Source of the DNA: Arcobacter vandammei
GTDB taxonomy: Bacteria > Campylobacterota > Campylobacteria > Campylobacterales > Arcobacteraceae
Direction: 5' to 3'
Assembly (NCBI RefSeq): GCF_016106035.1
Contig: NZ_JADKPZ010000010.1
Coordinates: 1 to 64,000, forward strand
Length of the DNA: 64,000 nucleotides
Part shown: positions 1-64,000 of the stretch, piece by piece
Layout: the number at the start of each line of letters is the position of its first letter
Numbering within the stretch: the first letter of the stretch is position 1
Translations under genes and position numbers: made by a program
The notes under the pieces: generated by a model
Database searches by the model: none
The model's input: the letters and a program-made list of their open reading frames with translations, nothing else
What the model was told of the DNA's origin: nothing

Positions 1-66
1 TGGAGTGAGATTTATCCTCAACTTTGTATATTTTTCAGTGAAATTATGGAAAAATACACAAAGTAA
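1..66 (+). CDS. C-terminal tail of an unidentified protein (partial)
   Basis: Frame 1 is open from the first base to a TAA at 64-66 and reads WSEIYPQLCIFFSEIMEKYT plus K. The aromatic and charged residues look like the end of a real protein, but 21 residues are too few to assign a family. The gene body lies upstream of the window. Nothing convincing follows until the convergent AEC gene ends at 172. CTCTTTTT at 142-149 can pair with AAAAAGAG at 163-170 and may be a weak terminator between the two converging genes. Confidence 0.45.
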   Translation, partial: WSEIYPQLCIFFSEIMEKYTK

Positions 67-171
67 GAAAATGGGTTAAAGGTGGTTTACACAGTTTAAT
101 TTATGGTCCCAATTTAAATAAAATAGTTGGGATTTCTCTAGCTCTTTTTGGGCTTTATATAAAAAAAGAGT

Positions 172-1095
172 TTAGTTCATATACCAATATAAAATCAAAG
201 GTATATAAAATAGAGAAATAACAGTTGAGATAAATAGTGCAACACTCATCACTTGTGGTTTTACATTTAGCAAAGTTGCTACTGTTACAGTATTTCCTGC
301 AAGTGGCACAATAGAAAACAAAAACATAACAGTATAAAGCCCATCATTTAAAAAGCCAATATAGTTTTTGTCTATAAAAATAAAAGCCAAAATAACAACT
401 GGCCATAAAATAAATTTTATAAACATAGCATAAGAGATAAATTTTATATCAAAAGCTCCATTTGTTCGCATATGTTCAAGTCCCATTCCAACTATCATCA
501 TACCTAAAACTGTATATGCTCCTTTTAGATATTCATTGTAGTTTGCAAAAACTTCTGGAAGTTTAATTTCAAGTAAATTGCAGATAATTCCTAAGATAAA
601 AGCATATAAAACTGGAAGTTTTAGCACTTTTTTAAGGCTTTGTTTTGCACTAAAATTCCCTTTTGCTGTTATATAATAACCAACAGAGTTTTGATATAAA
701 AGTGAAGCTAAAACAGTGAAGATAAAAACATCTACCATACTTTGCTCTAAAAATAAAATTGCTAGAGGAATACCTATATTTCCAGTATTTCCTGTTGAAG
801 TGCTAAAAGCCAAAAGATTTGCCGTGTTATCGCTATAAATTTTTTTGAAATATGCCAAAAGTATGAAGCTCAAAATTGAGCTAAACAAAAAGAAAAATAT
901 AGGTAAAAAAAGTATTGAAGCAGTAAGTTTTACATTTAGTGCAGCATTAAAAATGATTAAAGGAGATAGAAGATATAGCAAGATTTTTGCTACTGTTTCT
1001 TTGTCGCATTTTAAAAAATAAGTGCTTAGAAATCCTAAAATAATACTTATATATAAAGGTATTATTTTTCCTAAAAGTGTAAAAAAGATAGACAC
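172..1095 (-). CDS. AEC-family (auxin efflux carrier-like) transporter
   Basis: This 307-residue protein is almost entirely hydrophobic, with about ten predicted membrane spans, and has the length and layout of the AEC (auxin efflux carrier / malate permease) family. Residues around 95-115 (a TSTGNTGNIGIPLAI stretch) match the conserved unwound-helix region of the first half, and SIVPLAGNTVTVATL near 265-280 is its counterpart in the second half. Bacterial members move organic acids or amino-acid-like anions across the inner membrane; the substrate cannot be read from sequence. The gene is followed upstream by accC on the same strand with a 68-bp gap, so it may be a single gene or weakly co-transcribed. 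Confidence 0.85.
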   Translation of the reverse strand: MSIFFTLLGKIIPLYISIILGFLSTYFLKCDKETVAKILLYLLSPLIIFNAALNVKLTASILFLPIFFFLFSSILSFILLAYFKKIYSDNTANLLAFSTSTGNTGNIGIPLAILFLEQSMVDVFIFTVLASLLYQNSVGYYITAKGNFSAKQSLKKVLKLPVLYAFILGIICNLLEIKLPEVFANYNEYLKGAYTVLGMMIVGMGLEHMRTNGAFDIKFISYAMFIKFILWPVVILAFIFIDKNYIGFLNDGLYTVMFLFSIVPLAGNTVTVATLLNVKPQVMSVALFISTVISLFYIPLILYWYMN

Positions 1096-1163
1096 AAAAA
1101 ACCTTTAAAAATTTTAAATATGGAAAGGATTATAACTATTTTAAGAGCAATAAGCCCTTAAAA

Positions 1164-2615
1164 TTAGTGTCTTGTTTGAATGTTTTTTGAGTTAATAGTA
1201 GCAATTAATTTTTTTAAGTTTTCTACTTTTTCTTCTTCTTCGTGGATATTATCCTGACTATGTAAAGTAAAAATATCCATTTTTGTATCAAGATAGTTTG
1301 TAGTAAAAATACCGTCTTTGAAATCTTGATCTCTTACAATTTCTCTATGAAGTGGGATATTTGTAGGGAAACCTTCGATATAGAACTCATCTAAAGCTCT
1401 TTTTGCTTTTTTAACAGCTCCTTCCCAGTCAATTGCCCAAACAATTAGTTTTCCTACCATTGAATCATAATTTGGTGGAACTTTGTATCCTGTATAAAGT
1501 GCAGAGTCAAGTCTAACACCTGGACCTCCTGGAGTTAAGTATTTTTCAACTGTTCCTACAGATGGCATAAATCCTTTTAGTGGATTTTCAGCATTTATTC
1601 TAAACTCAATTGAGTAACCTCTAAAGTTTATCTCTTCTTGTAAGAAAATCATCTTGCTACCCTCAGCAATTTGAATCATTCTTTGGATAATATCAACTCC
1701 CGTGATAGTTTCAGTTACAGGATGCTCAACTTGAACTCTTGTATTCATCTCGATAAAATAGATGTTATCATCTGGATCAAGTAAAAATTCAACTGTTCCT
1801 ACACTTTCATAACCTAGTTTGAACATAGCTTTTGTAGCAATTCTATATAGCTCTTTTCTAGCTTCATTGTTTAAAAGTGGAGATGGTGCAATTTCGATAA
1901 CTTTTTGGTGTCTTCTTTGAATAGAACAATCTCTTTCACCTAAATGTAGAACATTTCCATATTTATCAGCAATAATTTGAATTTCAATATGTCTTGGATT
2001 TTCAACATATTTTTCAATAAATGCTTCACCTCTTCCAAAATATTTTTTAGCTTCATTTGAGGCACTTTCAAATAGTTCTTTGAAGTCTTTCTCTTCTCTT
2101 ACTATTCTCATTCCTCTTCCACCACCACCAAATGCAGCTTTGATAATTACAGGAAAACCAATCTCACGAGCTATTTTTGCACCCTCTTCAATATCAATAA
2201 TTGGCTCATCAGTACCCTCAAGAACAGGAACTCCAACTTTTTTCATAGCTACTTTACTAGCCATTTTATCACCAAAAAGTTCTATATGCTCTGGTTTTGG
2301 ACCAATAAAAATAATACCATTTTCTTCACAAGCTCTTGCAAAATCAGCATTTTCACTTAAAAAACCATATCCTGGGTGAATTGCATCACAATCAGATTTT
2401 TTTGCAATAGAGATGATTTTTTCATAATCTAGGTATGCTTGAACAACATCTCCTAAAATAGGGTAGCACTCATCTGCTTTTTTTACCCAAATACCATCTA
2501 CATCAACTTCAGAGAAAATAGCAACACTTTGAATTTCAAGCTCTTTACAAGCTCTTATAATTCTTAGTGCAATCTCTCCTCTATTTGCAATAAGTACTTT
2601 ATTAATCTTTTTCAT
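1164..2615 (-). CDS. accC: Acetyl-CoA carboxylase, biotin carboxylase subunit
   Basis: AccC carboxylates the biotin carried on AccB using ATP and bicarbonate, the first half-reaction of acetyl-CoA carboxylase in fatty-acid synthesis. The 483-residue protein has the N-terminal pre-ATP-grasp fold (NRGEIALRIIRACKEL, residues 11-26), the glycine-rich ATP loop GGGGRGM near 163-169, the ERDCSIQRRHQK segment, and the catalytic EMNTRVQVEHPVTE motif near 290. It is about 35 residues longer than the usual 445-450; the extra tail is acidic (IHEEEEKVENL) and not part of the catalytic fold. The start has a good ribosome site (AAAAGGTGA). The biotin carrier gene accB, often adjacent, is not next to it here. 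Confidence 0.96.
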   Translation of the reverse strand: MKKINKVLIANRGEIALRIIRACKELEIQSVAIFSEVDVDGIWVKKADECYPILGDVVQAYLDYEKIISIAKKSDCDAIHPGYGFLSENADFARACEENGIIFIGPKPEHIELFGDKMASKVAMKKVGVPVLEGTDEPIIDIEEGAKIAREIGFPVIIKAAFGGGGRGMRIVREEKDFKELFESASNEAKKYFGRGEAFIEKYVENPRHIEIQIIADKYGNVLHLGERDCSIQRRHQKVIEIAPSPLLNNEARKELYRIATKAMFKLGYESVGTVEFLLDPDDNIYFIEMNTRVQVEHPVTETITGVDIIQRMIQIAEGSKMIFLQEEINFRGYSIEFRINAENPLKGFMPSVGTVEKYLTPGGPGVRLDSALYTGYKVPPNYDSMVGKLIVWAIDWEGAVKKAKRALDEFYIEGFPTNIPLHREIVRDQDFKDGIFTTNYLDTKMDIFTLHSQDNIHEEEEKVENLKKLIATINSKNIQTRH

Positions 2616-2812
2616 ATACTCACCTTTTAAAAAATTATTATCGAAATTTTAGAGTATTTTTTAGATTTATTCTTCTTAATTATTGTTAATTTTATAGTTG
2701 GATATTGCTAAAAATATTATTGTTAATATTAAATAATAATAAAGTTTAGAAAAGCCTACAAATATATAATTTTGAAGAAGATTAGATAAATTAGAAAAGT
2801 ATCAAAAAGTAT
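2616..2812. other. Intergenic region between accC and ssrA
   Basis: These 197 bases are very AT-rich and hold no convincing gene. They must contain the accC promoter on the minus strand; TATAAA on that strand within about 2690-2700 is a possible -10 element, without a clear -35. I see no terminator with a strong stem after the tmRNA 3' end. Confidence 0.4.
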
Positions 2813-3212
2813 TGGTGGAGATGTGCGGGATCGAACCGCAGTCTTAAAACAGATCATAGAAGCGTCTACATGTTTAGCAAAGTTGAAAAATTTCGCTTAA
2901 TACCAACTCAACTTCCAAAGGCAAGTAAAAAGCTAAGATTTGAAAATTTCTCTTTAAAATCAAATCAACCTTTTAAAGATAATCTATCTGTTGTGAACCT
3001 ACATTTGTCTACCTAGATAGAATTAGTAGTGTAAGTCTCCGTTAGACTCAAGCCCTAGAGCGAGTCAAAAGTAAGTTAAACTTACGCAGCTTTAGCGTAA
3101 GCTGGAGCGTAATTTGTGTTATTTGCGTCTAAAAAAAATGAACCGCGTAACGGCATGTTCAGGCCGACATGCAACTAAAACTCACTGCTCTAATCGATAC
3201 CAAGTCATCCCC
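2813..3212 (-). ncRNA. ssrA: tmRNA (transfer-messenger RNA)
   Basis: tmRNA rescues stalled ribosomes and adds a degradation tag. On the minus strand the RNA begins GGGGATG at 3212 and ends CATCTCC-ACCA at 2813; these form a seven-pair acceptor stem with one G-U. The T arm GGTTCGATCC is present near the 3' end, and CCA is encoded. The reading frame for the tag lies at 3126-3082 and encodes ANNTNYAPAYAKAA followed by TAA. The 14-residue length and the APAYAKAA end match the Campylobacter-type tag family. The remaining sequence is rich in short inverted repeats, as expected for the pseudoknots. The 400-nt size is slightly above the usual 350-370. Confidence 0.97.
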
Positions 3213-3285
3213 ATGAATTGTAGTGCAATGATATATGAAAAATTATTAAAAGAAACTTCAATCATTTATTTTATATATTAAAGTG

Positions 3286-3291
3286 TATAAT
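3286..3291 (+). promoter_or_regulatory. Probable -10 element of the carboxyspermidine dehydrogenase gene
   Basis: A perfect TATAAT, preceded directly by TG, lies 29 bases before the ATG of the downstream gene. The upstream DNA is T-rich with no good -35 hexamer, which is typical of sigma-70 promoters in Campylobacterota. A ribosome site (GGAGAAG) follows at about 3310. Confidence 0.55.
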
Positions 3292-3320
3292 ATAGAAATA
3301 ATTATTTATGGAGAAGATTT

Positions 3321-4529
3321 ATGGCTAAAAAGGGTATTTTAATTATTGGTGCTGGTGGAGTAAGTAGGGTTGCTACGACAAAATGTGCAATGAATATTGA
3401 TACTTTTGAAAAAATTACTTTGGCATCAAGAACATTAAGTAGATGTGATGAAATTGCAAATGATATTTTAAAAAATCAAGGTGTAAAAATAGATACAGCT
3501 CATGTAGATGCAGATAGTGTTGATGAGCTTGTTAAATTAATAGAAAAAGTAAATCCAAAAATGGTTTTAAATGTTGCTTTGCCTTATCAAGATTTGACAA
3601 TTATGGATGCTTGTACAAAATGTAAAGTTGATTATGTGGATACTGCAAATTATGAGCACCCAGATGAAGCAAAATTTGAGTATAAAGAGCAGTGGGCAAG
3701 AGATAACCAGTTTAAAGAAGCAGGTGTTATGGCACTTCTTGGAAGTGGATTTGACCCAGGTGTAACAGGTGTATTTTGTGCTTATGCACAGCAAAATCTT
3801 TTTGATGAGATTCACTATATAGATATTATGGATTGTAATGCTGGAGATCATGGATACGCTTTTGCTACAAATTTTAATCCAGAAATAAATCTTAGAGAAG
3901 TAAGTGCAAATGGAAGATATTGGCAAAGAGATGATAAAGGTGTTGGGCAATGGATAGAGACAAAACCACTAGAAATAAGAGTTGATCATGATTATCCAGA
4001 AATTGGTGTAAAAGCATCATATTTACTATATCACGAAGAGCTAGAGAGCTTATCAAAAAATATCAAAGGCTTAAAAAGAATTAGATTTTTTATGACTTTT
4101 GGAGATAGCTATATACAACATATGAACTGCTTACAAAATGTTGGAATGCTAGGAATTGAACCAGTAATGCATAAAGGAGTTGAGATTATTCCAATAGAGT
4201 TTCTAAAAACTCTACTTCCAGATCCTGCAAGTTTAGGACCAAGAACAGTTGGTAAAACAAATATTGGTTGTATAATTGAGGGAATTAAAGATGGAAAACC
4301 AAGAAAAGTATATATCTATAATATTTGTGATCACCAAGAAGCATATAAAGAAACAGGTGCACAAGCAGTAAGTTATACAACAGGAGTTCCAGCGATGATT
4401 GGAAGTAAGTTGTTATACAAAGGTATCTGGAAAAACACAGGTGTATTTAATATAGAAGAGTTTGATGCACAACCGTTTATGGATGAACTTAACACTCAAG
4501 GTTTACCTTGGAAAATCCTTGAACTATAA
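3321..4529 (+). CDS. Carboxy(nor)spermidine dehydrogenase (saccharopine dehydrogenase family)
   Basis: The 402-residue protein starts with a Rossmann NAD(P)H site (GILIIGAGGVSRVATTKCA, residues 4-22) and carries the saccharopine-dehydrogenase-like catalytic half, including the LGSGFDPGVTGVF segment near 140. In this family the enzyme condenses aspartate semialdehyde with a diamine and reduces the imine to carboxyspermidine or carboxynorspermidine. The partner decarboxylase (nspC) is the next gene, which fixes the assignment to the polyamine pathway rather than lysine breakdown. In Campylobacter this pair is known to make spermidine, so the product here is likely spermidine, by analogy. The two genes are separated by 246 bp that contain a large palindrome. 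Confidence 0.92.
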   Translation: MAKKGILIIGAGGVSRVATTKCAMNIDTFEKITLASRTLSRCDEIANDILKNQGVKIDTAHVDADSVDELVKLIEKVNPKMVLNVALPYQDLTIMDACTKCKVDYVDTANYEHPDEAKFEYKEQWARDNQFKEAGVMALLGSGFDPGVTGVFCAYAQQNLFDEIHYIDIMDCNAGDHGYAFATNFNPEINLREVSANGRYWQRDDKGVGQWIETKPLEIRVDHDYPEIGVKASYLLYHEELESLSKNIKGLKRIRFFMTFGDSYIQHMNCLQNVGMLGIEPVMHKGVEIIPIEFLKTLLPDPASLGPRTVGKTNIGCIIEGIKDGKPRKVYIYNICDHQEAYKETGAQAVSYTTGVPAMIGSKLLYKGIWKNTGVFNIEEFDAQPFMDELNTQGLPWKILEL

Positions 4530-4538
4530 AATAAAAGT

Positions 4539-4665
4539 AAAAGATTAATTCTTTTTTCCAAAAACTTCGTTTACAAAAAGACAAGAATTTAGTCATTTAC
4601 TATTAGTAAACTCCTAAATTCTTACTTTTCAAGCCTTGTTTTTGAAAAAAATCTCTTAATCTTTT
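4539..4665. repeat. 127-bp imperfect palindromic element
   Basis: The segment reads nearly the same on both strands. It begins AAAAGATTAA (4539-4548) and ends TTAATCTTTT (4656-4665). Inside are TTTTTTCCAAAAAC against GTTTTTGAAAAAA, AAGAATTTAG against CTAAATTCTT, and a central TTTACTA-T-TAGTAAA. As RNA it would fold into one long interrupted hairpin. It lies between the two polyamine genes, codes for nothing and has no terminal repeats or transposase. It could be a dispersed intergenic palindrome of ERIC/IRU style or a large attenuating hairpin; only one copy is in this window. Confidence 0.75.
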
Positions 4666-4723
4666 TAAGAATAAAATTTTTTTATTTTAAATTCTTAATT
4701 TTGAAAAAACATTTTAAACTTTC

Positions 4724-4749
4724 TATCTGTTTTTATTGAAAAATAGATA
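4724..4749. repeat. Inverted repeat upstream of nspC
   Basis: TATCTGTTTTT (4724-4734), a four-base loop ATTG and AAAAATAGATA (4739-4749) form an 11-bp arm with one mismatch pair. It ends 26 bases before the nspC start. There is no T-run after it on the plus strand, so it is not an ordinary terminator; it may be an operator or a 5' UTR hairpin. Confidence 0.5.
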
Positions 4750-4775
4750 AAAACTTTAAATATTTAGGAAAAAAT

Positions 4776-5918
4776 ATGGAAAATAAAATATATAAAACTC
4801 TTGAAGAGCTTCCAAGTCCAGCATTTGTTTGTGAAGAAGAGCTGCTTGAAAAAAATTTGAAACTTCTAAAATATGTGCAAGATGAAGCAGGAGTTAAAAT
4901 TCTTTTAGCCCTAAAAGGTTTTGCTATGCACTCAACTTTTGATTTATGCAAAAAATATTTACAAGGGTGTTGTGCTTCTGGACTTCACGAAGCTATTTTA
5001 GCTAAAGAAAAGTTTGGAAAAGAGGTACACACTTATAGTCCAGCTTTTAAAGATGAAGAGATAGATGAAATTATAAATCTTTCTCACCACTTAGTTTTTA
5101 ACTCAATAAACCAAGTAAATAGATACAAAGATAAAGCTTTTGGAAAAGTTTCAATGGGACTTAGAATAAATCCAGAATATTCAAGTGTTGAGGTTGATTT
5201 GTATAATCCTTGTGCACCATTTTCAAGAATGGGAACAACAAAAGCAAACTTCGATGAGAGTGTATTACAATATTTAGAAGGTTTACATTTTCATGCACTT
5301 TGTGAGCAAAATGTAGATGCACTTGAGGGTGCTTTGAGTAAATTTGAAGAGAATTTTTCAAAATATTTTTCAAAATTAAAATGGGTTAATTTTGGTGGTG
5401 GACATCATATAACAAGAGCTGATTATGATGTAGAAGGTTTAATAAAACTTTTAAAAGCTTTTAAATCTAGGTATCCACATTTGGAGGTTTATATGGAACC
5501 AGGTGAAGCTATTGGATGGCAAACTGGTTTTTTAACAGCAACAGTTTTAGATGTTTTTGAAAATGGTATGAATTTAGCAATTTTAGATACAAGTGCAGAA
5601 GCACATATGCCAGATACTCTTGCAATGCCTTATCGTGCAGCAATTAGAGGTGCTGGAATGCCAAATGAGAAAAAATATACATATAGATTGGGTGGAAACA
5701 CTTGTTTATCAGGTGATATAATAGGTGATTACTCTTTTAATGAGCCACTAAAAGTAGGGGATAAAATCATCTTAGAAGATATGATTCACTATACAATGGT
5801 AAAAACAACAACATTTAACGGGATTAAATTACCAGCAATTGTTTTAAAAACAAAGGAAAATAGTTATAAAATAGTTAAAGAATTTGGTTATAATGATTAC
5901 CAAATGAGACTTTCATAA
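4776..5918 (+). CDS. nspC: Carboxy(nor)spermidine decarboxylase
   Basis: This 380-residue PLP enzyme of the alanine-racemase fold (type III) removes the carboxyl group from carboxyspermidine/carboxynorspermidine to give the finished triamine. The PLP lysine is in ILLALKGFAMHS (K47). A glycine-rich phosphate-binding region (WVNFGGGHHITRADYD, about 200-215), MEPGEAIGWQTGF near 240-255 and the second active-site segment LGGNTCLSGD near 308-317 are all in place. Length is normal for NspC. The ribosome site is AGGAAAA. It is probably the first gene of a unit with the two PPK2 genes, as only 16 bases separate it from the first. Confidence 0.94.
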   Translation: MENKIYKTLEELPSPAFVCEEELLEKNLKLLKYVQDEAGVKILLALKGFAMHSTFDLCKKYLQGCCASGLHEAILAKEKFGKEVHTYSPAFKDEEIDEIINLSHHLVFNSINQVNRYKDKAFGKVSMGLRINPEYSSVEVDLYNPCAPFSRMGTTKANFDESVLQYLEGLHFHALCEQNVDALEGALSKFEENFSKYFSKLKWVNFGGGHHITRADYDVEGLIKLLKAFKSRYPHLEVYMEPGEAIGWQTGFLTATVLDVFENGMNLAILDTSAEAHMPDTLAMPYRAAIRGAGMPNEKKYTYRLGGNTCLSGDIIGDYSFNEPLKVGDKIILEDMIHYTMVKTTTFNGIKLPAIVLKTKENSYKIVKEFGYNDYQMRLS

Positions 5919-5934
5919 ATATTAGGAGATAAAA

Positions 5935-6885
5935 ATGGGGCACGATAGAAGTTTATTAAAGCATACTTTTGAAGATAAAGTTGTAATAGATACTGAAGAA
6001 AATATAGAGCATGGAAAGGACAAAAAGAGAAAAAGAAAAGATTTAGAAGAGAAAATAGAAGATGGAGAACAAAAAGTTCAAGTTTGGGTTAAAAAAGATA
6101 CTTTGGAGTATCAAAAGGAACTAACTCTTTTACAAATTGAACTTTTAAAACTTCAAAATTATGTAAAAGAGAAAGGTTTAAAAGTTTTAATAATTTTTGA
6201 AGGAAGAGATGCTGCTGGAAAAGGTGGAACTATAAAAAGAGTAACAGAACATCTAAACCCAAGGGGAGCTAGAATTGTTGCTTTAGAAAAACCAAATGAA
6301 GATGAGAGAACACAATGGTATTTTCAAAGATATATTAACCATTTACCAAGTGCAGGAGAGATGGTTTTATTTGATAGATCTTGGTACAATAGAGGTGGAG
6401 TTGAGCCTGTTATGGGCTTTTGTACAAAAGAACAACATATGCAATTTTTAAGAGATGTTCCTAATTTTGAAAAAATGTTGGTTGAAGCAGGAATTATTTT
6501 ATTTAAATTTTATTTTTCTGTTTCAAAAAAAGAGCAAGAAAAAAGATTTAAAAAAAGAGAGACGGATTTATTAAAACAGTACAAACTTTCTCCAATAGAT
6601 CAAGAATCACAAAAAATGTGGGATCAATATACAGCAGCTAAATACTCTATGCTAATGGCTTCTCACACACCAACAGCTCCTTGGACAATTGTAAAAAGTG
6701 ATAATAAGAAAAAAGCTAGATTAAATTGTATGAAATACATTTTAAATAGTATTAATTATAGTAAAAAATCAAAAGATGAGTCTTTGTTTAAAATAGATAA
6801 AAAAATAATTATAAATGGTTCTGTTGAGATTGAGAATATGGAACAAAAACATCAAGCCTCAAGGGTAGAAAAAGGCGACATATGA
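5935..6885 (+). CDS. Polyphosphate kinase 2 family protein (first of a pair)
   Basis: PPK2 enzymes transfer phosphate between inorganic polyphosphate and nucleotides. The 316-residue protein has a lysine/glutamate-rich N-terminal 85 residues, then Walker A GRDAAGKGG (90-98), the lid-preceding segment with EKPNEDERTQWYFQRY, Walker B FDRSWYNR (146-153) and the EKRFKKRETD / KMWDQYT helices of the single-domain PPK2 fold. It follows nspC by 16 bases and overlaps the next PPK2 gene by 4 bases (ATGA), so both kinases are translated from one message. Whether it prefers ADP, GDP or AMP cannot be read with certainty. Confidence 0.93.
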   Translation: MGHDRSLLKHTFEDKVVIDTEENIEHGKDKKRKRKDLEEKIEDGEQKVQVWVKKDTLEYQKELTLLQIELLKLQNYVKEKGLKVLIIFEGRDAAGKGGTIKRVTEHLNPRGARIVALEKPNEDERTQWYFQRYINHLPSAGEMVLFDRSWYNRGGVEPVMGFCTKEQHMQFLRDVPNFEKMLVEAGIILFKFYFSVSKKEQEKRFKKRETDLLKQYKLSPIDQESQKMWDQYTAAKYSMLMASHTPTAPWTIVKSDNKKKARLNCMKYILNSINYSKKSKDESLFKIDKKIIINGSVEIENMEQKHQASRVEKGDI

Positions 6886-8027
6886 ATTTGAATGAGTTTG
6901 ATAAAACAGCTACAGTTGGGCTTTATGTTTCAAGAGAAGAACACTCAACTTTTGGTAAAAAGTTTATTGCAAGATTTCAACATGATAAAAAAAGATATGT
7001 TAAAGTTTTGGGATACTCAAAAAAAGATAATTTGACTTTACAAAAAGCTGTTAAATTATTTGAGGATTTTAAAACAAAAGTTACAAATGTATCTGAAAAT
7101 AATTTTGTAAAAGAAGAAGTAAAAGCTCAAAATACAAAAATAATTCATAAAAATAATTTAAAATTAGATGAAAATTTAAAAGCATTGCAAGATGAAAATT
7201 TGTATTTAAAAACTCTTTTAAAAGATTACAAAAAACTAAGCCAAGATGTTTTAGAAGAGGGAATTCAAAAAATATATGATTTACAAAGTTTAAAACCTTA
7301 TCAAATAGAGCTTATTAAACTTCAAGATTGGTTGGAAAAAGAGAATAAAAGAATGATTATTATCTTTGAAGGAAGAGATGCTTCAGGAAAAGGTGGAGCT
7401 ATTAGAAGAATTACAAGATATATGAATAATAAGCATTATAGAGTTGTAGCTCTTGGAAAACCTACTGAAACTCAAAGAAATCAGTGGTTTTTACAAAGAT
7501 ATATAGAACATTTTCCAACAGGTGGAGAAGTAGTTTTATTTGATAGAAGCTGGTATAATCGTGCTATGGTTGAGCCAATTTTTGGTTTTTGTACACCAGA
7601 AGAGCATGAAATTTTTATGGAAGATATTGTAAATTTTGAACAAGATTTAGTAAGACAAGGAATGATTTTAATTAAACTATATTTTTCTGTTTCAAAAGAG
7701 GAGCAAAAAAGAAGATTTGATAGAAGAATTCACGACCCTTTAAGACAATGGAAATTTTCAGAAGTTGATATGCAAGCTCAAGATTTATGGGATGAATTTT
7801 CTGAGAAAAAATATGAGATGTTAAGAAGAACAACTTCAAGATCTGCTCCTTGGCATATAATAAGAAGTGATGATAAACATCTAGCAAGATTAGAAGCTTT
7901 AAAAATCATTTTAAATTCTGTTGATTATGATGGAAGAAATTATAGTTTAAATTTTGAAGCAAATGAAAGTATAAATATCTCTGTTCAAAGGGAACTTCTA
8001 CAAATGAGAAAAACAAAAGATTATTAA
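6882..8027 (+). CDS. Polyphosphate kinase 2 family protein with an extra N-terminal domain
   Basis: The C-terminal 245 residues are a complete PPK2 kinase: Walker A GRDASGKGG (164-172), Walker B FDRSWYNR and the RRFDRRIHDPLRQWK helix. Residues 1-65 (GLYVSREEHSTFGKKFIAR, RYVKVLGYS, then a helix LTLQKAVKLFEDFK) are not part of PPK2. By eye they resemble the arm-DNA-binding N-terminal domain of tyrosine recombinases. A linker with coiled-coil potential (about 90-125) joins the two. The start overlaps the stop of the first PPK2 by ATGA. The stop codon sits inside the terminator hairpin that ends this transcription unit. Confidence 0.9.
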   Translation: MNLNEFDKTATVGLYVSREEHSTFGKKFIARFQHDKKRYVKVLGYSKKDNLTLQKAVKLFEDFKTKVTNVSENNFVKEEVKAQNTKIIHKNNLKLDENLKALQDENLYLKTLLKDYKKLSQDVLEEGIQKIYDLQSLKPYQIELIKLQDWLEKENKRMIIIFEGRDASGKGGAIRRITRYMNNKHYRVVALGKPTETQRNQWFLQRYIEHFPTGGEVVLFDRSWYNRAMVEPIFGFCTPEEHEIFMEDIVNFEQDLVRQGMILIKLYFSVSKEEQKRRFDRRIHDPLRQWKFSEVDMQAQDLWDEFSEKKYEMLRRTTSRSAPWHIIRSDDKHLARLEALKIILNSVDYDGRNYSLNFEANESINISVQRELLQMRKTKDY

Positions 8028-8044
8028 TCTTTTGTTTTTTATTT
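8011..8044 (+). terminator. Rho-independent terminator of the nspC-ppk2-ppk2 unit
   Basis: AAACAAAAGATTA (8011-8023) and TAATCTTTTGTTT (8025-8037) are exact reverse complements, followed by TTTATTTT. The stop codon of the second PPK2 (8025-8027) is inside the hairpin. Confidence 0.85.
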
Positions 8045-8129
8045 TAAATCTACAAAAAACACTTTAAAGAAAAGCCTTATTAAAATTTAGATAAAATATT
8101 TGCTAAAATTAAAAATCGGAGTAAATTTG

Positions 8130-9431
8130 ATGGAATTTAAAGCAAATAGAGTTGATGAAGCAAATGTTGAGATAAAAGCAACACTTTCAAAAGAGTTAAT
8201 AGAAAAAAACTTAGATAAAGTTGCAACACAAGCAGCTAAAACTATGAATGTTCAAGGGTTTAGAAAAGGAAAAGTTCCTGTTGCAGTTGTAAAACAGAGA
8301 TATGCAGATAAGTTACTTGAGGATGCACAAGGTGAAGCTATTAGAAAAGTTTTAAATGAAGGTTTAAAATTACTTGAACTTAAAAATGAGGATTTAATAG
8401 GAGAGCCTAGTATCTCTAAATTCGATAAAAAAGAAGATGGAAGTGTAGAGTTAGAAATTTCAGTTGCTTGTAAACCAAGTATTGAATTAGGTGATTATAA
8501 AGCACTAGTTCCTGAAGTAAAAACTATTGAAGTGGGAATTGAAAAAATAGATGCAAGATTAACTGAAATTGCAAGTCAATCAGCACCATTAGAAAAAATT
8601 GCTAGAAAAAGAGCTGCAAAAGATGGTGATTATGCTGTAATTGATTTTGAAGGTTTTGTTGATGGTGTGGCATTTGAGGGTGGAAAAGCTGAAAAATATC
8701 CATTACAATTAGGTTCAAACTCTTTTATTCCAGGATTTGAAGAGCAAGTTATTGGTATGAAATACGAAGAGCAAAAAGATGTTGTTGTTACTTTTCCAAA
8801 AGAGTACCAAGCAAAAGATTTAGCTGGTAAAGAGGCTGTATTTAAAGTAACTTTACACGAAATTCAAGAAAGAGTTGCAGCTGAATTAAATGATGAGTTT
8901 GCACAAAAAATGTTACCAAATGAAAAAGATGTAACTTTAGATACTTTAAGGGAAAAAATTAAAGAGCAAATGATAGCAGGTGAAAAAGCTACTTATTATA
9001 GAGATGAGCTAAAACCAGTTTTCTTAGAAACTTTAGTTGAAAAAATAAACTTTGCTTTACCAAAAACTGTAGTTGAACAAGAAGTTAATTTTGCATTAAA
9101 TAATAAAATCAGATCTATGAGTGAAGATGAAATTAATGAGTTAAAAAATGATGCTTCTAAAGTTGAATCTATTAGAGAAGAGTTAAAAACAGATGCCACA
9201 AACTCTGTAAAAGCTACATTTATTATTGATGCTTTAGCAAAAGCTGAAAGTGTAGAAGTAAGCGATCAAGAAGTTTCTCAATTATTATATTTTGAAGCAC
9301 TTCAAATGGGACAAAATCCACAAAATGTATTAAAACAATATCAAGAAGCTGGATATTTACCTGCAATTAAAATGTCAATTATTGAAGAGAAAGTTATCTC
9401 TAAACTATTTGATGAGAAATTAGCAAAATAA
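8130..9431 (+). CDS. tig: Trigger factor (ribosome-bound chaperone and prolyl isomerase)
   Basis: Trigger factor binds the ribosome exit tunnel and protects nascent chains. The 433-residue protein has the N-terminal ribosome-binding domain with the signature GFRKGKVP (residues 46-53), an FKBP-type domain (about 155-240, [21 protein letters not shown]), and a long helical C-terminal domain. An upstream in-frame TTG at 8100 would add ten residues; I prefer the ATG at 8130 because CGGAG lies seven bases before it and [14 protein letters not shown] fits the family start. clpP follows after 16 bases and def after another 10, a proteostasis operon. Confidence 0.96.
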
Positions 9432-9447
9432 TTTTAGGAAAAATAAT

Positions 9448-10032
9448 ATGAGTTATATACCATATGTAGTTGAAAAAACTGGTCGAGGAGAGAGAAGTTA
9501 CGATATTTATTCAAGACTTCTAAAAGATAGAATTATCATGTTAAGTGGTGAAATCAATGATGCTGTTGCTTCAACTGTAGTTGCTCAGCTTCTATTTTTA
9601 GAAGCTGAAGATCCTGAAAAAGATATATATTTATATATAAACTCTCCAGGTGGAGTTGTAACTTCTGGTATGTCAATTTTTGATACTATGAACTATATTA
9701 AACCTGATGTTTGCACTATTTGTATCGGTCAAGCTGCTTCTATGGGTGCATTTTTGTTAAGTTCTGGAGCAAAAGGTAAGAGATACTCACTTCCAAACTC
9801 AAGAATTATGATTCACCAACCTTTAGGTGGTGCTAGAGGACAAGCAACAGATATTCAAATTCAAGCTAAAGAGATTCAAAGATTAAAAGATACTTTAAAT
9901 AGTATTTTAGCTTCTCAAACTGGACAAAAATTTGAAACTATTGAGAAAGATACAGATAGAGATAATTTTATGAGTGCAGATGAAGCTTGTAAATATGGTC
10001 TTATTGATGAAGTGATTGTAAAACACAAATAA
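9448..10032 (+). CDS. clpP: ATP-dependent Clp protease proteolytic subunit
   Basis: ClpP forms the tetradecameric chamber that degrades proteins fed by ClpX or ClpA. The 194-residue protein carries the catalytic serine in [11 protein letters not shown] (Ser about 98), the histidine in [18 protein letters not shown] (His about 123) and the aspartate in the later MSADEA/D region. Length is typical. It lies between tig and def with short gaps and a ribosome site TTTTAGGAAAA. Confidence 0.98.
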
Positions 10033-10042
10033 AGAATAGAAG

Positions 10043-10558
10043 ATGATTAGAGAAATAATTACATATCCAAATAAATTGCTTAGAACAAAATCAAGTGATG
10101 TTGAAAAGTTTGATATTGAACTTCATACTTTACTTGATGATATGTATGAAACTATGATTGAAGCAAAAGGAGTTGGACTTGCAGCTATTCAAGTTGCAAT
10201 TCCACTTAATATTTTAATTATAAATATTCCAAATGAAGAAGATATTCAAGATAAGAATGAGTTAATTGAGGCAATAAATCCAAAAATAACTCATAAAGAT
10301 GGAGTTCAAGTTTATCAAGAAGGGTGTTTAAGTGTACCTGGATATTATGAAGATGTAACTAGAGCAAATCATATTATTGTTGAATATTATAATAGATTTG
10401 GAGAGAAACAAACTATGGAAACAGAAGGCTTTTTAGCTGTTGCTTGGCAACATGAAATGGAACATTTAGAAGGTCATGTTTTTATAGAAAATCTATCTTT
10501 TACAAAAAGACAAAAGTTTGAAAAAGAGTGGAAAAGAAAATTAAAAGAGAAAAAATAA
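10043..10558 (+). CDS. def: Peptide deformylase
   Basis: Deformylase removes the formyl group from the N-terminal methionine of new proteins. All three motifs are present in the 171 residues: GVGLAAIQV (about 45-53), EGCLSVPGYYE (about 93-103) with the metal-binding cysteine, and WQHEMEHLEG (about 134-143) with the HExxH metal ligands. It is the third gene of the tig-clpP-def operon, so the ribosome-exit functions (chaperone, protease, deformylation) are expressed together. The stop codon sits in the loop of the terminator hairpin. Confidence 0.98.
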   Translation: MIREIITYPNKLLRTKSSDVEKFDIELHTLLDDMYETMIEAKGVGLAAIQVAIPLNILIINIPNEEDIQDKNELIEAINPKITHKDGVQVYQEGCLSVPGYYEDVTRANHIIVEYYNRFGEKQTMETEGFLAVAWQHEMEHLEGHVFIENLSFTKRQKFEKEWKRKLKEKK

Positions 10559-10570
10559 TTTCTCTTTTAA
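10541..10570. terminator. Bidirectional terminator between def and the zinc-ribbon gene
   Basis: TTAAAAGAGAAA (10541-10552) and TTTCTCTTTTAA (10559-10570) are exact reverse complements around a six-base loop that contains the def stop codon. The stop of the converging gene (10567-10569) is in the other arm. A-rich and T-rich flanks serve both directions. Confidence 0.8.
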
Positions 10571-10941
10571 ATACCTTTTTTCAATATATTTATTATTAAA
10601 ATAAGTAAAAAACTATTTACAAATCCCCAAACTATCCAAAAAAACAGCTTTTCAAATTTAGTTCCAAAAATCTCTTTGAAATTATAAGGACAAGCTTTTA
10701 TTGCAAGATAAAAAAATATTGCAATAGATACTAAAAAACTATAAATATTTACTTGAGCAAAAAGAAGAGTTACAAATGAGAAAAAAGGTGCAAAAACAGT
10801 AAGTGCAAAAAATTTACCATATTTTTTTCTTTTTGTTGTTCCATTAAAATATCCTACTGTAAAGCCACAATTAGGGCAAATAGTTCCCATTCTTGATAAT
10901 ATTTCAGCTTCACAATCAGGACAATTCATAAGTTCTGACAT
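10567..10941 (-). CDS. Small membrane protein with N-terminal zinc ribbon
   Basis: The 124-residue protein opens with MNCPDCEAEIL..ICPNCGFTVG, two CxxC pairs (residues 7-10 and 22-25) that form a zinc ribbon. Three hydrophobic segments follow (about 45-65, 67-85 and 100-120). I do not recognise a named family; small zinc-ribbon membrane proteins of this kind are mostly uncharacterised. It converges on def and is divergent from comM with a 114-bp gap. Confidence 0.7.
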   Translation of the reverse strand: MSELMNCPDCEAEILSRMGTICPNCGFTVGYFNGTTKRKKYGKFFALTVFAPFFSFVTLLFAQVNIYSFLVSIAIFFYLAIKACPYNFKEIFGTKFEKLFFWIVWGFVNSFLLILIINILKKGI

Positions 10942-11055
10942 ATAAAAATCCTATTTTTATTTTATTATATCAACTAATCTTTTAAATAAATGAAATTAAA
11001 AGTGCAATTTTTTATAAATAATTATATATAATTAAATAAATTATTTAGGTCTTAT

Positions 11056-12567
11056 ATGAAAATAATAAAATCAGCAGTTCAAGATTTAATAGATGCAACA
11101 GTTGTTGAAGTAGAAGCTAGTTTTACAAAAGGGATGCCAAGTTTTACAATTGTTGGCTTAATAAGTACGAGTATTACTGAATCCAAAGATAGAGTCAAAT
11201 CAGCTCTTCTAATAAATGACTTTAAATTCCCTCCATTAAAAATAACGATAAATTTATCACCTTCTGAAATAAATAAAAAAGGAACACATTTTGATTTAGC
11301 AATAGCACTTCAAATAGCACTTTTTGATGAAAAGAAAGTTGATTTTTCTGATTATTTCTTTTTTGGAGAGTTGGCTTTGGATGGAACAATAAAAGATACA
11401 AGTCATATTTTTGCAATTGTTTTATCTCTAGCAAAGAAAAATTTGTTAAAAAAAGTTGTAGTTTGTAAAGATAGTGCTGAAAAATTGGTAAATATTCCAA
11501 ATATTGAAGTATTTGTTGTAAATAGTTTAAATAGTGCAATGGAGTTTGTAAAAAGCTCTGAGAAAGAGAAGTTTTTATATAAAAAAGAGCAGAAAAAATA
11601 TAAAGAGCTAGAGATAAATGGTGAAAAATATTTTTATGATACAAACTATATTGATGATTTTAAGGATGTTTTAGGTCAAGATATGGCTAAGTTTGCAGCA
11701 TTAATTAGTGCTGCAGGAAACCATAATTTAATTATGGAAGGAAGCCCTGGATGCGGAAAATCTATGATAGCAAAAAGATTGCAATATATTTTAGCTCCTA
11801 TGAGTTTGGATGAAATTTTAGAAAAAGCTAAACTTCAAGCACTTGATTTTAAAGAAGTAGATTTTTCGCCAATAAGAGCTTTTAGAAATCCTCACCATTC
11901 AAGTACAAAATCATCTATTTTTGGTGGAGGAAGTTCAAATGCAAAAATGGGAGAAGTTGCTTTATCTAATAGTGGAATTCTGTTTTTTGATGAATTACCA
12001 CATTTCCCTTCTAATATTTTGGAAGCTTTAAGAGAACCTCTTGAAGATTATAAAATCTTAATTTCAAGGGTAAATAGTAAAGTTTTGTATAGTACAAAGT
12101 TTATTTTTGTTGCTGCTATGAACCCTTGTCCTTGTGGAAATAAGCTATCAAGTATGAAAGAGTGTAGATGTAATGAGATGGAGATACAAAGATATAAAAA
12201 TCGTTTAAGTGAACCATTTTTGGACAGAATTGATCTGTATTTAGTAATGAATGATAGTTTTAATGACAATAAAAATATTGTAAATTCAGCTGAACTACAT
12301 AAAAGTGTAATTGAAGCATTTATTAGGCAAAAGCAAAGAGGTCAAGTAGAATTAAATGGAAAATTAAGTGATGAAGATATAAAAAAATATTGCATACTTG
12401 ATGATGAAAGTAGAGATATTTTGGAAAAAGCTAGAGTAAATTATGCTCTATCTTTTAGAAGTATAAATAAGGTTTTAAAAGTCGCAAGGACAATTGCTGA
12501 TATAAATGGCAATGAACTAATCACAAAAAGTGATTTATTAAAAAGTTTAAATTTTAGAAGAAGATAA
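11056..12567 (+). CDS. comM: YifB/ComM-family Mg-chelatase-like AAA+ ATPase
   Basis: The 503-residue protein has the N-terminal ChlI/Lon-like domain (VEASFTKGMPSFTIVGL, INLSPSEINKKGTHFDLAIAL), then an AAA+ module with Walker A EGSPGCGKSM (about 228-237), Walker B ILFFDELPHF (about 308-317) and a cysteine cluster AMNPCPCGNKLSSMKECRC. In Vibrio and Haemophilus the homologue ComM is a helicase that promotes branch migration during natural transformation. That role fits the type II secretion/competence module at 47.4-51.5 kb but is inferred. No operon partner: the next gene is leuA behind its own promoter. Confidence 0.92.
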   Translation: MKIIKSAVQDLIDATVVEVEASFTKGMPSFTIVGLISTSITESKDRVKSALLINDFKFPPLKITINLSPSEINKKGTHFDLAIALQIALFDEKKVDFSDYFFFGELALDGTIKDTSHIFAIVLSLAKKNLLKKVVVCKDSAEKLVNIPNIEVFVVNSLNSAMEFVKSSEKEKFLYKKEQKKYKELEINGEKYFYDTNYIDDFKDVLGQDMAKFAALISAAGNHNLIMEGSPGCGKSMIAKRLQYILAPMSLDEILEKAKLQALDFKEVDFSPIRAFRNPHHSSTKSSIFGGGSSNAKMGEVALSNSGILFFDELPHFPSNILEALREPLEDYKILISRVNSKVLYSTKFIFVAAMNPCPCGNKLSSMKECRCNEMEIQRYKNRLSEPFLDRIDLYLVMNDSFNDNKNIVNSAELHKSVIEAFIRQKQRGQVELNGKLSDEDIKKYCILDDESRDILEKARVNYALSFRSINKVLKVARTIADINGNELITKSDLLKSLNFRRR

Positions 12568-12576
12568 AAATTATCC

Positions 12577-12605
12577 TTGACAAATATAAAAAAAATAAAT
12601 ATACT
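12577..12605 (+). promoter_or_regulatory. Consensus sigma-70 promoter of the leucine leader / leuA
   Basis: TTGACA at 12577-12582 and TATACT at 12600-12605 are separated by exactly 17 bases. A near-consensus -35 is unusual in this group, where most promoters rely on the -10 alone. It lies 9 bases after the comM stop and 31 bases before the leader peptide start. Confidence 0.8.
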
Positions 12606-12635
12606 TACAATCTAATTACAAAAAAGGAGAGTCAT

Positions 12636-12713
12636 ATGAAAATATTTGATATTTTTAAACACAATTTCATTAAAAGTGTAAACTCTCTTCTTCTCTTAAA
12701 AAAAACACTCTAA
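12636..12713 (+). CDS. leuL: Leucine leader peptide upstream of leuA
   Basis: A 25-codon frame starts with ATG at 12636 behind a strong ribosome site (AAAAAAGGAGAG, 12620-12631) and ends at TAA 12711-12713. It reads MKIFDIFKHNFIKSV, then NSLLLLKKTL. Four consecutive leucine codons (CTT CTT CTC TTA, 12687-12698) and one more CTC just before the stop are what is expected of an attenuation leader that senses charged tRNA-Leu. It sits between a consensus promoter and leuA. CTC, a rare choice in AT-rich DNA, is used twice. The gene symbol follows the enterobacterial naming of the leu leader. A 20-bp perfect palindrome begins at its stop codon. The downstream mechanism is not obvious. Confidence 0.8.
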   Translation: MKIFDIFKHNFIKSVNSLLLLKKTL

Positions 12714-12730
12714 TTATAAATTTATAATTA
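12711..12730. repeat. 20-bp perfect palindrome at the leader stop codon
   Basis: TAATTATAAATTTATAATTA is its own reverse complement. It starts with the leader stop codon, so ribosome position on the leader would decide whether this AT-only hairpin can form in RNA. No T-run follows, so it is not a classic terminator. Confidence 0.6.
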
Positions 12731-12756
12731 AATAAAATTCCAACAAATCTGTTTTT

Positions 12757-12783
12757 CTTTTTTTATATAAAAAAAGATATAAT
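12757..12783 (+). promoter_or_regulatory. Palindrome and possible second leuA promoter
   Basis: CTTTTTTTATATAAAAAAAG (12757-12776) is a 20-bp perfect palindrome. TATAAT follows at 12778-12783, 27 bases before the leuA ATG, and would be a good -10 element for a second, leader-independent promoter. The ribosome site AAAAGG of leuA is at about 12797-12802. Confidence 0.45.
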
Positions 12784-12810
12784 CAATTAAGAAATGAAAA
12801 GGTAAATATT

Positions 12811-14364
12811 ATGGATAAAAATAAAATTATTGTATTTGATACTACTTTAAGAGATGGAGAACAAAGCCCAGGTTGTTCTATGAATACAGAAGAGAAATTA
12901 AGAGTTGCTTTACAGTTAGAAAAATTAGGAGTTGATGTTATAGAAGCTGGTTTTGCAGCTGCAAGTCCTGGGGATTTTGATGCAGTTAGTCAAATAGCAA
13001 AAATTATAAAAAATGCAAGTATTTGTTCATTAAGTCGTGCTATAGAAAATGATATAAAACAAGCAGGATTAGCAGTTTCTCATGCTCCAAAACATAGAAT
13101 TCATACATTTATAGCAACAAGTCCAATTCATATGAAATATAAATTAAAAATGTCTCCAGATGAAGTTATAAAAAGAGCAGTTCACGCAGTGCAATATGCT
13201 AGAACTTTTGTAGATGATGTTGAGTTTTCTTTGGAAGATGCTGGAAGAAGTGAAATTCCTTTTATGAAAGAGGTTATGGACGCAGTTATAAGTGCTGGTG
13301 CAAAAACTATAAATTTACCTGATACTGTTGGATATAGATTACCAACAGAATTAGGTGCAATGGTAAAAGAGTTAAGCACTTATGCAGGTGAAAGAGCAAT
13401 AATTTCAGTTCACAATCACAACGATTTAGGTTTGGCTACGGCAAATACTTTAGCTGCTGTTGTAAATGGTGCTAGACAAATAGAAGTTACAATAAATGGT
13501 TTGGGTGAGAGAGCTGGGAACTCTGCATTAGAAGAGGCTGTTATGGCTATAAAAGTGCGAAAAGATGTTTTTGGAGATTTATATACGGGTATAAATACAC
13601 CAGAAATTTATGCAACTTCAAGATTGGTTGCCACAATTACAGGGGTTGAGCCACAACAAAATAAAGCAATAGTTGGTAAAAATGCCTTTGCACACGAAAG
13701 TGGAATTCACCAAGATGGTGTTTTAAAACATCAAGAAACATATGAAATTATGAGACCAGAAGATGTTGGAGTTATCAAAGATAGCACTTTAATTTTAGGA
13801 AAACATAGTGGAAGAGCAGCATTTAAAGATAAAATTGCACAATTAGGTTTTGATAGTGTAAGTGATGAGGAGTTAAATGCAGCATTTGAAAGATTTAAAG
13901 TTTTAGCCGATAAGAAAAAAGATATAACAGATGATGATGTAAGAATGTTAATCACTGATGAAGCTTTAAATCATGATAAAATTTTTGAATTAGTTGGTTT
14001 ACAAATAAGTGACTGTTCAAGCGGTATGCCAATGGCAGCTGTTTCAATTAAATATAAAGATGAAGTTTTAAAAGATGCTGGTTTAGGTGATGGAACTATG
14101 GATGCAATTTTTAAAACAATCGATAGAATGACAGGATATAGTGGAGAGCTAAAAGATTATAAAGTAATATCAGTTAGCGAAGGAAAAGATGCACTAGCAA
14201 AAGTTACAACAAGAGTAAGTTTTGATGATACAACACCAGCATTTGTGGGACATGGTTTAAGTATTGATACTATGTTAGCAACTGCAAAGGCATATCTAGG
14301 TGCTTTAAACTCATATTTAGCTCAAAAAGATAGACTTACAAAAAACTGTGGACATCAGGTATAA
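12811..14364 (+). CDS. leuA: 2-isopropylmalate synthase
   Basis: LeuA condenses acetyl-CoA with 2-oxoisovalerate, the first committed step to leucine. The 517-residue protein has the [12 protein letters not shown] motif (residues 10-21), the metal-binding HNHND segment (about 201-205), the [13 protein letters not shown] motif and a C-terminal regulatory domain that normally binds leucine (about 390-510). The length matches LeuA rather than the shorter homocitrate synthases. It stands alone (no leuBCD alongside) and is headed by a leader peptide rich in leucine codons. A strong terminator starts at its stop codon. Confidence 0.97.
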
Positions 14365-14389
14365 AAAGATAGGTTTTCCTATCTTTTTA
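14362..14389 (+). terminator. Rho-independent terminator of leuA
   Basis: TAAAAAGATAGG (14362-14373), loop TTTT and CCTATCTTTTTA (14378-14389) form a perfect 12-bp hairpin whose 3' arm ends in a T-run. The first three bases are the leuA stop codon. Confidence 0.85.
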
Positions 14390-14398
14390 TAGAATATT

Positions 14399-14719
14399 AT
14401 GCAAAAAATAGATAACAAAGAAGAGTTAAACACTGTTTTAAAAACAAATAGTGCAGTTTTACTATATTTTAGTGGAAAATCATGCTCTGTTTGCCATGTT
14501 TTAAGACCAAAAATAGAAGATAGTTTACAAAAGAATTTCCCTTTAATAAAGCCTATTTTAGTAGAAGATAGTTTAGAAATAAGCACACATTTTACAGTTT
14601 TTTCAAACCCAACAATAATAGTTTTTTTTGAAGGTAAAGAGTTTAAAAGATATGGAAGAAATATTAGTTTAGATATTTTTAATAGTGAAATAAATAGAAT
14701 TTATAAGATGGTATTTTAA
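14399..14719 (+). CDS. Thioredoxin-like protein
   Basis: The 106-residue protein has a thioredoxin fold with the active-site-like motif CSVC (LLYFSGKSCSVCHVLRP, residues 20-36) and the conserved cis-proline segment (FSNPTIIVFFEGKE, about 64-77). It has no signal peptide, so it is cytoplasmic. CSVC is not the usual CGPC, so its redox role may differ from that of housekeeping thioredoxin. The start lacks a clear ribosome site and lies only 9 bases after the leuA terminator. The haem-binding gene follows directly (1-base gap) and mutS overlaps that. Confidence 0.8.
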   Translation: MQKIDNKEELNTVLKTNSAVLLYFSGKSCSVCHVLRPKIEDSLQKNFPLIKPILVEDSLEISTHFTVFSNPTIIVFFEGKEFKRYGRNISLDIFNSEINRIYKMVF

Positions 14720-14720
14720 G

Positions 14721-15140
14721 ATGAAATTGGCACTTTTGATTATAGCTTTGGTTTTTGTACTTATGCAGTTTATAAGACCCGATAAAATAGAGTATATAGA
14801 AAATAGCCCAGCTGAGATAAAAGCTGATGAAAATATAAAAATTATACTAAGAAAAGCTTGTTATGATTGCCATTCAAATGAGATTAAATATCCTTGGTAC
14901 TCAAATGTTGCTCCTTTTTCTTGGGTTGTTATAAATCACACAAAAGAGGGTGTTAGAGCTTTGAACTTTTCAGATTGGGAAAATTATAATTATGTACAAA
15001 AAAATGAAAAATTAAAAGCAATTTATAGGACAGCTCATTCATCTATGCCCCTTCCTGCATATACTTTAGTTCATAAAGATGCAAATATTTCAAAAGATGA
15101 GCGAAAAATGATTAGAGATTGGACTGGAGTGCGACAATAG
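14721..15140 (+). CDS. Haem-binding domain protein (periplasmic, CxxCH)
   Basis: The 139-residue protein begins with a hydrophobic signal/anchor (LALLIIALVFVLMQFI) and contains one c-type haem motif CYDCH (about 51-55) followed by SNEIKYPWYSNVAPFSW, which matches the small haem-binding domain family (Haem_bd). The protein would be anchored in the inner membrane and face the periplasm. The partner is unknown. It is sandwiched between a cytoplasmic thioredoxin-like gene and mutS, and its stop codon TAG shares a base with the mutS GTG start. Confidence 0.82.
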   Translation: MKLALLIIALVFVLMQFIRPDKIEYIENSPAEIKADENIKIILRKACYDCHSNEIKYPWYSNVAPFSWVVINHTKEGVRALNFSDWENYNYVQKNEKLKAIYRTAHSSMPLPAYTLVHKDANISKDERKMIRDWTGVRQ

Positions 15141-18097
15141 TGAGAGAAGAGGTTGCTTTTTTACTTGAAAATAGAAGTGAACTTCTAACAACTACTTATT
15201 TTAAATTACAAGAACTTTTTGAACAAAAATATGGACAAAATGCCCTTGTTCTTATGGAAATAGGAACTTTTTTTGAAGTTTATGAAGTAAACAACGAAAA
15301 AGAGAAAATTGGAAAAGCAAAAGAAATAGCTGAACTTTTAAATATCCAACTTACAAGAAAAAATAAATCAATACTTGAAAACTCTAAAGAAAATCCAATA
15401 ATGGCTGGAGTTCCAGCAATATCTTTTGAAAAACATTTAGCTAGGATTATTGCTGAACAAAAATATACTATTGCAATTATACGGCAAAAAGGTATTCCTC
15501 CCAATGTAAGTAGATATTTAGATGTTGTTGTAAGTCCTGGAACTAACTTTGATTTTATTGTAGATCAAGATGACAATTTTATAACTTCAATAGTAATTGA
15601 TCAAATAAGAGGAAATTATTTAATAGGTTATAGTGCAATAGATGTAACAACTGCAAAGTGTTATTACAATGAAGTTTTTGGAACGGCTGAAGATAAATTT
15701 TTTGCTCTTGATGAAGTTTTTAATTATATGAATATGCATAAAACTAGCGAAGTAATTGTTACAATTGCTGATAAAAATATAAATTCTAAAGAGATTATAG
15801 ATTATTTAGAGCTAAATTTAAAAAGCTATCATTTAAGAAACTTTAGACCAAAAATTTCATATCAAAATGAACTTTTTAAAAATGTTTTTAATATAGAATC
15901 ACTTTTAACCTCAATTGAGCATTTAGATATGGAAAGAACTCCACTATCTAGCGAATCTTTGGCAATTTTAATTGATTTTGTAATAGCTCATGATAGTGCA
16001 ATTATTCAAAAATTATCAAATCCAATAAAACTAGATGTTAGCAGATATATCTATTTAGGTAATAATGCACTAGAACAACTAAATATAATCGACACAACTC
16101 ACAACCCAAGTTTGATAAAATTAGTAAATAATACTTCAACAGCTATGGGAAAAAGGCTTTTAAAAGAGAGATTAACAAACCCAATTAAAGATACAAAAGA
16201 GCTAAGTAGAAGATATAATTTATCACTTGAACTTTATGATTATCACACTCCAATAGAAGGTGAATTAGCAAATATTTATGATATAGAAAGACTTACAAGA
16301 AGAATAAAACTAAGTAGGCTTCACCCTTTTGAGTTGAACTATCTTTATGACTCTTTAATAAGTATAAAAGAGATTGTTAAATTTATGGAAAACTATAAAT
16401 TTATAACTCCACCATGTAGCAGTGCTGAAATAGATAGCTTTATAAAATCAATAAATAGTACTTTTGACTTAAGTATAAGTGGAAGATTTATGCTAAAAGA
16501 TGTCGATACAAATATGATAACAAGTGGAATAAATCTTCAAATTGATGAGTTAAATGAAGAAAATGATAGGCTTATATCAAAATTGGAGCTTATAAAAGAG
16601 CATATTTTAGGTTTTATAAAAAGTGATGATAGCAATTTTGTAAGTATAAATAGACTTGATAAAGAGGGCTTTTTTCTATCTTTGACAAAAAATAGATACA
16701 ACTTAATAAAAGATGAACTTCTAAAATCTCATATAATAATAGATAATGAACTACTACTTTTTAAAGATTTTTCTATAAAAACTCAAACAAATTCTGTAAA
16801 AATTTCTTGTAGATTAAGTGATGAAATTTCAGATAAATATGTTCATAATCTTAGAAAAATTGTAGAGATAAATAAGCTAGTTTTCAAAGAGAAACTTATT
16901 GAGCTTGAGAAAAAGTTTGCCATACTTTTAGAAGAGTTAGTTCAATTTATAGCTGAAACAGATTTAACAATTTCAAATATAAAAACAGCAAAAAAATATA
17001 ATTATACTTGCCCAAAAATAGTAAAAACAAAAGAAGATGAGAATTTTTTAGAACTTATAGATTTGCGACATCCAATAATTGAGAGCAATGAAGAGCAAGG
17101 AATTTATGTTCCAAATGATATTATTTTAGGGGAATTATCTTATGTTTCAAAAGAGAATAAAGATAATTTAATAGTAAAAAATTCAAATCCTATAAATCTT
17201 ACAAGCAATAAAATGCACGGAATTTTACTTTTTGGTATAAACTCTTCTGGAAAATCATCTTTAATGAAAGCTATTGGAATAAGTGTTATTTTAGCACAAG
17301 CTGGATTTTTTGTGCCTTGTAAATCTATGAGATTTTCAATATTTGACTCAATCTTTACAAGAATTAGCGGAGCTGATAACATTGCAAAAGGCTTATCTAG
17401 TTTTGCAGTTGAGATGATGGATTTAAAAAATATTTTTAATCGTGCAAATAAAAAATCTTTGATTTTAGGAGATGAGATAAGTCATAGTACTGAAACTTTA
17501 AGTGGGCTTAGTATTGTTGCAAGTGCTATTTTAAAACTGTCAAAACTTGAAGCACTTTTTGTATTTGCTACACATTTACATCAACTTCCACAAATTCCGC
17601 AAATTGAGAATCTAAAAAATATTATTTGTCTTCATTTGGCTGTTATGTACGAAGATAGCGAAGATAAGTTGATTTTTAATAGAAAATTATCTTATGGAAG
17701 TGGTTCATCTATATATGGATTGGAGTTTGCAAAATCACTTCATATGGATAGAGAGTTTTTAAATACTGCAAATGAGATTAGAAAGAAATTAGCAGATGAT
17801 TACACAAAAATTGAGCGAATTTCGCAAAAACAATCTTCAAAATATAATAACAATTTATATACAAGTACTTGTGTGATTTGCGGTCGTGCTTGTGAAGAAG
17901 TTCATCATATAATTGAGCAGTCAAAAGCTGATGAAAAAGGTTTTATTGGGCATATAAATGCAAACCATAAATACAATTTAATTCCACTTTGTAAAACACA
18001 CCATAAAATGGTTCATGATGGAAAAATCAATATAAATGGCTTTGTAGCAACATCAAAAGGTTTGGAGTTGCATTATACAAGTTTGGAAAATGAGTAA
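15140..18097 (+). CDS. MutS7-type MutS homologue with C-terminal HNH nuclease domain
   Basis: The protein has about 985 residues. The N-terminus carries the mismatch-recognition type motif LMEIGTFFEVYE, with the Phe-x-Glu pair of MutS1. Core and lever domains follow, then the ATPase with Walker A GINSSGKSS (about 697-705) and Walker B LILGDEISHSTET (about 773-785). After the ATPase comes CVICGRACEEVHHIIEQ ... NLIPLCKTHHKMVHDG, a canonical HNH endonuclease (about 910-960). This arrangement is that of MutS7, known from Campylobacterota, octocoral mitochondria and giant viruses. The start is the GTG at 15140: GGAG lies 10 bases upstream, and the in-frame TTG at 15119 has no ribosome site. The GTG shares one base with the stop of the haem-binding gene. 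Confidence 0.9.
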   Translation: MREEVAFLLENRSELLTTTYFKLQELFEQKYGQNALVLMEIGTFFEVYEVNNEKEKIGKAKEIAELLNIQLTRKNKSILENSKENPIMAGVPAISFEKHLARIIAEQKYTIAIIRQKGIPPNVSRYLDVVVSPGTNFDFIVDQDDNFITSIVIDQIRGNYLIGYSAIDVTTAKCYYNEVFGTAEDKFFALDEVFNYMNMHKTSEVIVTIADKNINSKEIIDYLELNLKSYHLRNFRPKISYQNELFKNVFNIESLLTSIEHLDMERTPLSSESLAILIDFVIAHDSAIIQKLSNPIKLDVSRYIYLGNNALEQLNIIDTTHNPSLIKLVNNTSTAMGKRLLKERLTNPIKDTKELSRRYNLSLELYDYHTPIEGELANIYDIERLTRRIKLSRLHPFELNYLYDSLISIKEIVKFMENYKFITPPCSSAEIDSFIKSINSTFDLSISGRFMLKDVDTNMITSGINLQIDELNEENDRLISKLELIKEHILGFIKSDDSNFVSINRLDKEGFFLSLTKNRYNLIKDELLKSHIIIDNELLLFKDFSIKTQTNSVKISCRLSDEISDKYVHNLRKIVEINKLVFKEKLIELEKKFAILLEELVQFIAETDLTISNIKTAKKYNYTCPKIVKTKEDENFLELIDLRHPIIESNEEQGIYVPNDIILGELSYVSKENKDNLIVKNSNPINLTSNKMHGILLFGINSSGKSSLMKAIGISVILAQAGFFVPCKSMRFSIFDSIFTRISGADNIAKGLSSFAVEMMDLKNIFNRANKKSLILGDEISHSTETLSGLSIVASAILKLSKLEALFVFATHLHQLPQIPQIENLKNIICLHLAVMYEDSEDKLIFNRKLSYGSGSSIYGLEFAKSLHMDREFLNTANEIRKKLADDYTKIERISQKQSSKYNNNLYTSTCVICGRACEEVHHIIEQSKADEKGFIGHINANHKYNLIPLCKTHHKMVHDGKININGFVATSKGLELHYTSLENE

Positions 18098-18193
18098 TAT
18101 CTTATATAAAAGTAGAAATAATATTCTTTTTAACCATATATTTATAAAAAAAATATAAAAATAATAAAATTAATTTACGAAAAAGTGGGCTTT

Positions 18194-18877
18194 ATGATTA
18201 AAAATCTTATAAAAAATATCTTTATTTTCTTCTTATTTATAATTTTTTTAGTAGTAATCTTTTTTATAGTTGAATTTATTTTTGCAAGAGTTACAAATGA
18301 GTATAAAACCTATTCAAATTTAGAATATGAGATGTATTTAAAATCAAATGGTGTTCATACAGATATTATTTTACCACTTGATAATAATATTATCTATTGG
18401 GCAAAGCTTTTCCCATTTGAAAATACTCTTAGCAAAAGTAAAGATTTTAACTATATCTCTATAGGTTGGGGCGATAAAGGCTTTTATTTAGATACTCCTA
18501 CTTGGAGTGAACTAAAAGTTAGTACAGCCTTGGTTGCAGGTCTTGGAATTGGCTCAACTGCTTTTCATATCACATATTATAAGGATATAGAAGAAGATGA
18601 TTTGACTATAAAAGTACCAATTTCAAAAGAGCAGTATGCTTCAATAGTTTCAACTGTAAAGAAAAATTTACAATATGAAAATGGAAATGCTATAAATATC
18701 AAAACAAAAGCTCAATATGGAGAAAATGATGCTTTTTATGAGGCAACTGGAAGTTATAGTATTTTTCACACTTGTAATACTTGGACAAATAATACTTTAA
18801 AAGAAGCAGAGCTTCCATCTTCAAAATGGCTAGTTTTTGACAAAGGAATTTTGTATCAGTATAAAAAGTTTAGATAG
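18194..18877 (+). CDS. DUF2459 (TIGR02117-type) membrane-anchored protein
   Basis: The protein has about 227 residues. A strongly hydrophobic N-terminal segment (residues 8-34) anchors it in the membrane. The rest matches the DUF2459 family by the landmarks NGVHTDIILP, ISIGWGDKGFYLDTPTW and a later SYSIFHTCNTWTN segment. The conserved His/Cys positions suggest a papain-like or NlpC-type catalytic fold, but no activity is established that I know of. An in-frame GTG at 18185 would add three residues; neither start has a good ribosome site. It is the last plus-strand gene before a bidirectional terminator. Confidence 0.8.
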   Translation: MIKNLIKNIFIFFLFIIFLVVIFFIVEFIFARVTNEYKTYSNLEYEMYLKSNGVHTDIILPLDNNIIYWAKLFPFENTLSKSKDFNYISIGWGDKGFYLDTPTWSELKVSTALVAGLGIGSTAFHITYYKDIEEDDLTIKVPISKEQYASIVSTVKKNLQYENGNAINIKTKAQYGENDAFYEATGSYSIFHTCNTWTNNTLKEAELPSSKWLVFDKGILYQYKKFR

Positions 18878-18900
18878 ATATGGCTATTTTATAAAACAAA

Positions 18901-18929
18901 AAAGCAACCCTTGACCAAAGAGTTGCTTT
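18901..18929. terminator. Bidirectional terminator
   Basis: AAAGCAAC (18901-18908) pairs with GTTGCTTT (18922-18929), and CTT/AGAG inside can lengthen the stem. It lies between the converging DUF2459 and sulfatase-type genes. The A-run before it (18897-18903) becomes a T-run on the minus strand. Confidence 0.65.
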
Positions 18930-18966
18930 AAGCCCGTATTGTATTCAAAAAAACTTTACTATACTC

Positions 18967-21615
18967 TTAATCAAAGTTTGATTTATATTCAAGTGAATAA
19001 AGTTTATTACTAAATTTAGATATATTTTGATTTCTTATATCTTTTATGAAATTTTTACTATCAAAAGGAGTTTTGATTTTTATAATTTCATTACTATTTA
19101 AAATTAGTTTTGATTTTATATCAAATTTTGTAGAGATATTATCTAACTCTTTTAAACTCTCTTTTGAAGCTTCAATATGTATAAAATCTATATTTTCTAA
19201 ATTTATACTATTTAAAATATCTTCAAAAAATAAAGCTTCATTATCTTTGATAACTAATTTTTTATCTTTATTTAAACTTAGTTTTAAGCCAAAAGATTTA
19301 AATCCAAACTCTATAATATCGTTTAATTTACCTAAACTATTAATACTATTTATAATAAATTTATCATTTATACTATTTTCTAAAAGATAATCAAAATTCT
19401 TTCCTTGCCAATAGATAAAATTATCATTTTGTGCAAATTTTATTTTTCCATGAAGTGTTGAAGCCTCTTTTTCATTTATAAAATATTTATTTGAACTTAA
19501 ATCAAAATCAGCTTTGTATAAAGGAGTTTTTATATCTGTAATACCTATTAAAGTATCATATAATCTATCATTTGAGAAATATCTATTTTTATTTTCTAAA
19601 ATATTTTCATATTTTTCAAAATATTTATCTTTATAATCTTGTGAAAACCAGATAATAAGAGGAATTTGTGTCATATTAAAAGTGAATTTTCCAGGGTCAT
19701 GAGCATAGGCTTTAAAAACCTCTTCAGCATGATCTGGCATATAAATCAAGGCATTAACACCTTCTTGTTTTTTTATACTTTCAATCATAGAAGATACTAC
19801 AAAATCGTTATATAAAACACTATTATCATAGCAATTTACAAAGTTTTTAATATCTTTTTTTGAAGCTAAATTTTTTCCAAAAGTTTTATCATCTAAATCA
19901 TCATTATAAACTCTATACTCTTTTGGAAATCTTTGGCAATAGGCAAGATGACTGCCCATTAGATGTATGAAAATTGCTCTATTTTTTGAGCTTTTTGTCT
20001 CTAAAAATTTATCTAAATATTTTATTAGTTCCCCGTCATAGTTTTGTGTTCTAGTTGTTGTTCCTATTGAGTTATTTATACTTATTGTTTCATCTGTATT
20101 TGAAGCAATTATTGATACAAGATTATCCCAAGCTCCTAATAGATTTTGATTTGTTAGCCAAATTGTCTCAAAATTTGCTTTTTTCAATATATCAACAATC
20201 GAAGCTGAATCAAAATATTTTTTACTACTTCCAATATAAGCTTCAGTTAGAGCTAAAGATAGAGTACTCATAGTTAAAACATGATTTGAAAAAACATTAT
20301 TAAATTTTAAAATTTCACTATTTTCATATAGTTTTTGTAAATTTGGAGTAGTTTGTCTAGGATAACCATATAGTTGCATATGTCTTTTATTTAAAGACTC
20401 CCCAATTACAAAAATATATGTCTCTCCAATTTTCTCTTTTGAAGCTTCAAAGTTTTCATTAAAATTCTTTTTATTTTGAATATCTTTAAATGTCTCAAGC
20501 TCCTTTATATAAGTATTATAATGCTCTTGTATAAAATTAGGAAGCTTCATATTATCTATATATGAAATTGCTATTATTGAAGTGCTTACTATTAAAATAA
20601 AAAGTGTTGTAAAATCAAAGCTTCTAACTTTACTATTTCTATGCCACCAAGATATATAAAATAAAAATATTAAAGAAAAAATAATAAATAAAATAGAACC
20701 AATAGGAACAAAACTAGTTATAAACTCCATACTTTCACTTGTATTTGATTGGAAAATTGAATAAAGAGCCTCTTTTTCTAGTGGAATATTAAATGCCAAT
20801 TTATAAGAGATAAACATCAAAGGAACAAAAGCTAAAACAAAAAATATTAAAGCTGTAAAAATAGCAATTATACTTGCAATTTTTATATTTTTTGAGAAGT
20901 TGAAAATTAGAGCTAAAAGTAGGGCTATTGCTATTAAAATCCCACTATTTGCCAAAAGTGATTTTATATCTATTTGATTAAAAGTAGTGTATTCAGCATA
21001 AATTGCTAATAAAAATATTGTATAAATCCCTAAAGTTATAGCAGCTTGATTTTTCCTAAATGTTAAAAATAGAACCAAAAGCCATAAAAAAAGTGAAGAA
21101 ATTAACAAAAAAATATCACTAATTGCTATTTTTTTTATATTTAATTTTGCCCAAGTTTGGTTATCTGCATTTATTGATGCTACAAGTTTTATTTTATCGT
21201 TTGGTGTTAAATAATCTTTTATAATTAATGATTTATCACCAGTTTTAACAATATCTTTTTCTAAAAGCTTATCATTTTTAAAAATCTCAAATAATATATC
21301 TCCATCAATATAATCTTCTTGAGCATAAATTTCAAGCTTTACAAAAGAGCTTTTTAAAAAATTTATATTTAAAATTACAGACTCTTTTTCTCCAGCTTTA
21401 ATATTAAAAAGTTCATCTTTTACCTGAGAAATATTTGAATTTGGATTATTTTCATTTACTCCTAAAATTTCAAAATTTATATCATTTTTTTCAATAGTTT
21501 TAAAATTTGTAGGATTTGTAACGAAAATAAAGGTAAAAAAAACAAAAAAACTCCAAAATCCTATCCATCTTTTTGAGTATTTTTTCCCTCTAGGAATATT
21601 CATATTAACTATCAA
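18967..21615 (-). CDS. Phosphoethanolamine-transferase-like membrane sulfatase-fold protein with extra C-terminal region
   Basis: The protein has 882 residues. It has one N-terminal membrane span, a soluble segment (about 35-165), a multi-span membrane block (about 170-345), then an alkaline-phosphatase/sulfatase-fold domain with YIFVIGESLNKRHMQLYGYPRQTTP, a TMSTLSLALT segment around the expected nucleophile threonine, IHLMGSHLAY and YMPDHAEE. These match EptA/EptC-type phosphoethanolamine transferases, which decorate lipid A and other periplasmic targets. The family is normally about 510-560 residues; the extra length is the N-terminal soluble part and about 170 residues after the catalytic domain. 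The start is TTG at 21615, placed five bases after GGAG. M15 peptidase lies just upstream (8-base gap). Confidence 0.8.
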   Translation of the reverse strand: MIVNMNIPRGKKYSKRWIGFWSFFVFFTFIFVTNPTNFKTIEKNDINFEILGVNENNPNSNISQVKDELFNIKAGEKESVILNINFLKSSFVKLEIYAQEDYIDGDILFEIFKNDKLLEKDIVKTGDKSLIIKDYLTPNDKIKLVASINADNQTWAKLNIKKIAISDIFLLISSLFLWLLVLFLTFRKNQAAITLGIYTIFLLAIYAEYTTFNQIDIKSLLANSGILIAIALLLALIFNFSKNIKIASIIAIFTALIFFVLAFVPLMFISYKLAFNIPLEKEALYSIFQSNTSESMEFITSFVPIGSILFIIFSLIFLFYISWWHRNSKVRSFDFTTLFILIVSTSIIAISYIDNMKLPNFIQEHYNTYIKELETFKDIQNKKNFNENFEASKEKIGETYIFVIGESLNKRHMQLYGYPRQTTPNLQKLYENSEILKFNNVFSNHVLTMSTLSLALTEAYIGSSKKYFDSASIVDILKKANFETIWLTNQNLLGAWDNLVSIIASNTDETISINNSIGTTTRTQNYDGELIKYLDKFLETKSSKNRAIFIHLMGSHLAYCQRFPKEYRVYNDDLDDKTFGKNLASKKDIKNFVNCYDNSVLYNDFVVSSMIESIKKQEGVNALIYMPDHAEEVFKAYAHDPGKFTFNMTQIPLIIWFSQDYKDKYFEKYENILENKNRYFSNDRLYDTLIGITDIKTPLYKADFDLSSNKYFINEKEASTLHGKIKFAQNDNFIYWQGKNFDYLLENSINDKFIINSINSLGKLNDIIEFGFKSFGLKLSLNKDKKLVIKDNEALFFEDILNSINLENIDFIHIEASKESLKELDNISTKFDIKSKLILNSNEIIKIKTPFDSKNFIKDIRNQNISKFSNKLYSLEYKSNFD

Positions 21616-21623
21616 AAATTCTC

Positions 21624-22376
21624 CTAATTTAAAAGTTCAGGTCTATATTCAAAGTGCATAGTATCATAGTGATACCAGTTCCCACCCCAAATAAAGCCAT
21701 ATTTTTCAAAAATTTTTACAATCTCTTTTGGGATTTGATTTTTGTAACTTGCAATTTTATCACTTTTTTTCTCCCAAAGCCAATAATTTGAATATTTTGT
21801 ATTTAAATCTATTGATATTCCAAAACTATGACTACTTAACCTTTTTGTTTTACTAATTGTTCTATATTTATAAGTTCCTGCAATATTTGTAAGATATTTT
21901 TTATACTCTTTTGGAAGAACATCCAGTTCTTTACTGATATTTGCTAGTTTTTTATCAATATTATTTATTTTTGTAACAAGAATAGTTTTATTTTCACTTT
22001 TTTCAAGCCATTTTATTTTTACGAGATTTTTTTCTATCTCTTTTTTATTTTGTCCATACATTTTTTTAAAAAATTCTTCATTTCTAAATCTTCCTGCATC
22101 ATCATTTTGTGTTGGAATAAAGTTTATATCATCTTCAACTTTTACATATTTCATACTCATTTGCTCTTTCAAAGAGGAGTTATTTAATCTATCCTCATAG
22201 TTTGAATATGTTTTATCGTCAGAAAATAAGAGTTTTGAACCATCTTTAAAAAATATAAAATTATCTTCATATTTTTCCAAAAAATCTGGATAAGCAAGGA
22301 TTAATCTCTTTGCTAAATCTTCAGATGCAAAGAGATTTAAAGAGAAAAACAGTAAAAATATAAACCTACTTAGCAT
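21624..22376 (-). CDS. M15-family D-alanyl-D-alanine carboxypeptidase-like peptidase
   Basis: The protein has about 250 residues with an N-terminal signal peptide (FIFLLFFSLNLFA). The zinc-site motif SSHSFGISIDLN (HxxxxxxD) and the C-terminal HYDTMHFEYRPE (with the ligand histidine) identify an M15 metallopeptidase that trims peptidoglycan peptides in the periplasm. Start choice is uncertain: ATG at 22376 gives a clean signal peptide, and an in-frame TTG at 22397 adds seven residues; neither has a ribosome site. Both overlap the end of aroC, so translation is probably coupled. Confidence 0.82.
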   Translation of the reverse strand: MLSRFIFLLFFSLNLFASEDLAKRLILAYPDFLEKYEDNFIFFKDGSKLLFSDDKTYSNYEDRLNNSSLKEQMSMKYVKVEDDINFIPTQNDDAGRFRNEEFFKKMYGQNKKEIEKNLVKIKWLEKSENKTILVTKINNIDKKLANISKELDVLPKEYKKYLTNIAGTYKYRTISKTKRLSSHSFGISIDLNTKYSNYWLWEKKSDKIASYKNQIPKEIVKIFEKYGFIWGGNWYHYDTMHFEYRPELLN

Positions 22377-23442
22377 ATATTTTTTTAATATTTTCAACTT
22401 TTGATGACATATTTAAAAGTAGTAAATCAGCAAGAACTATTGCCATCATAGATTCAGCAACCACACTTCCTCTTACAGCCACACAAGGATCGTGTCTTCC
22501 TTTTAGCTTACAAGCTACTTCATTTCCATAAATATCAACTGTATCTTGCTCTATAAATATTGATGGAGTTGCTTTGAAATATACTTTTACATTTATATCA
22601 TCTCCATTTGAAATTCCACCTAAGATTCCGCCACTATGATTTGTTTTAAATCCAGTTTTTCTTATTTGGTCGTTGTTATCATAACCTTTTACTTTAGAAG
22701 CTAATATTCCATCACCAATTTCAACTGCTTTTACAGCATTTATTCCCATCATAGCATTTGCTATTTGAGAATCAAGTTTATAGTAAATTGGTTCACCCAA
22801 TCCAATAGGGCAATTTTTTACATTTATAAGTGCAACTCCACCCACACTATTGTGAGAGTTCTTAGCATCTAAAATAGCTTTTTTTTGCAACTCTTCAACA
22901 CTCTTATCAAGTGCATATATTGGGCTATTTGCCACTTGTGAAAAATCAAAGCTATTTGCTTCTATTCCATCAATTGCACAAATTCCACTTTGCACTTTTA
23001 TATCAAGTTCATTTAAAAGTAGTTTTGCAATAGCACCTGCAGCAACTCTTGCACTTGTTTCTCTAGCACTACTTCTTCCACCACCTCTATAATCTCTTAT
23101 TCCATATTTATTAAAGTATGTAAAATCAGCATGTCCTGGACGAAATAAATCTTTTACATTTGAGTAATCGCTAGATTTTTGATTTTCATTATAAATAATC
23201 ATAGCAATACTTGTACCTGTTGATAAACCTTCAAAAACTCCACTTAAAATCTCTACCTTGTCGCCTTCATTTCTTTTTGTAGCAAACTCATTTTGTCCTG
23301 GTTTTCTTCTATTCATTTCATTTTGAATAAAATCTAAATCGATTTTAAGTCCAGCTGGAACTCCATCAACTATGCAACCAAGTGCAACACCGTGAGATTC
23401 TCCAAAAGTTGAAAATCTAAATCTATGTCCAAAACTATTCAA
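22366..23442 (-). CDS. aroC: Chorismate synthase
   Basis: AroC makes chorismate from EPSP, the last step of the shared aromatic pathway, using reduced flavin. The 358-residue protein has the three signatures: [19 protein letters not shown] (residues 13-31), [19 protein letters not shown] (about 120-140) and the C-terminal [11 protein letters not shown] motif. The start is TTG at 23442, part of a TTGA overlap with the rnc stop, with the ribosome site GAGGAAGAG inside the rnc end. Confidence 0.97.
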
Positions 23443-24119
23443 TTCTCTTCCTCTCTTAGCTTTTCAATAGCAATTTTTGCAACTGCTTGTTGTGCTAATT
23501 TTTTACTTTTTCCACTAGCTTTTCCATAAGTTTTTCCATCAATTTTTATAGATACCTCAAACTCTTTTTTGTGATCAGGTCCATAAGATCCTTCAATAAT
23601 ATACTCAGGTATAGAGGCAAATCTAGCTTGAGTTATCTCTTGAAGAGCTGTTTTATAATCGCTAAAAAGTACATCAAGGTTTATTTTGTCGTAAGATTCT
23701 TCAAGAAGTTTTAGAATAATTGGTTTTAAAGTTTCTAAACCACTTTCAAGGTATATAGCTCCCATAATTGCTTCAAAAGCATCAGATAAAATAGATGATT
23801 TTGTTCTTCCTTTGTTTCTCTCTTCGGCATTTGAAATATAGATATAATCACCAAGTTTTATCTCATTTGCAAGTTTTGTAAATCCTGTTTCATTTACCAA
23901 ACTAGCTCTTATTTTAGATAGTTCACCCTCATTTGATTTTGGAAATTTTGTATATAAATACTCTCCAACAATTAAGTTTAAAACAGCATCTCCTAAGAAC
24001 TCTAATCTTTCGTTGTTGTATGGTTTTTTGAAACTTTTATGTGTAAGTGCTTCGATTATCAGATTTTTATTTTTAAACTGATAATCCAAACACTTTTCTA
24101 GCTTTGAATAATCACTCAA
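23439..24119 (-). CDS. rnc: Ribonuclease III
   Basis: RNase III cuts double-stranded RNA and processes rRNA precursors. The signature [15 protein letters not shown] is near residues 37-51 and the second acidic site in [17 protein letters not shown] near 108-124. A double-stranded-RNA-binding domain occupies the last 70 residues ([12 protein letters not shown]...[19 protein letters not shown]). A longer open frame reaches 24200, but the start is most likely TTG at 24119: AAAGGA precedes it at the right distance and gives 226 residues, the normal size. aroC overlaps by four bases. Confidence 0.95.
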
Positions 24120-24171
24120 TTTTGATCCTTTATTATTTTTTTTAAGATTATAACACAAAATATATTTTATC

Positions 24172-25221
24172 TTATTGTAAAGAGTTATTTGAAAGTTCAA
24201 AACCTTTTGTTAGATGATGTTTTACTTCAAGGCTTAAAACCGTATGACAACTAGGACATCTTGCTTCAAAAAAAGGATGAGAATGTTTGCAAGAGTTACA
24301 AATAAATTCAAAATTTAAATTTGTTTTTATCTCTTTTTTATGGTTATTTATTAAAATTAAAATATTTAAATCAAAATCACTACTCTCATTTACACTATTT
24401 ATATAGCCTTTTGCACAGTAGAGTTCATTTAAAAATTCGCTATTTTTTATTTTATTAAAATCTATATCTTCTTTTCTTTGATACCATAAAATATCAATTA
24501 ATTTTTTACAATCAAAAATATCTATGTTATTAAATAGAAACTCTTTATTAAACTGAATTAAAAATGTTGCAAAAATTCTTTGTATAATCTCATTTTTTTT
24601 AAAAATTTCAAATAAAAGTTCTGTTCTTTTTTCATTTGATAAAATAGAATCATTTAGGATTAAAAGAGTTTCATAATAAACCCTATCAATTTTCACATCA
24701 ACATTTAGCTCACCTAAAGCTTCAGTTATCTCTTTTGCTTTTTTATAATCTTTTAATTTTTCACACACAAGCATAAGACTTTTTAGAACATTTTTATTTC
24801 TTGGAGAGAATTTTAGTATTTTTAAAAAAATCTCTTTTGATCTTTGTAAAAAACCACCTTTTAAGTAAGTATTTCCTAAAAGCTCAAGAAGTTCCTCTTT
24901 TTTTACTCTATCTTGGACAACTTCAAGCAAAGATAAATATACATTAGTTGCTCTATTATAATCACCTTTATGCAAAAATGTAGATGCCAAAAGTAAAATA
25001 GAGTCAAAAGGAAGATTGTAAGTTTTGTATAAATTTATATAGTCGGTCTCTTTTAATTTTCCTAATTCAAATCTCTTTGATAGTTTCCTATAATCTTTTC
25101 TTGCTGTTTTTTCTTTGTATATACTGTATGAATATGTAATAAAAGAGATGAAAAATACGAGAAAAACAACTAAAATAACCCCCAAAAGTGGGTCCCTATA
25201 CTCCAAAACCAAATTATCCAA
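24172..25221 (-). CDS. LapB-like membrane TPR protein with C-terminal zinc ribbon
   Basis: The protein has about 349 residues. One membrane span lies near the N-terminus ([21 protein letters not shown]), then TPR-type helices ([50 protein letters not shown]), and last a [18 protein letters not shown] ribbon. The order anchor-TPR-rubredoxin-like ribbon is that of LapB/YciM, which controls LpxC degradation and envelope synthesis in E. coli; the same role here is inferred. The start is TTG at 25221 behind AAAAAGG; an ATG at 25263 lacks a site and would put residues before the usual start. It is divergent from dnaG. Confidence 0.75.
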
Positions 25222-25302
25222 GAGAAACCTTTTTAATTTAATAATAAAATATGATGCTAACATAAAAGTTCATATAAAATAATAAAATAGTATAATCAAA
25301 CT

Positions 25303-26964
25303 ATGATAAAAAAAGAGTCAATTGAAAATTTAAAAAACTATTTAGATGTTGTAGATGTAATTTCACAATTTTTGGATTTAAAAAAAGCTGGTGCAAATTT
25401 TAAAGCTTGTTGTCCATTTCACGGTGAAGATACACCATCTTTTGTTGTAAGTCCAGCAAAACAAATATATCACTGCTTTGGTTGTGGTGTTGGTGGAGAT
25501 AGTATTAAATTTTTGATGGAGTATGAAAAACTTTCATATCCAGAAAGTATTGAAAAACTAGCAAGTATGTATAACTTTAGTTTGGATTATGAAACTTCTA
25601 GCGAAAAAGTAAGAGATACAAAAGTTTTAGAAGATATAAAAAAATTTTATCAAAATATCTTTTTCTCAAATAACTCTATGAAAGAGTATGTTAAAAATAG
25701 GGGAATTTCTGATTTTTCAGCTGAAAAATTTGAAATAGGATATGCAAGTAGTTCAACTGACACAATTAATTTTATAAAATCAAATCACCATAATATAAAC
25801 GATGCAATAGAATTTGGAATTATAGATAAAGGTGAAAATGGACTTTATTCAAGATTTATAGATAGAATAATTTTCCCTATATACTCAATTACTGGAAAAC
25901 TTGTTGGTTTTGGTGGAAGAACGACAACAAACCATAGTGCAAAATATATAAACTCCCCACAAACTCCAATTTTCAATAAATCAAAGCTTTTATATGGTTA
26001 TCATTTGGCAAAAGAAAAAATTTATAAGTCAAAACAGATAATTGTTTGTGAAGGTTATTTAGATGTAATAATGCTTCATCAAGCAAGATTTAATAATGCT
26101 GTTGCAACTTTAGGAACAGCTTTAACAAAAGAGCATTTGCCACTTTTAAGAAGAGGAGAACCAAAGGTTATTTTAGCTTATGATGGCGATAAAGCAGGGC
26201 AAAATGCTGCTTTTAAAGCTTCTGTAATGTTAAGTCAAAGTGAATTTGATGGTGGAGTTGTTATTTTCAAAAATGGGCTTGATCCTGCTGATATGGTAAA
26301 AGAACAAAGAATTGAAGAGTTAAATAATATGTTTTTAGAACCAATTGCTTTTATACCTTTTGCAATAGATTATATAGTTGATAAATATGATATAAATGAA
26401 CCAATTCAAAAACAAAAAGCATTAAATGAGACAAATGAGTATTTGCAAAGTCTCTCTTTACTGAATCAAGATGAGTACAAAAGATACATTGCTCAAAAAT
26501 TAAATATTCGAGAGAATTTAGTAAAAATAGTAAATTCAAAAAATAGAGTAAATGAAAAAAATACAATAAAAATTGATATAGCAGAACTTTGCATAATAAA
26601 ATCTATTTTAGAAAATCCCAAAAGATTGGATATGGTTTTAGATATTGTTGATGCTTCAATGTTTGAATATCATAAAGATGAGTTTATGTTACTTTTAACA
26701 GATATAAACGATATAAAACTAAATCAAATCTCTTTAAATGATAAGTTAGAAAATTATGATGATGAGAGACTAAACCAAGAGCTTTTAATTTTACTTCATA
26801 AATTTTATTCAAATAAGTTAATTTTTGTAACACACGATAAAAATTTAGATTTTAACCAAAAAATTATGAAGATAAAAATCATAAAAGATAACCTAAAACA
26901 GTTAAAAGATGGAAAACTTGTAAGTTATAATCTTGGGCTTAAAGAAAGTTTAATAAAATCTTAG
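25303..26964 (+). CDS. dnaG: DNA primase
   Basis: Primase makes RNA primers for replication. The 553-residue protein has the N-terminal zinc finger (CCPFHGEDTPSF...YHCFGCGVGG, about 36-64), the catalytic TOPRIM domain (IIVCEGYLDVIMLHQ, then LAYDGDKAGQNAA, with the acidic triad) and a C-terminal helicase-binding region (about 425-553) that is poorly conserved, as usual. Length is typical for Campylobacterota. The promoter must lie in the 81-bp divergent gap with the LapB-like gene. Confidence 0.97.
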   Translation: MIKKESIENLKNYLDVVDVISQFLDLKKAGANFKACCPFHGEDTPSFVVSPAKQIYHCFGCGVGGDSIKFLMEYEKLSYPESIEKLASMYNFSLDYETSSEKVRDTKVLEDIKKFYQNIFFSNNSMKEYVKNRGISDFSAEKFEIGYASSSTDTINFIKSNHHNINDAIEFGIIDKGENGLYSRFIDRIIFPIYSITGKLVGFGGRTTTNHSAKYINSPQTPIFNKSKLLYGYHLAKEKIYKSKQIIVCEGYLDVIMLHQARFNNAVATLGTALTKEHLPLLRRGEPKVILAYDGDKAGQNAAFKASVMLSQSEFDGGVVIFKNGLDPADMVKEQRIEELNNMFLEPIAFIPFAIDYIVDKYDINEPIQKQKALNETNEYLQSLSLLNQDEYKRYIAQKLNIRENLVKIVNSKNRVNEKNTIKIDIAELCIIKSILENPKRLDMVLDIVDASMFEYHKDEFMLLLTDINDIKLNQISLNDKLENYDDERLNQELLILLHKFYSNKLIFVTHDKNLDFNQKIMKIKIIKDNLKQLKDGKLVSYNLGLKESLIKS

Positions 26965-27044
26965 ATATTATTCCCGTTCGAAAAATGCAAATTAGTATAA
27001 AAACCAAGCCTAGTTATGCTTATAAATAAGAAGAGGATATGAAG

Positions 27045-27362
27045 ATGTACGCAATTATCAAATGTGGTGGGAAACAATATAAAGTATCAGAAGGTGATAT
27101 TATAGATATTGATTACACTGGTAAGGCTGCTAAAGAGACTTTAGAAATTACTGATGTACTAGCAGTTAATAATGGTGAATTAAAAACTGGAACTGCTGTA
27201 TCAGGTGCAAAAGTTGAAGCAGTTGTAGTTTTAGATGGAACAGGTGTAAATAGAGATAGAAAAGTTGTTATTTACAAAAAAAGAAGAAGAAAAGATTCTA
27301 AATTAAAAAGAGGTTTCAGAAAAAGCTTCACAAAAATTAGAATTACAAAAATTGCTGCTTAA
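27045..27362 (+). CDS. rplU: 50S ribosomal protein L21
   Basis: This is a 105-residue protein with the family start [14 protein letters not shown] and the rRNA-binding [21 protein letters not shown] segment near the end. Two in-frame ATG codons lie close together (27039 and 27045); the second is eight bases from AGAGG and matches the start used by relatives. It forms an operon with rpmA (28-base gap) that ends in a strong terminator. Confidence 0.97.
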
Positions 27363-27390
27363 GCATTAAAAAAATTTAAGGAGAAAAATT

Positions 27391-27648
27391 ATGGCTCACA
27401 AAAAAGGTCAGGGTAGTACTCAGAATAATAGAGATTCAGCTGGTAGAAGACTTGGTGTTAAAAAATATGGTGGTGAAGTTGTAAGTGCTGGAAATATCAT
27501 TATTAGACAAAGAGGAACTAAAGTTCACTTAGGAAATAATGTTGGTATGGGAAAAGATCATACAATCTACTCTTTAATTGATGGTGTTGTTAAATTTGAA
27601 ATTAAAGATAAAAAAAGAAAAAAAGTTTCTGTTTACGCAGCATCGTAA
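27391..27648 (+). CDS. rpmA: 50S ribosomal protein L27
   Basis: This is an 85-residue protein, start [22 protein letters not shown], with the usual basic, glycine-rich N-terminus that reaches the peptidyl-transferase centre. It has no cleavable N-terminal extension of the Firmicutes type. It has a good ribosome site (AAGGAGAAAA) and is followed by the terminator at 27671. Confidence 0.98.
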
Positions 27649-27670
27649 ATTAGAGATTTAGTTTTTTTAT

Positions 27671-27704
27671 AAAGGGTGTATGCTTTGCCATACACCCTTT
27701 TTTT
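27671..27704 (+). terminator. Strong rho-independent terminator after rplU-rpmA
   Basis: AAAGGGTGTATG (27671-27682), loop CTTTGC and CATACACCCTTT (27689-27700) form a perfect 12-bp stem followed by a T-run to 27704. It is the most GC-rich intergenic hairpin in the window. Confidence 0.95.
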
Positions 27705-27721
27705 ATTTGTAAAGGAAAACT

Positions 27722-28807
27722 ATGTTTATAGATAGTGCAAGATTTAGTGTAAGTAGTGGAAAAGGTGGGCAAGGTTGTGCATCTTTTAGAAGAGAGAAAT
27801 TTGTTGTTCAAGGTGGTCCTGATGGTGGAGATGGAGGGAAAGGTGGAGATGTTTACTTTGTTGTAGATAGCAATACTGATACTTTATCTTTTTATAAAGG
27901 AAAAAGAGTTTTTAAAGCTGATAAAGGTCAACCAGGAATGGGAAGACAAAAAACAGGAAAAAGTGGTGAACATCTTGTTTTGATTGTACCACCAGGGACT
28001 CAAATAATAGATGATGAAACGAATGAGATTTTATATGACCTTTTAGAAGATGGTGAAAAATTCTTGTTTATTGAAGGTGGGAAAGGTGGACTTGGAAATG
28101 TTCACTTTAAAAACTCAAGAAATCAAAGACCTACTTATTTTCAACCAGGACTTCCAGGGATTACAAAAAGCATAAGATTAGAACTTAAACTTATTGCTGA
28201 TGTTGGCCTTGTAGGTTATCCAAATGTTGGAAAATCTACTTTAATTTCTGTAACATCAAATGCAAGTCCAGAAATAGCAAACTATGAGTTTACAACTTTA
28301 ACTCCAAAACTAGGAGTTGTAAATGTTGGAGATTATAACTCTTTTGTGATGGCTGATATTCCAGGAATTATTGATGGTGCAAGTGATGGAAGAGGGCTTG
28401 GGTTAGAGTTTTTAAAACATATTGAAAGAACAAAAACTTTACTTTTTACTATTGATGTTGCAAATTATAGAACTATGATTGACCAATACAATGTTTTAAA
28501 AGAGGAACTTTTAAAATTTTCTACAGAGTTGGCAAAAAGAGATTTCGCAATAGTTTTAACAAAAATAGATGCATATTATGGAGAGGATTTACAAGCTGAT
28601 ATAAATGAGTTCTTAAAAGCTTTAAATCTTGAAGTTTCTAAAACAAATGAGTATAAATTTGATGAGAACTTACCATATTTTGTTCAAGATTTAATATTTA
28701 ATAAAAAAGATAGTACAAAACCATATTTTGTTTTACCAATATCTTCACTAAATAAGACAAATATTGCACCATTAAAATTTGCACTTTATACAATGCTAGG
28801 AAAATAG
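27722..28807 (+). CDS. obg: GTPase Obg (ribosome assembly)
   Basis: The 361-residue protein has the glycine-rich Obg fold at the N-terminus ([14 protein letters not shown]...[13 protein letters not shown]), then the GTPase motifs [10 protein letters not shown] (about 167-176), the switch region [18 protein letters not shown] and LTKID. It lacks the optional C-terminal OCT domain. Obg acts in 50S assembly and growth control. proB follows after 12 bases and fmt after another 10, giving an obg-proB-fmt unit. Confidence 0.96.
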
Positions 28808-28819
28808 AGAAGGTAAGTT

Positions 28820-29581
28820 ATGAAAAGATTAGTTATAAAAGTAGGAACTGCTGTTTTAACTCAAGGTGAGGAGTTGGCTTTTCAAAGAATGAAAAATCTT
28901 GTAAAGCTAATTTCTACACTAAAAAATGAGAAAAATATTGATGTTATTTTAGTAAGCTCTGGTGCTGTTGGAGCTGGATATACATCTTTAAAACTTGATA
29001 AAACTATTTTAGCAAACAAACAAACTCTTGCAGCTATTGGGCAACCAAAACTTATGAGAACTTATCAAGAGATGTTTGAAGAATACGATATAACAGTTGC
29101 TCAAATGCTTTTTATTGCAGATGATTTTGATTCAAGAAAAAGGTCAAAAAATGCAAAAAATGTTATGGAAATTTTGCTAGAAAACAAAGTTTTACCAATT
29201 ATAAATGAAAATGATGTAATAGCAACAGAAGAGTTAATAGGTGATAATGACCAATTAGCAGCCTTTATAACACACTATTTTAAAGCAGATATGCTTGCAA
29301 TTTTAACAGATATTGATGGATATTATAATAAAAATCCAAGAGAGTTTAGTGATGCTAACTTGCAAAAAATTGTAAGTGAAATAAGCGAAGAAGAGTTAAA
29401 TAAAAAACCTAGTGCAAATTCACAATTTGCAACAGGAGGAATAGTAACAAAACTAAAGGCAGCTGATTTTTTAATGCAAAAAAATATTCCAATGTACTTA
29501 AGTAGTGGTTTTGATTTGACAAATGCTTATGATTTTTTAGTAAACAATAACCATAATAGTGGAACAATTTTTAAAAAATAA
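28820..29581 (+). CDS. proB: Glutamate 5-kinase (short form, no PUA domain)
   Basis: ProB phosphorylates glutamate at the start of proline synthesis. The 253-residue protein is a bare amino-acid-kinase domain: VIKVGTAVLT at the N-terminus, LVSSGAVGAGY (about 45-55), INENDVIATEE, GDNDQLAA and TDIDGYYNKNP. The C-terminal PUA domain found in E. coli ProB is absent, which is the usual state in this phylum. It lies between obg and fmt. Confidence 0.95.
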   Translation: MKRLVIKVGTAVLTQGEELAFQRMKNLVKLISTLKNEKNIDVILVSSGAVGAGYTSLKLDKTILANKQTLAAIGQPKLMRTYQEMFEEYDITVAQMLFIADDFDSRKRSKNAKNVMEILLENKVLPIINENDVIATEELIGDNDQLAAFITHYFKADMLAILTDIDGYYNKNPREFSDANLQKIVSEISEEELNKKPSANSQFATGGIVTKLKAADFLMQKNIPMYLSSGFDLTNAYDFLVNNNHNSGTIFKK

Positions 29582-29591
29582 GGAGAATATT

Positions 29592-30512
29592 TTGAGTAAA
29601 AAAGTTTTATTTATGGGAACACCATCTTATGCAACAGAAATTTTAAAAGAGCTATTAAATAGCTCTTATGAAGTTGTTGGAGTTTTTACACAAGAGGATA
29701 AACCAGTTGGTAGAAAACAGCTTTTAACTCCACCAGATATAAAGCAATATTGCCTTGATAATAATCTTGATTTTCCAATACTACAACCAAAAAAACTAAA
29801 AGATAATCTAGCAGCTTATATTGCTATAAGAGAGTTAAATCCTGATTTTATAGTTGTTGCTGCTTACGGTCAAATTTTGCCAAAAGAGATTTTAAGCCTT
29901 GCTCCTTGTATAAATCTTCATGCTTCAATATTGCCATCTTACAGAGGGGCTAGTCCTATTCAAGAGGGGATTTTAAATGATGATGAGTATCTGGGAGTTA
30001 CTTCTATGTTTATGGAAGAAGGGCTTGATTGTGGCGATATTTTGGGATATTCATATTTGAAAAATGATAAAAATATGCTTGTAAGTGAAGCATTTGAAAA
30101 GTTATCAAATCTTGCAGCAAAACTTACAATCACAACTTTAGATAATTTTGAAAATTTAAAGGCGATAAAACAAAATAATAATAGTGCAAGTTTTTGTAAA
30201 AAGATAAAAAAAGAGGATGGTGAAGTTGATTTCTCTAATGCAAAGAAACTATTTTTAAAATACAAAGCATACTCATTTTGGCCAGGAGTTTTCCTAAAAT
30301 CCGAGCTTAAACTAAAAGATATAGAGTTATTAGAAGATAGTTCAAAAAATATTGCTGGAGAGATTTTAAGTATAGAGAAAGATTTTATCGTTGTTGCTTG
30401 TGAGATAGGAAGTTTAAAGATAAAAACTCTACAAGCACCATCTAAAAAAGAGATAAAAGCTACTGAATACTTAAAAGGTCAAAGATTAAATATAAAAGAT
30501 ATTTTAGAATAA
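29592..30512 (+). CDS. fmt: Methionyl-tRNA formyltransferase
   Basis: Fmt formylates initiator Met-tRNA. The 306-residue protein starts LSKKVLFMGTPSYATEIL (first residue read as Met) and has the folate-site motif INLHASILPSYRGASPIQ (about 104-121) with the catalytic Asn-His-Asp residues (N and H in this motif). The C-terminal domain is present. The start is TTG at 29592, behind AGGAGAAT; an ATG further up (29559) lies inside proB and lacks a site. Its substrate enzyme pair partner, deformylase, is at 10.0 kb. Confidence 0.95.
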   Translation: MSKKVLFMGTPSYATEILKELLNSSYEVVGVFTQEDKPVGRKQLLTPPDIKQYCLDNNLDFPILQPKKLKDNLAAYIAIRELNPDFIVVAAYGQILPKEILSLAPCINLHASILPSYRGASPIQEGILNDDEYLGVTSMFMEEGLDCGDILGYSYLKNDKNMLVSEAFEKLSNLAAKLTITTLDNFENLKAIKQNNNSASFCKKIKKEDGEVDFSNAKKLFLKYKAYSFWPGVFLKSELKLKDIELLEDSSKNIAGEILSIEKDFIVVACEIGSLKIKTLQAPSKKEIKATEYLKGQRLNIKDILE

Positions 30513-30532
30513 GATTATAAGTTTTATATAAA

Positions 30533-30616
30533 TGGTGCGGCTGACGAGACTTGAACTCGTACAGCTGTTGCCACTACCACCTCAAGATAGCGTGTCTACC
30601 GTTCCACCACAGCCGC
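30533..30616 (-). tRNA. tRNA-Leu (anticodon GAG)
   Basis: On the minus strand the 84-nt sequence begins GCGGCTG and ends CAGCCGC-ACCA, a 7-bp acceptor stem with encoded CCA ending at 30533. The anticodon stem CTATC/GGTAG encloses TTGAGGT, anticodon GAG, which reads CTC and CTT. A long variable arm marks the class II tRNA-Leu. The T loop is GTTCAAGTC. It lies downstream of the atpE terminator on the same strand. This is the tRNA that decodes three or four of the five leucine codons of the leuA leader peptide. Confidence 0.97.
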
Positions 30617-30631
30617 ATTTATGAATAAGAA

Positions 30632-30664
30632 AAGAAAAAAGGTCAAGAAGAAAACTTCCTGACC
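30632..30664 (-). terminator. Terminator of atpE
   Basis: On the minus strand GGTCAGGAAG, loop TTTT and CTTCTTGACC form a ten-pair stem with one mismatch, followed by a T-run TTTTTTCTTT (30641-30632). It separates atpE from the tRNA-Leu gene downstream. Confidence 0.88.
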
Positions 30665-30696
30665 TAAGATTTATTAAATCTGTTGTGATTTAACTA

Positions 30697-31008
30697 TTAT
30701 AGGAATGGGTTTGCATATAATGCAATCATAGCAATAACAAGTGCATAAATAACTTGTGCTTCGATCATCGCTAATGCAATGAACATTGTTGTCATTAATT
30801 TTCCACCTAAACCTGGGTTTCTTGCAGTTCCAGCAATAGTTGCAGCTGCAGTATTACCCATACCAATAGCACCACCAAGAGCAGCTAGACCTAATCCGAT
30901 ACCAGCAGCTACTACAGAGTAAGCTTTTAAAGTTTCATTAACAACTGCTTCATCAGCAGCAAATGCAAAACCAGCGATAGCTAGCATTAAAAGAACGATT
31001 TTTTTCAT
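30697..31008 (-). CDS. atpE: ATP synthase F0 subunit c
   Basis: This is a 103-residue proteolipid with two membrane helices. The helix-1 motif GIGLGLAALGGAIGMG (about 36-51), the polar loop ARNPGL, and the ion-binding glutamate in helix 2 (FIALAMIEAQVIYAL) are clear. The first 17 residues (MKKIVLLMLAIAGFAFA) look like a cleavable signal peptide, a known feature of the c subunit in this group. No other atp genes are nearby, so it is a solitary gene, as in Campylobacter. The 5' UTR may be structured (see the inverted repeat at 31034-31073). Confidence 0.96.
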   Translation of the reverse strand: MKKIVLLMLAIAGFAFAADEAVVNETLKAYSVVAAGIGLGLAALGGAIGMGNTAAATIAGTARNPGLGGKLMTTMFIALAMIEAQVIYALVIAMIALYANPFL

Positions 31009-31033
31009 TTCTTTTCCTTTTATAAAAATATTT

Positions 31034-31073
31034 CAAAGTAAATTCGGCTTGCGTATCCCTACTAAGTACTTTG
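31034..31073 (-). promoter_or_regulatory. Inverted repeat in the atpE leader
   Basis: CAAAGTA (31034-31040) and TACTTTG (31067-31073) bracket a segment that is clearly less AT-rich than the intergenic DNA around it. On the minus strand this is 26-65 bases upstream of the atpE start, so it would be a hairpin in the 5' UTR or a spacer between promoter and gene. No known riboswitch is recognised. Confidence 0.35.
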
Positions 31074-31175
31074 ACGGCTATGATTATAAAAAAATATTGC
31101 TAAATATTAGCTAAAACAGAAAAATATTATTATTTCTTTGTTATAATTTTCAATATTATTAAAAAAGGCTTTTTT

Positions 31176-33239
31176 ATGAAGAAAATTTTTATATCACTTA
31201 TTATTATAATATTATTAATTATTTTGGCAATTTTTGGCTTATTTTTTACAAAATATGGAAATTCCTTTATATCTACATATATAGAAAATAGGGTAAATAG
31301 TGAACAAGATAAAGTAAAATTAAAGGTAGAAAAATTAAATTTTACATTTAAAACCTTTGATTTTAATGCAAGTATTGATGATAATTCTTATATTAATATA
31401 AATGGTGGCTTTGAAATCTTAAAAAAAAGAGTTGATTTAAAATATGATATAAAAATAAATGATTTAGAAAATATAAAAAATTTAATTAATATTGATTTAA
31501 AAGGAGCTTTTTTTACAAATGGAACTTTTATAGGGGATAAAAATAGTTCAATAATAAATGGAGTTTCAAATTTTGCAAGTGGAGAGACAGTTTATAATAT
31601 AAATTTAGTTGATTTTGAACTAGATAAAATTTTAATAAATTCTAAAAATTTAAAAGTTGAAGAGTTATTGGAACTTTTAAAAGAACCTATATATTCTAAA
31701 GGTATTTTAAATATTGATGCAAATATTAATAATTTTAAAACAAAAAATCTAAGTGGTAATTTAAAAGGAAATATAGAAAAAGGTATTTTAAATAATGAAG
31801 TTATAAATAAAGAGTTAAATCAAACTTTATCATCAAATATCTCTTTTGATGCAAATATAAATAGTGATTTTTCGCAAAATAAAGTAATTTCAAATATTGA
31901 CTTTAAAAGTTCTTTATTAAATTTGATATTTGAAAAATTTGAATTAGACTTAACAAATAAAAACTATTTTGGTAATTTTCAACTTTTGGTTAAAAACCTT
32001 GAAAGATTAGAGGGGTTTACTGGTAAGAAATTAAAAGGAGAGCTTGAAAGTCAAGGAATTTTAAAATCTGAAAATAAAAATATTAATATTTCTGGATCTT
32101 CAAATATAATTGAAAGTAAGATAAATTATAATCTTGATATGAAAAATAGTTCATTAAGTAATCTTACATTTAATATTGAAGGTGCAAAGATTGAAAAACT
32201 TTTAAAACTTTTGGATGAACCAGTTTATGCTGTTGGGCATTTTGATGCCAAAGGTAATATTAAAAATATTAAGGATTTAAGTGGAAATACCTTTGTTAAA
32301 TTTAATAATGTAAAGATAATAAATGAAGTTGTAAATGCAGTTTATAATCAAAATATAAAAGAGCAAATTGTATTAAATAGTAAAATTGATACAAAATTTG
32401 AGGATAATAAAGCAATTTCAAAAATTGAAGCAATATCAAATGTTGGGAATTTGAATATTGATGAGTTGGTTTATAATTTAAAAGATGAAAACTTATTTGG
32501 TAAATATATTTTTGTAACTAGTGATTTATCAAAATTAAAAGATTTCACAAAGATGGAATTAAGAGGAGATATTAAATTAAATGGAGATATAAAAACTGAC
32601 AAAGGTAGGCTATTTTTGGATGGAAAATCTACACTAGCAGGTGGTAACTTTGATTTTATTTTAAATGATAATCTTTTAAATGCAAATTTAAGAAATTCAA
32701 ATATGAAGAGTATTATGTATTTAATAAAACAAAAAGAGAAATTTGATTCAAATGTAGATTTAAGTTTAAACTACAACCTTTTGACAAAAAAAGGTGATTT
32801 ACTTGGTAATTTTTTAAATGGCCATTTTCTTGAAAATGATTTTACAAAACTTGTAGGTCAATTTACAAAAGTTGATTTGACAAAAGAGATTTATGAAAAT
32901 TCAAAATTAACTACAAAAATTGATGACAAACTTCTAACTTCAAACCTTATAATGCAAAGTCCAAAAAGTAAATTAGAGATATATAATTCAAAAATTGACT
33001 TAGAAAAAAATACTATATATGCAAGAATTGATACTCAAATTAAAGATAATAAATTTGCAGTTATTTTGGAGAATGATTTAAATAATCCAACTTTATCTTT
33101 TGATGTTAAAGATATTTTAGAAAAAAAATTAGATAAAAATATAGATAAATTGGGTGAAAAGTTAAATAAAGTTTTAGGTAAAGATAAATCTGATGAGAGT
33201 GGAAAAGAGATTTTAAAAGGGCTAAAAGGTTTATTTTAA
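31176..33239 (+). CDS. AsmA/TamB-like envelope protein with internal repeats
   Basis: This 687-residue protein has one N-terminal membrane span (residues 4-25) and a long beta-rich periplasmic part rich in Asn, Lys and Ile. Two segments of about 140 residues are similar: one around residues 165-300 (VEELLELLKEPIYSKGILN..., ending LERLEGFTGKKLKGEL) and one around 340-475 (IEKLLKLLDEPVYAVGHFD..., ending LSKLKDFTKMELRGDI). This is typical of AsmA-like proteins that bridge the inner and outer membrane and move lipids. I cannot assign a specific member. It ends eight bases before a Fur-type box. Confidence 0.6.
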   Translation: MKKIFISLIIIILLIILAIFGLFFTKYGNSFISTYIENRVNSEQDKVKLKVEKLNFTFKTFDFNASIDDNSYININGGFEILKKRVDLKYDIKINDLENIKNLINIDLKGAFFTNGTFIGDKNSSIINGVSNFASGETVYNINLVDFELDKILINSKNLKVEELLELLKEPIYSKGILNIDANINNFKTKNLSGNLKGNIEKGILNNEVINKELNQTLSSNISFDANINSDFSQNKVISNIDFKSSLLNLIFEKFELDLTNKNYFGNFQLLVKNLERLEGFTGKKLKGELESQGILKSENKNINISGSSNIIESKINYNLDMKNSSLSNLTFNIEGAKIEKLLKLLDEPVYAVGHFDAKGNIKNIKDLSGNTFVKFNNVKIINEVVNAVYNQNIKEQIVLNSKIDTKFEDNKAISKIEAISNVGNLNIDELVYNLKDENLFGKYIFVTSDLSKLKDFTKMELRGDIKLNGDIKTDKGRLFLDGKSTLAGGNFDFILNDNLLNANLRNSNMKSIMYLIKQKEKFDSNVDLSLNYNLLTKKGDLLGNFLNGHFLENDFTKLVGQFTKVDLTKEIYENSKLTTKIDDKLLTSNLIMQSPKSKLEIYNSKIDLEKNTIYARIDTQIKDNKFAVILENDLNNPTLSFDVKDILEKKLDKNIDKLGEKLNKVLGKDKSDESGKEILKGLKGLF

Positions 33240-33246
33240 AACATCT

Positions 33247-33261
33247 TGATAATTGTTATCA
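33247..33261 (+). promoter_or_regulatory. Fur-type box upstream of the imelysin operon
   Basis: TGATAATTGTTATCA has inverted 6-base arms (TGATAA / TTATCA) around three bases. It fits the 7-1-7 style Fur operator (TGATAAT-n-ATTATCA) at nearly every position. It lies 63 bases upstream of the first imelysin gene, in the only promoter region of the five-gene set. Confidence 0.75.
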
Positions 33262-33283
33262 TTTTAAGTAAAGTCAAAGTTTT

Positions 33284-33310
33284 TTTTTGATTTAATTTCC
33301 AAATCAAAAA
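33284..33310. repeat. Hairpin in the imelysin 5' UTR
   Basis: TTTTTGATTT (33284-33293), seven-base loop and AAATCAAAAA (33301-33310) form a perfect ten-pair arm. It ends just before the ribosome site AAAGGA of the first imelysin gene and follows a run of nine T. It could influence ribosome access; a terminator on the plus strand is unlikely because no T-run follows. Confidence 0.5.
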
Positions 33311-33323
33311 TAAAGGAATTTTT

Positions 33324-34676
33324 ATGAAGTTTGGAAAAAAAATATTAGTAAGTTTATCACTTTCTGCTGCTTTAGCTTTAAGTGCATCAGCTAATCAAAA
33401 AAGTGAAAATAGTTCTACAATTCAAGTAAAAAGTAACTCATCATTTCTTGAAAGTTATGCAAATATTGCATTAGACAACTATAGTAATGCTTTAAAAGAT
33501 GCAAAAGCTCTTCAAGTTGCTATTGATAGTTTTGTAGCTAATCCTACTCAAGAAGGTTTAGACAATGCTAAAAAAGCTTGGTTACAATCAAGAGAATCTT
33601 ATGGAAGTACAGAAATATTTAGACTTTCAAATGGTCCAATTGATGCAGAAGAGGGATGGATTGCAAGTTCTTATGGAAGCTTAGAAGGGCAAATTAATGC
33701 TTGGCCATTAGATGAAAATATGATTGACTATACAATTGATGCAGATGGAAAAAGAACAAGTGGAAATATTATTGATACTGTTGGAAAATTTAATCCTGGT
33801 GGTGAAGAGTCAAAAGAGGTTGATGTTACAAAAATCACTGTTGAAGCTTTAACTGATTTAAATGAAAATGGTGGAGAAGCAAATGTAAGTACAGGTTACC
33901 ATGCAATTGAGTTTTTACTTTGGGGACAAGATCAAGATTATAACAACTTCTTAGAAGATAAAGTTACAAATGGAGCAATGACAGCAGGTCTTAGACCTCT
34001 TAGCGATTTTACAACAGATGCAAATAAAGATAGAAGATTAGATTACTTAAAGGTTGTAACAGAAAAATTAGTTCAAGATTTAGAAACTGTTAAAAGTGCT
34101 TGGGAAAAAGATATAAAAGGTGATGCAGGACTTTATAGAGCTGCACTTTTAGGAAAAATCAAAGGTAAAAATAAAGATAGAAATCTTTCAAAAAAAGAGG
34201 CTATGCAACAAATCATTGCTGGAATGGGTGTATTTATAAAATCTGAATTAGCAAATGAAAGAATTGCTGTTGCAGTTTTAACTCCTAGTGAAGAAGATGA
34301 ACACTCTTGCTTCTCTGATAATACTCATAGAGATTTAGTAAAAAATTATGAAGGTTTCAAAAATATTTTAACTTCTACTTATAATGGAAAAAAATATGGT
34401 GAATCTTTACTTGACTCTTTAAATAAAGATGATAAAGATAGAGTTTTAAAATTAATGTCTGATATTGAAGAAAAAATTGCAAGTGTAGATAAAGTTGCAA
34501 AAACTGAAGCTCACTTTGATTATCAAATTAGACCAGAAAATCCTCAATCAAAAGTTTTAGTAAAACTTAAAAATGAGCTTAGAAAACTAGGTGATGAGAT
34601 GGTAACAGTTGCAAAAGCAAATAATATCAAATTAACTGAAGATGATGTTACGGATCCTGAAGAGACAAAACTATAA
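33324..34676 (+). CDS. Imelysin (M75-family) periplasmic iron-related protein
   Basis: This 450-residue protein has a signal peptide (residues 1-23, ending ASA). The imelysin hallmark GYHAIEFLLWGQD (191-203) carries the GxHxxE motif. Imelysin proteins such as IrpA and ICMP are iron-regulated and periplasmic or lipid-anchored; the M75 domain of EfeO is related. Their exact chemistry is not settled; they are thought to bind iron or haem. It is the first gene after the Fur-type box and only two bases from the next gene. Residues 285-450 are highly charged and helical. Confidence 0.92.
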   Translation: MKFGKKILVSLSLSAALALSASANQKSENSSTIQVKSNSSFLESYANIALDNYSNALKDAKALQVAIDSFVANPTQEGLDNAKKAWLQSRESYGSTEIFRLSNGPIDAEEGWIASSYGSLEGQINAWPLDENMIDYTIDADGKRTSGNIIDTVGKFNPGGEESKEVDVTKITVEALTDLNENGGEANVSTGYHAIEFLLWGQDQDYNNFLEDKVTNGAMTAGLRPLSDFTTDANKDRRLDYLKVVTEKLVQDLETVKSAWEKDIKGDAGLYRAALLGKIKGKNKDRNLSKKEAMQQIIAGMGVFIKSELANERIAVAVLTPSEEDEHSCFSDNTHRDLVKNYEGFKNILTSTYNGKKYGESLLDSLNKDDKDRVLKLMSDIEEKIASVDKVAKTEAHFDYQIRPENPQSKVLVKLKNELRKLGDEMVTVAKANNIKLTEDDVTDPEETKL

Positions 34677-34678
34677 AG

Positions 34679-36037
34679 ATGTCTAAAAGTTTAATCATAA
34701 AAGCCCTTGCAATATTATCTTGCACAGGGCTTTTTGCTTTTAACAACAGTGAAAAATATATATCAAATAATAAAGATTCAAAACTATTATTAAAACAAAT
34801 TGATGGCTTAAATGATGAAGAGAAAGATACTTTTATGCTTGGTAGAAGTTTTTTTAATATTCCTTGGGTAAAAGCTCCTAGTGTTACAACAGCACGAGAT
34901 GGTTTAGGTCCACTTTTTAATGCAAATTCCTGTATCTCTTGCCATCCAAATAATGGTAAAGGCAAACTCCTCAATAAAGATTTCACAGTTTCAAGAGCAT
35001 TGGTTGCTAGATTATCAACAAACAATAAAGTAGAAAATCAAGAAGATATTTTGTTTAAAAAAGGTTTTGTTCCACATGAAGTTTATGGGGAGCAACTTTC
35101 GATTAATGGTATTTTTGGAGTTCCTTTTGAAGGAAATATAAAAGTAGAGTTTGAAGATAAAATTGAGCTTTTAGATGATGGAGAAAAGGTTATTTTACAA
35201 AAACCAAAGTACTCTTTGGAAAATCTAAATTATGGATCTTTGGATGAAAATTCAGTAGTTTCATATAGAATGGCTCAAAGTTTAAATGGAATGGCTTTAA
35301 TTGACTTAATAGCTGATAGTGATATTTTAAAAAATGAAGATGAAAATGATAAAGATGGTGATGGAATAAGTGGAAAAGCAAATTTTGTATATTCACCACT
35401 TACAAAAAAATATGAATTAGGAAAATATACTTGGAAAGCTAGTGTTTCAAAACTAAAAGAGCAAGTTGCCTTTGCTACTTCAAATGATATAGGGCTTACA
35501 ACTTCTATTGTTGTAGATGAAAAATGTACAAAATTTCAAAAAGAGTGCCTAGAAGCTCCAAAACCAAAAGATAAAATAGATTTACCAGATAATAGACTTG
35601 ATGCTATGAGTTTTTATCTAAAAAATCTAAAAACTTATAGTGCAAATAAAGATACAAAAGAGTATAAAGATGGCTTTATTATATTTGAGAGTTTAGCCTG
35701 TAGCAAGTGCCATATAAGTAGTTTTCAAACAAAATTAGGTTTTGAAGTATCTCCTTATTCTGATTTTTTACTCCATGATATGGGAGAAGATTTAGCTGAT
35801 AATAGAGTTGAATTTAAAGCAAATAAAAGAGAGTGGCGAACAGCTCCACTTTGGGGAAATGCACTATTTGAGAAGATAAATGGTGAGAAACCTAGACTTT
35901 TACATGACGGACGAGCTAGAAGCTTTGAAGAGGCAATTCTTTGGCATGGTGGAGAAGCAAATAATAGTAAACTTGCTTACAAATCTCTATCAAAAGAAGA
36001 TAGAGAAAAATTAATTAAATTTTTAGAGGAGTTATAA
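34679..36037 (+). CDS. Di-haem c-type protein of the DUF1111 (COG3488) family
   Basis: The 452-residue protein has a signal peptide with a possible lipobox-like LSCTG region (residues 10-17). Two c-type haem motifs, CISCH (85-89) and CSKCH (341-345), lie far apart, as in the MauG/DUF1111 group. An EF-hand-like DENDKDGDGISG loop (221-232) may bind calcium. DUF1111 proteins are repeatedly found next to imelysin genes in other bacteria, as here, and are annotated as thiol oxidoreductase-like without proof. It overlaps the next imelysin gene by one base (TAATG). Confidence 0.9.
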   Translation: MSKSLIIKALAILSCTGLFAFNNSEKYISNNKDSKLLLKQIDGLNDEEKDTFMLGRSFFNIPWVKAPSVTTARDGLGPLFNANSCISCHPNNGKGKLLNKDFTVSRALVARLSTNNKVENQEDILFKKGFVPHEVYGEQLSINGIFGVPFEGNIKVEFEDKIELLDDGEKVILQKPKYSLENLNYGSLDENSVVSYRMAQSLNGMALIDLIADSDILKNEDENDKDGDGISGKANFVYSPLTKKYELGKYTWKASVSKLKEQVAFATSNDIGLTTSIVVDEKCTKFQKECLEAPKPKDKIDLPDNRLDAMSFYLKNLKTYSANKDTKEYKDGFIIFESLACSKCHISSFQTKLGFEVSPYSDFLLHDMGEDLADNRVEFKANKREWRTAPLWGNALFEKINGEKPRLLHDGRARSFEEAILWHGGEANNSKLAYKSLSKEDREKLIKFLEEL

Positions 36038-36981
36038 TGAAGAGAATAGTCGCTCTTTTTTTACTATTTGCTGTAAGTTTATATGCAAATAGTTCAATTT
36101 TCCAAAATATAGTGGAAAAAGTTTCAATAGTTGATACACAAAAAGCTATAGATGATGCAAAGATTTTACAAAAAGATATAAATGATAAGAATTTTAAAAA
36201 TTTTATACAATCTTGGAAAAAAGTTGAAGCAAATTATCTTGCAGGTGAAATAGATAGTGATTTTTTAGATATGCCAAGATTTATAGATGTTTTTAATAAT
36301 CTAAAAGAGGATTTAAACTCTCAAATGAAAAGAGCAATTGAAAGTAGTAGTGATATAAAAGTAGCCCTATTTAAAAACTCTTTTAAAACAGTAAATGCTT
36401 TAGAGTATGTTTTATATTCAAATAAAGATTTAAGTCAAAGAGAGAAAGATATGGCTGTTGAGATTTTAAACTCAATTGTATCTTATCTTGAAAAGATAAA
36501 AAAAGCCTATGAAAATTATCTTGCAAATCCTACAAAAGAAGCGTCTGAAGAGAATGCAATAATAATAAACTCTTTGATAGCATCTTCATATAGATTAAAA
36601 GAGTGGAGAGTTGGAAATCCTGCAGGTCTTTCAGCAAAATATAAAAATGATGCAAAAAATAATCGTGCTGAATATTTTTTAAGTCAAAGCTCATTTGATG
36701 CAATAATAGCAATTTTAGAGGCTCAAAAAGAGTTAATAGAAGAGAAAAGTTATAAAAACTTAAATACTTTGGCAAAAGAGAAAAATGCTTTAAATGATTT
36801 AAATTTAGTTTTAGAAAATATTGAATTAGCTAAAAAAGAGTTAAAAACTCTACCAAAAGATGATTTTACAAATGCTTTAAAACTTTTTGAGATTATTTCA
36901 AAAATTCATGATTTGTATTATGTAACAATTATTGAAAAATTAGGACTTAAACCTGAAATTTTAGATGCTGATGGTGATTGA
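36037..36981 (+). CDS. Second imelysin family protein, shorter, motif altered
   Basis: The 314-residue protein has a signal peptide (MKRIVALFLLFAVSLYA). It has the helical imelysin fold, with KEWRVGNPAGLSAKYKND-type and LNDLNLVLENIELAKKEL segments. The position equivalent to the GxHxxE motif reads TVNALEYVLYS (118-128): the glutamate is kept, but glycine and histidine are Thr and Asn. It may therefore bind metal differently or be a structural partner of the first imelysin. It shares a TTGA overlap with the sterol-desaturase-type gene. Confidence 0.82.
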   Translation: MKRIVALFLLFAVSLYANSSIFQNIVEKVSIVDTQKAIDDAKILQKDINDKNFKNFIQSWKKVEANYLAGEIDSDFLDMPRFIDVFNNLKEDLNSQMKRAIESSSDIKVALFKNSFKTVNALEYVLYSNKDLSQREKDMAVEILNSIVSYLEKIKKAYENYLANPTKEASEENAIIINSLIASSYRLKEWRVGNPAGLSAKYKNDAKNNRAEYFLSQSSFDAIIAILEAQKELIEEKSYKNLNTLAKEKNALNDLNLVLENIELAKKELKTLPKDDFTNALKLFEIISKIHDLYYVTIIEKLGLKPEILDADGD

Positions 36982-37937
36982 TTTTGGAGCTTCTTGCACT
37001 TGATTTTTTAACAAACCCAAATAAAAGAGTATATTGGCTCTATTTGTTGAGTTGCTTTTTTTTAGCTATCTTGTACTTTTATTTCACAAAAAAAAGTACA
37101 AGAGTAATAAGCTCTTCAAAACTTTGGCTACATCCTAGTGCAAAGCTAGATTATATTTACTTTTTTTTATCAAATTTGGTAAATATTTTACTTATAATAC
37201 CTTTTGTTTTAAGTGCAAAAAGTGTTGCTTTATTTATAAATAAGAGTTTATATAGCTATTTTGGGTTTTTTGAAACTTTTAGTTTCTCTTATTTTCAAAT
37301 TACAGTTTTATATACTATTGCTATTTTTGTTTTTAGTGATTTTACAAGATATTGGCTTCATAGATTTTTGCATACAATCCCTATTTTATGGGAATTTCAC
37401 AAGGTTCATCATAGTGCAAAAGTTTTAACACCTATTACTTTTTATAGAGTTCATTTTGTTGAAAACTTTTTATTTGGGCTTAGATATGCTCTTAGTATTG
37501 GTTTTGTAACAGGAGTTTTTATCTATATTTTTGGTGCAAAAATAAATATATATATGGTTTTTGGAGTAAATATTTTAGTCTTTATAACTTCAATTTTTGG
37601 TTCAAATTTAAGACATTCTCATGTGCCATTTGCATATTTTTCTTTTATAGAAAAGTGGTTTTTATCTCCAAAACAGCACCAAATACATCACGATAAAAAA
37701 CATTTTAATAAAAATTATGGTGGTTATATTGCTATTTGGGATAGAGTTTTTGGAACTTTAGCTTTATCAAAAGATGTAAAAGTTTTAAAATTTGGAATAA
37801 GAAAAAATCAGATGAGTGAGTATAAAAGCATAAAAGATTTATATTTTAGACCATTTGTAAATCTATATAAAAAAGGAGTTTCTAGTGAAAAATTTAAAAT
37901 TGGGTTTAGGAATAATAGTATTAAGTCAAATACTTAA
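36978..37937 (+). CDS. Sterol-desaturase / fatty-acid-hydroxylase superfamily membrane protein
   Basis: This is a 319-residue protein with four or more membrane spans and the full histidine cluster of the di-iron hydroxylase superfamily: HRFLH, HKVHH (about 132-152) and HQIHH (about 236-240), plus H at RHSH. These enzymes use a di-iron centre at the membrane surface to hydroxylate lipids. In this operon it may act on a membrane lipid or on a metal. The start is TTG at 36978 in a TTGA overlap with the preceding stop. It overlaps the next gene by 53 bases. Confidence 0.88.
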   Translation: MILELLALDFLTNPNKRVYWLYLLSCFFLAILYFYFTKKSTRVISSSKLWLHPSAKLDYIYFFLSNLVNILLIIPFVLSAKSVALFINKSLYSYFGFFETFSFSYFQITVLYTIAIFVFSDFTRYWLHRFLHTIPILWEFHKVHHSAKVLTPITFYRVHFVENFLFGLRYALSIGFVTGVFIYIFGAKINIYMVFGVNILVFITSIFGSNLRHSHVPFAYFSFIEKWFLSPKQHQIHHDKKHFNKNYGGYIAIWDRVFGTLALSKDVKVLKFGIRKNQMSEYKSIKDLYFRPFVNLYKKGVSSEKFKIGFRNNSIKSNT

Positions 37938-39015
37938 TGCAAATGATATTTCAAAAGAGGAGCTAGGTCGTACACTATTTTTTGATGTAAACTTATCAAA
38001 AAATAGAACTCAAAGCTGTGCAACCTGTCACAATCCACAAGCTGGATTTATAGATGATAGAGATAATGGTGTAAAACAAATGGCATCTTTGGGAGATGAT
38101 CTGAAATCTTTGGGAGATAGACAAGCTCCAACAGCTTCTTATGCAAAGTTTTCTCCAAATTTTCATTTTGATGAGAAAAAAGGCTTCTATAAAGGTGGGC
38201 AATTTTGGGATGGAAGAGCAGCTACTTTAGAAGAACAAGCAGGTGGTCCACCACTAAATCCTATTGAAATGGGAATGAAAGATGAAAAAGAGGTAGTAAG
38301 TAGATTAAAAGAGAACTCTTTTTATGTAGAAAACTTCAAAAAACTTTTTGGAGATGATATTTTTAAAGATGATTTAAAAGCTTATGAAGCTATGACAATT
38401 CTTATTGGAAGTTTTGAGAGAACTGATGAATTTTCTCCATTTGATTCAAAATATGATAGATATTTAAAAGGCGAATATGACTTAACTCCTCTTGAAGATT
38501 TAGGAATGTCTATTTTCTTTTCAAATAACAATAACTCATGCGCAACTTGTCATATTTTAAAAGGCGAGGGAAAAGCTGGAGAGACTTTTACAAATTATGA
38601 GTTTCATAATATTGGAGTTCCTGTAAATCATGAACTTAGAGAAATAAATGGTGTAAAAGAGAAAGATTTAGGGCTTTTAGCAAATGAAAAAATAAAAAAT
38701 GAAAAAAATAAAAATGAGCAAATAGGAAAATATAAGACTCCAAGTTTAAGAAATGTAGCTGTAACTGCTCCATATATGCACAATGGAGTTTTTAAAGATT
38801 TAAGAACTGTTGTAGAGTTTTATGATAAATACAATAACAAAGATAGAGTTCTAAACCCTGAGACAAAACAGCCTTGGGATGAACCAGAACACAAAGATAC
38901 AGTTGCACTAAAAGAGCTAAAAGCAAATGCTCAAAATGATAGAAAAGTTGATGCTTTGGTTGCTTTTATGAAGCTTTTAACTGATAAAAAATATGAGCAT
39001 TTGCTAGAAAAATAG
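37885..39015 (+). CDS. Di-haem cytochrome c peroxidase (MauG/CcpA family)
   Basis: The 376-residue protein has a signal peptide (KLGLGIIVLSQILNA). Haem sites are CATCH (45-49) and CATCH (219-223). TPSLRNVAVTAPYMHNGVFKDL near 285-305 holds the usual methionine ligand region. Such enzymes reduce hydrogen peroxide in the periplasm with electrons from cytochrome c. The start is GTG at 37885 behind a full AAAAAAGGAG, inside the end of the preceding gene. It is the last gene of the Fur-box operon, ending at a bidirectional terminator. Confidence 0.94.
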   Translation: MKNLKLGLGIIVLSQILNANDISKEELGRTLFFDVNLSKNRTQSCATCHNPQAGFIDDRDNGVKQMASLGDDLKSLGDRQAPTASYAKFSPNFHFDEKKGFYKGGQFWDGRAATLEEQAGGPPLNPIEMGMKDEKEVVSRLKENSFYVENFKKLFGDDIFKDDLKAYEAMTILIGSFERTDEFSPFDSKYDRYLKGEYDLTPLEDLGMSIFFSNNNNSCATCHILKGEGKAGETFTNYEFHNIGVPVNHELREINGVKEKDLGLLANEKIKNEKNKNEQIGKYKTPSLRNVAVTAPYMHNGVFKDLRTVVEFYDKYNNKDRVLNPETKQPWDEPEHKDTVALKELKANAQNDRKVDALVAFMKLLTDKKYEHLLEK

Positions 39016-39020
39016 AGATT

Positions 39021-39047
39021 AAAAAAAGAGCTTAGGCTCTTTTTTTA
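39021..39047. terminator. Bidirectional terminator, shared with the nhaA stop
   Basis: AAAAAAAGAGC (39021-39031) and GCTCTTTTTTT (39037-39047) are exact reverse complements. The nhaA stop codon (39032-39034) is in the loop, and its last sense codons make one arm. It ends both the peroxidase operon and the zur-nhaA unit. Confidence 0.92.
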
Positions 39048-40255
39048 ACTAAAAGAATAAGAATAACACCAATTATAGCAGCTGTAATTGAACTAGCAAA
39101 AATTCCTAATTTTACAGCACTTACGATACTTTCATCACTAAATGCTAAATGAGAGATAAATATTGACATTGTAAATCCAATACCACCTAAGAAACCAGCT
39201 GCTATAACTTCAGCCCAAGATACAGTTACAGGTTTTATAGCTATTTTTAGTTTTGTTGCTAAATATGTAAATGTAAATATTCCAATAGGCTTTCCAATTA
39301 TAAGCCCTAAAGCAACTCCTAATACAATATATTTATGTGTTAAAACACTTGAAAAATCTATTATAACTCCAGCATTTGCAAAAGCAAAAAGTGGCATTAT
39401 TAAAAAGGCACTAAAATTGTGTAAAGCTAAAGATAATTTATCAAGAGGAGAGTTTTCAAATTCGTAATTTTTATCAAAGTTTTTTGTTTTTAAAGGAATT
39501 GTAAATGCTAATAAAACACCAGCAATAGTTGAGTGAATTCCAGAACTATGTACACAAAACCATAAAATAATACCTAGAACTATATATGGCAAAATTCTTC
39601 TAACTCCAATATAATTTAAAAATATTAAAGCACCATAAACTATTGCACTATATAAAAAGAAAATATAGTTTAATTCACTTGTATAAAATATTGCTACAAC
39701 AATAATTGCACCCAAATCATCAACTACGGCAAGAGTTACTAAAAATAGTTTTAAAGAGATATTTACTCTTTTCCCAAGTAACATTAAAATTCCTAAAGCA
39801 AATGCTATATCTGTTGCCATAGGAACTCCAAATCCAGTTGGGTGTTCTTTATTTAAACTAAGATAAATAATAGCTGGTATTATCATTCCTCCAATAGCTG
39901 CAATTATAGGAAAAGATGCTTGTTTTACACTTGAAAGTTCACCTACAAGCATATCTTTTTTTATCTCCATTCCTACAACTAAAAAGAAAATTGCCATTAA
40001 AACATCATTTACCCAGTGAAGAATACTCATAGAAAAACTGTGATTTGCAAAGCTAATAGAAAGATATGAAGAGAAAAACTCAAAATAAGCACTTGAATGG
40101 CTTGAATTTGCAATATAAACTGCAAAAACTGTAACCAAAAATAGGATTAATCCACTTAAAGTCTCTATTGATACGAAATTTTTTATAAAATCATATCTAG
40201 TTTTTAATTTTGCAATCTGTCTTAATTGTACTCTTGTAAAAATACTATTTTTCAT
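39032..40255 (-). CDS. nhaA: Na+/H+ antiporter NhaA
   Basis: NhaA exports sodium in exchange for protons. The 407-residue protein has 12 membrane spans and the active-site VDDLGAI segment with two aspartates (about 172-178), MATDIAFALGI and the FLGGIGFTMSIFI near 360. The ribosome site AAGGAG of nhaA lies in the CKEC codons of the upstream regulator gene, and the two genes overlap by 11 bases. NhaA is thus co-transcribed with a probable zinc regulator, an odd partnership. Confidence 0.96.
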   Translation of the reverse strand: MKNSIFTRVQLRQIAKLKTRYDFIKNFVSIETLSGLILFLVTVFAVYIANSSHSSAYFEFFSSYLSISFANHSFSMSILHWVNDVLMAIFFLVVGMEIKKDMLVGELSSVKQASFPIIAAIGGMIIPAIIYLSLNKEHPTGFGVPMATDIAFALGILMLLGKRVNISLKLFLVTLAVVDDLGAIIVVAIFYTSELNYIFFLYSAIVYGALIFLNYIGVRRILPYIVLGIILWFCVHSSGIHSTIAGVLLAFTIPLKTKNFDKNYEFENSPLDKLSLALHNFSAFLIMPLFAFANAGVIIDFSSVLTHKYIVLGVALGLIIGKPIGIFTFTYLATKLKIAIKPVTVSWAEVIAAGFLGGIGFTMSIFISHLAFSDESIVSAVKLGIFASSITAAIIGVILILLVKKRA

Positions 40256-40622
40256 TTTTATTACACTCCTTACATTTACCTTTTAGAATTATATTATCGA
40301 TTTTATAGTCATTTAGTGAGAAATTAGGTTTATCATATATACATTCAATTATAGAACAATTTGAACAAATAAAATGAATATGCTCTTTGTCTTTTATCTC
40401 AAAATATCTTTTTTTATCATTTGACTCAAAAGAGTTTATAAGATTTTCTTCTTCGAAATAAGTTATATTTCTATAAAAAGTTGCTTTATCCATAAAAATT
40501 TTATCTTTTAAATCCTCATAGCAAAGAGGTTTATGTGAGTTTACTAATATATCTAATATAGATTTTCTAGCAGTAGTTAGCTTGATATTTGAAAAGTTAT
40601 TTTTTTGTATTGAATTATCCAT
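40245..40622 (-). CDS. Fur-family regulator, probably Zur
   Basis: The 125-residue protein has the Fur fold: N-terminal winged helix (ITARKSILDILVNSHKPLCYEDL, FMDKATFYRNITYFEEENLI) and a C-terminal metal/dimer domain with HIHFICSNCSIIECI and a final CKEC. The two CxxC pairs form the structural zinc site. I favour Zur because it is divergent from a histidine-rich ZnuA-like gene and the shared promoter holds two palindromes. It overlaps nhaA by 11 bases. Fur or PerR remain formally possible. Confidence 0.82.
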   Translation of the reverse strand: MDNSIQKNNFSNIKLTTARKSILDILVNSHKPLCYEDLKDKIFMDKATFYRNITYFEEENLINSFESNDKKRYFEIKDKEHIHFICSNCSIIECIYDKPNFSLNDYKIDNIILKGKCKECNKNEK

Positions 40623-40651
40623 AAATTTAGTTTATCAAAAAAAGCATTAAA

Positions 40652-40670
40652 AATGCCACTAAGTTGCATT
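40652..40670. promoter_or_regulatory. Putative regulator operator 1 (near the regulator gene)
   Basis: AATGCCAC-TAA-GTTGCATT is a 19-bp inverted repeat with one mismatch. It lies 30 bases upstream of the regulator start on the minus strand and 63 bases upstream of the ZnuA-like start, and resembles operator 2 in its TGCnAC-N3-GTTGCA core. Confidence 0.6.
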
Positions 40671-40704
40671 AAAGTTTAAAATGATTAAAATTCTAAGAAA
40701 ATCT

Positions 40705-40719
40705 TGCAACCTAGTTGCA
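40705..40719. promoter_or_regulatory. Putative regulator operator 2 (near the ZnuA-like gene)
   Basis: TGCAAC-CTA-GTTGCA is a perfect 6-3-6 inverted repeat that ends 13 bases before the znuA-like start. Its centre is 51 bp from that of operator 1, close to five helical turns, so two dimers would sit on one face of the DNA. Confidence 0.65.
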
Positions 40720-40732
40720 TATTAGGAAAATT

Positions 40733-41617
40733 ATGAAAAAAATATTATTAATCTTATCTCTATCAATCTCTAGTTTATTTGCAACTGTACAAGAAATTAC
40801 AGTTACAATTTTGCCACAAAAATATTTTGTAGAAAAAATTGTAAAAGATAAATTTAAGATAAATGTAATGGTTCCACCTGGAAGTTCTCCTCACAATTTT
40901 GAGCCAAAACCATCACAAATGAAAGCTTTGTTTAACTCAAAATTATATTTTACAATTGGAGAGCCTAGCGAAAAAGTTTGGATAGATAAATTTAAACAAA
41001 ATGCAAAAAGTACTATTTTTGTTGATACTACAAAGGGTATTGAAAAAATTGAAATGCTTGAGCACTCTCACGATGATCACGATCATGATGAAGACAATCC
41101 ACATCATGAACACCATGAACACGATGAAGATGCTTTAGACCCACATATTTGGCTTGAGCCTAGTTTGGTAAAAACTCAAGCAAAAAATATTTATGAATCT
41201 ATTGTTTTGGCTGATAAAGAAAATGGTGATTTTTATAAAACAAATTATGAAGAGTTTATAAAAGAGCTTCAGATTTTGGATGAGAGTATAAAAAATATTT
41301 TAGAAGCTCATAAAAATAGGGCTTTTATGGTATTTCATCCATCTTGGGGATATTTTGCAAAAAAATACAATTTGGAGCAAATTGCAGTTGAAAATATGGG
41401 TAAAGAGCCAAAACCAAATGAACTTGTAAAGCTAATAACTGAAGCAAAAGAGCATAATATAAAAATAGTTTTTACCTCTCCACAATTTTCAAAAAAATCA
41501 TCTGAAATTTTAGCAAAACAGATAAATGGAACTGTTGTTACAATCGATACTTTGAGTGAAAATTGGAGTGAAAATTTGCTTAATACTGCAAAAAGTATAG
41601 CTAAAAGTTATGAGTAG
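40733..41617 (+). CDS. znuA: ZnuA-like zinc ABC transporter substrate-binding protein
   Basis: The 294-residue periplasmic protein has a signal peptide (LLILSLSISSLFA). It has the cluster A-I landmarks PHNFEPKPSQMKAL with a metal histidine, a histidine/aspartate loop (about 112-132, HSHDDHDHDED then HHEHHEHDED) that is typical of zinc rather than manganese binders, DPHIWLEP, VFHPSWGYFA and the last ligand aspartate in VVTIDTLSENW. The start is ATG at 40733 behind TTAGGAAAA; an in-frame TTG at 40715 lies in the operator. The ZnuB permease and ZnuC ATPase are not next to it, so it is an orphan binding protein in this window. Confidence 0.92.
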   Translation: MKKILLILSLSISSLFATVQEITVTILPQKYFVEKIVKDKFKINVMVPPGSSPHNFEPKPSQMKALFNSKLYFTIGEPSEKVWIDKFKQNAKSTIFVDTTKGIEKIEMLEHSHDDHDHDEDNPHHEHHEHDEDALDPHIWLEPSLVKTQAKNIYESIVLADKENGDFYKTNYEEFIKELQILDESIKNILEAHKNRAFMVFHPSWGYFAKKYNLEQIAVENMGKEPKPNELVKLITEAKEHNIKIVFTSPQFSKKSSEILAKQINGTVVTIDTLSENWSENLLNTAKSIAKSYE

Positions 41618-41641
41618 TAGGATAATTATACTTTGTAATAA

Positions 41642-41887
41642 GCAAAATATGATATGCTATATCCAAATAGTGGCGATTTTTTGGTAGATGATAAGTTTAT
41701 TTTTGAAATTGGTGGAAAAAATAAAAGCTTTTCCCAAATTAAAGATATAGAAAATTCTTTTGTGGTTTCTGATGATATAGAAATAGGCTCAAATGGGAAA
41801 ATCCCACTTTGGCTTTTTGTATTAAATTTTGGCTTCTGCGGAACTAAGAATTTATTCTCAGCTCTTCAAAAAATAAATCTTCACTAA
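41642..41887 (+). pseudogene. Remnant of an AAA ATPase (DUF4143-type) C-terminus
   Basis: The frame reads AKYDMLYPNSGDFLVDDKFIF, then EIGGKNKSFSQIKDIENSFV and DDIEIGSNGKIPLWLF. From memory this matches the last 55-60 residues of AAA_14/DUF4143 ATPases, which end KIPLWLFGFLY. Nothing of the preceding 300 or more residues is present, the in-frame TAA just before it blocks extension, and after IPLWLF the sequence runs into a hairpin repeat (41840-41862). It is probably a decayed fragment, although an ATG at 41654 keeps a 77-codon frame open. Confidence 0.65.
41840..41862 (-). repeat. Dispersed 23-bp hairpin repeat, copy A (inverted)
   Basis: On the minus strand it begins GCTGAGAATAAATTCTTAG and ends TTCC. 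It is identical to copy C at 52536-52558 over all 23 bases and differs from copy B at three. Each unit has an internal self-complementary core. Confidence 0.7.
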
Positions 41888-41897
41888 CAAGCTTTTG

Positions 41898-41920
41898 GCT
41901 AAGGATAAATCCTTAGTTCC
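41898..41920 (+). repeat. Dispersed 23-bp hairpin repeat, copy B
   Basis: It begins GCTAAGGATAAATCCTTAG and ends TTCC. The core CTAAGGAT-AA-ATCCTTAG is a perfect 8-bp hairpin. With copy A, 35 bases away and inverted, it forms a larger inverted repeat around the end of the ATPase remnant. Confidence 0.7.
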
Positions 41921-41969
41921 AAAAATTTTAAAGTATATTTTTCATCATACTACTGAATAACTTACAATC

Positions 41970-41991
41970 ATTCGGTAGTGTAGTACCGAAT
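41970..41991. repeat. Inverted repeat downstream of the GNAT gene
   Basis: ATTCGGTA (41970-41977) and TACCGAAT (41984-41991) form an 8-bp stem just after the end of the minus-strand acetyltransferase gene. CTACTGAAT at 41950 could compete for one arm. There is no clear T-run, so it is a weak terminator candidate. Confidence 0.4.
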
Positions 41992-41994
41992 AAA

Positions 41995-42549
41995 TCAAAT
42001 CTCTTTTATCATATGATGAAACTTTGTTCCTGATACTTCCAAAGTGTCATTTATACAAAAGCCCATTTTTTCATACAAATTTCTAGCTTTCTCTTTTTTG
42101 TAATCTACTAAAAGTGAAGTTTTTTTAAAGCCTTTTTCTTTTGCTAAATCAAAGAAATAGGCAAAAAACTCTTTTGCTATCCCTTGCCCTTGAAAGTTTT
42201 CATCTACACTTATAGTATCAAGATAAAATTCATCAGGAAAACACTCTTTTTCAAATGAATTTAAAAAAATATTTTTTGTTTTTAAGTGTTCTAGCATTGG
42301 TTTATCCAAGATTTCAACATCATTTGAAGAGTAGGCTATTAAGATTCCTACTATTTTTTGCTCTTTTGTATAAGTGTAAATATTGTTGTATGAAAGCCTA
42401 CAAATATCCATTTTTATATATTTTTCCAAAGTCTCTTTTACTTTTTCTGGCTCTTTTTCACCTGTTAGTGTGTTTGCAATATCATCAATTGCATTTACTA
42501 TTAGTTTTGAGATATTTTCTATATTTTGTTTATTCGCTTTTTCTATCAT
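41995..42549 (-). CDS. GNAT-family N-acetyltransferase
   Basis: The 184-residue protein has the GNAT acetyl-CoA site: LDTISVDENFQGQGIAKEFFAYFFDLAKEKGF (about 110-141, with QGQGIA) and the final beta strand ARNLYEKMGFCINDT. The substrate is unknown. Its ATG lies inside the end of the 505-residue PLP-enzyme gene (20-base overlap), so it belongs to the trans-sulfuration operon and may act on a product or intermediate of it, for example an amino acid. Confidence 0.88.
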   Translation of the reverse strand: MIEKANKQNIENISKLIVNAIDDIANTLTGEKEPEKVKETLEKYIKMDICRLSYNNIYTYTKEQKIVGILIAYSSNDVEILDKPMLEHLKTKNIFLNSFEKECFPDEFYLDTISVDENFQGQGIAKEFFAYFFDLAKEKGFKKTSLLVDYKKEKARNLYEKMGFCINDTLEVSGTKFHHMIKEI

Positions 42550-44047
42550 AAATATCTAAAATCCTTAAAAACTCATTTTTTATCTCATCAATATTTTCAA
42601 CTCCAACAGAAATTCTTATAAGATTTTTTGGAAGTTCGATTTTTTTTAGAAACTCTTTCCCCTTTTGGCTTGTTATTAAGTCATAATGTGCCAAATATGT
42701 GTAAGGCATAAGTAGAGTAAATTCAGTTCCAAGGCTGGGACCTTTTGCTAAGTTTAGGCTATTGTAAATTTTTTCAAAATCATTTTCTATATAAATTGAT
42801 ACTATTCCACAAAGGCTATTTTCATCAATCATTAGTTTTTGATAATTCTCGAAATTCTCTTCATCTAAACATGAATAAACCTTTGAAATATATGGTAAAG
42901 TATGTAAAAACTCGATAAGCTCTTTTGTATTTTGAGATATTTTTTTCACTCTTTTTTCATAATTTACAATCTCTTTTGCCATTCTTTGCATATCTTTTAT
43001 ATATGGCTCATCGCTTTGTTTAAAGAGTTCATTTTTGATATGTGAGATTTTAAAATTGCTATTTAAAATTATAGCACCCATTAAAACATCGGCATTTCCA
43101 CAGGCAAATTTTGTCAAACTCTCTACAAAAATATCAGCATAAGGTTTCAAATTTAGATTATAAGGAGTTGCAAAAGTTGAATCAATTACCAAAACAATAT
43201 TGTATCTATCGCAAAGCTCTCGCAGTTTTTCTAAATTTGCAGTTTTTACAAGAGGATTTGTAGGAACTTCTGTGATTATACAAGAGACTCTATTTCCTTG
43301 TTCTTTTAGATAAAGTTCAAGTTCATTTAAATTTGTAACATCATAAAAAACTTTGCTCTCTTCAAAATAGTGATTTACAATATTTGTAGTATCCAAATAT
43401 AGCCATCCAAACTGGATTAAAACAGATTTTCCATTTCTTGCTTGGATGTTTTTTACACCTTTTAAAACACTATAAACTGCATTCATTCCAGATGGGCTTA
43501 AACAGATATTCTCTTCTTTCTCTTTGTAGCCATCTGCTAAAGTTTTTAAGATAATATCTTTTGAAATTTCACTATTTTCAAGCTCTTCATTTTGTTTTTT
43601 ATCTATTAATTTTAAATCATACAAATAATCTTCAGCAAGTCTTGAACTTAAGTTATATCCAACATATTGAATAAATTTTAAAACCTTTTGGTGTTGTCTT
43701 CCTTTTAATACTTTTATCACTCCAAAAGGCTCAAAAAACTCAAATTTATTATGAATAAAATATCTACTACTTACAACTTCTACTGCTTTTTTGCTACTTA
43801 ATAGCACCAATTCATATTCATTTGATACTTCATATTTCTCTTTTAAATAAGTTGCCAATTTTTTCAAATATGGATGTATTACAAATCTAGGATATGCAAC
43901 AGTTATTTTTTCTAAAATCTCTGGTGTTTGCTCTTCATAATCAATTACATCTTGTAAAGTTGGCATTGAAGTTGAAACGGCATGAATATTTTTTTGTGGA
44001 AGAGTCTCTCCACATTCTATTGGTTTAAAATTTGAACTATCTTTCAT
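42530..44047 (-). CDS. Long, fungal STR2-type cystathionine gamma-synthase-like PLP enzyme
   Basis: The 505-residue protein belongs to the Cys/Met-metabolism PLP family, with the PLP lysine in IFVESLTKFACGNADVLMGA. It is about 110 residues longer than bacterial MetB/MetC. The N-terminal part (ECGETLPQKNIHAVSTSMP, then AYPRFVIHPYLKKLATYL, then SSRLAEDYLYDL) resembles the N-terminal domain of yeast Str2p, a cystathionine gamma-synthase, as I remember its sequence. The reaction would join an activated homoserine with cysteine. It overlaps both neighbours (ATGA with the upstream enzyme, 20 bases with the acetyltransferase). Confidence 0.78.
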   Translation of the reverse strand: MKDSSNFKPIECGETLPQKNIHAVSTSMPTLQDVIDYEEQTPEILEKITVAYPRFVIHPYLKKLATYLKEKYEVSNEYELVLLSSKKAVEVVSSRYFIHNKFEFFEPFGVIKVLKGRQHQKVLKFIQYVGYNLSSRLAEDYLYDLKLIDKKQNEELENSEISKDIILKTLADGYKEKEENICLSPSGMNAVYSVLKGVKNIQARNGKSVLIQFGWLYLDTTNIVNHYFEESKVFYDVTNLNELELYLKEQGNRVSCIITEVPTNPLVKTANLEKLRELCDRYNIVLVIDSTFATPYNLNLKPYADIFVESLTKFACGNADVLMGAIILNSNFKISHIKNELFKQSDEPYIKDMQRMAKEIVNYEKRVKKISQNTKELIEFLHTLPYISKVYSCLDEENFENYQKLMIDENSLCGIVSIYIENDFEKIYNSLNLAKGPSLGTEFTLLMPYTYLAHYDLITSQKGKEFLKKIELPKNLIRISVGVENIDEIKNEFLRILDIYDRKSE

Positions 44048-45195
44048 TTTAGTGCTTGTAAAATATCCGCTTTTAAATCTTCAATATCTTCAAAACCAAT
44101 AGCAAAACGAACTGTACTATCACTTATTCCAATAGCTTTTAACTCCTCTTTTGAGAAACTTGCATGAGAGATTTTGCTAGGAATTTCAACTCTACTATCA
44201 GGACTGCCAAAAGAGCATTTTTCTCCAAATATTTTGCTATTTGCAATAAATTTTTCTGCTAATTCAACACTTTTAAAATCTGCACAAAATAATCCAGGGA
44301 TTATACTCATCTGTTTTTTTGCTAAATTTTTGTCTGGATGAGATTTTAAAGCTGGATGAGTAACTTTTTCTATAAATTCTTGTTTTTCTAGGAATTTTGC
44401 AAGTTTTATAGAGTTTTTACTACTTGCTTTCGCTCTTATTTTAAGGCTTGGAATTCCCAAAGATATAAGATGCACATCTAGTGGATTTTGATTATGTCCA
44501 TTTGCATTTGAGTAGTAGTGAAGTTTTTGCACATTCTCTTTTGTTTTTGCAACAATTGCTCCTGCAATTACTCCACCGTGTCCACTTATATATTTTGTAG
44601 TTGAAAATAAGCTAAAATCAGCTCCAAAATCAAGTGGTTTTTGGCTAATAAATGTGGCTAGTGAGTTATCAACTGCAAAAAGTGAGTTATATTTTTTACA
44701 AAGTTTTGAAACTCTTTCTAAATCAATTATTTTTAATCCTGGATTTGTCGGACTTTCACAAAGAGCCAAATCTACACTAGAAGTTTTTAAGATATGTTCA
44801 AGCATTGAAAAATCGTGGAAATCTGCTTTTATTACTTCAATATTGTATTTTTCTTTATAGATTTTTAGTAATCTATTTGTTCCTCCATAACAATCAGCTT
44901 CAACTAATATTGTAGAGTTTGCTTTTAAAACTGTTTCAAAAAGCAAGGCAACACTTGCAATTCCAGTATGTGTACAAACTGCTCCAGAGCCATTTTCAGC
45001 ATAGGCAAAGAAATTTTCTAAAGCTTCTCTTGTAGGATTATCACTTCTTGTATAGTCGTAAATTTTTTCACCTTTTTGTTTCTTTAAATCAAAAGTTGCA
45101 GTGTTGTATATTGGAAAATGTGAAGAACCTGTAGTATCTTCAAAAGGTGCAAATTTTGTAAGGTGGCAAAGTGTTGTTTCTAATTTTTCTTTCAT
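44044..45195 (-). CDS. Trans-sulfuration family PLP enzyme (MetB/MetC type)
   Basis: The protein has about 383 residues of the Cys/Met-metabolism PLP family. It has the YDYTRSDNPTREALE substrate-site segment (about 47-61), AVDNSLATF, and the PLP lysine in DFSLFSTTKYISGHGGVIAGA (about 195-215). Whether it is a cystathionine gamma-synthase, beta-lyase or gamma-lyase cannot be decided by eye. Start ATG at 45195 behind GGAAAAA; a longer frame to 45228 has no site. It is the first gene of a three-gene unit with the STR2-type enzyme and the acetyltransferase. Confidence 0.85.
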   Translation of the reverse strand: MKEKLETTLCHLTKFAPFEDTTGSSHFPIYNTATFDLKKQKGEKIYDYTRSDNPTREALENFFAYAENGSGAVCTHTGIASVALLFETVLKANSTILVEADCYGGTNRLLKIYKEKYNIEVIKADFHDFSMLEHILKTSSVDLALCESPTNPGLKIIDLERVSKLCKKYNSLFAVDNSLATFISQKPLDFGADFSLFSTTKYISGHGGVIAGAIVAKTKENVQKLHYYSNANGHNQNPLDVHLISLGIPSLKIRAKASSKNSIKLAKFLEKQEFIEKVTHPALKSHPDKNLAKKQMSIIPGLFCADFKSVELAEKFIANSKIFGEKCSFGSPDSRVEIPSKISHASFSKEELKAIGISDSTVRFAIGFEDIEDLKADILQALK

Positions 45196-45314
45196 ATTTT
45201 TTCCAGATTTTTCTATAATTTTTGGCAAATTGTACCTAAAAATTGTTAATCTAATTTGATAGTAAATTTTGGTATAAATCTACTTTAGTTTAGTCAAATT
45301 AAGGAATATAAGTA

Positions 45315-46022
45315 TTGTTTAGAGTTTTATTATTAGTTTTTCTTATTTTTTCTTTCTCTTTTTCAAAAGAGAGCAAAGAGTCGTTAATCAAAATTGATGA
45401 ATTTATAGAGAAATTCTCAAAAATAAATGTTTTTGATGAAGATAAATTTGTAGAAGATTTTTCACAAATAGGAACAAAAATAATAGATAAATATACTCCA
45501 AAACTATCAACTTTTAAAAAAGTTGATAATATTTTGAGTGAAACAGGCTCTTATGATAAGATAATAATCGATGTTGATTCATCAAAAAATATTTTAAGCG
45601 TAAATGCAAAAGTTGATAAAAAATCTAAACTTTTAAAAACCTACAAAGTTTCAACAGCCAGAAAAGATATAAAAAAGCCTTTAGGAACTGGAAATATTAC
45701 ACAAATTACACTAAATCCTGTTTGGTATCCAACACAAGATACAATAGAGAGTTTTAGAAAAAAAGGTATAGTTTTGCCAAAAGTTGTAAAAGGTGGAGAT
45801 AAGTTAAACTATATGGGAAGTGCAAAAATAAATCTAACTCATAGAGTTGATGGAAAGGATACTTTTAGAATTCACGGAACTTTAAGTGAAAAAACTATTG
45901 GTTCTTATGAATCAAGCGGTTGTATTAGGATGAAAAATAGCGAAGTTGTGGAGCTAGTAGGACTTTTAAAAGAGTTTATTGAGTTTAAAAGTATAAATGA
46001 TATACAAGTTGTATTAAGATAA
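45315..46022 (+). CDS. Periplasmic L,D-transpeptidase (YkuD domain)
   Basis: The 235-residue protein has a signal peptide (LLLVFLIFSFSFS) and a YkuD catalytic domain, with RIHGTLSEKTIGSYESSGCIRM (about 185-206) holding the catalytic His and Cys in HG...SSGCIRM. It would crosslink peptidoglycan stems or attach other groups to them. The start is TTG at 45315, eight bases after AAGGAA. It is followed by a small unknown gene after 10 bases. Confidence 0.88.
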   Translation: MFRVLLLVFLIFSFSFSKESKESLIKIDEFIEKFSKINVFDEDKFVEDFSQIGTKIIDKYTPKLSTFKKVDNILSETGSYDKIIIDVDSSKNILSVNAKVDKKSKLLKTYKVSTARKDIKKPLGTGNITQITLNPVWYPTQDTIESFRKKGIVLPKVVKGGDKLNYMGSAKINLTHRVDGKDTFRIHGTLSEKTIGSYESSGCIRMKNSEVVELVGLLKEFIEFKSINDIQVVLR

Positions 46023-46032
46023 TGGAGAAAAA

Positions 46033-46398
46033 ATGAATAAAATAGAGATAAATGTAGATGATATTGGCGGAAATTTCAAGCTTTTTTGCCCTTTTACAAA
46101 TGAAAAATTAGATCACGATAGTGGCTCTTTGGAGATTTTAGAAGGAGCAGGAGAGTATATATTTTCTATGTGTGATGATTGTATGTTTTTTGATGTTGGA
46201 AACAATAGTGAAATTGAGAAATATTGGAAAAATAGCCCTTTAGAAGCTATTACAAAATTTGTAGAAAATCATAAAGATAAAAATATTTTGGTAATTGAAG
46301 CAAACTATAAAGATGAAAAATACTATTTTGGTTTCTTAAATGAAAAAAATATAGAACTAAATTCTAGTGAAATTACAAAAAGATTTATAAAGTCATAA
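46033..46398 (+). CDS. Small protein of unknown function with conserved cysteines
   Basis: The 121-residue cytoplasmic protein has no family I recognise. Visible features are three cysteines in LFCPFTNEKL and SMCDDCMFF that could bind metal, an acidic composition and an amphipathic middle. It follows the L,D-transpeptidase by 10 bases and precedes era by 59, so it may belong to either. Confidence 0.7.
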   Translation: MNKIEINVDDIGGNFKLFCPFTNEKLDHDSGSLEILEGAGEYIFSMCDDCMFFDVGNNSEIEKYWKNSPLEAITKFVENHKDKNILVIEANYKDEKYYFGFLNEKNIELNSSEITKRFIKS

Positions 46399-46457
46399 AA
46401 AATAGTAATAGTAAAATTATGGTAATATAAATTATAAAATTAAAAAAAGGCAAAAAT

Positions 46458-47345
46458 ATGACAAAATGCGGATATGTTTCAGTTGTTGGTCGTCCAAATG
46501 CAGGTAAAAGTTCACTTTTAAACTGGCTTGTTGGTGAGAAAATAGCAATGGTTTCACACAAAGCAAATGCAACAAGAAAAAGGTCAAATATTATAGTTAT
46601 GCACGAAGATGACCAAGTTATTTTTGTGGATACTCCAGGAATTCATGAAACAGAAAAGCTTCTAAACCAATTTATGCTAGAAGAGGCTTTAAGAGCTATG
46701 GGAGATTGTGATTTAATACTTTTTTTAGCTCCAGTTACAGATAGTTTAAAATATTATGAAGATTTTTTAGAGAAAAATAAGAAAAATACAAAACATATTT
46801 TACTTCTTACAAAAATAGATTTTGTAAACAATGATGAGCTAATGGCAAAGTTACAAGAGTATGAAAAATATAGTCAAAATTACGAAGCTATTATTCCAAT
46901 TTCTATAAAAAGAGCTACAAAAAAAGCTGATATTTTAGATGAGGTTGTAAAATATTTGCCAGAACATCCATATTTGTTTGATCCAGAAATTATGACTACA
47001 GAGCATTTAAGAGATATTTACAAAGAGTTTATACGAGAGTCAATTTTTGAAAATATTAGTGATGAAATTCCTTACGAAACAGATGTAATTGTAAATAAAG
47101 TTGAAGAAAAGCCAAATGTTGATGTGATAAAAGCCACAATAATTGTACAAAAAGATACTCAAAAAGGTATGATAATAGGGCAAAATGCAACAGCAATCAA
47201 AAGAATTGGAAAAGCTGCAAGAATAAAAATAGAGAAACTAAGTGGTAAAAAGTGCTATTTGGAACTTTTTGTAAGCATTAAAAAGAATTGGACAAAAAAC
47301 AAAGATGCCCTAAAATCAATGGGTTATGATATGGAAATCCAATAA
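46458..47345 (+). CDS. era: GTPase Era
   Basis: Era binds the 3' end of 16S rRNA and is needed for 30S maturation. The 295-residue protein has the G1 motif GRPNAGKSSL (about 11-20), the TRKRSNIIVM switch I, DTPGIHE, LTKID and the C-terminal KH domain with MIIGQNATAIKRIGKAARIKIEKLSGKKCYLELFVSIKKNW. Length and order are standard. Confidence 0.98.
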   Translation: MTKCGYVSVVGRPNAGKSSLLNWLVGEKIAMVSHKANATRKRSNIIVMHEDDQVIFVDTPGIHETEKLLNQFMLEEALRAMGDCDLILFLAPVTDSLKYYEDFLEKNKKNTKHILLLTKIDFVNNDELMAKLQEYEKYSQNYEAIIPISIKRATKKADILDEVVKYLPEHPYLFDPEIMTTEHLRDIYKEFIRESIFENISDEIPYETDVIVNKVEEKPNVDVIKATIIVQKDTQKGMIIGQNATAIKRIGKAARIKIEKLSGKKCYLELFVSIKKNWTKNKDALKSMGYDMEIQ

Positions 47346-47383
47346 TATAATTTTATATATTATTTTAAGCTAATATTTTATAA

Positions 47384-47415
47384 ACTCATTTTTAAATAAT
47401 TTTTTAAAAATGAGT
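47384..47415. repeat. 13-bp hairpin directly before the competence gene cluster
   Basis: ACTCATTTTTAAA (47384-47396), a six-base loop and TTTAAAAATGAGT (47403-47415) form a perfect 13-bp stem. It ends five bases before the ATG at 47421 and includes the only purine-rich stretch (ATGAG) that could act as a ribosome site there. It may be the era terminator lacking a T-run, or a translational control element. Confidence 0.5.
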
Positions 47416-47420
47416 CTAAA

Positions 47421-48284
47421 ATGGGTAAATTTTATAGTTTAGAAAATATCGAAATTATCGACATTGAAGCTAGTGAAGAGATAGAAAAGAAAAACTTAAA
47501 AAGTTTTATTTCTACCTTTTTTGAACTCAAAAATATAAATCTTTCCTCAAACTCAAAAATTGTTTTAAACTATATAAAAGAGCTAAAAATCTATCAAATT
47601 CTTTTAATAAAAGAGAAATTTAATAATTTAGAAATAGAGTTATTTTATAAATTATTAGAAAATAATGAAAAAGAGTTTATCTCTTTTATTTATGAAAAAT
47701 ATTTCTTAATTTTTAAAAATAACAAAATCTACTATATTCAAAATATTGATGAAAATATAGACAATCGTGAGCTTTTAAGCTATCTAAACAAAAATTTTAA
47801 AATTACTTTTGATACTTTTATAACAATTAACAAAGATGAACTTTATAAAAATGAGATTGTAAAAAAGACTAATATTAAATTTTTTGACATAAAAAAGGAT
47901 TATTCATTTTACTTTTTTCTTTTATATATGTTTTGTTTAGCTTTTTTTTGTTTACTTTTTTTTATGCAAGAAAATTATAAAAGCCAAGAAAGTTATGAAA
48001 AAGAAAATAATCTTGATATTAAAATTTTAGAAAATGCATATAAATTTGATAGTTTTGAACAATGGCTAAAAAAAATATTTTATAAACTAGAGCAAGAAAA
48101 TCTTAAAGTAGAAAAATTTTCTTTTATTGAAGATATATTAAATCTTGAAATATCTTCTTCAAATAAAGATGATATTTATAAATTTTTGGAAGATAAGGAT
48201 TTTGTTTTTTTATCTTCAAAGATTGATTTTATTGAGAATAAAAATATTTATAAGGCAAAAATAGATGTTCAAATATATAAATGA
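47421..48284 (+). CDS. Unknown membrane protein of the type II secretion/transformation cluster (PilM/PilN-like position)
   Basis: This 287-residue protein has a soluble N-terminal part (1-160), one membrane span (about 162-182), and a short periplasmic tail (183-287). The order cytoplasmic domain, single span, small periplasmic domain fits GspL or a PilM-PilN fusion, and the gene order (before PilO/P-like, GspE and GspF) supports this. In Campylobacter the corresponding place is taken by ctsP/ctsX-like genes. No ATPase signature is visible. The gene overlaps the next by 20 bases. Confidence 0.55.
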   Translation: MGKFYSLENIEIIDIEASEEIEKKNLKSFISTFFELKNINLSSNSKIVLNYIKELKIYQILLIKEKFNNLEIELFYKLLENNEKEFISFIYEKYFLIFKNNKIYYIQNIDENIDNRELLSYLNKNFKITFDTFITINKDELYKNEIVKKTNIKFFDIKKDYSFYFFLLYMFCLAFFCLLFFMQENYKSQESYEKENNLDIKILENAYKFDSFEQWLKKIFYKLEQENLKVEKFSFIEDILNLEISSSNKDDIYKFLEDKDFVFLSSKIDFIENKNIYKAKIDVQIYK

Positions 48285-48996
48285 TAAGTTTGTAAATAGC
48301 TCAAAAAAGACAAAAATAGAGCTTTATCTTTTGCCAATTTTACTATTTTTGAGTGTTTATATATTTTTAGAAAATAGTAAAAATAGTGAAGATTCTATAA
48401 AGGCAAAATTTGAATCTAATATACTTGAAAATAAAAAAATGTCAGAAAATATCCTTGAAATATCTTTAAAATTGGAAATTATTGCAAAAGAGAATGAGAT
48501 ATTTATAAGAAAGAGTGAAAAAAAAGATGAAGAGATTTTTCTTGAATTTAGTGGAAGCTTGAATAATATTTTCCTATTTTTAGAAAATATTGAGAAGTTA
48601 AATAATTTTAGCAGAATTAAAAAGATGATTTTTAAAAAAGAAGAGGATAAAAATATTGTCTATTTAAATATAGATTTTAGAAATTTTTATATAAAAAAGT
48701 TTGAAGATAATGAAAAAATAATATTAAAAGAAGATATAAAAGAGATAGGAGAAATAGATAATAATGAATATAAGGAAGATGAAAAAGAGATTATTGAGTA
48801 TGAAATTATAAATTTTGAGATAAATGCAATAGTTTCAGATTTTGCCTTTATAAATGGAGTTTGGCTTAAAAAAAATGATGAGATAAATGGTTTTAAACTA
48901 ATAAAAATTTTTAAAGATTATGTTATTTTGAAAAACGAAAATGAAGAGATAAAATTGGAGCTATCGTATGCAAAATATCCTAAAAAGTTTGATTAA
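48265..48996 (+). CDS. PilO/PilP-like (GspM/GspC-like) membrane protein
   Basis: The 243-residue protein has one membrane span (about 19-35), a helical region followed by a ferredoxin-like part (60-160, as in PilO), an acidic linker, and a C-terminal domain (about 183-243, with FAFINGVWLKKNDEINGFKLIKIFKDYVILKNENE split by a glycine). The pattern of a short strand, INGVWLKKNDEINGFK, VIL and EEIKL is that of the PilP/GspC homology-region domain. PilO and PilP roles may be fused in one protein. It overlaps both neighbours. Confidence 0.6.
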   Translation: MFKYINDKFVNSSKKTKIELYLLPILLFLSVYIFLENSKNSEDSIKAKFESNILENKKMSENILEISLKLEIIAKENEIFIRKSEKKDEEIFLEFSGSLNNIFLFLENIEKLNNFSRIKKMIFKKEEDKNIVYLNIDFRNFYIKKFEDNEKIILKEDIKEIGEIDNNEYKEDEKEIIEYEIINFEINAIVSDFAFINGVWLKKNDEINGFKLIKIFKDYVILKNENEEIKLELSYAKYPKKFD

Positions 48997-50326
48997 TTAT
49001 TCACTGTTTGAGAAGTATGAAAAAGATTATTTTATAAAAAATAAAATAATTCCTATTTTTGAAGACAATATAATTCTAAAAGTTGCTGTTTGTAAAAACT
49101 CAAATTTGGAAAATATAAAAAATAATTTTACAAAAATTTTAAGTTTTATTGAAGTTGATGAGATGGATATTCTATTTTTACTTTCAAATTTGGATTTTAA
49201 AATAGAGCTTTTTTCTATCTTACAAAAGTTAAATAGTAGTAGTTCAGATAGCTATATAAAGGAGTTCTTAGAAAAAATCTTATTTTTTGCAATAGAAAAA
49301 AGAGCTAGTGATATTCATATTGAAAAGTTTGAAAATAGGGCATTGTTTAAATTTAGAGTTGATGGAAAATTAAAGATATTTTTTGTTTTGGATTTTCTGT
49401 TTTTTACACAAATTTCATCATATTTGAAACTTCTTTCAAATTTGGATATTACTCAAGTAAGGCTTCCTATGGATGGAAGATTTTCGCTAACTTTAATGGA
49501 TAAAAAATATGATTTTAGATTCTCTTCAATGCCAACAATTGAAGCTGAATCCTTGGTTTTAAGGGTTTTGGATACAAAAAATATAGATAAAAATCTACAA
49601 ACTTTAGGTTTAAGCAAAAATATCTATGAGTTTTTATTAGAAAATTTGCAATTGAGTTCAGGATTAGTGCTAATTAGTGGACCAACAGGAAGCGGAAAAA
49701 CTACCACTTTGTATTCAATTTTAAAAGAGTTAAATAGTGAAGATAAGAAGATAATAACTATTGAAGATCCAGTTGAGTATAAAATATCTTCAATAAACCA
49801 AATTCCAGTAAACAGCAAAGTTGGACTTAGTTTTGAACTTGCATTAAAAAATATTTTAAGACAAGATCCAGATATTATTTTTATTGGTGAAATTAGAGAT
49901 AAATTTTCACTAGATATTGCTCTTCAAGCTTCATTAACTGGGCATTTAGTACTTGCAAGTATTCATGCTTCAAGCTCTTTGGAGACGATTACTAGATTGC
50001 TGGATTTAAAAGCCGATCCTTTTTTAATAGCAACAAGTTTAAAACTAGTAATGGCTCAAAGATTGGTTTTAAATTATTGTACAAAGTGTGATTTTAAAGG
50101 TTGTGAACTTTGTAATTTTACAAAATTTTATGAAAGAAGTTCAATTGCAGAAATTTTAAAAGTAGATGATGAAATATCTAGTTTGATAGCTCAAAAATCT
50201 ACTAAACAAGAGTTTGAAAAGTATCTAAAAAGCATAAATTTTAAAACCTTAAAAGATAATGGATTAGAAAAGGTAGAAGAAAAAATAACTTCTATTGAAG
50301 AGGTTTTAAAAGTTGTAAATATATGA
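48968..50326 (+). CDS. ctsE: Type II secretion / type IV pilus assembly ATPase (GspE/PilB family)
   Basis: The 452-residue protein has Walker A ISGPTGSGKTT (236-246), an Asp box IITIEDPVEY, Walker B DIIFIGEIRD, a His box LVLASIHASSS and the four-cysteine zinc site CTKCDFKGCELC. It powers pseudopilus assembly in the inner membrane. Next to GspF and unknown inner-membrane partners it matches the Campylobacter transformation system, where the homologue is CtsE; I use that name on the basis of context and family. The N-terminal domain is short. Confidence 0.9.
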   Translation: MQNILKSLINYSLFEKYEKDYFIKNKIIPIFEDNIILKVAVCKNSNLENIKNNFTKILSFIEVDEMDILFLLSNLDFKIELFSILQKLNSSSSDSYIKEFLEKILFFAIEKRASDIHIEKFENRALFKFRVDGKLKIFFVLDFLFFTQISSYLKLLSNLDITQVRLPMDGRFSLTLMDKKYDFRFSSMPTIEAESLVLRVLDTKNIDKNLQTLGLSKNIYEFLLENLQLSSGLVLISGPTGSGKTTTLYSILKELNSEDKKIITIEDPVEYKISSINQIPVNSKVGLSFELALKNILRQDPDIIFIGEIRDKFSLDIALQASLTGHLVLASIHASSSLETITRLLDLKADPFLIATSLKLVMAQRLVLNYCTKCDFKGCELCNFTKFYERSSIAEILKVDDEISSLIAQKSTKQEFEKYLKSINFKTLKDNGLEKVEEKITSIEEVLKVVNI

Positions 50327-51510
50327 AAAAATATAAAATAATTTATCAAGAAAATCAGAAAATAAATGAGCTTATTTTAGAAACAGATAATATAAATAGT
50401 TCTAAAAAACCAAAAAATATCCTAAAAATTGTTGAATTAAAAAAGGATTTGGAGTTTTCATTTTTTAAAAGAAGAAAAATTGATAATAAAAGTTTAAATC
50501 TTATTTTTTATGAGCTAAATTTAATGCTAAATTCAAATATAAATATAGCAGATGCTATTGATATTTTAATCAAAAATAAAAAAGATAAGAATATCTTACT
50601 ATTTTTATCTAGCTTAAAGAATAGTTTTATAGAACAAAATAGTTCAAAAAATAATTTTGACTCTTTTAGTATAAATCCTTTATTTAAACAGTTTTCAAAA
50701 ATACTTTTTGAAGGAGGTGATATTTCTTTAAATATTTCTGCAATTTCAAAACTTTTAAGAGAAATAGAAGATATTAAGAAGGCATTTTATAAGGCAATTT
50801 CATATCCAATATTCTTATTAATAAGTTTTATTTTATCTTTGTTTTCAATATTTATTTTTGTAGTTCCAAATTTTAAAACAATTTTTATGCAAAGCCAAAC
50901 AAAACTTCCCTTTGCCACAGAAATTTTGCTTAAAGTTGAGTATATTTTTACAAATTATTATCTTTTTATTGCTCTTTCTTTTTTATTTATTCCTCTATTT
51001 TTTTATATTTTTTATAAAAATAGTGATAAATTTCAATATTTTCTTGATAAAATTTTTATAAATAATATTTTTATAATAAAAGATATAATCTTAAGTTTGG
51101 AGTTGTATAAGTTTTTTTTGCTTATAGAAATAATGCAAAAATCACAATTTGAATTCCATAAATGCTTTAAAAGTGCAAAGGTTTTATTGAAAAACAAATA
51201 TCTATTAGATAGAATAGCTATTATTGATAATTTTTTAGAAAATGGAAAATCTATAAATATCTCTTTTTGCGAATCAAAAATATTTGACGATATAGTTTTA
51301 AATCTAATAAACACAGGAGAAGTTTCAAACTCTTTACCTTTGGTTATTGGTGAAATTAAAATGATTTACAAAAGTAGATTTAATGATAAAATAAATTTTC
51401 TAATATCACTAATACAACCTCTGTTTCTCGTATTTATTATGCTATTAATACTTTGGATAGTAATAGCAATTTTTGTTCCAATTTGGGATATGGGAAATAT
51501 TATAAAATAG
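50323..51510 (+). CDS. ctsF: Type II secretion inner-membrane platform protein (GspF/PilC family)
   Basis: The 395-residue protein has the GspF layout: an N-terminal T2SF domain, a membrane span (about 158-180), further spans (about 206-230) and a last span near the C-terminus (FLVFIMLLILWIVIAIFVPIWDMG). It overlaps ctsE by four bases. With the ATPase it forms the inner-membrane motor of the DNA-uptake machine. No major pseudopilin, secretin or prepilin peptidase is in the window, so the rest must be encoded elsewhere. Confidence 0.88.
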   Translation: MKKYKIIYQENQKINELILETDNINSSKKPKNILKIVELKKDLEFSFFKRRKIDNKSLNLIFYELNLMLNSNINIADAIDILIKNKKDKNILLFLSSLKNSFIEQNSSKNNFDSFSINPLFKQFSKILFEGGDISLNISAISKLLREIEDIKKAFYKAISYPIFLLISFILSLFSIFIFVVPNFKTIFMQSQTKLPFATEILLKVEYIFTNYYLFIALSFLFIPLFFYIFYKNSDKFQYFLDKIFINNIFIIKDIILSLELYKFFLLIEIMQKSQFEFHKCFKSAKVLLKNKYLLDRIAIIDNFLENGKSINISFCESKIFDDIVLNLINTGEVSNSLPLVIGEIKMIYKSRFNDKINFLISLIQPLFLVFIMLLILWIVIAIFVPIWDMGNIIK

Positions 51511-51525
51511 TTTAAAGGAGTAAGT

Positions 51526-52476
51526 TTGATTAGTTGCTATGTAAAAAAAGGGAATAGACTTACTGTTATGGAAGGTGTTGAGTATCTAAAGGATATTGAA
51601 GATAGAAAAAGTGTTATTTGGGTTGATATGCTTTTTCCTACAAATGATGAAGTAAAAGCTATTGAAGCTATTTTTGATATAGAGTTTCCAACAAAGCAAG
51701 AGAGTGAAGAGATTGAGCTAAGTTCGAGATATTGGGAAGAAGCAAATAGAATTGAAATAAATAGTTATTTCTTAATAAATGACAATAAAGACCCTGTAAA
51801 TGAGACAGTTTCTTTTATTTTGCAAGGTGATTTATTAATTTCAATTAGATATAAAAAACTAGCGAGTTTTAATACATCTATTAAAAAATTGTTGGCAACT
51901 CCAAGAGAGTATAAAACTGGTTATTCTATTTTTTCTCAAATTATTGATATAAGAATTGATGCAGATGCTGATATTATCGAAAATTTAGGAAGAGATATAG
52001 CAGCTATTAGAAAACAAGCTTTTGATGATGATGTTGATAATGAAGATTTGTTAGAAAAAATGTCTATTTTTGAAAACTTAAATATGAAAATAAGAGAAAA
52101 TCTTACAGATAAACAAAGAATATTAAACTCTTTGCTAAAATCTCAAAGAGTAACAGACGATAAGAGCGAACTTCCTATTATGTTAAAAGATATTAGGTCT
52201 TTGATTGATCATACAAATTTTAATTTTGAAAGACTTGATTACTTGCAAAATATCTTTGTTGGGCTTTTAAGTGTGGAGCAAAATAAGGTTATTAAAATTT
52301 TTACAATTGTAAATGTTATTTTCCTTCCACCAACATTGGTTGCTAGTATTTATGGGATGAACTTCCATATGATGCCAGAACTTGATTGGCAATATGGATA
52401 TTTGTTTTCAATTGGTGTTATGATTTTATCTGCTATTACACCTTTGGTTATTTTTAGAAAAAAAGGTTGGATATAA
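51526..52476 (+). CDS. corA: CorA magnesium/cobalt transporter
   Basis: The 316-residue protein has a large cytoplasmic part and two C-terminal membrane helices, with the pore signature YGMNFHMMPE at the end of the first (about 281-290). It moves Mg2+ (or Co2+) across the inner membrane as a pentamer. The start is TTG at 51526, with AAAGGAG placed six bases before it; the gene follows ctsF by 15 bases. Length and the C-terminal basic tail (FRKKGWI) are typical. Confidence 0.94.
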   Translation: MISCYVKKGNRLTVMEGVEYLKDIEDRKSVIWVDMLFPTNDEVKAIEAIFDIEFPTKQESEEIELSSRYWEEANRIEINSYFLINDNKDPVNETVSFILQGDLLISIRYKKLASFNTSIKKLLATPREYKTGYSIFSQIIDIRIDADADIIENLGRDIAAIRKQAFDDDVDNEDLLEKMSIFENLNMKIRENLTDKQRILNSLLKSQRVTDDKSELPIMLKDIRSLIDHTNFNFERLDYLQNIFVGLLSVEQNKVIKIFTIVNVIFLPPTLVASIYGMNFHMMPELDWQYGYLFSIGVMILSAITPLVIFRKKGWI

Positions 52477-52578
52477 AATATTAAATAAGATTTTATTTTT
52501 TAGAATACTAAATTATAGAAATCTTAATAAAAAAGGCTGAGAATAAATTCTTAGTTCCAAAAAAAGGAGTTATACATT
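52477..52578. other. Intergenic region with a repeat copy between corA and folE
   Basis: Holds copy C of the dispersed repeat (see next entry) and the folE ribosome site AAAAAAAGGAG. TTAATAAAAAAGG upstream is AT-rich; no strong promoter is obvious. Confidence 0.4.
52536..52558 (+). repeat. Dispersed 23-bp hairpin repeat, copy C
   Basis: It begins GCTGAGAATAAATTCTTAG and ends TTCC, identical to copy A on the other strand at 41862-41840. The core can form a hairpin (CTGAGAAT / ATTCTTAG with one G-T pair). It lies 21 bases before folE. Confidence 0.7.
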
Positions 52579-53151
52579 ATGAATAAAGAGTTAGAGTTTG
52601 AAAATTCAATAAAGAATATTTTAGAATATATAGGTGAAGATACACAAAGAGAAGGGCTTTTGGATACTCCAAAAAGAGTTAGAAAAGCTTTTGATTTTAT
52701 GTGTAGTGGATATAATCAATGCCCAAAAGAGATAATACAAAAAGCACTATTTACTTCAACAAATGATGAAATGGTTGTTGTAAAAGATATAGAGTTTTAC
52801 TCTTTTTGTGAGCATCATATGCTGCCAATAATTGGAAAAGCACATGTTGCTTATATTCCAAATGGAAAAGTTGTTGGTTTGTCAAAAATTCCTAGAGTTG
52901 TAGATGTATTTGCAAGAAGATTACAAATTCAAGAGCAAATGACAGAGCAAATTTGTGATGCTTTAAATGAACACTTAAAACCAAAAGGTGTTGCTGTTAT
53001 AGTTGATGCAAGGCATATGTGTATGGAAATGAGGGGAGTTGAGAAAATTTGTTCTACAACTATTACTTCATCTTTAAGAGGATTATTTAAAAGTGATAAA
53101 AAAACTAAAGATGAGTTTTTATCTATAGTTTCTGCATCTTTTCAAAAATAA
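52579..53151 (+). CDS. folE: GTP cyclohydrolase I
   Basis: FolE opens GTP to dihydroneopterin triphosphate at the start of folate synthesis. The 190-residue protein has the zinc and active-site motifs [23 protein letters not shown] (about 72-94), [22 protein letters not shown], and the catalytic [14 protein letters not shown] (about 146-159). All metal ligands (Cys, His, Cys) are present. Confidence 0.97.
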
Positions 53152-53155
53152 ATTA

Positions 53156-53190
53156 TTTGTAAAATAGGAATTATTTCTCTATTTTACAAA
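53156..53190. terminator. Hairpin between converging folE and the M23 gene
   Basis: TTTGTAAAATAG (53156-53167) and CTATTTTACAAA (53179-53190) are exact reverse complements (12 bp). The stop codon of the M23 gene (53184-53186) is in one arm. The T-runs are weak, so efficiency is uncertain. Confidence 0.6.
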
Positions 53191-54374
53191 ATATTAATCT
53201 CACTTCTATCTTTTGTTCTTTCAAACTTATTTGGTATAGTTCTATTTTCATTTGCTATTTCTTTTTCAAATCTTTTAATCAAATTTTGAGTATTTGCCAA
53301 AAATGAAGCTCTCTCTTTTGCTTCAAGACCATCTTTTTGAGGTTTTTTGATAACATTTAAAGGATCAATAGCAACTCCATTTTTATACATACCTAGATGT
53401 AAATGAGGACCAGAACTAAGACCTGTTGAACCAACATAACCTATATGTTCCCCTTTTTTGATGGATTTACCCTTTGATATACCTTTTGCAAATCCATTTT
53501 GATGTGCATATAGTGTTTTATATCCATTTTGGTGATTTATAATTATTGTTTTTCCATAACCACCTTGAGTTCCTACAAATTCAATTTTTCCATCACCAGC
53601 AGCATAGATATTTCTTCCTGTTGGTGCTGCTAAGTCTGTTCCTAAGTGTGCTCTATATCTTTTTAAAACAGGGTGGTATCTTTTGTTTGTAAAAGCACTA
53701 GAAATTCTTGTATATGCTAAAGGAATTTGGAAAAAGAAAGTTTGAGTAAAACCTATACCCTTTTCATCATAAAATTTATCATCTTTTAAGTTCTTAAATC
53801 TGTAATAAGGTTTTTTATTTATTTGTACCATTGCAGAGTTAATTTCAGGCATTCCAAAAGGTTTTCCTAAATACGATTTTTGAGTATATTGAATCGCTAT
53901 AAAATCGCCTTTTTGCATTTTCCTAAAATTTGCATCACTATTTTTAAAAAGAGATTGAACAATTGCTGATAAAGTATTATTTCCTGTTGTTTTTAAAATA
54001 TCATTTGATATTGATTCATTTATCTCTATAGCAACAAGCTCAGAATTTTCAATATAATCAATTGGAAGAGTTTGAAATTTATAATTATTTGAGCTATCTT
54101 TATAGATATGTAATTGAATATCAGTAGATACAGGAATTAAAACTTGATTTAAACTTCCATCATCATCCGTGTATAAGTAATATGTATTTTCAGCTTGAAT
54201 CTCACTACAAAGCTCTTTATCCTCTTTTTCAAGTTCATAATATAAACTCAAAGGAACTTTAAATCTCTCTAGAAATGTTAAGAAAGTTTCTCCTCTTGAC
54301 CAATTAAGCTCTTCAATTTGAGCAGAAAATAGTATGTTAATAAATAAAATAGTGCATATAATAATTTTTTTCAT
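53184..54374 (-). CDS. M23 metallopeptidase, Csd3/HdpA/Pgp3-like peptidoglycan hydrolase
   Basis: The 396-residue protein has a signal peptide (KIIICTILFINILFSA) and a LytM/M23 domain with RAHLGTDLAAPTG (zinc His and Asp) and SSGPHLHLGMYKNG (HxH). The N-terminal half has the two domains expected of Csd3-type enzymes, which act as D,D-endopeptidase and carboxypeptidase in H. pylori and shape the helical cell. Length (about 400) matches Csd3. It is divergent from an L,D-carboxypeptidase homologue, which supports the cell-shape role. Confidence 0.85.
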   Translation of the reverse strand: MKKIIICTILFINILFSAQIEELNWSRGETFLTFLERFKVPLSLYYELEKEDKELCSEIQAENTYYLYTDDDGSLNQVLIPVSTDIQLHIYKDSSNNYKFQTLPIDYIENSELVAIEINESISNDILKTTGNNTLSAIVQSLFKNSDANFRKMQKGDFIAIQYTQKSYLGKPFGMPEINSAMVQINKKPYYRFKNLKDDKFYDEKGIGFTQTFFFQIPLAYTRISSAFTNKRYHPVLKRYRAHLGTDLAAPTGRNIYAAGDGKIEFVGTQGGYGKTIIINHQNGYKTLYAHQNGFAKGISKGKSIKKGEHIGYVGSTGLSSGPHLHLGMYKNGVAIDPLNVIKKPQKDGLEAKERASFLANTQNLIKRFEKEIANENRTIPNKFERTKDRSEINIL

Positions 54375-54453
54375 AATTTATCTCTTTGTTTTATCAAAAA
54401 ATTAGGGTATTGATTATACAATTCCACAACTTAAAGAACAAATGGAGAAGGAA

Positions 54454-55413
54454 TTGTTAAAGATTGTCATTTTTTTATTTATCGCACTTAGCTTAAATGC
54501 CAAAGACTTGATGGATATTTATAGAGCAGAAGGTATTAAATCTGTAGAGCAAGAGCTTGAAAGAAATTTAAGAGATATAAATTTTTGGAGACAATATTTA
54601 AATAATAAAAATGTTGATTATGGATATTATGAATATAATAAGTATGTAATTGTTGCTCAAAAAAATGGGAAAGAATTAAGTTTATTTGAAAAAACAGAGG
54701 ATAACTATAAATTAATCTCTAAAGAAAATATGATTATTGGTGAAAATAGTGGAGATAAATTTTTAGAAGGTGATAAAAAAACTCCAGAAGGTGCTTATGA
54801 TTTAGTTCAAAAAAGAACAGGATTAGATCAGTTTTATGGACCATTTGCACTTGTAACTTCATATCCAAACACTTTTGATCAAAGTTTAAATAAAAAAGGT
54901 CACGGAATTTGGATTCATGGTATGCCTTTAAATGGAGATAGAGAAAATTTCACTCAAGGTTGTTTAGCTTTAGATAATGAAAAGCTAAAGTCATTAGATA
55001 AAAATATAAATCTTAAAAAAACAGTTTTAATCACAAGTCATAATGAGCTTCAAAAAGCAAAAAAGGATGATATAGCATTAATTCTTAGCTCTATTTATAA
55101 ATGGAAAGATGCTTGGAAATATTCAAATATAAATGAATATTTATCTTTTTATTCAAAAGAGTTTAAAAGAGCAGATAAAAGTGATTTTAGCACATTCTCA
55201 AATCAAAAAAGACAAGTATTTGCAAAAAATGAGAATAAAACTATAAATTTATTTAATATAGATATTTCTCCATATCCAAATTCGCTTGGTAAAACAATGT
55301 ATAGAGCTATTATGGATGAAGAGTATGTAAGTCCTAGTGTTCAATTTTACGGAAAAAAAGAACTCTTTATAGAAATAGCAAATAACAAAGTACAAATTTT
55401 AACTGAAGATTAA
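54454..55413 (+). CDS. pgp2: L,D-carboxypeptidase / YkuD-fold enzyme of Csd6/Pgp2 type
   Basis: The protein has about 319 residues with a signal peptide (LLKIVIFLFIALSLNA). The YkuD-fold catalytic motif is HGIWIHGMPLNGDRENFTQGCLAL (split: active His about 155, Cys about 170). The C-terminal 110 residues (YKWKDAWKYSNINEYLSFYS onwards) are an NTF2-like domain. This two-domain layout is that of H. pylori Csd6 and C. jejuni Pgp2, which trim tetrapeptides to tripeptides. The start is best at TTG 54454, after GGAGAAGG; an ATG at 54442 would place the charged MEKE before the signal peptide. Confidence 0.88.
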   Translation: MLKIVIFLFIALSLNAKDLMDIYRAEGIKSVEQELERNLRDINFWRQYLNNKNVDYGYYEYNKYVIVAQKNGKELSLFEKTEDNYKLISKENMIIGENSGDKFLEGDKKTPEGAYDLVQKRTGLDQFYGPFALVTSYPNTFDQSLNKKGHGIWIHGMPLNGDRENFTQGCLALDNEKLKSLDKNINLKKTVLITSHNELQKAKKDDIALILSSIYKWKDAWKYSNINEYLSFYSKEFKRADKSDFSTFSNQKRQVFAKNENKTINLFNIDISPYPNSLGKTMYRAIMDEEYVSPSVQFYGKKELFIEIANNKVQILTED

Positions 55414-55475
55414 AAACTTTTTCAACACTTTTTAGATACAATCGCCTTAAATTTCAAAAATATTTAAGGTGAAAA

Positions 55476-57689
55476 ATGCAAAACAAAGAACTGAATATTG
55501 AAGAGATAGCATTAGCACACTCTTTAACTAAAGATGAATTTGAACATATAAAAAAAATCTTAGGAAGAGAGCCAAACTATGTGGAAATTGGTATCTTCTC
55601 TGCTATGTGGTCTGAGCATTGCTCATATAAATCAAGTAAAAAATATTTAAGTGGTTTTCCAACATCTGCTCCTTGGGTTATTCAAGGACCTGGAGAAAAT
55701 GCTGGAGTTATAGATATTGGAGATGGATATGCAGCTGTATTTAAAATGGAATCTCACAATCACCCTAGCTTTATAGAACCTTATCAAGGAGCAGCAACTG
55801 GAGTTGGTGGAATTATGAGAGATGTATTTACAATGGGTGCAAGACCAGTTGCAAGTATGAACTCTATTAGATTTGCTTCAATAGAAGGAAACAGTGAAAC
55901 TGCGAAAAAACATAGATATTTATTAAAAGGTGTAGTTGCTGGAATTGGTGGATATGGAAACTGTATGGGTGTTCCAACTATTGGTGGAGAGACAACTTTT
56001 GAAGAGTGTTATGCTGGAAATAACCTTGTAAATGCCTTTACTTTAGGACTTGCAAAAGCTGATGAGATTTTTTATGGACGAGCAGAGGGAATTGGAAATC
56101 CAGTTATTTATGTAGGAAGTAAAACAGGACGAGATGGGCTTGGTGGAGCTGTAATGTCTAGTGCTGCTTTTACAGAAGATAGTGAGAGCAAAAGACCAAC
56201 AGTTCAAGTTGGAGATCCATTTACTGAAAAACTACTACTTGAAGCTTGTTTAGAGTTATTTAAAGCTGATTTAATTGTTGGTATTCAAGATATGGGAGCA
56301 GCTGGGCTTACTTCATCTTCATTTGAGATGGCTGGACGAAGTGGAAGTGGTATGATAATGCACTTAGACAGAGTTCCAGCAAGAGAAGAGGGAATGACTC
56401 CTTATGATTTTATGCTAAGCGAATCACAAGAGAGAATGCTAATTTGTGCAAAAAAAGGTTGTGAGCAAAAAATTATTGATATTTTTGAAAAATGGGAACT
56501 AGATGTTGCTGTTATTGGAGAAGTTACAAATAGTGGAAATATGGAACTATTTTGGCATGGGGAAAAAGTTGCAGATATTCCAGTGCAACCAGTATCAGAA
56601 GAAGCACCAGTTTTAGATAGACCAGTTGCAAAACCAAAATATTTAGAAACTATTGCAAATATAAGTTTAGATAAACAAATTTCAAACCAAATAGCTTATG
56701 ATGATTTAATAAGTGATATGGAAATTGTTGATAAATCTTGGATTTATACTCAATTTGATTCAATGGTACAAACAAATACTATAAAAGGTCCAGGAAGTTT
56801 AGACGGTTCAACTATTAGAATAAAAGAGACTGGAAAAGCTTTAACTATGAGTGCTGATTGTAACACTAGATTTTGTTATATAAATCCAGAACTAGGAGCT
56901 GCTGCAGCTGTTATGGAAAGTGGAAGAAATGTAGCTATGAGTGGAGCTGTTCCAAAAGCTGTTACAGATTGTTTAAACTTTGGTAACCCAACAAATCCAG
57001 AAGTTATGTGGCAATTTAAAGAGTCTTGTGAAGGTATTAAACAAGCTTGTCGAGCTTTAAATACTCCTGTTATTGGTGGAAATGTTTCACTATACAATGA
57101 AACAAATGGTGTAGGAGTTTTCCCAACACCATCTATTGCAATAGTAGGTGTAAATGAAGATGCACAAAATGTACTTCCAGCTAAACTTCAAGCAAATGGA
57201 AATATTTTATATCTTTTAGGAGAGACAAAATCAGAGTTTGGTGGAAGCTTATATCTTAAAAAAATGTATGGAAAAGTTGCAGGAGTTCACCCTGAAGTAA
57301 ACTTTGAAAAAGAGTTAGCTTTATGGAATACAGTAATTGAAGCAAACAAAGCAAAACTTTTAAAATCTGCAAAAGATGTAAATCTTGGTGGAATTGCTAT
57401 ATCTTTATCTAAAATGGCTGTTGTTGGAAATATTGGAGTTGAAGCAAATATATCTTTAAATGATAGTAGAGATATTTTTTCTGAGAGCCTAAGTAGAGCA
57501 ATAGTTGAAGTTGAGCCAAAAAATTGTGAAGCATTTGAAAAATTGGCTTCTAAATTTGGTATTGAGTGTGTAAGTATAGGAAAAACTGGTGGAGATAAAA
57601 TCATCATAAATGATATTTACAAAGAGTTAGATAAAGTAAGCCATATCTATTTTAATAGATTTAAAGAGGTAATTGAGCAAGATCAATAA
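55476..57689 (+). CDS. purL: Phosphoribosylformylglycinamidine synthase subunit PurL
   Basis: PurL catalyses the fourth step of purine synthesis with PurQ and PurS supplied separately. The 737-residue protein is the short form: the N-terminal AIRS-like half has [12 protein letters not shown] (about 46-57), [28 protein letters not shown] (split by glycine pairs) and the second half repeats the AIRS fold ([12 protein letters not shown]). Length matches small PurL. A strong terminator follows at 57698. Confidence 0.97.
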
Positions 57690-57697
57690 TCTTGCAA

Positions 57698-57727
57698 AGC
57701 CAAGCCAAAGTTGGTTTGGCTTTTTTT
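57698..57727 (+). terminator. Rho-independent terminator of purL
   Basis: AGCCAAGCCAA (57698-57708) pairs with TTGGTTTGGCT (57711-57721), eleven pairs with one G-U, followed by T7. Confidence 0.9.
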
Positions 57728-57765
57728 AATTTAAAAAAATAGAAAATCATAGAAAAGGAAAGAAT

Positions 57766-59298
57766 TTGAGAGCATTAATTAGTGTTAGCGATAAAAGTGG
57801 AGTTGTAAATTTTGCAAAAGAGCTTGTAAGTTTAGGATATGAGATTATATCAACTGGTGGAACTTATAATAAATTAAAAGAAGAAGGAATTTCTGTAATT
57901 GAAGCAAATGAAGTTACAAAATTTCCAGAATGTTTTGAAGGAAGAGTAAAAACTCTAAATCCATATATTCACGGTGGAATACTTCACCGAAGAGATAAAC
58001 AATCACACTTAGACCAAGCCAAAGAGCTAGGAGTTGAAGGAATCGATTTAGTTTGTGTAAATTTATATCCATTTAAAGCAACAATAGAAAAAACAGATGA
58101 TTTTGAAGAGATTATTGAAAATATAGATATTGGTGGACCAGCGATGGTTAGAAGTGCAGCTAAAAACTTTGATAGTGTTATTATTGTTACAGATGTTGCC
58201 GATTATGATTTAGTATTAAATAATCTTAAAAACAATACAAATAGTGTAGAGTTTAGAAGAGATTTGATGATAAAAGCCTATGAACACACAGCATCTTATG
58301 ATTCTATGATTGCAAACTATATGAATAAAAGATTTAATAGCGGTTTTGGAAACAAACAGTTTATTGTTGGTTCAAAAGTGTTTGATACTAGATATGGTGA
58401 GAACCCACATCAAAAAGGTGCTTTATACGAGTTTGAATCTCAATTTTCAAATAAATTTAAAGTGATTAAAGGAGAGCCTAGCTTCAATAATATGGGAGAT
58501 ATTTCGGGAGCTGCAAGAATAGCTGCAAGTTTTGGAAAAGATAAAGCAATTTGTATAGTAAAACATGGAAATCCATGTGGATTTGCAATTAAAGATAGTT
58601 TACTAGACTCTTATGTTGAAGCACTTAAATGTGACCCAATTTCAGCTTTTGGTGGAGTAGTTGCAGTTAATGGAACTGTAGATAAAGCATTAGCAGAAAA
58701 GATGAATGAGATTTTCCTAGAAGTTATTTTTGCTGCAAATTTTACAGAAGAAGCAGTTGCTGTTTTTGAAAGCAAAAAAAGAATTAAACTATTCTCTCAA
58801 GGAACAAAATATTTAGAACTAGCAAATGATAGTTTTGATTTTAAAAGAGTTGATGGTGGATTTGTATATCAAGAGGCTGATAAAGTTGCAGATGATGAGG
58901 TTAGAAACTCTAAACTTATGTCTTCAAGAGCTGCAACTCTTCAAGAGATAAAAGATATGGAAATAGCTTACAAAATAGCAAGTTTGACAAAATCAAACTG
59001 TGTTGTGTATGTTAAAAACTCTGCAATGGTAGCTGTTGGAATGGGAATGACAAGCAGAGTTGATGCAAGTAAAGCAGCTTTAAGAAAAGCTGAAGATTTA
59101 GGACTTGATGTAACAGGTGCAGTTCTTGCTAGTGAAGCATTTTTCCCATTTAGAGATAGTATTGATGAAGCACAAAAAGCTGGTGTTAAATGTGTGATTG
59201 AGCCAGGTGGAAGTATTAGAGATGATGAAATTATAGAAGCTGCAAATGAGTATGGAATGGCACTTTATTTTTCAGGAATTAGACACTTTTTACACTAA
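57766..59298 (+). CDS. purH: Bifunctional AICAR transformylase / IMP cyclohydrolase
   Basis: PurH carries out the last two steps to IMP. The 510-residue protein has the N-terminal MGS-like domain ([29 protein letters not shown], in two pieces of the fold) and a C-terminal transformylase with the [13 protein letters not shown] (about 266-278) and [13 protein letters not shown] motifs. The start is TTG at 57766 behind AAAGGAAAG. It lies directly after purL but behind its terminator, so it is probably expressed from its own promoter. Confidence 0.97.
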
Positions 59299-59305
59299 AA
59301 AAAAT

Positions 59306-59341
59306 ATTTATACCAAAAATTTATTTTTTGGTATAAATTTT
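59306..59341 (+). terminator. Terminator-like hairpin after purH
   Basis: ATTTATACCAAAAA (59306-59319) and TTTTTGGTATAAAT (59325-59338) form a 14-bp AT-rich stem, followed by TTT. It separates purH from the sensor-kinase gene. Confidence 0.7.
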
Positions 59342-59398
59342 AGCTTTATTTTAAAAAATTTTTATATACTTCATTAAATTGATTAAAAGGTTATTTTT

Positions 59399-61996
59399 TT
59401 GAATTCTATGCAGAAATTTGGATTATTTATTTTTTTATTTTTTTCTACAACTCTTTATTCAACAGAATTAAAAAAAGTAACTTTACAATTAGCATGGTTT
59501 GATCAATTTCAATATGCTGGTTATTATATGGCAAAAGAGAAAGGTTTTTATGAAGAAGCTGGACTTGATGTTGAAATTCTTCCTTTTGCATTTGATAAAA
59601 AAATAATTTCTGATGTAAATAGCGGTAAAATAGATTTTGCCGTTGGAAGAGAAAATCTAATTTTAGAGAAGGGAAAATACTCTAATATTGTAGCTCTAGC
59701 AGCTATTTTTCAAGCCTCACCACTTATTTTGATAAGTACAGAAGATTCAAATATTAAGAGAATTGAAGATTTTGTAAATAAAAGAGTTATGAGTACAAGA
59801 GATGATGCAGAAGAAGTATCGATAAAAGCAATGGTTGTATCAAAAAAAGTTGATATTAAAACATTGAAATTTATTCCACACTCTCATAATATTCAAGATT
59901 TAGTAGATAAAAAAACAGATTTAATCACTGCTTATACTTCAAAAGCTCCATATTTTTTGCAAAAGAATGGAATTTCTTATAATACCTTTGCTCCAAAAGA
60001 TTATGGTTTTGATATGTATAGCGACTTTTTATATACAAATAAAGAGTTGATTTCAAGTGATTTAAATAGAGTAATATTATTTAAAAATGCAAGTTTAAAA
60101 GGTTTTGAGTATGCTTATAATAATATAAAAGAGGCTACAAATACTATATTAAATAAATATAATAACCAAAATTTAACATCAGATGAACTTATTTTTGAAG
60201 CAAATGAGTTGAAAAAATTATCATATTTTCAAACTACAAAATTAGGTGAGATAAAATTAGATAAATTACAAAGAATTTATGATTTATACAATGTTTTAGG
60301 TCTTGTTGAAAATAGTATTAATGTAGAAGATTTTGTTTTAAATAGTGATGATAATTTTGTTATTTCTTCATCAGAAAAAAATTATTTAAATGAAAAAGAT
60401 AGCTTAAATGTTTGTATTATTCCAAATCATATGCCATATAGTGATATTGTAGATGGAAAATTTATAGGTTTTATTTCTGATTATGTTGCTTTACTTGAAA
60501 ACTCTATAAAAAAACCTATAAATTTTGTAAAAGCAGATAGTTTAACTCAATCTTTAGAGTTTGTAAAAGATAGTCATTGTGATTTTTTACCTATGATAAT
60601 TAAATCAAAAAGTAGAGAAGATGAGCTTTTATTTACAAATTCATATTTAAATCTCCCTTTAGTTTTAACTACAAAAAATGGAGAAACATTTATTGATGAT
60701 TTAAAATCTCTTAAAAATAAAAAAGTTTCTGTTGTTGAAAATTATGCCTTTTTAGATATTTTAAAATCAAAATACAAAAATATTGAGTTTGTTACAGTGA
60801 AAACTCTTGATGAAGGCTTTAAAAAAATATTAGCTGGTGAAAATTTTGCCCATATTGATTTTATGCAAACATCTTGGTATCAAATTCAGACAAGTTATTT
60901 ATCAAAGCTTCAGATTTCTGCTAAATTAGATGAAAACGAAGATGTTCATTTAGCTGTATTAAAAAATAACCAAAATTTGCTAGGAATATTAAACAAAGCT
61001 ATTTTAACTATTGATAAGATAAATTCAAATGATATATTAAATAAATGGACAATAAAAGAGAGTAAAAAGGAGTTTGATTATACTTTACTTTTACAAATAT
61101 CTTTTGTTATTATAATACTATTTTCTTTGGGTGTTTATAGACAAATTTTGTTAAATAAAGCAAATAGAAGATTAAAATATTTAGTTGATTTAAAGACAAA
61201 AAAACTTCAAAATGTTAATAAAAGGTTATCTGTTAAGATAAAAAGAGAACTTGAAAAAAGTCAGCAAAAAGATAAAATTTTAGCACAACAGCAAAAAATG
61301 GTATCAATGGGACATATGATTGAAAATATAGCTCATCAATGGAGACAACCTTTATCTATTATTACTACAAATGCTAGTTCTTTAAAAGTAAAAAAAGAGA
61401 TGAATTTGTTAAATGATGATGAACTTATAAAAACTGTTGATCAAATAGTTAATACTTCAAAATATCTATCTCAAACTATAGATGATTTTAGATACTTTTT
61501 TAGACCTCAAAAGAATAAAGAACCTTTCTCTTTAAACTCTTGTATTTATAAATGTTTGGATTTGATAAATGCTAATTTTGTTCAAAATAGTATATCAATA
61601 ATATATGAGCCAAAAGATATTGAGATTATAGGATATGAAACAGAATTTATTCAAGTGTTAATAAATATATTAAACAACTCTAAAGATGCTTTTTTGCAAA
61701 AGGATATAGAAAATAAACTAATATTTATCTCTTTAGAAAAAAAAGATAGAAGAATTTATTTAGAGATATATGATAATGCACAAGGAATTCCGCAAGATAT
61801 ATTAGATAAGGTTTTTGAACCATATTTTACTACTAAACACCAAAGTAGTGGTACAGGAATAGGGCTTTATATGTCAAAAGAGATAGTTGCAAGACATATG
61901 AATGGTGATATATTTATAAAGAATTTTGATTTTACTTATGAAAATGAAATCTATAAAGGTGCAAAAACAACTATTATTTTAAATGAAAAGGATTAA
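59399..61996 (+). CDS. Sensor histidine kinase with NMT1-type and SBP_bac_3-type periplasmic domains
   Basis: This 865-residue protein has a signal peptide, an NMT1/ThiY-like ligand domain (about 25-250, LAWFDQFQYAGYYMAKEKGF), a second SBP_bac_3-like ligand domain (about 335-555), a membrane span (about 562-582), a helical linker, the histidine-kinase H box NIAHQWRQPLS (His about 645), the N box NILNNSKDAF and the G box GTGIGLYMS. Two periplasmic binding-protein modules in tandem would let one kinase sense two small molecules. No response regulator lies alongside. The start is TTG at 59399, with AAAAGG nine bases before it; the next ATG (59408) is too far from it. Confidence 0.9.
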   Translation: MNSMQKFGLFIFLFFSTTLYSTELKKVTLQLAWFDQFQYAGYYMAKEKGFYEEAGLDVEILPFAFDKKIISDVNSGKIDFAVGRENLILEKGKYSNIVALAAIFQASPLILISTEDSNIKRIEDFVNKRVMSTRDDAEEVSIKAMVVSKKVDIKTLKFIPHSHNIQDLVDKKTDLITAYTSKAPYFLQKNGISYNTFAPKDYGFDMYSDFLYTNKELISSDLNRVILFKNASLKGFEYAYNNIKEATNTILNKYNNQNLTSDELIFEANELKKLSYFQTTKLGEIKLDKLQRIYDLYNVLGLVENSINVEDFVLNSDDNFVISSSEKNYLNEKDSLNVCIIPNHMPYSDIVDGKFIGFISDYVALLENSIKKPINFVKADSLTQSLEFVKDSHCDFLPMIIKSKSREDELLFTNSYLNLPLVLTTKNGETFIDDLKSLKNKKVSVVENYAFLDILKSKYKNIEFVTVKTLDEGFKKILAGENFAHIDFMQTSWYQIQTSYLSKLQISAKLDENEDVHLAVLKNNQNLLGILNKAILTIDKINSNDILNKWTIKESKKEFDYTLLLQISFVIIILFSLGVYRQILLNKANRRLKYLVDLKTKKLQNVNKRLSVKIKRELEKSQQKDKILAQQQKMVSMGHMIENIAHQWRQPLSIITTNASSLKVKKEMNLLNDDELIKTVDQIVNTSKYLSQTIDDFRYFFRPQKNKEPFSLNSCIYKCLDLINANFVQNSISIIYEPKDIEIIGYETEFIQVLINILNNSKDAFLQKDIENKLIFISLEKKDRRIYLEIYDNAQGIPQDILDKVFEPYFTTKHQSSGTGIGLYMSKEIVARHMNGDIFIKNFDFTYENEIYKGAKTTIILNEKD

Positions 61997-61999
61997 GAT

Positions 62000-63259
62000 T
62001 TGAACTATTTAGAAATAGATAAAAATCATCTTTGGCATCCATACAACTCACTTCCAACAAAAAGCCCTATAAGAGCAGTTAAAAAGACAAAAAATTGCAA
62101 AATATATTTAGAAGATGGGCAAGTTTTAATTGATGGAATGAGTTCTTGGTGGAGTGCTGTTTTAGGCTATAACAATAAAAAAGTTTTTAAAGCACTTAAG
62201 AAACAAGGCAAAAAAATGCCACATATTATGTTTGGTGGATTAACTCACACTCCAGCTGCAAAACTAGCAAAAACTTTGGTAAAACTAACAGGATTTCCTA
62301 GTGTTTTTTTATGTGATAGTGGCTCAGTAAGTGTTGAAGTTGCACTAAAAACTGCTATTTTATATCAAAAAGCAAAAGGAAAAAATAAGCACACTTTTTT
62401 AGCTCTTAAAAACTCATATCACGGCGATACTTTGGGGGCTATGAGTGTTTGCGACCCACAAACTTCTATGCACTCTTTATATGGAGATTATTTAAGTAAA
62501 AATATCTTTGTGGAAGCTCCAGCTTTAGGATTTAATGGCGATTATAGTGAAGCTTTAGAAGATTTAGAAAAAACTTTAGAAAAACACCATGAAAAAATAG
62601 CAGCATTTATTCTTGAACCTGTTGTTCAAGGAGCAGGTGGCATGAGAATTTATAACCCAAAATATCTAGAAGTTGCAAAAAAGCTTTGTGAAAAATATGA
62701 CATTTTACTAATATTTGATGAAATTGCAACAGGTTTTGGACATACAGGAGAGCTTTTTGCTTTTATGCACACAAATATAAAACCAGATATTATAACTATT
62801 GGAAAAGCACTTACAAGTGGGACAATGACAATGGCTGCTATGCTTACATCAAAAGATATAAGCGATACTATAACAAACAGTGAAATTGGTGTTTTAATGC
62901 ATGGACCAACATTTATGGCAAATCCTTTGGCTTGTAGTGTTGCAAATGCAAGTATAAAAGAGCTTCTAAAACTAAATTGGAAAAACAAAGTAAAAGATAT
63001 TGAAACTATTTTTAAAAAAGAGCTTGAAGTTTTAAAATCAAACGATAAAGTTTTAGATGTAAGAGTTATTGGAAGTATTGGAGTTGTTGAGTTAAAAGAT
63101 GATAGAAATGCTTTAAAACTTCAAGAGTTTTGTGTACAAAATGGTGTTTGGCTTCGCCCTTTTGGAAAACTCTTTTACTCAATTGTTGCATATACAATTT
63201 CAAAAAAAGAGCTAGAAAAAGTTTGCAAAACTATGGTAAAAGCTGTACAAAGCTTATAA
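62000..63259 (+). CDS. bioA: Adenosylmethionine-8-amino-7-oxononanoate aminotransferase
   Basis: BioA makes diaminopelargonic acid, a biotin precursor, by transfer of the amino group from S-adenosylmethionine. The 419-residue class III PLP aminotransferase has HLWHPYNSL at the N-terminus, SSWWSAVLGY near 47-56 (typical of BioA), DSGSVSVEVALK, the PLP Asp in LLIFDEIATGFG and the PLP lysine in ITIGKALTSGTMTMAA (about 265). The start is TTG at 62000 behind AAAAGGA. It is alone (no bioBDF nearby) and joined to the NUDIX gene by a one-base gap. Confidence 0.96.
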   Translation: MNYLEIDKNHLWHPYNSLPTKSPIRAVKKTKNCKIYLEDGQVLIDGMSSWWSAVLGYNNKKVFKALKKQGKKMPHIMFGGLTHTPAAKLAKTLVKLTGFPSVFLCDSGSVSVEVALKTAILYQKAKGKNKHTFLALKNSYHGDTLGAMSVCDPQTSMHSLYGDYLSKNIFVEAPALGFNGDYSEALEDLEKTLEKHHEKIAAFILEPVVQGAGGMRIYNPKYLEVAKKLCEKYDILLIFDEIATGFGHTGELFAFMHTNIKPDIITIGKALTSGTMTMAAMLTSKDISDTITNSEIGVLMHGPTFMANPLACSVANASIKELLKLNWKNKVKDIETIFKKELEVLKSNDKVLDVRVIGSIGVVELKDDRNALKLQEFCVQNGVWLRPFGKLFYSIVAYTISKKELEKVCKTMVKAVQSL

Positions 63260-63260
63260 A

Positions 63261-63938
63261 ATGAAGAAAATAGATAAAAAAAGAGCAAAGATTTTAAAAA
63301 CAAAACTTCCAAAATATCCAAATATTTTAGGACGGGATAGATTTTTTAATAGTGCGGTTTTAATTCCTTTGGTAAATATAAAAAATAAAAGCTATCTTCT
63401 TTTTCAAAAAAGAGCAGCAAATATAAGGCAAGGTGGAGATATTTGCTTTCCTGGTGGAGGTTTTGATAAAAAACTTGATAAAAACTTTAAAGATACAGTT
63501 TACAGAGAGCTTTTTGAAGAGTTGGGATTAAAGAGAAAAGATATACAAATATATGGTCAAATGGATAGTTTTTCTACAACTATTGGAGCAATTATTGAAC
63601 CTTTTGTTGGAAAAATTAAGAAAAATTCTCTAAAAAATCTAAAAATTGATAAAAATGAAGTTGAAAAGATAGTTTTAATTCCACTTAGTTTTTTTAAAAA
63701 AACTAAGCCAGAAGTTTACACTTTAAAACATCAGGTATTGCCATATGAGATAGATGAAAATGGTGAAAAAATTGTTCATTTTCCAGTAGAAAAGCTAAAT
63801 CTACCAATTGCCTACCACAAACCTTGGGGAAATAAAAATCACAAAGTTTGGGTTTATAAATATAAAGAGGAAGTTATTTGGGGAATAACTTCAGTTTTAA
63901 TAAATGAGTTTTTAAAATACTTAAACAGTCAAAACTGA
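63261..63938 (+). CDS. NUDIX hydrolase (CoA pyrophosphatase / NudL-like)
   Basis: The 225-residue protein has the Nudix fold with QGGDICFPGGGFDKK (about 57-71) and REL FEELGL (82-90), giving the REx2EExG core. The first glutamate of the canonical GX5E motif is missing and the spacing is longer, as in NudL-type CoA pyrophosphatases; that assignment is tentative. It follows bioA after one base and overlaps a minus-strand gene tail by 18 bases at its end. Confidence 0.82.
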   Translation: MKKIDKKRAKILKTKLPKYPNILGRDRFFNSAVLIPLVNIKNKSYLLFQKRAANIRQGGDICFPGGGFDKKLDKNFKDTVYRELFEELGLKRKDIQIYGQMDSFSTTIGAIIEPFVGKIKKNSLKNLKIDKNEVEKIVLIPLSFFKKTKPEVYTLKHQVLPYEIDENGEKIVHFPVEKLNLPIAYHKPWGNKNHKVWVYKYKEEVIWGITSVLINEFLKYLNSQN

Positions 63939-64000
63939 AAAAGTATCATCTTTTAGTGCAGATGTAAGAAGCTCTCCTGTATGAGTTACTTCAATTCCTA
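63921..64000 (-). CDS. C-terminal tail of an unidentified minus-strand protein (partial)
   Basis: From the right edge the minus-strand frame reads GIEVTHTGELLTSALKDDTF then SVLTV and TAA at 63923-63921. The composition looks like a real protein end. It overlaps the end of the NUDIX gene by 18 bases. I do not recognise the family from 25 residues. Confidence 0.5.
   Translation of the reverse strand, partial: GIEVTHTGELLTSALKDDTFSVLTV

Follow-up and report, generated by a model that had tools for sequence, protein, structure and literature searches.

The leuA gene, which encodes 2-isopropylmalate synthase, occupies positions 12811-14364 on the forward strand of the 64,000-nt stretch of Arcobacter vandammei DNA analysed here (64 kb, hereafter the window). 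Its product, read from the ATG at 12811, contains Pfam HMGL-like and LeuA_dimer domains and is 93-94% identical to the copies of A. cryaerophilus and an Aliarcobacter MAG, which places the window in an Aliarcobacter-like genome; leuBCD do not follow directly 3' of it. Upstream lies a small open reading frame, leuL (12636-12713, forward strand), whose own upstream neighbour is a comM-type Mg-chelatase gene (11056-12567). The leuL frame runs for 25 codons (MKIFDIFKHNFIKSVNSLLLLKKTL) from the ATG at 12636 to a TAA at 12711-12713, and leuA begins 97 nt downstream. It contains a run of four Leu codons, CTT CTT CTC TTA (12687-12698, forward strand), and a fifth, CTC, as its last sense codon (12708-12710, forward strand). 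On the same strand it is preceded by a promoter, P1 (12577-12605), matching the consensus at 11 of 12 positions (TTGACA at 12577-12582, a 17-nt spacer, TATACT at 12600-12605), and by a strong Shine-Dalgarno (SD) sequence, AAGGAGAG at 12624-12631, which as AAGGAGAGT (12624-12632) also provides the 5' strand of a helix with the Leu run. The initial annotation, which proposed a leucine leader peptide from a consensus TTGACA-N17-TATACT promoter, a strong ribosome site and a 25-codon frame with these five Leu codons directly upstream of leuA, was correct on each of these points. Farther along the window, 15119-18097 on the forward strand encodes a large MutS-family protein (992 aa by its first start) in which MutS domains I, III and V are joined to an HNH endonuclease-like stretch at the C-terminus (residues about 898-972), an unusual fusion.

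Within the 64-kb window no ATG ORF of 12-40 aa other than leuL combines a preceding SD with LLLL close to the C-terminus, and shuffled windows contained on average 0.075 SD-preceded ORFs of this kind. A leuL profile (A3) gave one significant match in the genome, the leuL locus itself (E 6.7e-14; next 0.06), and no paralogous leuL-type leaders were found elsewhere in the genome by this search. Nor were leaders found before leuC or ilvB, both of which are located away from leuA, so that leuL control would fall on leuA alone. When the DNA upstream of leuA was scanned at 170 Campylobacterales loci for ORFs that follow an SD and end in a Leu-rich stretch, leuL was found at about 110, including 13 of 13 loci of its own genus and 56 of 73 upstream regions of Arcobacteraceae (family f1 in our numbering). 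It is present in all examined members of f4, f9, f20 and f22 and in part of f18, f6 and f10, and was not found in the leuA upstream regions of f15 (0/11), f7 (0/6), f14 (0/10) and f17 (0/3); candidates in f13 and in genome G152 are doubtful, and G152 and G194 were excluded from the tests. Most f15 members, which have no leuL, carry a conserved TTTTTTTCCATTGACA promoter that starts immediately before leuA. The leader is always upstream of leuA, in a single copy per genome, and in many families leuA follows it closely, at about 50-70 nt. In the Arcobacteraceae alignment promoter, SD, frame, Leu run and stop align together and the ORF is free of gaps; the -35 and -10 of P1 are kept in 22 of 23 aligned Arcobacteraceae, and GGAGAG of the SD is almost invariant. 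The proposal of a leucine leader peptide therefore survives comparison with relatives, in which both the Leu run and the frame are conserved.

The leader itself is not new, since it was predicted in 2013 and has been seen by Ribo-seq to be translated in C. jejuni (PMC11955535). The main text of Porcelli et al. (2013; PMC3847290) names LeuL in C. jejuni, notes its rare Leu codons, and predicts it in "most Epsilonproteobacterial genomes", those with leu genes, from a survey of 42 genomes with three Arcobacter species among them; the mechanism was proposed there, by analogy, to be classical attenuation. We therefore reject the notion that an ORF left unannotated must be a new one, LeuL being already in the literature (in the main text of PMC3847290 and in PMC11955535). 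With a length of 20-35 aa, rare Leu codons near the C-terminus, a position before leuA and its own promoter and SD, published LeuL resembles the leader described here, which is a member of this known Campylobacterota kind. A tBLASTn survey of 2025 confined leuL to the vicinity of Campylobacter, whereas our profile searches found it in many families. Unlike the leader in the main text of 2013, where they are undescribed, the leaders compared here show selection on the peptide, a helix between SD and Leu run, an absence of terminators and a second promoter motif; these, and the Leu codon bias reported below, go beyond the published accounts that we found. The leuL leader is real, conserved and functional-looking, with an anatomy unlike that of the classical attenuator once assumed for LeuL.

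Classical leader peptides require nothing but the codon run. In leuL, the body of the peptide is also conserved, and at the amino-acid level: in FIKSVN (codons 11-16; 12666-12683, forward strand), first and second codon positions are nearly fixed among Arcobacteraceae while third positions vary at the F, I, V and N codons, the K and S codons showing little variation. In 34 leaders from six other families the body is LPKIEIKN, which precedes x-Leu-Leu; codon positions 1 and 2 are almost invariant, third positions are free at L, P, I, E and I (entropy about 1.0-1.8 bits), and the profile matches 53 of 249 genomes of the phylum, with E down to 1.6e-17. When the Arcobacteraceae body was compared with that of the other families by hhalign for shared ancestry, the alignment was limited to the N-x-LLL part. 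Some members keep the body with just two adjacent Leu codons (NYLLR, NHLLHLL). Residues conserved beyond the codon run, with third positions free, are the pattern of an arrest peptide. Judged from these alignments the peptide body is under protein-level selection, which, given that classical leaders need the codon run alone, suggests that the nascent chain itself is of functional weight.

The Leu codons of leuL, as compared across the alignments, favour the rare CTC and CTG over the common TTA. Taking 40 genes of the window as background, in which 51% of Leu codons are TTA and the shares of CTC and CTG are 0.9% each (together 1.8%), the 44 Arcobacteraceae leaders of 25 aa use CTC or CTG for 87 of 210 Leu codons and TTA for 5 of 210, and their last sense codon is CTC, the rarest Leu codon, in 44 of 44. 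Part of this bias may serve RNA pairing. In the LPKIEIKN class, however, the second Leu codon is CTG or CTA in 34 of 34 leaders, a restriction to CTR for which SD pairing offers no explanation, since a CTT there would extend the helix.

The leader SD and the bases that follow it (AGGAGAGT) are complementary to the codons that open the Leu run, the 3' strand (ACTCTCT or CTCTTCTT) lying at 12682-12692 on the forward strand, and the MFE structure predicted for the window leader contains this helix. The AGGAG:CTCCT core match alone is uninformative, because CTN CTN codons naturally complement AGGAG. Independent matched changes in SD and Leu run are found as AGGAGGATAGA/TCTATCCTCCT in G104, AGGAGTGTAC/GTACACTTCT in G179, AGGAGGTTG/CAACCTTCT in G028 and AAGGAGCA/TGCTCCTT in G065, and f4 has the matched pair AGGAGAGT/ACTCTCCT. 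Real pairing exceeded that of SDs swapped between genera (genus-weighted; 0/1000 and 0/500 trials). With the register fixed, the two nucleotides that follow AGGAG were paired in 67% of cases, as against 52% with swapped SDs (0/2000 trials). These swap tests remove shared ancestry incompletely. Synonymous recoding of the window leader with genome usage weakened the pairing (10.3 observed against 6.4; P 0.03). Pairing of the SD extension is absent from most of f20 and much of f18. On this comparative evidence the first codons of the Leu run form a helix with the SD of the leader itself, and the helix covaries between genera.

Between leuL and leuA the initial annotation overlooked a promoter-like element. 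Just 5' of leuA, and kept in close relatives, lie a T tract, an A tract and GATATAAT (12756-12783): the two tracts form a dyad, TCTTTTTTTATATAAAAAAAGA (12756-12777, forward strand), upstream of a putative -10 box of a second promoter, P2 (GATATAAT, of the form gnTAnaAT; 12776-12783, forward strand), 27 nt before leuA. For C. jejuni and H. pylori, the main text of PMC3847290 gives the sigma70 promoter as gnTAnaAT with upstream T periodicity; P2 likewise has a gnTAnaAT -10 preceded by a T-rich tract, and its distance from leuA suits a 5' UTR. A gnTAnaAT match occurs in the leuL-leuA interval of 49 of 56 Arcobacteraceae leaders, and almost all those having the element place it 24-28 nt before leuA (one at 40). 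GATATAAT by itself is not rarer than chance in the window, so the case for P2 rests on fixed position and conservation. The same -10 motif stands at a like distance before the 10941- gene of the window. P2 is absent from most other families; in f6 a similar GGTAnAAT forms part of a hairpin. The Arcobacteraceae thus carry a conserved, putative promoter between leuL and leuA, with the consequence that an attenuator on P1 could control just part of leuA expression. The symmetry of the dyad overlapping the P2 -10 (12756-12783) is kept while its bases change (TCAATTTT..AAAATTGA in G003, CTTTTTTT..AAAAAAAAG in G077), and it could be a dyad in DNA or an RNA hairpin in P1 read-through. Elsewhere (G000:C1:187416-187428; L255), a gene for a KsgA-like methyltransferase has AAAAAGATATAAT 8 nt upstream of its start codon, an arrangement that suggests a leaderless mRNA.

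How the leader might act on leuA is best judged against the mechanism proposed for it by analogy in 2013 and implied by the "attenuation-type control" of the initial annotation, that is, classical attenuation of the E. coli leu/trp type, in which a stall on the Leu run flips an antiterminator/terminator ending in an intrinsic terminator before leuA. The leader ORF does contain a series of pathway codons, a T tract stands before leuA, possible terminating hairpins occur in a few members (some of genus g7, and the Sulfurovum-like f6 with a hairpin near ACAATTTTT), and the C. jejuni leader RNA ends just past the stop codon according to the main text of PMC3847290. Yet the T tract is part of the conserved promoter-like element, no terminator-like site was found between leuL and leuA in the window, and scans for a hairpin followed by a T run, begun at the Leu run and carried on to leuA, gave results no better than shuffled sequence in Arcobacteraceae and nearly all other families, bearing out the remark in the initial annotation that no terminator hairpin with a T run was visible there. 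Folding of 49 Arcobacteraceae leaders with RNAalifold yielded a weak consensus and no terminator; downstream of the Leu run we found neither a mutually exclusive antiterminator fold nor a supported pairing, the pairing of the Leu-run region with the 40 nt that open the intergenic stretch not rising above swapped controls (475/500), so that the Leu run has no conserved alternative partner there. An Rfam search of the leuL region returned sub-threshold chance matches alone and no leader family at E up to 10. An AU-only palindromic hairpin begins at the leuL stop codon (12711-12730, forward strand; z -6.1 here); we rejected it as a universal terminator, since it has z < -1 in 43% of Arcobacteraceae relatives and no T run after it. 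Six Sulfurovum-like leaders (L031, L032, L051, L055, L056 and L063) have a covarying hairpin between leuL and leuA, CTAATTAACC..GGTAnAATTAG, which overlaps the GGTAnAAT -10-like box, is at times followed by ACAATTTTT, and may be a terminator, a promoter dyad or both. As far as these genomes go, LeuL terminator hairpins are missing from nearly all members, and classical attenuation is not supported and, in our judgement, unlikely. What stands of the attenuation-type control first proposed is the leucine leader peptide, with frame, Leu run, SD and promoter conserved in Arcobacteraceae and LeuL published for Epsilonproteobacteria (main text of PMC3847290); the classical mechanism does not, for want of a terminator or antiterminator here and in nearly all relatives, of conserved pairing between the Leu run and the leuA SD, and with a second conserved promoter between leader and gene.

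Control might instead be translational, the Leu run or leader hiding the leuA SD (AAAAGG, 12797-12802, forward strand) until a stalled ribosome frees it. E. coli toiL-topAI (PMC12121999) and the actinobacterial LEU element (PMC1262725) are precedents, and the closeness of leuA in many families would favour such a switch. The LEU element shares with leuL a Leu-codon leader before leuA, the lack of a terminator and Leu codons that pair with an SD box, but there the partner of the Leu run is the leuA SD, within a pseudoknot, and here it is the leader's own SD. Pairing of the leuA SD with the Leu run was not above swapped controls (318/500; observed 6.29, swapped 6.34), which rejects the Leu run as an anti-SD of leuA and with it a LEU-element-like switch; nor was its pairing with the intergenic stretch (486/500). 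Transcripts from P2 in Arcobacteraceae would, moreover, be without the leader, and we hold this explanation to be improbable. An arrest peptide proper, similar to TnaC, in which the body stalls the ribosome on leucine or a related signal and the Leu codons are the stall site, fits a body that is conserved at the protein level, lies at arrest-motif distance from the Leu codons and is kept in members with two adjacent Leu codons. The arrest motifs would, however, be assigned by analogy, and the bodies of Arcobacteraceae and the other families differ, only N-x-LLL being aligned, so this strikes us as rather doubtful. Protein-level conservation and the location of P2 would also suit a small protein or RNA made from P1 and acting in trans, apart from P2-driven leuA, as described for the rhizobial leader peptide peTrpL (PMC7298713). 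With leuL always upstream of leuA, in single copy and with a run of rare Leu codons near its end, such a role is very unlikely.

We favour, with a probability of about 45%, a reading in which leuL senses the supply of leucyl-tRNA, stalling on the Leu run sets P1 read-through by way of the SD helix and Rho or decay, and P2 gives basal expression. The comparison of genomes provides its parts, namely the leader, the rare-codon run, selection on the peptide, the SD:Leu-run helix, the lack of a terminator and the P2 motif; from these we infer that leucine is sensed, that the ribosome stalls, in which direction leuA responds, that Rho is the effector and that P2 is active. A ribosome would start on the nascent P1 RNA and make the conserved peptide body. 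When charged leucyl-tRNA is short it would slow or stall on the rare Leu codons, probably aided by the body in the exit tunnel; the SD would then stay open, because a Leu run under a stalled ribosome cannot pair with it, and the P1 RNA would be covered by ribosomes. With ample leucine, the ribosome would finish, the Leu run would pair with the leader SD and leader translation would be switched off. The G-poor RNA ahead of leuA, now bare of ribosomes, would be open to Rho or decay, and few P1 transcripts would reach the gene. In Arcobacteraceae, P2 would give basal leuA expression independent of the leader, and a strong P2 would leave the leader only a minor part in controlling leuA. Rho is encoded in the genome, and G content between leuL and leuA is 1-10% in 13 of 14 families, figures that have no proper genome-wide control and, at 5.9%, reflect a weak depletion in Arcobacteraceae, whose short leuL-leuA stretch does not stand out as a place for Rho to load. 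In this model stalling on the Leu run would control P1 read-through, with Rho or leader translation as the probable output step that we infer.

The proposed mechanism has relatives among known leaders. As in the enterobacterial leu attenuator (LeuL, RF00512), four adjacent Leu codons stand in a leader ORF upstream of leuA; unlike it, there is here no terminator or antiterminator, the peptide is different, leuA is alone and a second promoter is present. Stalled leaders gate Rho in the case of tnaC and, through translation, of toiL (PMC12121999). As in the tnaC, msrDL and toiL uORFs, a stalled leader ribosome would govern Rho-dependent or translational output; TnaC, like leuL, has conserved peptide residues, but these uORFs sense free Trp or antibiotics, and leuL has a run of Leu codons. 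It is conceivable, though we regard it as tentative, that LeuL is a phylum-wide leucine-responsive arrest peptide, in which a fixed motif of the nascent chain (LPKIEIKN in six families, FIKSVN in Arcobacteraceae) stalls the ribosome together with the rare Leu codons, and the SD:Leu-run helix turns the stall into an on/off state of leader translation that gates Rho, without attenuator hairpins.

Amino-acid leader peptides are usually thought to act by their codons alone, with a terminator hairpin as readout. The phylum that contains Campylobacter seems to have kept the leader, the peptide sequence and the helix between SD and codon run, but not the hairpins. The anatomy of LeuL thereby corrects a mechanism carried over by analogy in 2013, and would make it a clear test case for leader translation controlling a gene without an intrinsic attenuator.

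Follow-up and report, generated by a model that had tools for sequence, protein, structure and literature searches.

The window analysed here, a 64,000-nucleotide stretch of an Arcobacter vandammei contig (NZ_JADKPZ010000010.1, positions 1 to 64,000), carries five tightly packed, co-directional genes on its plus strand, preceded by a Fur-like palindrome, TGATAATTGTTATCA (Table 1). All five open reading frames lie where an initial annotation of this DNA had placed them, and their families were confirmed by Pfam: an imelysin (IML1), a DUF1111 protein (DHOR), another imelysin (IML2), a membrane hydroxylase (FAH) and a di-haem protein (MAUG). The gaps or overlaps of at most two bases described in that annotation are found at the first two junctions (+2 and -1 bases) and not at the last two (-4 and -53 bases). 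The start codon of FAH is TTG, while MAUG begins with GTG, behind a good AAGGAG ribosome site, inside the 3' end of FAH. The five-gene unit probably ends at the inverted repeat that follows MAUG. About 1 kb from the cassette lies a second metal locus (window 39032-41617), in which minus-strand genes for NhaA and for a regulator of the Fur family, possibly Zur, diverge from one that encodes a ZnuA-type metal-binding protein.

Table 1. Features of the five-gene cassette and its borders, in window coordinates.
Feature	Position	Strand	Basis
Fur-like operator (putative)	33247..33261	.	TGATAATTGTTATCA; 15-mer palindrome upstream of IML1
IML1, imelysin	33324..34676	+	Pfam PF09375, 2e-69
DHOR (DUF1111)	34679..36037	+	Pfam PF06537, 2e-57
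IML2, imelysin	36037..36981	+	Pfam PF09375, 2e-19
FAH, FA_hydroxylase	36978..37937	+	Pfam PF04116, 4e-24
MAUG, CCP_MauG	37885..39015	+	Pfam PF03150, 4e-46
Probable bidirectional terminator	39021..39046	.	Perfect 11-bp inverted repeat, 4-base loop, T run; read by eye from the sequence

The palindrome has no other exact match in the window, and when the 2.2 Mb genome was scanned with a closely related pattern, this site alone matched it exactly. A lone box in such an AT-rich genome is weak evidence, and its weight comes instead from conservation: in 61 of the family's 69 loci the region upstream of IML1 holds a Fur-like 15-mer that deviates at one position at most, against about 1.2% of single-base shuffles. 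The TGATAA-N3-TTATCA-type box reported initially is thus real, and control of the five-gene unit by Fur is probable. Beyond the family, a similar box with one or two mismatches lies upstream of Sulfurimonas-type cassettes and of the L130 locus, and one with three mismatches in L129.

IML1 is an ICMP/LruB-type imelysin, with a GxHxxE motif at G191-H193-E196, a conserved EDEHSCFSDNTH block and a match to the ICMP structure 7xrx at 4e-55; its alignment contains 178 near-invariant residues among 67 sequences. The signal is of Sec type here and lipobox-like in 44 of the 69 loci. IML2 resembles IPPA/PA4372 and has an asparagine in place of the GxHxxE histidine (T118-N120-E123), with E123 kept across relatives. 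Between the two lies DHOR, a member of a di-haem c-type oxidoreductase family in which both CXXCH motifs (C85/C88/H89 and C341/C344/H345) and two further cysteines, C283 and C290, are invariant; its predicted structure (pLDDT 72) gives weak fold matches to di-haem peroxidases. The cassette therefore presents a GxHxxE imelysin, then DHOR, then a second imelysin with a variant motif. Such an operon, under Fur regulation in Pseudomonas aeruginosa and made up of two imelysins with an "EfeB homologue" (DUF1111), was described by Xu et al. 2011 (PMC3143127) along with the GxHxxE and GxxxxE families; the imelysin-like proteins assayed in that study bound neither haem nor ferric iron specifically, which speaks against the iron-capture step proposed below.

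The fifth gene had initially been called a di-haem cytochrome c peroxidase. MAUG does belong to the di-haem CCP_MauG family, but its sequence places it in the MauG clade and not among plain cytochrome c peroxidases. It matches the Paracoccus denitrificans MauG structures at 2e-104, well above cytochrome c peroxidases, shares about 49% identity with Paracoccus MauG, and has both haem motifs (two CXXCH) as well as equivalents of Gln103 and Glu113. Residue Y313 corresponds to MauG Tyr294, at the ligand position of the second haem, and this tyrosine is invariant in all sequences examined; assignment as a bacterial di-haem cytochrome c peroxidase, for which a Met or His distal ligand is expected, was rejected on this alignment. 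The radical chemistry of MauG is carried by Trp199 and Trp93. An equivalent of Trp199 occurs in none of 68 MAUG clade members as against all three Paracoccus MauG sequences, and 37 of the 68 have another residue at the Trp93 position. Phylogenetically, the Paracoccus methylamine MauG proteins form a branch of their own (support 99/94), and the Campylobacterota MAUG proteins form a separate one (98/99), close to alphaproteobacterial proteins, in a tree whose deep order and root are unsettled. No mau genes adjoin MAUG, and the methylamine dehydrogenase light chain (PF02975) had no match in the genome, in a search that likewise gave none in the control genomes.

FAH is, by Pfam family, a membrane di-metal protein of the fatty-acid hydroxylase/sterol-desaturase type. 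Its histidine clusters (H128/132, H141/144/145, H159, H213 and H234/237/238) are invariant in 18 diverse relatives, in line with the superfamily, whose membrane proteins share a conserved metal site of several histidines. Since these motifs are located in Lys/Arg-rich loops, the metal site probably faces the cytoplasm and not the periplasm. FAH relatives encoded on plasmids reached about 32% identity at best, and the two neighbourhoods opened comprised one without an imelysin and one without annotation.

DHOR is encoded by 72 of the 104 family genomes examined, and its surroundings in these 72 were searched with the five window proteins. All 64 complete loci have IML1, DHOR, IML2, FAH and MAUG in identical order and on the same strand. 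Of the eight incomplete loci, most run into a contig end, carry another kind of DHOR (L058, L073) or have lost part of the cassette. Such a loss is seen in L104 (5778-8912), where IML1 is intact, DHOR is truncated to 215 aa and IML2, FAH and MAUG are missing; a transposase-like ORF of 343 aa adjoins the break. In L076 and L080, from one genus, MAUG is truly absent beside an otherwise intact cassette. Across a sample of 397 Campylobacterota genomes, DHOR was detected in 38, FAH in 38 and MAUG-clade proteins in 46, with all three present in 37. DHOR and FAH thus occur together in 37 of the 38 genomes that have either one (6 of 7 outside the family), an association with a hypergeometric probability of 8e-50 over the 397 genomes and 2e-11 outside the family, both calculated as if genomes were independent of phylogeny. 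Co-conservation of the five families, whose failure the initial annotation had named as refuting its proposal, is therefore borne out. MauG-clade relatives were also found in nine Campylobacterota genomes without DHOR, which, together with L076 and L080, indicates that MAUG is not strictly tied to the cassette. Imelysin-free MauG-clade genes of other Campylobacterota adjoin PhoX-type phosphatase genes (L298:1640-7110, L305:5995-9528).

Several loci elsewhere in the phylum place these genes in other company. In the Sulfurimonas-like loci L125-L128, an outer-membrane beta-barrel-like protein lies between FAH and MAUG (L125:10228-11562, L127:4716-6053) and could possibly be an outer-membrane entry route; a short Fur-family DNA-binding gene (107-112 aa) follows MAUG in three of these four loci. 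In L127 and L128 the cassette is preceded by an ApbE gene, which also occurs on an Ideonella plasmid (L296:2902-6825), where a MauG-like gene, an FMN-binding protein gene and ApbE follow one another in this order. The one genome with DHOR only (L131, 3974-8834) has an imelysin, a long DHOR, Porin_O_P and an FTR1 permease in a row, which is an Efe-like arrangement built with DHOR. In the one with FAH only (L306, 223-13486), lacking any DHOR or MAUG match, FAH lies in a cluster free of imelysins, amid a Fur-family gene, a porin-like protein, an ABC uptake system regarded as iron-type because FTR1 and Fur genes lie beside it, a multihaem protein and an FTR1 permease. Together with the cassette, this cluster ties FAH to iron-type genes in two separate contexts.

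The link between MauG-clade enzymes and imelysin operons extends to Proteobacteria. Among the best 80 MauG-clade loci from public alpha- and gammaproteobacterial genomes, 17 adjoin an imelysin/DHOR/imelysin/DUF1513 operon, with MauG placed before, after, divergent from or inserted into it; in Azospirillum brasilense, MauG, imelysin, DHOR, imelysin and DUF1513 are consecutive. The remaining 63 are solo genes, some on short contigs. Whole-genome searches of 45 solo-MauG genomes (one of which, L225, is actually operon-linked) nonetheless detected DHOR over the cut-off in 44, against a background of 56 in 240 evenly sampled Alphaproteobacteria (Fisher 1e-22, with unequal sampling, the solo set having been drawn from best matches and being rich in a few genera). 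Within the even alphaproteobacterial sample itself, five of five MauG genomes had DHOR (p 0.003 leaving out the centre). The complete imelysin-DHOR-imelysin-DUF1513 set was present in 21 of 23 MauG-containing genomes examined, the other two having a split layout in one case and no separately called second imelysin in the other. A Fur-like 19-mer precedes 7 of 16 solo gammaproteobacterial MauG genes (reversed pattern, 1 of 16; shuffles, 0.3%) and only 2 of 47 alphaproteobacterial ones. A search for shared neighbours of the solo genes returned mostly overlapping antisense frames and lineage-specific genes. In the Marinobacterium imelysin operons, a second, more distant MauG/MbnH-like gene lies past DUF1513 (L245:7027-8154, L246:708-1826).

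These gene-sharing patterns indicate that the five proteins act jointly, most likely in iron acquisition or handling. The best explanation of the whole, which we consider reasonably probable, is a Fur-controlled iron-starvation module in which a known operon has been joined in Campylobacterota by two linked enzymes. What the sequence provides is a conserved unit with intact haem and metal ligands behind a Fur-like box, and from this we infer the following chemistry. Under low iron, Fur repression would be lifted, and IML1, at the outer membrane or in the periplasm, would bind ferric iron or a ferric complex at GxHxxE, while IML2 would serve for docking or as a further binding protein. DHOR would exchange electrons with periplasmic c-type cytochromes on one side and with the iron or its ligand on the other. 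MAUG would use peroxide to reach a high-valent di-haem state and oxidise a component of the module, whether a residue of a partner protein, a bound ligand or iron, and would also clear peroxide at the site of iron handling. FAH, with its probably cytoplasmic metal site, may hydroxylate a membrane lipid or ligand required by the pathway. The released iron would need another transporter to enter the cell: no permease is encoded in the cassette, and the 2.2 Mb genome has neither an FTR1 permease (the control matched in 4 genomes) nor a convincing FeoB, the best match scoring 54 bits, a size expected of other GTPases.

A narrower version of this scheme, modelled on the action of MauG on methylamine dehydrogenase and of MbnH on the copper protein MbnP, would have the MauG-clade enzyme mature a protein of the imelysin-DHOR system by peroxide-driven residue oxidation, making a ligand or cofactor, with the solo proteobacterial MauG proteins doing likewise in trans. 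We regard this version as rather doubtful. Among the Trp and Tyr columns of IML1, DHOR and IML2, compared between MauG-containing and MauG-less genomes, no Trp column separates the two groups, which counts against a MauG-specific Trp client among these three proteins and leaves protein modification as just one among several possibilities for MAUG. The same analogy could be carried over to copper or another metal, with an MbnH-like MAUG acting on an imelysin as its metal-binding client: the best NCBIfam match of MAUG is the MbnH-family model TIGR04039, and the MauG-like copper-homeostasis structure 6e1c is matched at 1e-26. However, the TIGR04039 score of 152 bits lies far under the cut-off of 362.85, true MauG is matched far better, no MbnP was found among the neighbours of the cassette, and both the box and the genomic contexts (FTR1, Fur, TonB/HemP) point to iron, so that we consider a copper role very improbable.

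Quite unlikely, in our estimate, is a peroxide-defence unit, in which DHOR and MAUG would be peroxidases protecting the periplasm during iron stress and the imelysins would merely keep iron from Fenton chemistry. Both enzymes belong to di-haem families with peroxidase relatives, and the Leptospira lruB-DHOR-imelysin operon is induced by lethal H2O2 (PMC7567364). Yet the box is Fur-like, the tyrosine axial ligand follows the MauG pattern, and related operons respond to iron limitation: iron chelation induces the Leptospira lruB operon (PMC13066512), the IurV study lists the Vibrio cholerae genes VC1264, VC1265 and VC1266-7 among the affected genes related to iron (PMC7600106), and the Aliivibrio counterparts of VC1264/VC1265 respond to iron limitation (PMC4324432).

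The place of FAH in the iron-starvation module may also be questioned, and that it is a passenger, a co-regulated lipid hydroxylase for membrane remodelling beside a four-gene iron module, strikes us as rather unlikely. Lipids are common substrates in its superfamily, and the nearest named NCBIfam model is the ornithine-lipid hydroxylase OlsE, albeit far under its cut-off. Its slot, moreover, is the one occupied by DUF1513 in the operons of other phyla; DUF1513, absent from the window cassette, is common in Proteobacteria without being defining elsewhere. Against a passenger stand the near-perfect co-occurrence with DHOR in the phylum and the presence of FAH in the imelysin-free iron-type cluster of L306.

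The initial annotation had suggested an undescribed periplasmic iron acquisition or redox system. A role in iron acquisition or iron redox is very probable. The core operon had already been described, and the FAH metal site is probably cytoplasmic; what appears to lack an earlier description is that the imelysin-DHOR-imelysin operon is coupled to a MauG-clade enzyme and to FAH. In the literature covered, which left aside most subscription journals and preprints, no paper linked MauG or a sterol-desaturase protein to an imelysin operon, none joined imelysin with sterol desaturase or DUF1513, and those naming both imelysin and MauG drew no link between them. Imelysins and DUF1111 proteins are widespread and iron-regulated, and are still without a biochemical function. 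Their co-occurrence with a membrane di-metal hydroxylase and with a MauG-clade enzyme, whose relatives perform defined protein-oxidation chemistry, offers testable partners and reactions, and suggests that MauG-type chemistry may extend past methylamine and copper metabolism to iron starvation. Most worth testing are the links of MauG to the operon across phyla and of FAH to it within Campylobacterota.

Among known systems, EfeUOB, to which the locus had been compared initially, resembles it loosely: both combine an M75-domain protein with haem redox proteins, in a setting linked to iron. Pfam scanning of the cassette returned M75, DHOR, FA_hydroxylase and CCP_MauG domains only, and Efe-type homology was rejected: IML1 has no cupredoxin domain, and the cassette lacks both a DyP-type EfeB and FTR1. 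The MauG of Paracoccus methylamine dehydrogenase shares with MAUG the haem motifs and the Tyr294, Gln103 and Glu113 equivalents, and differs in the tryptophans, Trp199 being lost in the MAUG clade and Trp93 replaced in about half of it, and in its separate branch. The MbnH/MbnP copper pair likewise places a MauG-like di-haem enzyme next to an exported protein linked to a metal, although MAUG falls under the MbnH family cut-off and has no adjoining MbnP. With the imelysin-DUF1111-imelysin operons of P. aeruginosa (PA4370-4373), V. cholerae (VC1264-1266) and Leptospira (lruB), the cassette shares gene order, probable Fur or iron control, exported proteins and a DHOR flanked by two imelysins, one with GxHxxE and one with a variant motif. 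It is thus an extended variant of this known operon and not a new kind of system: the proteobacterial operons mostly end with DUF1513, whereas those of Campylobacterota have FAH and a linked MAUG instead.
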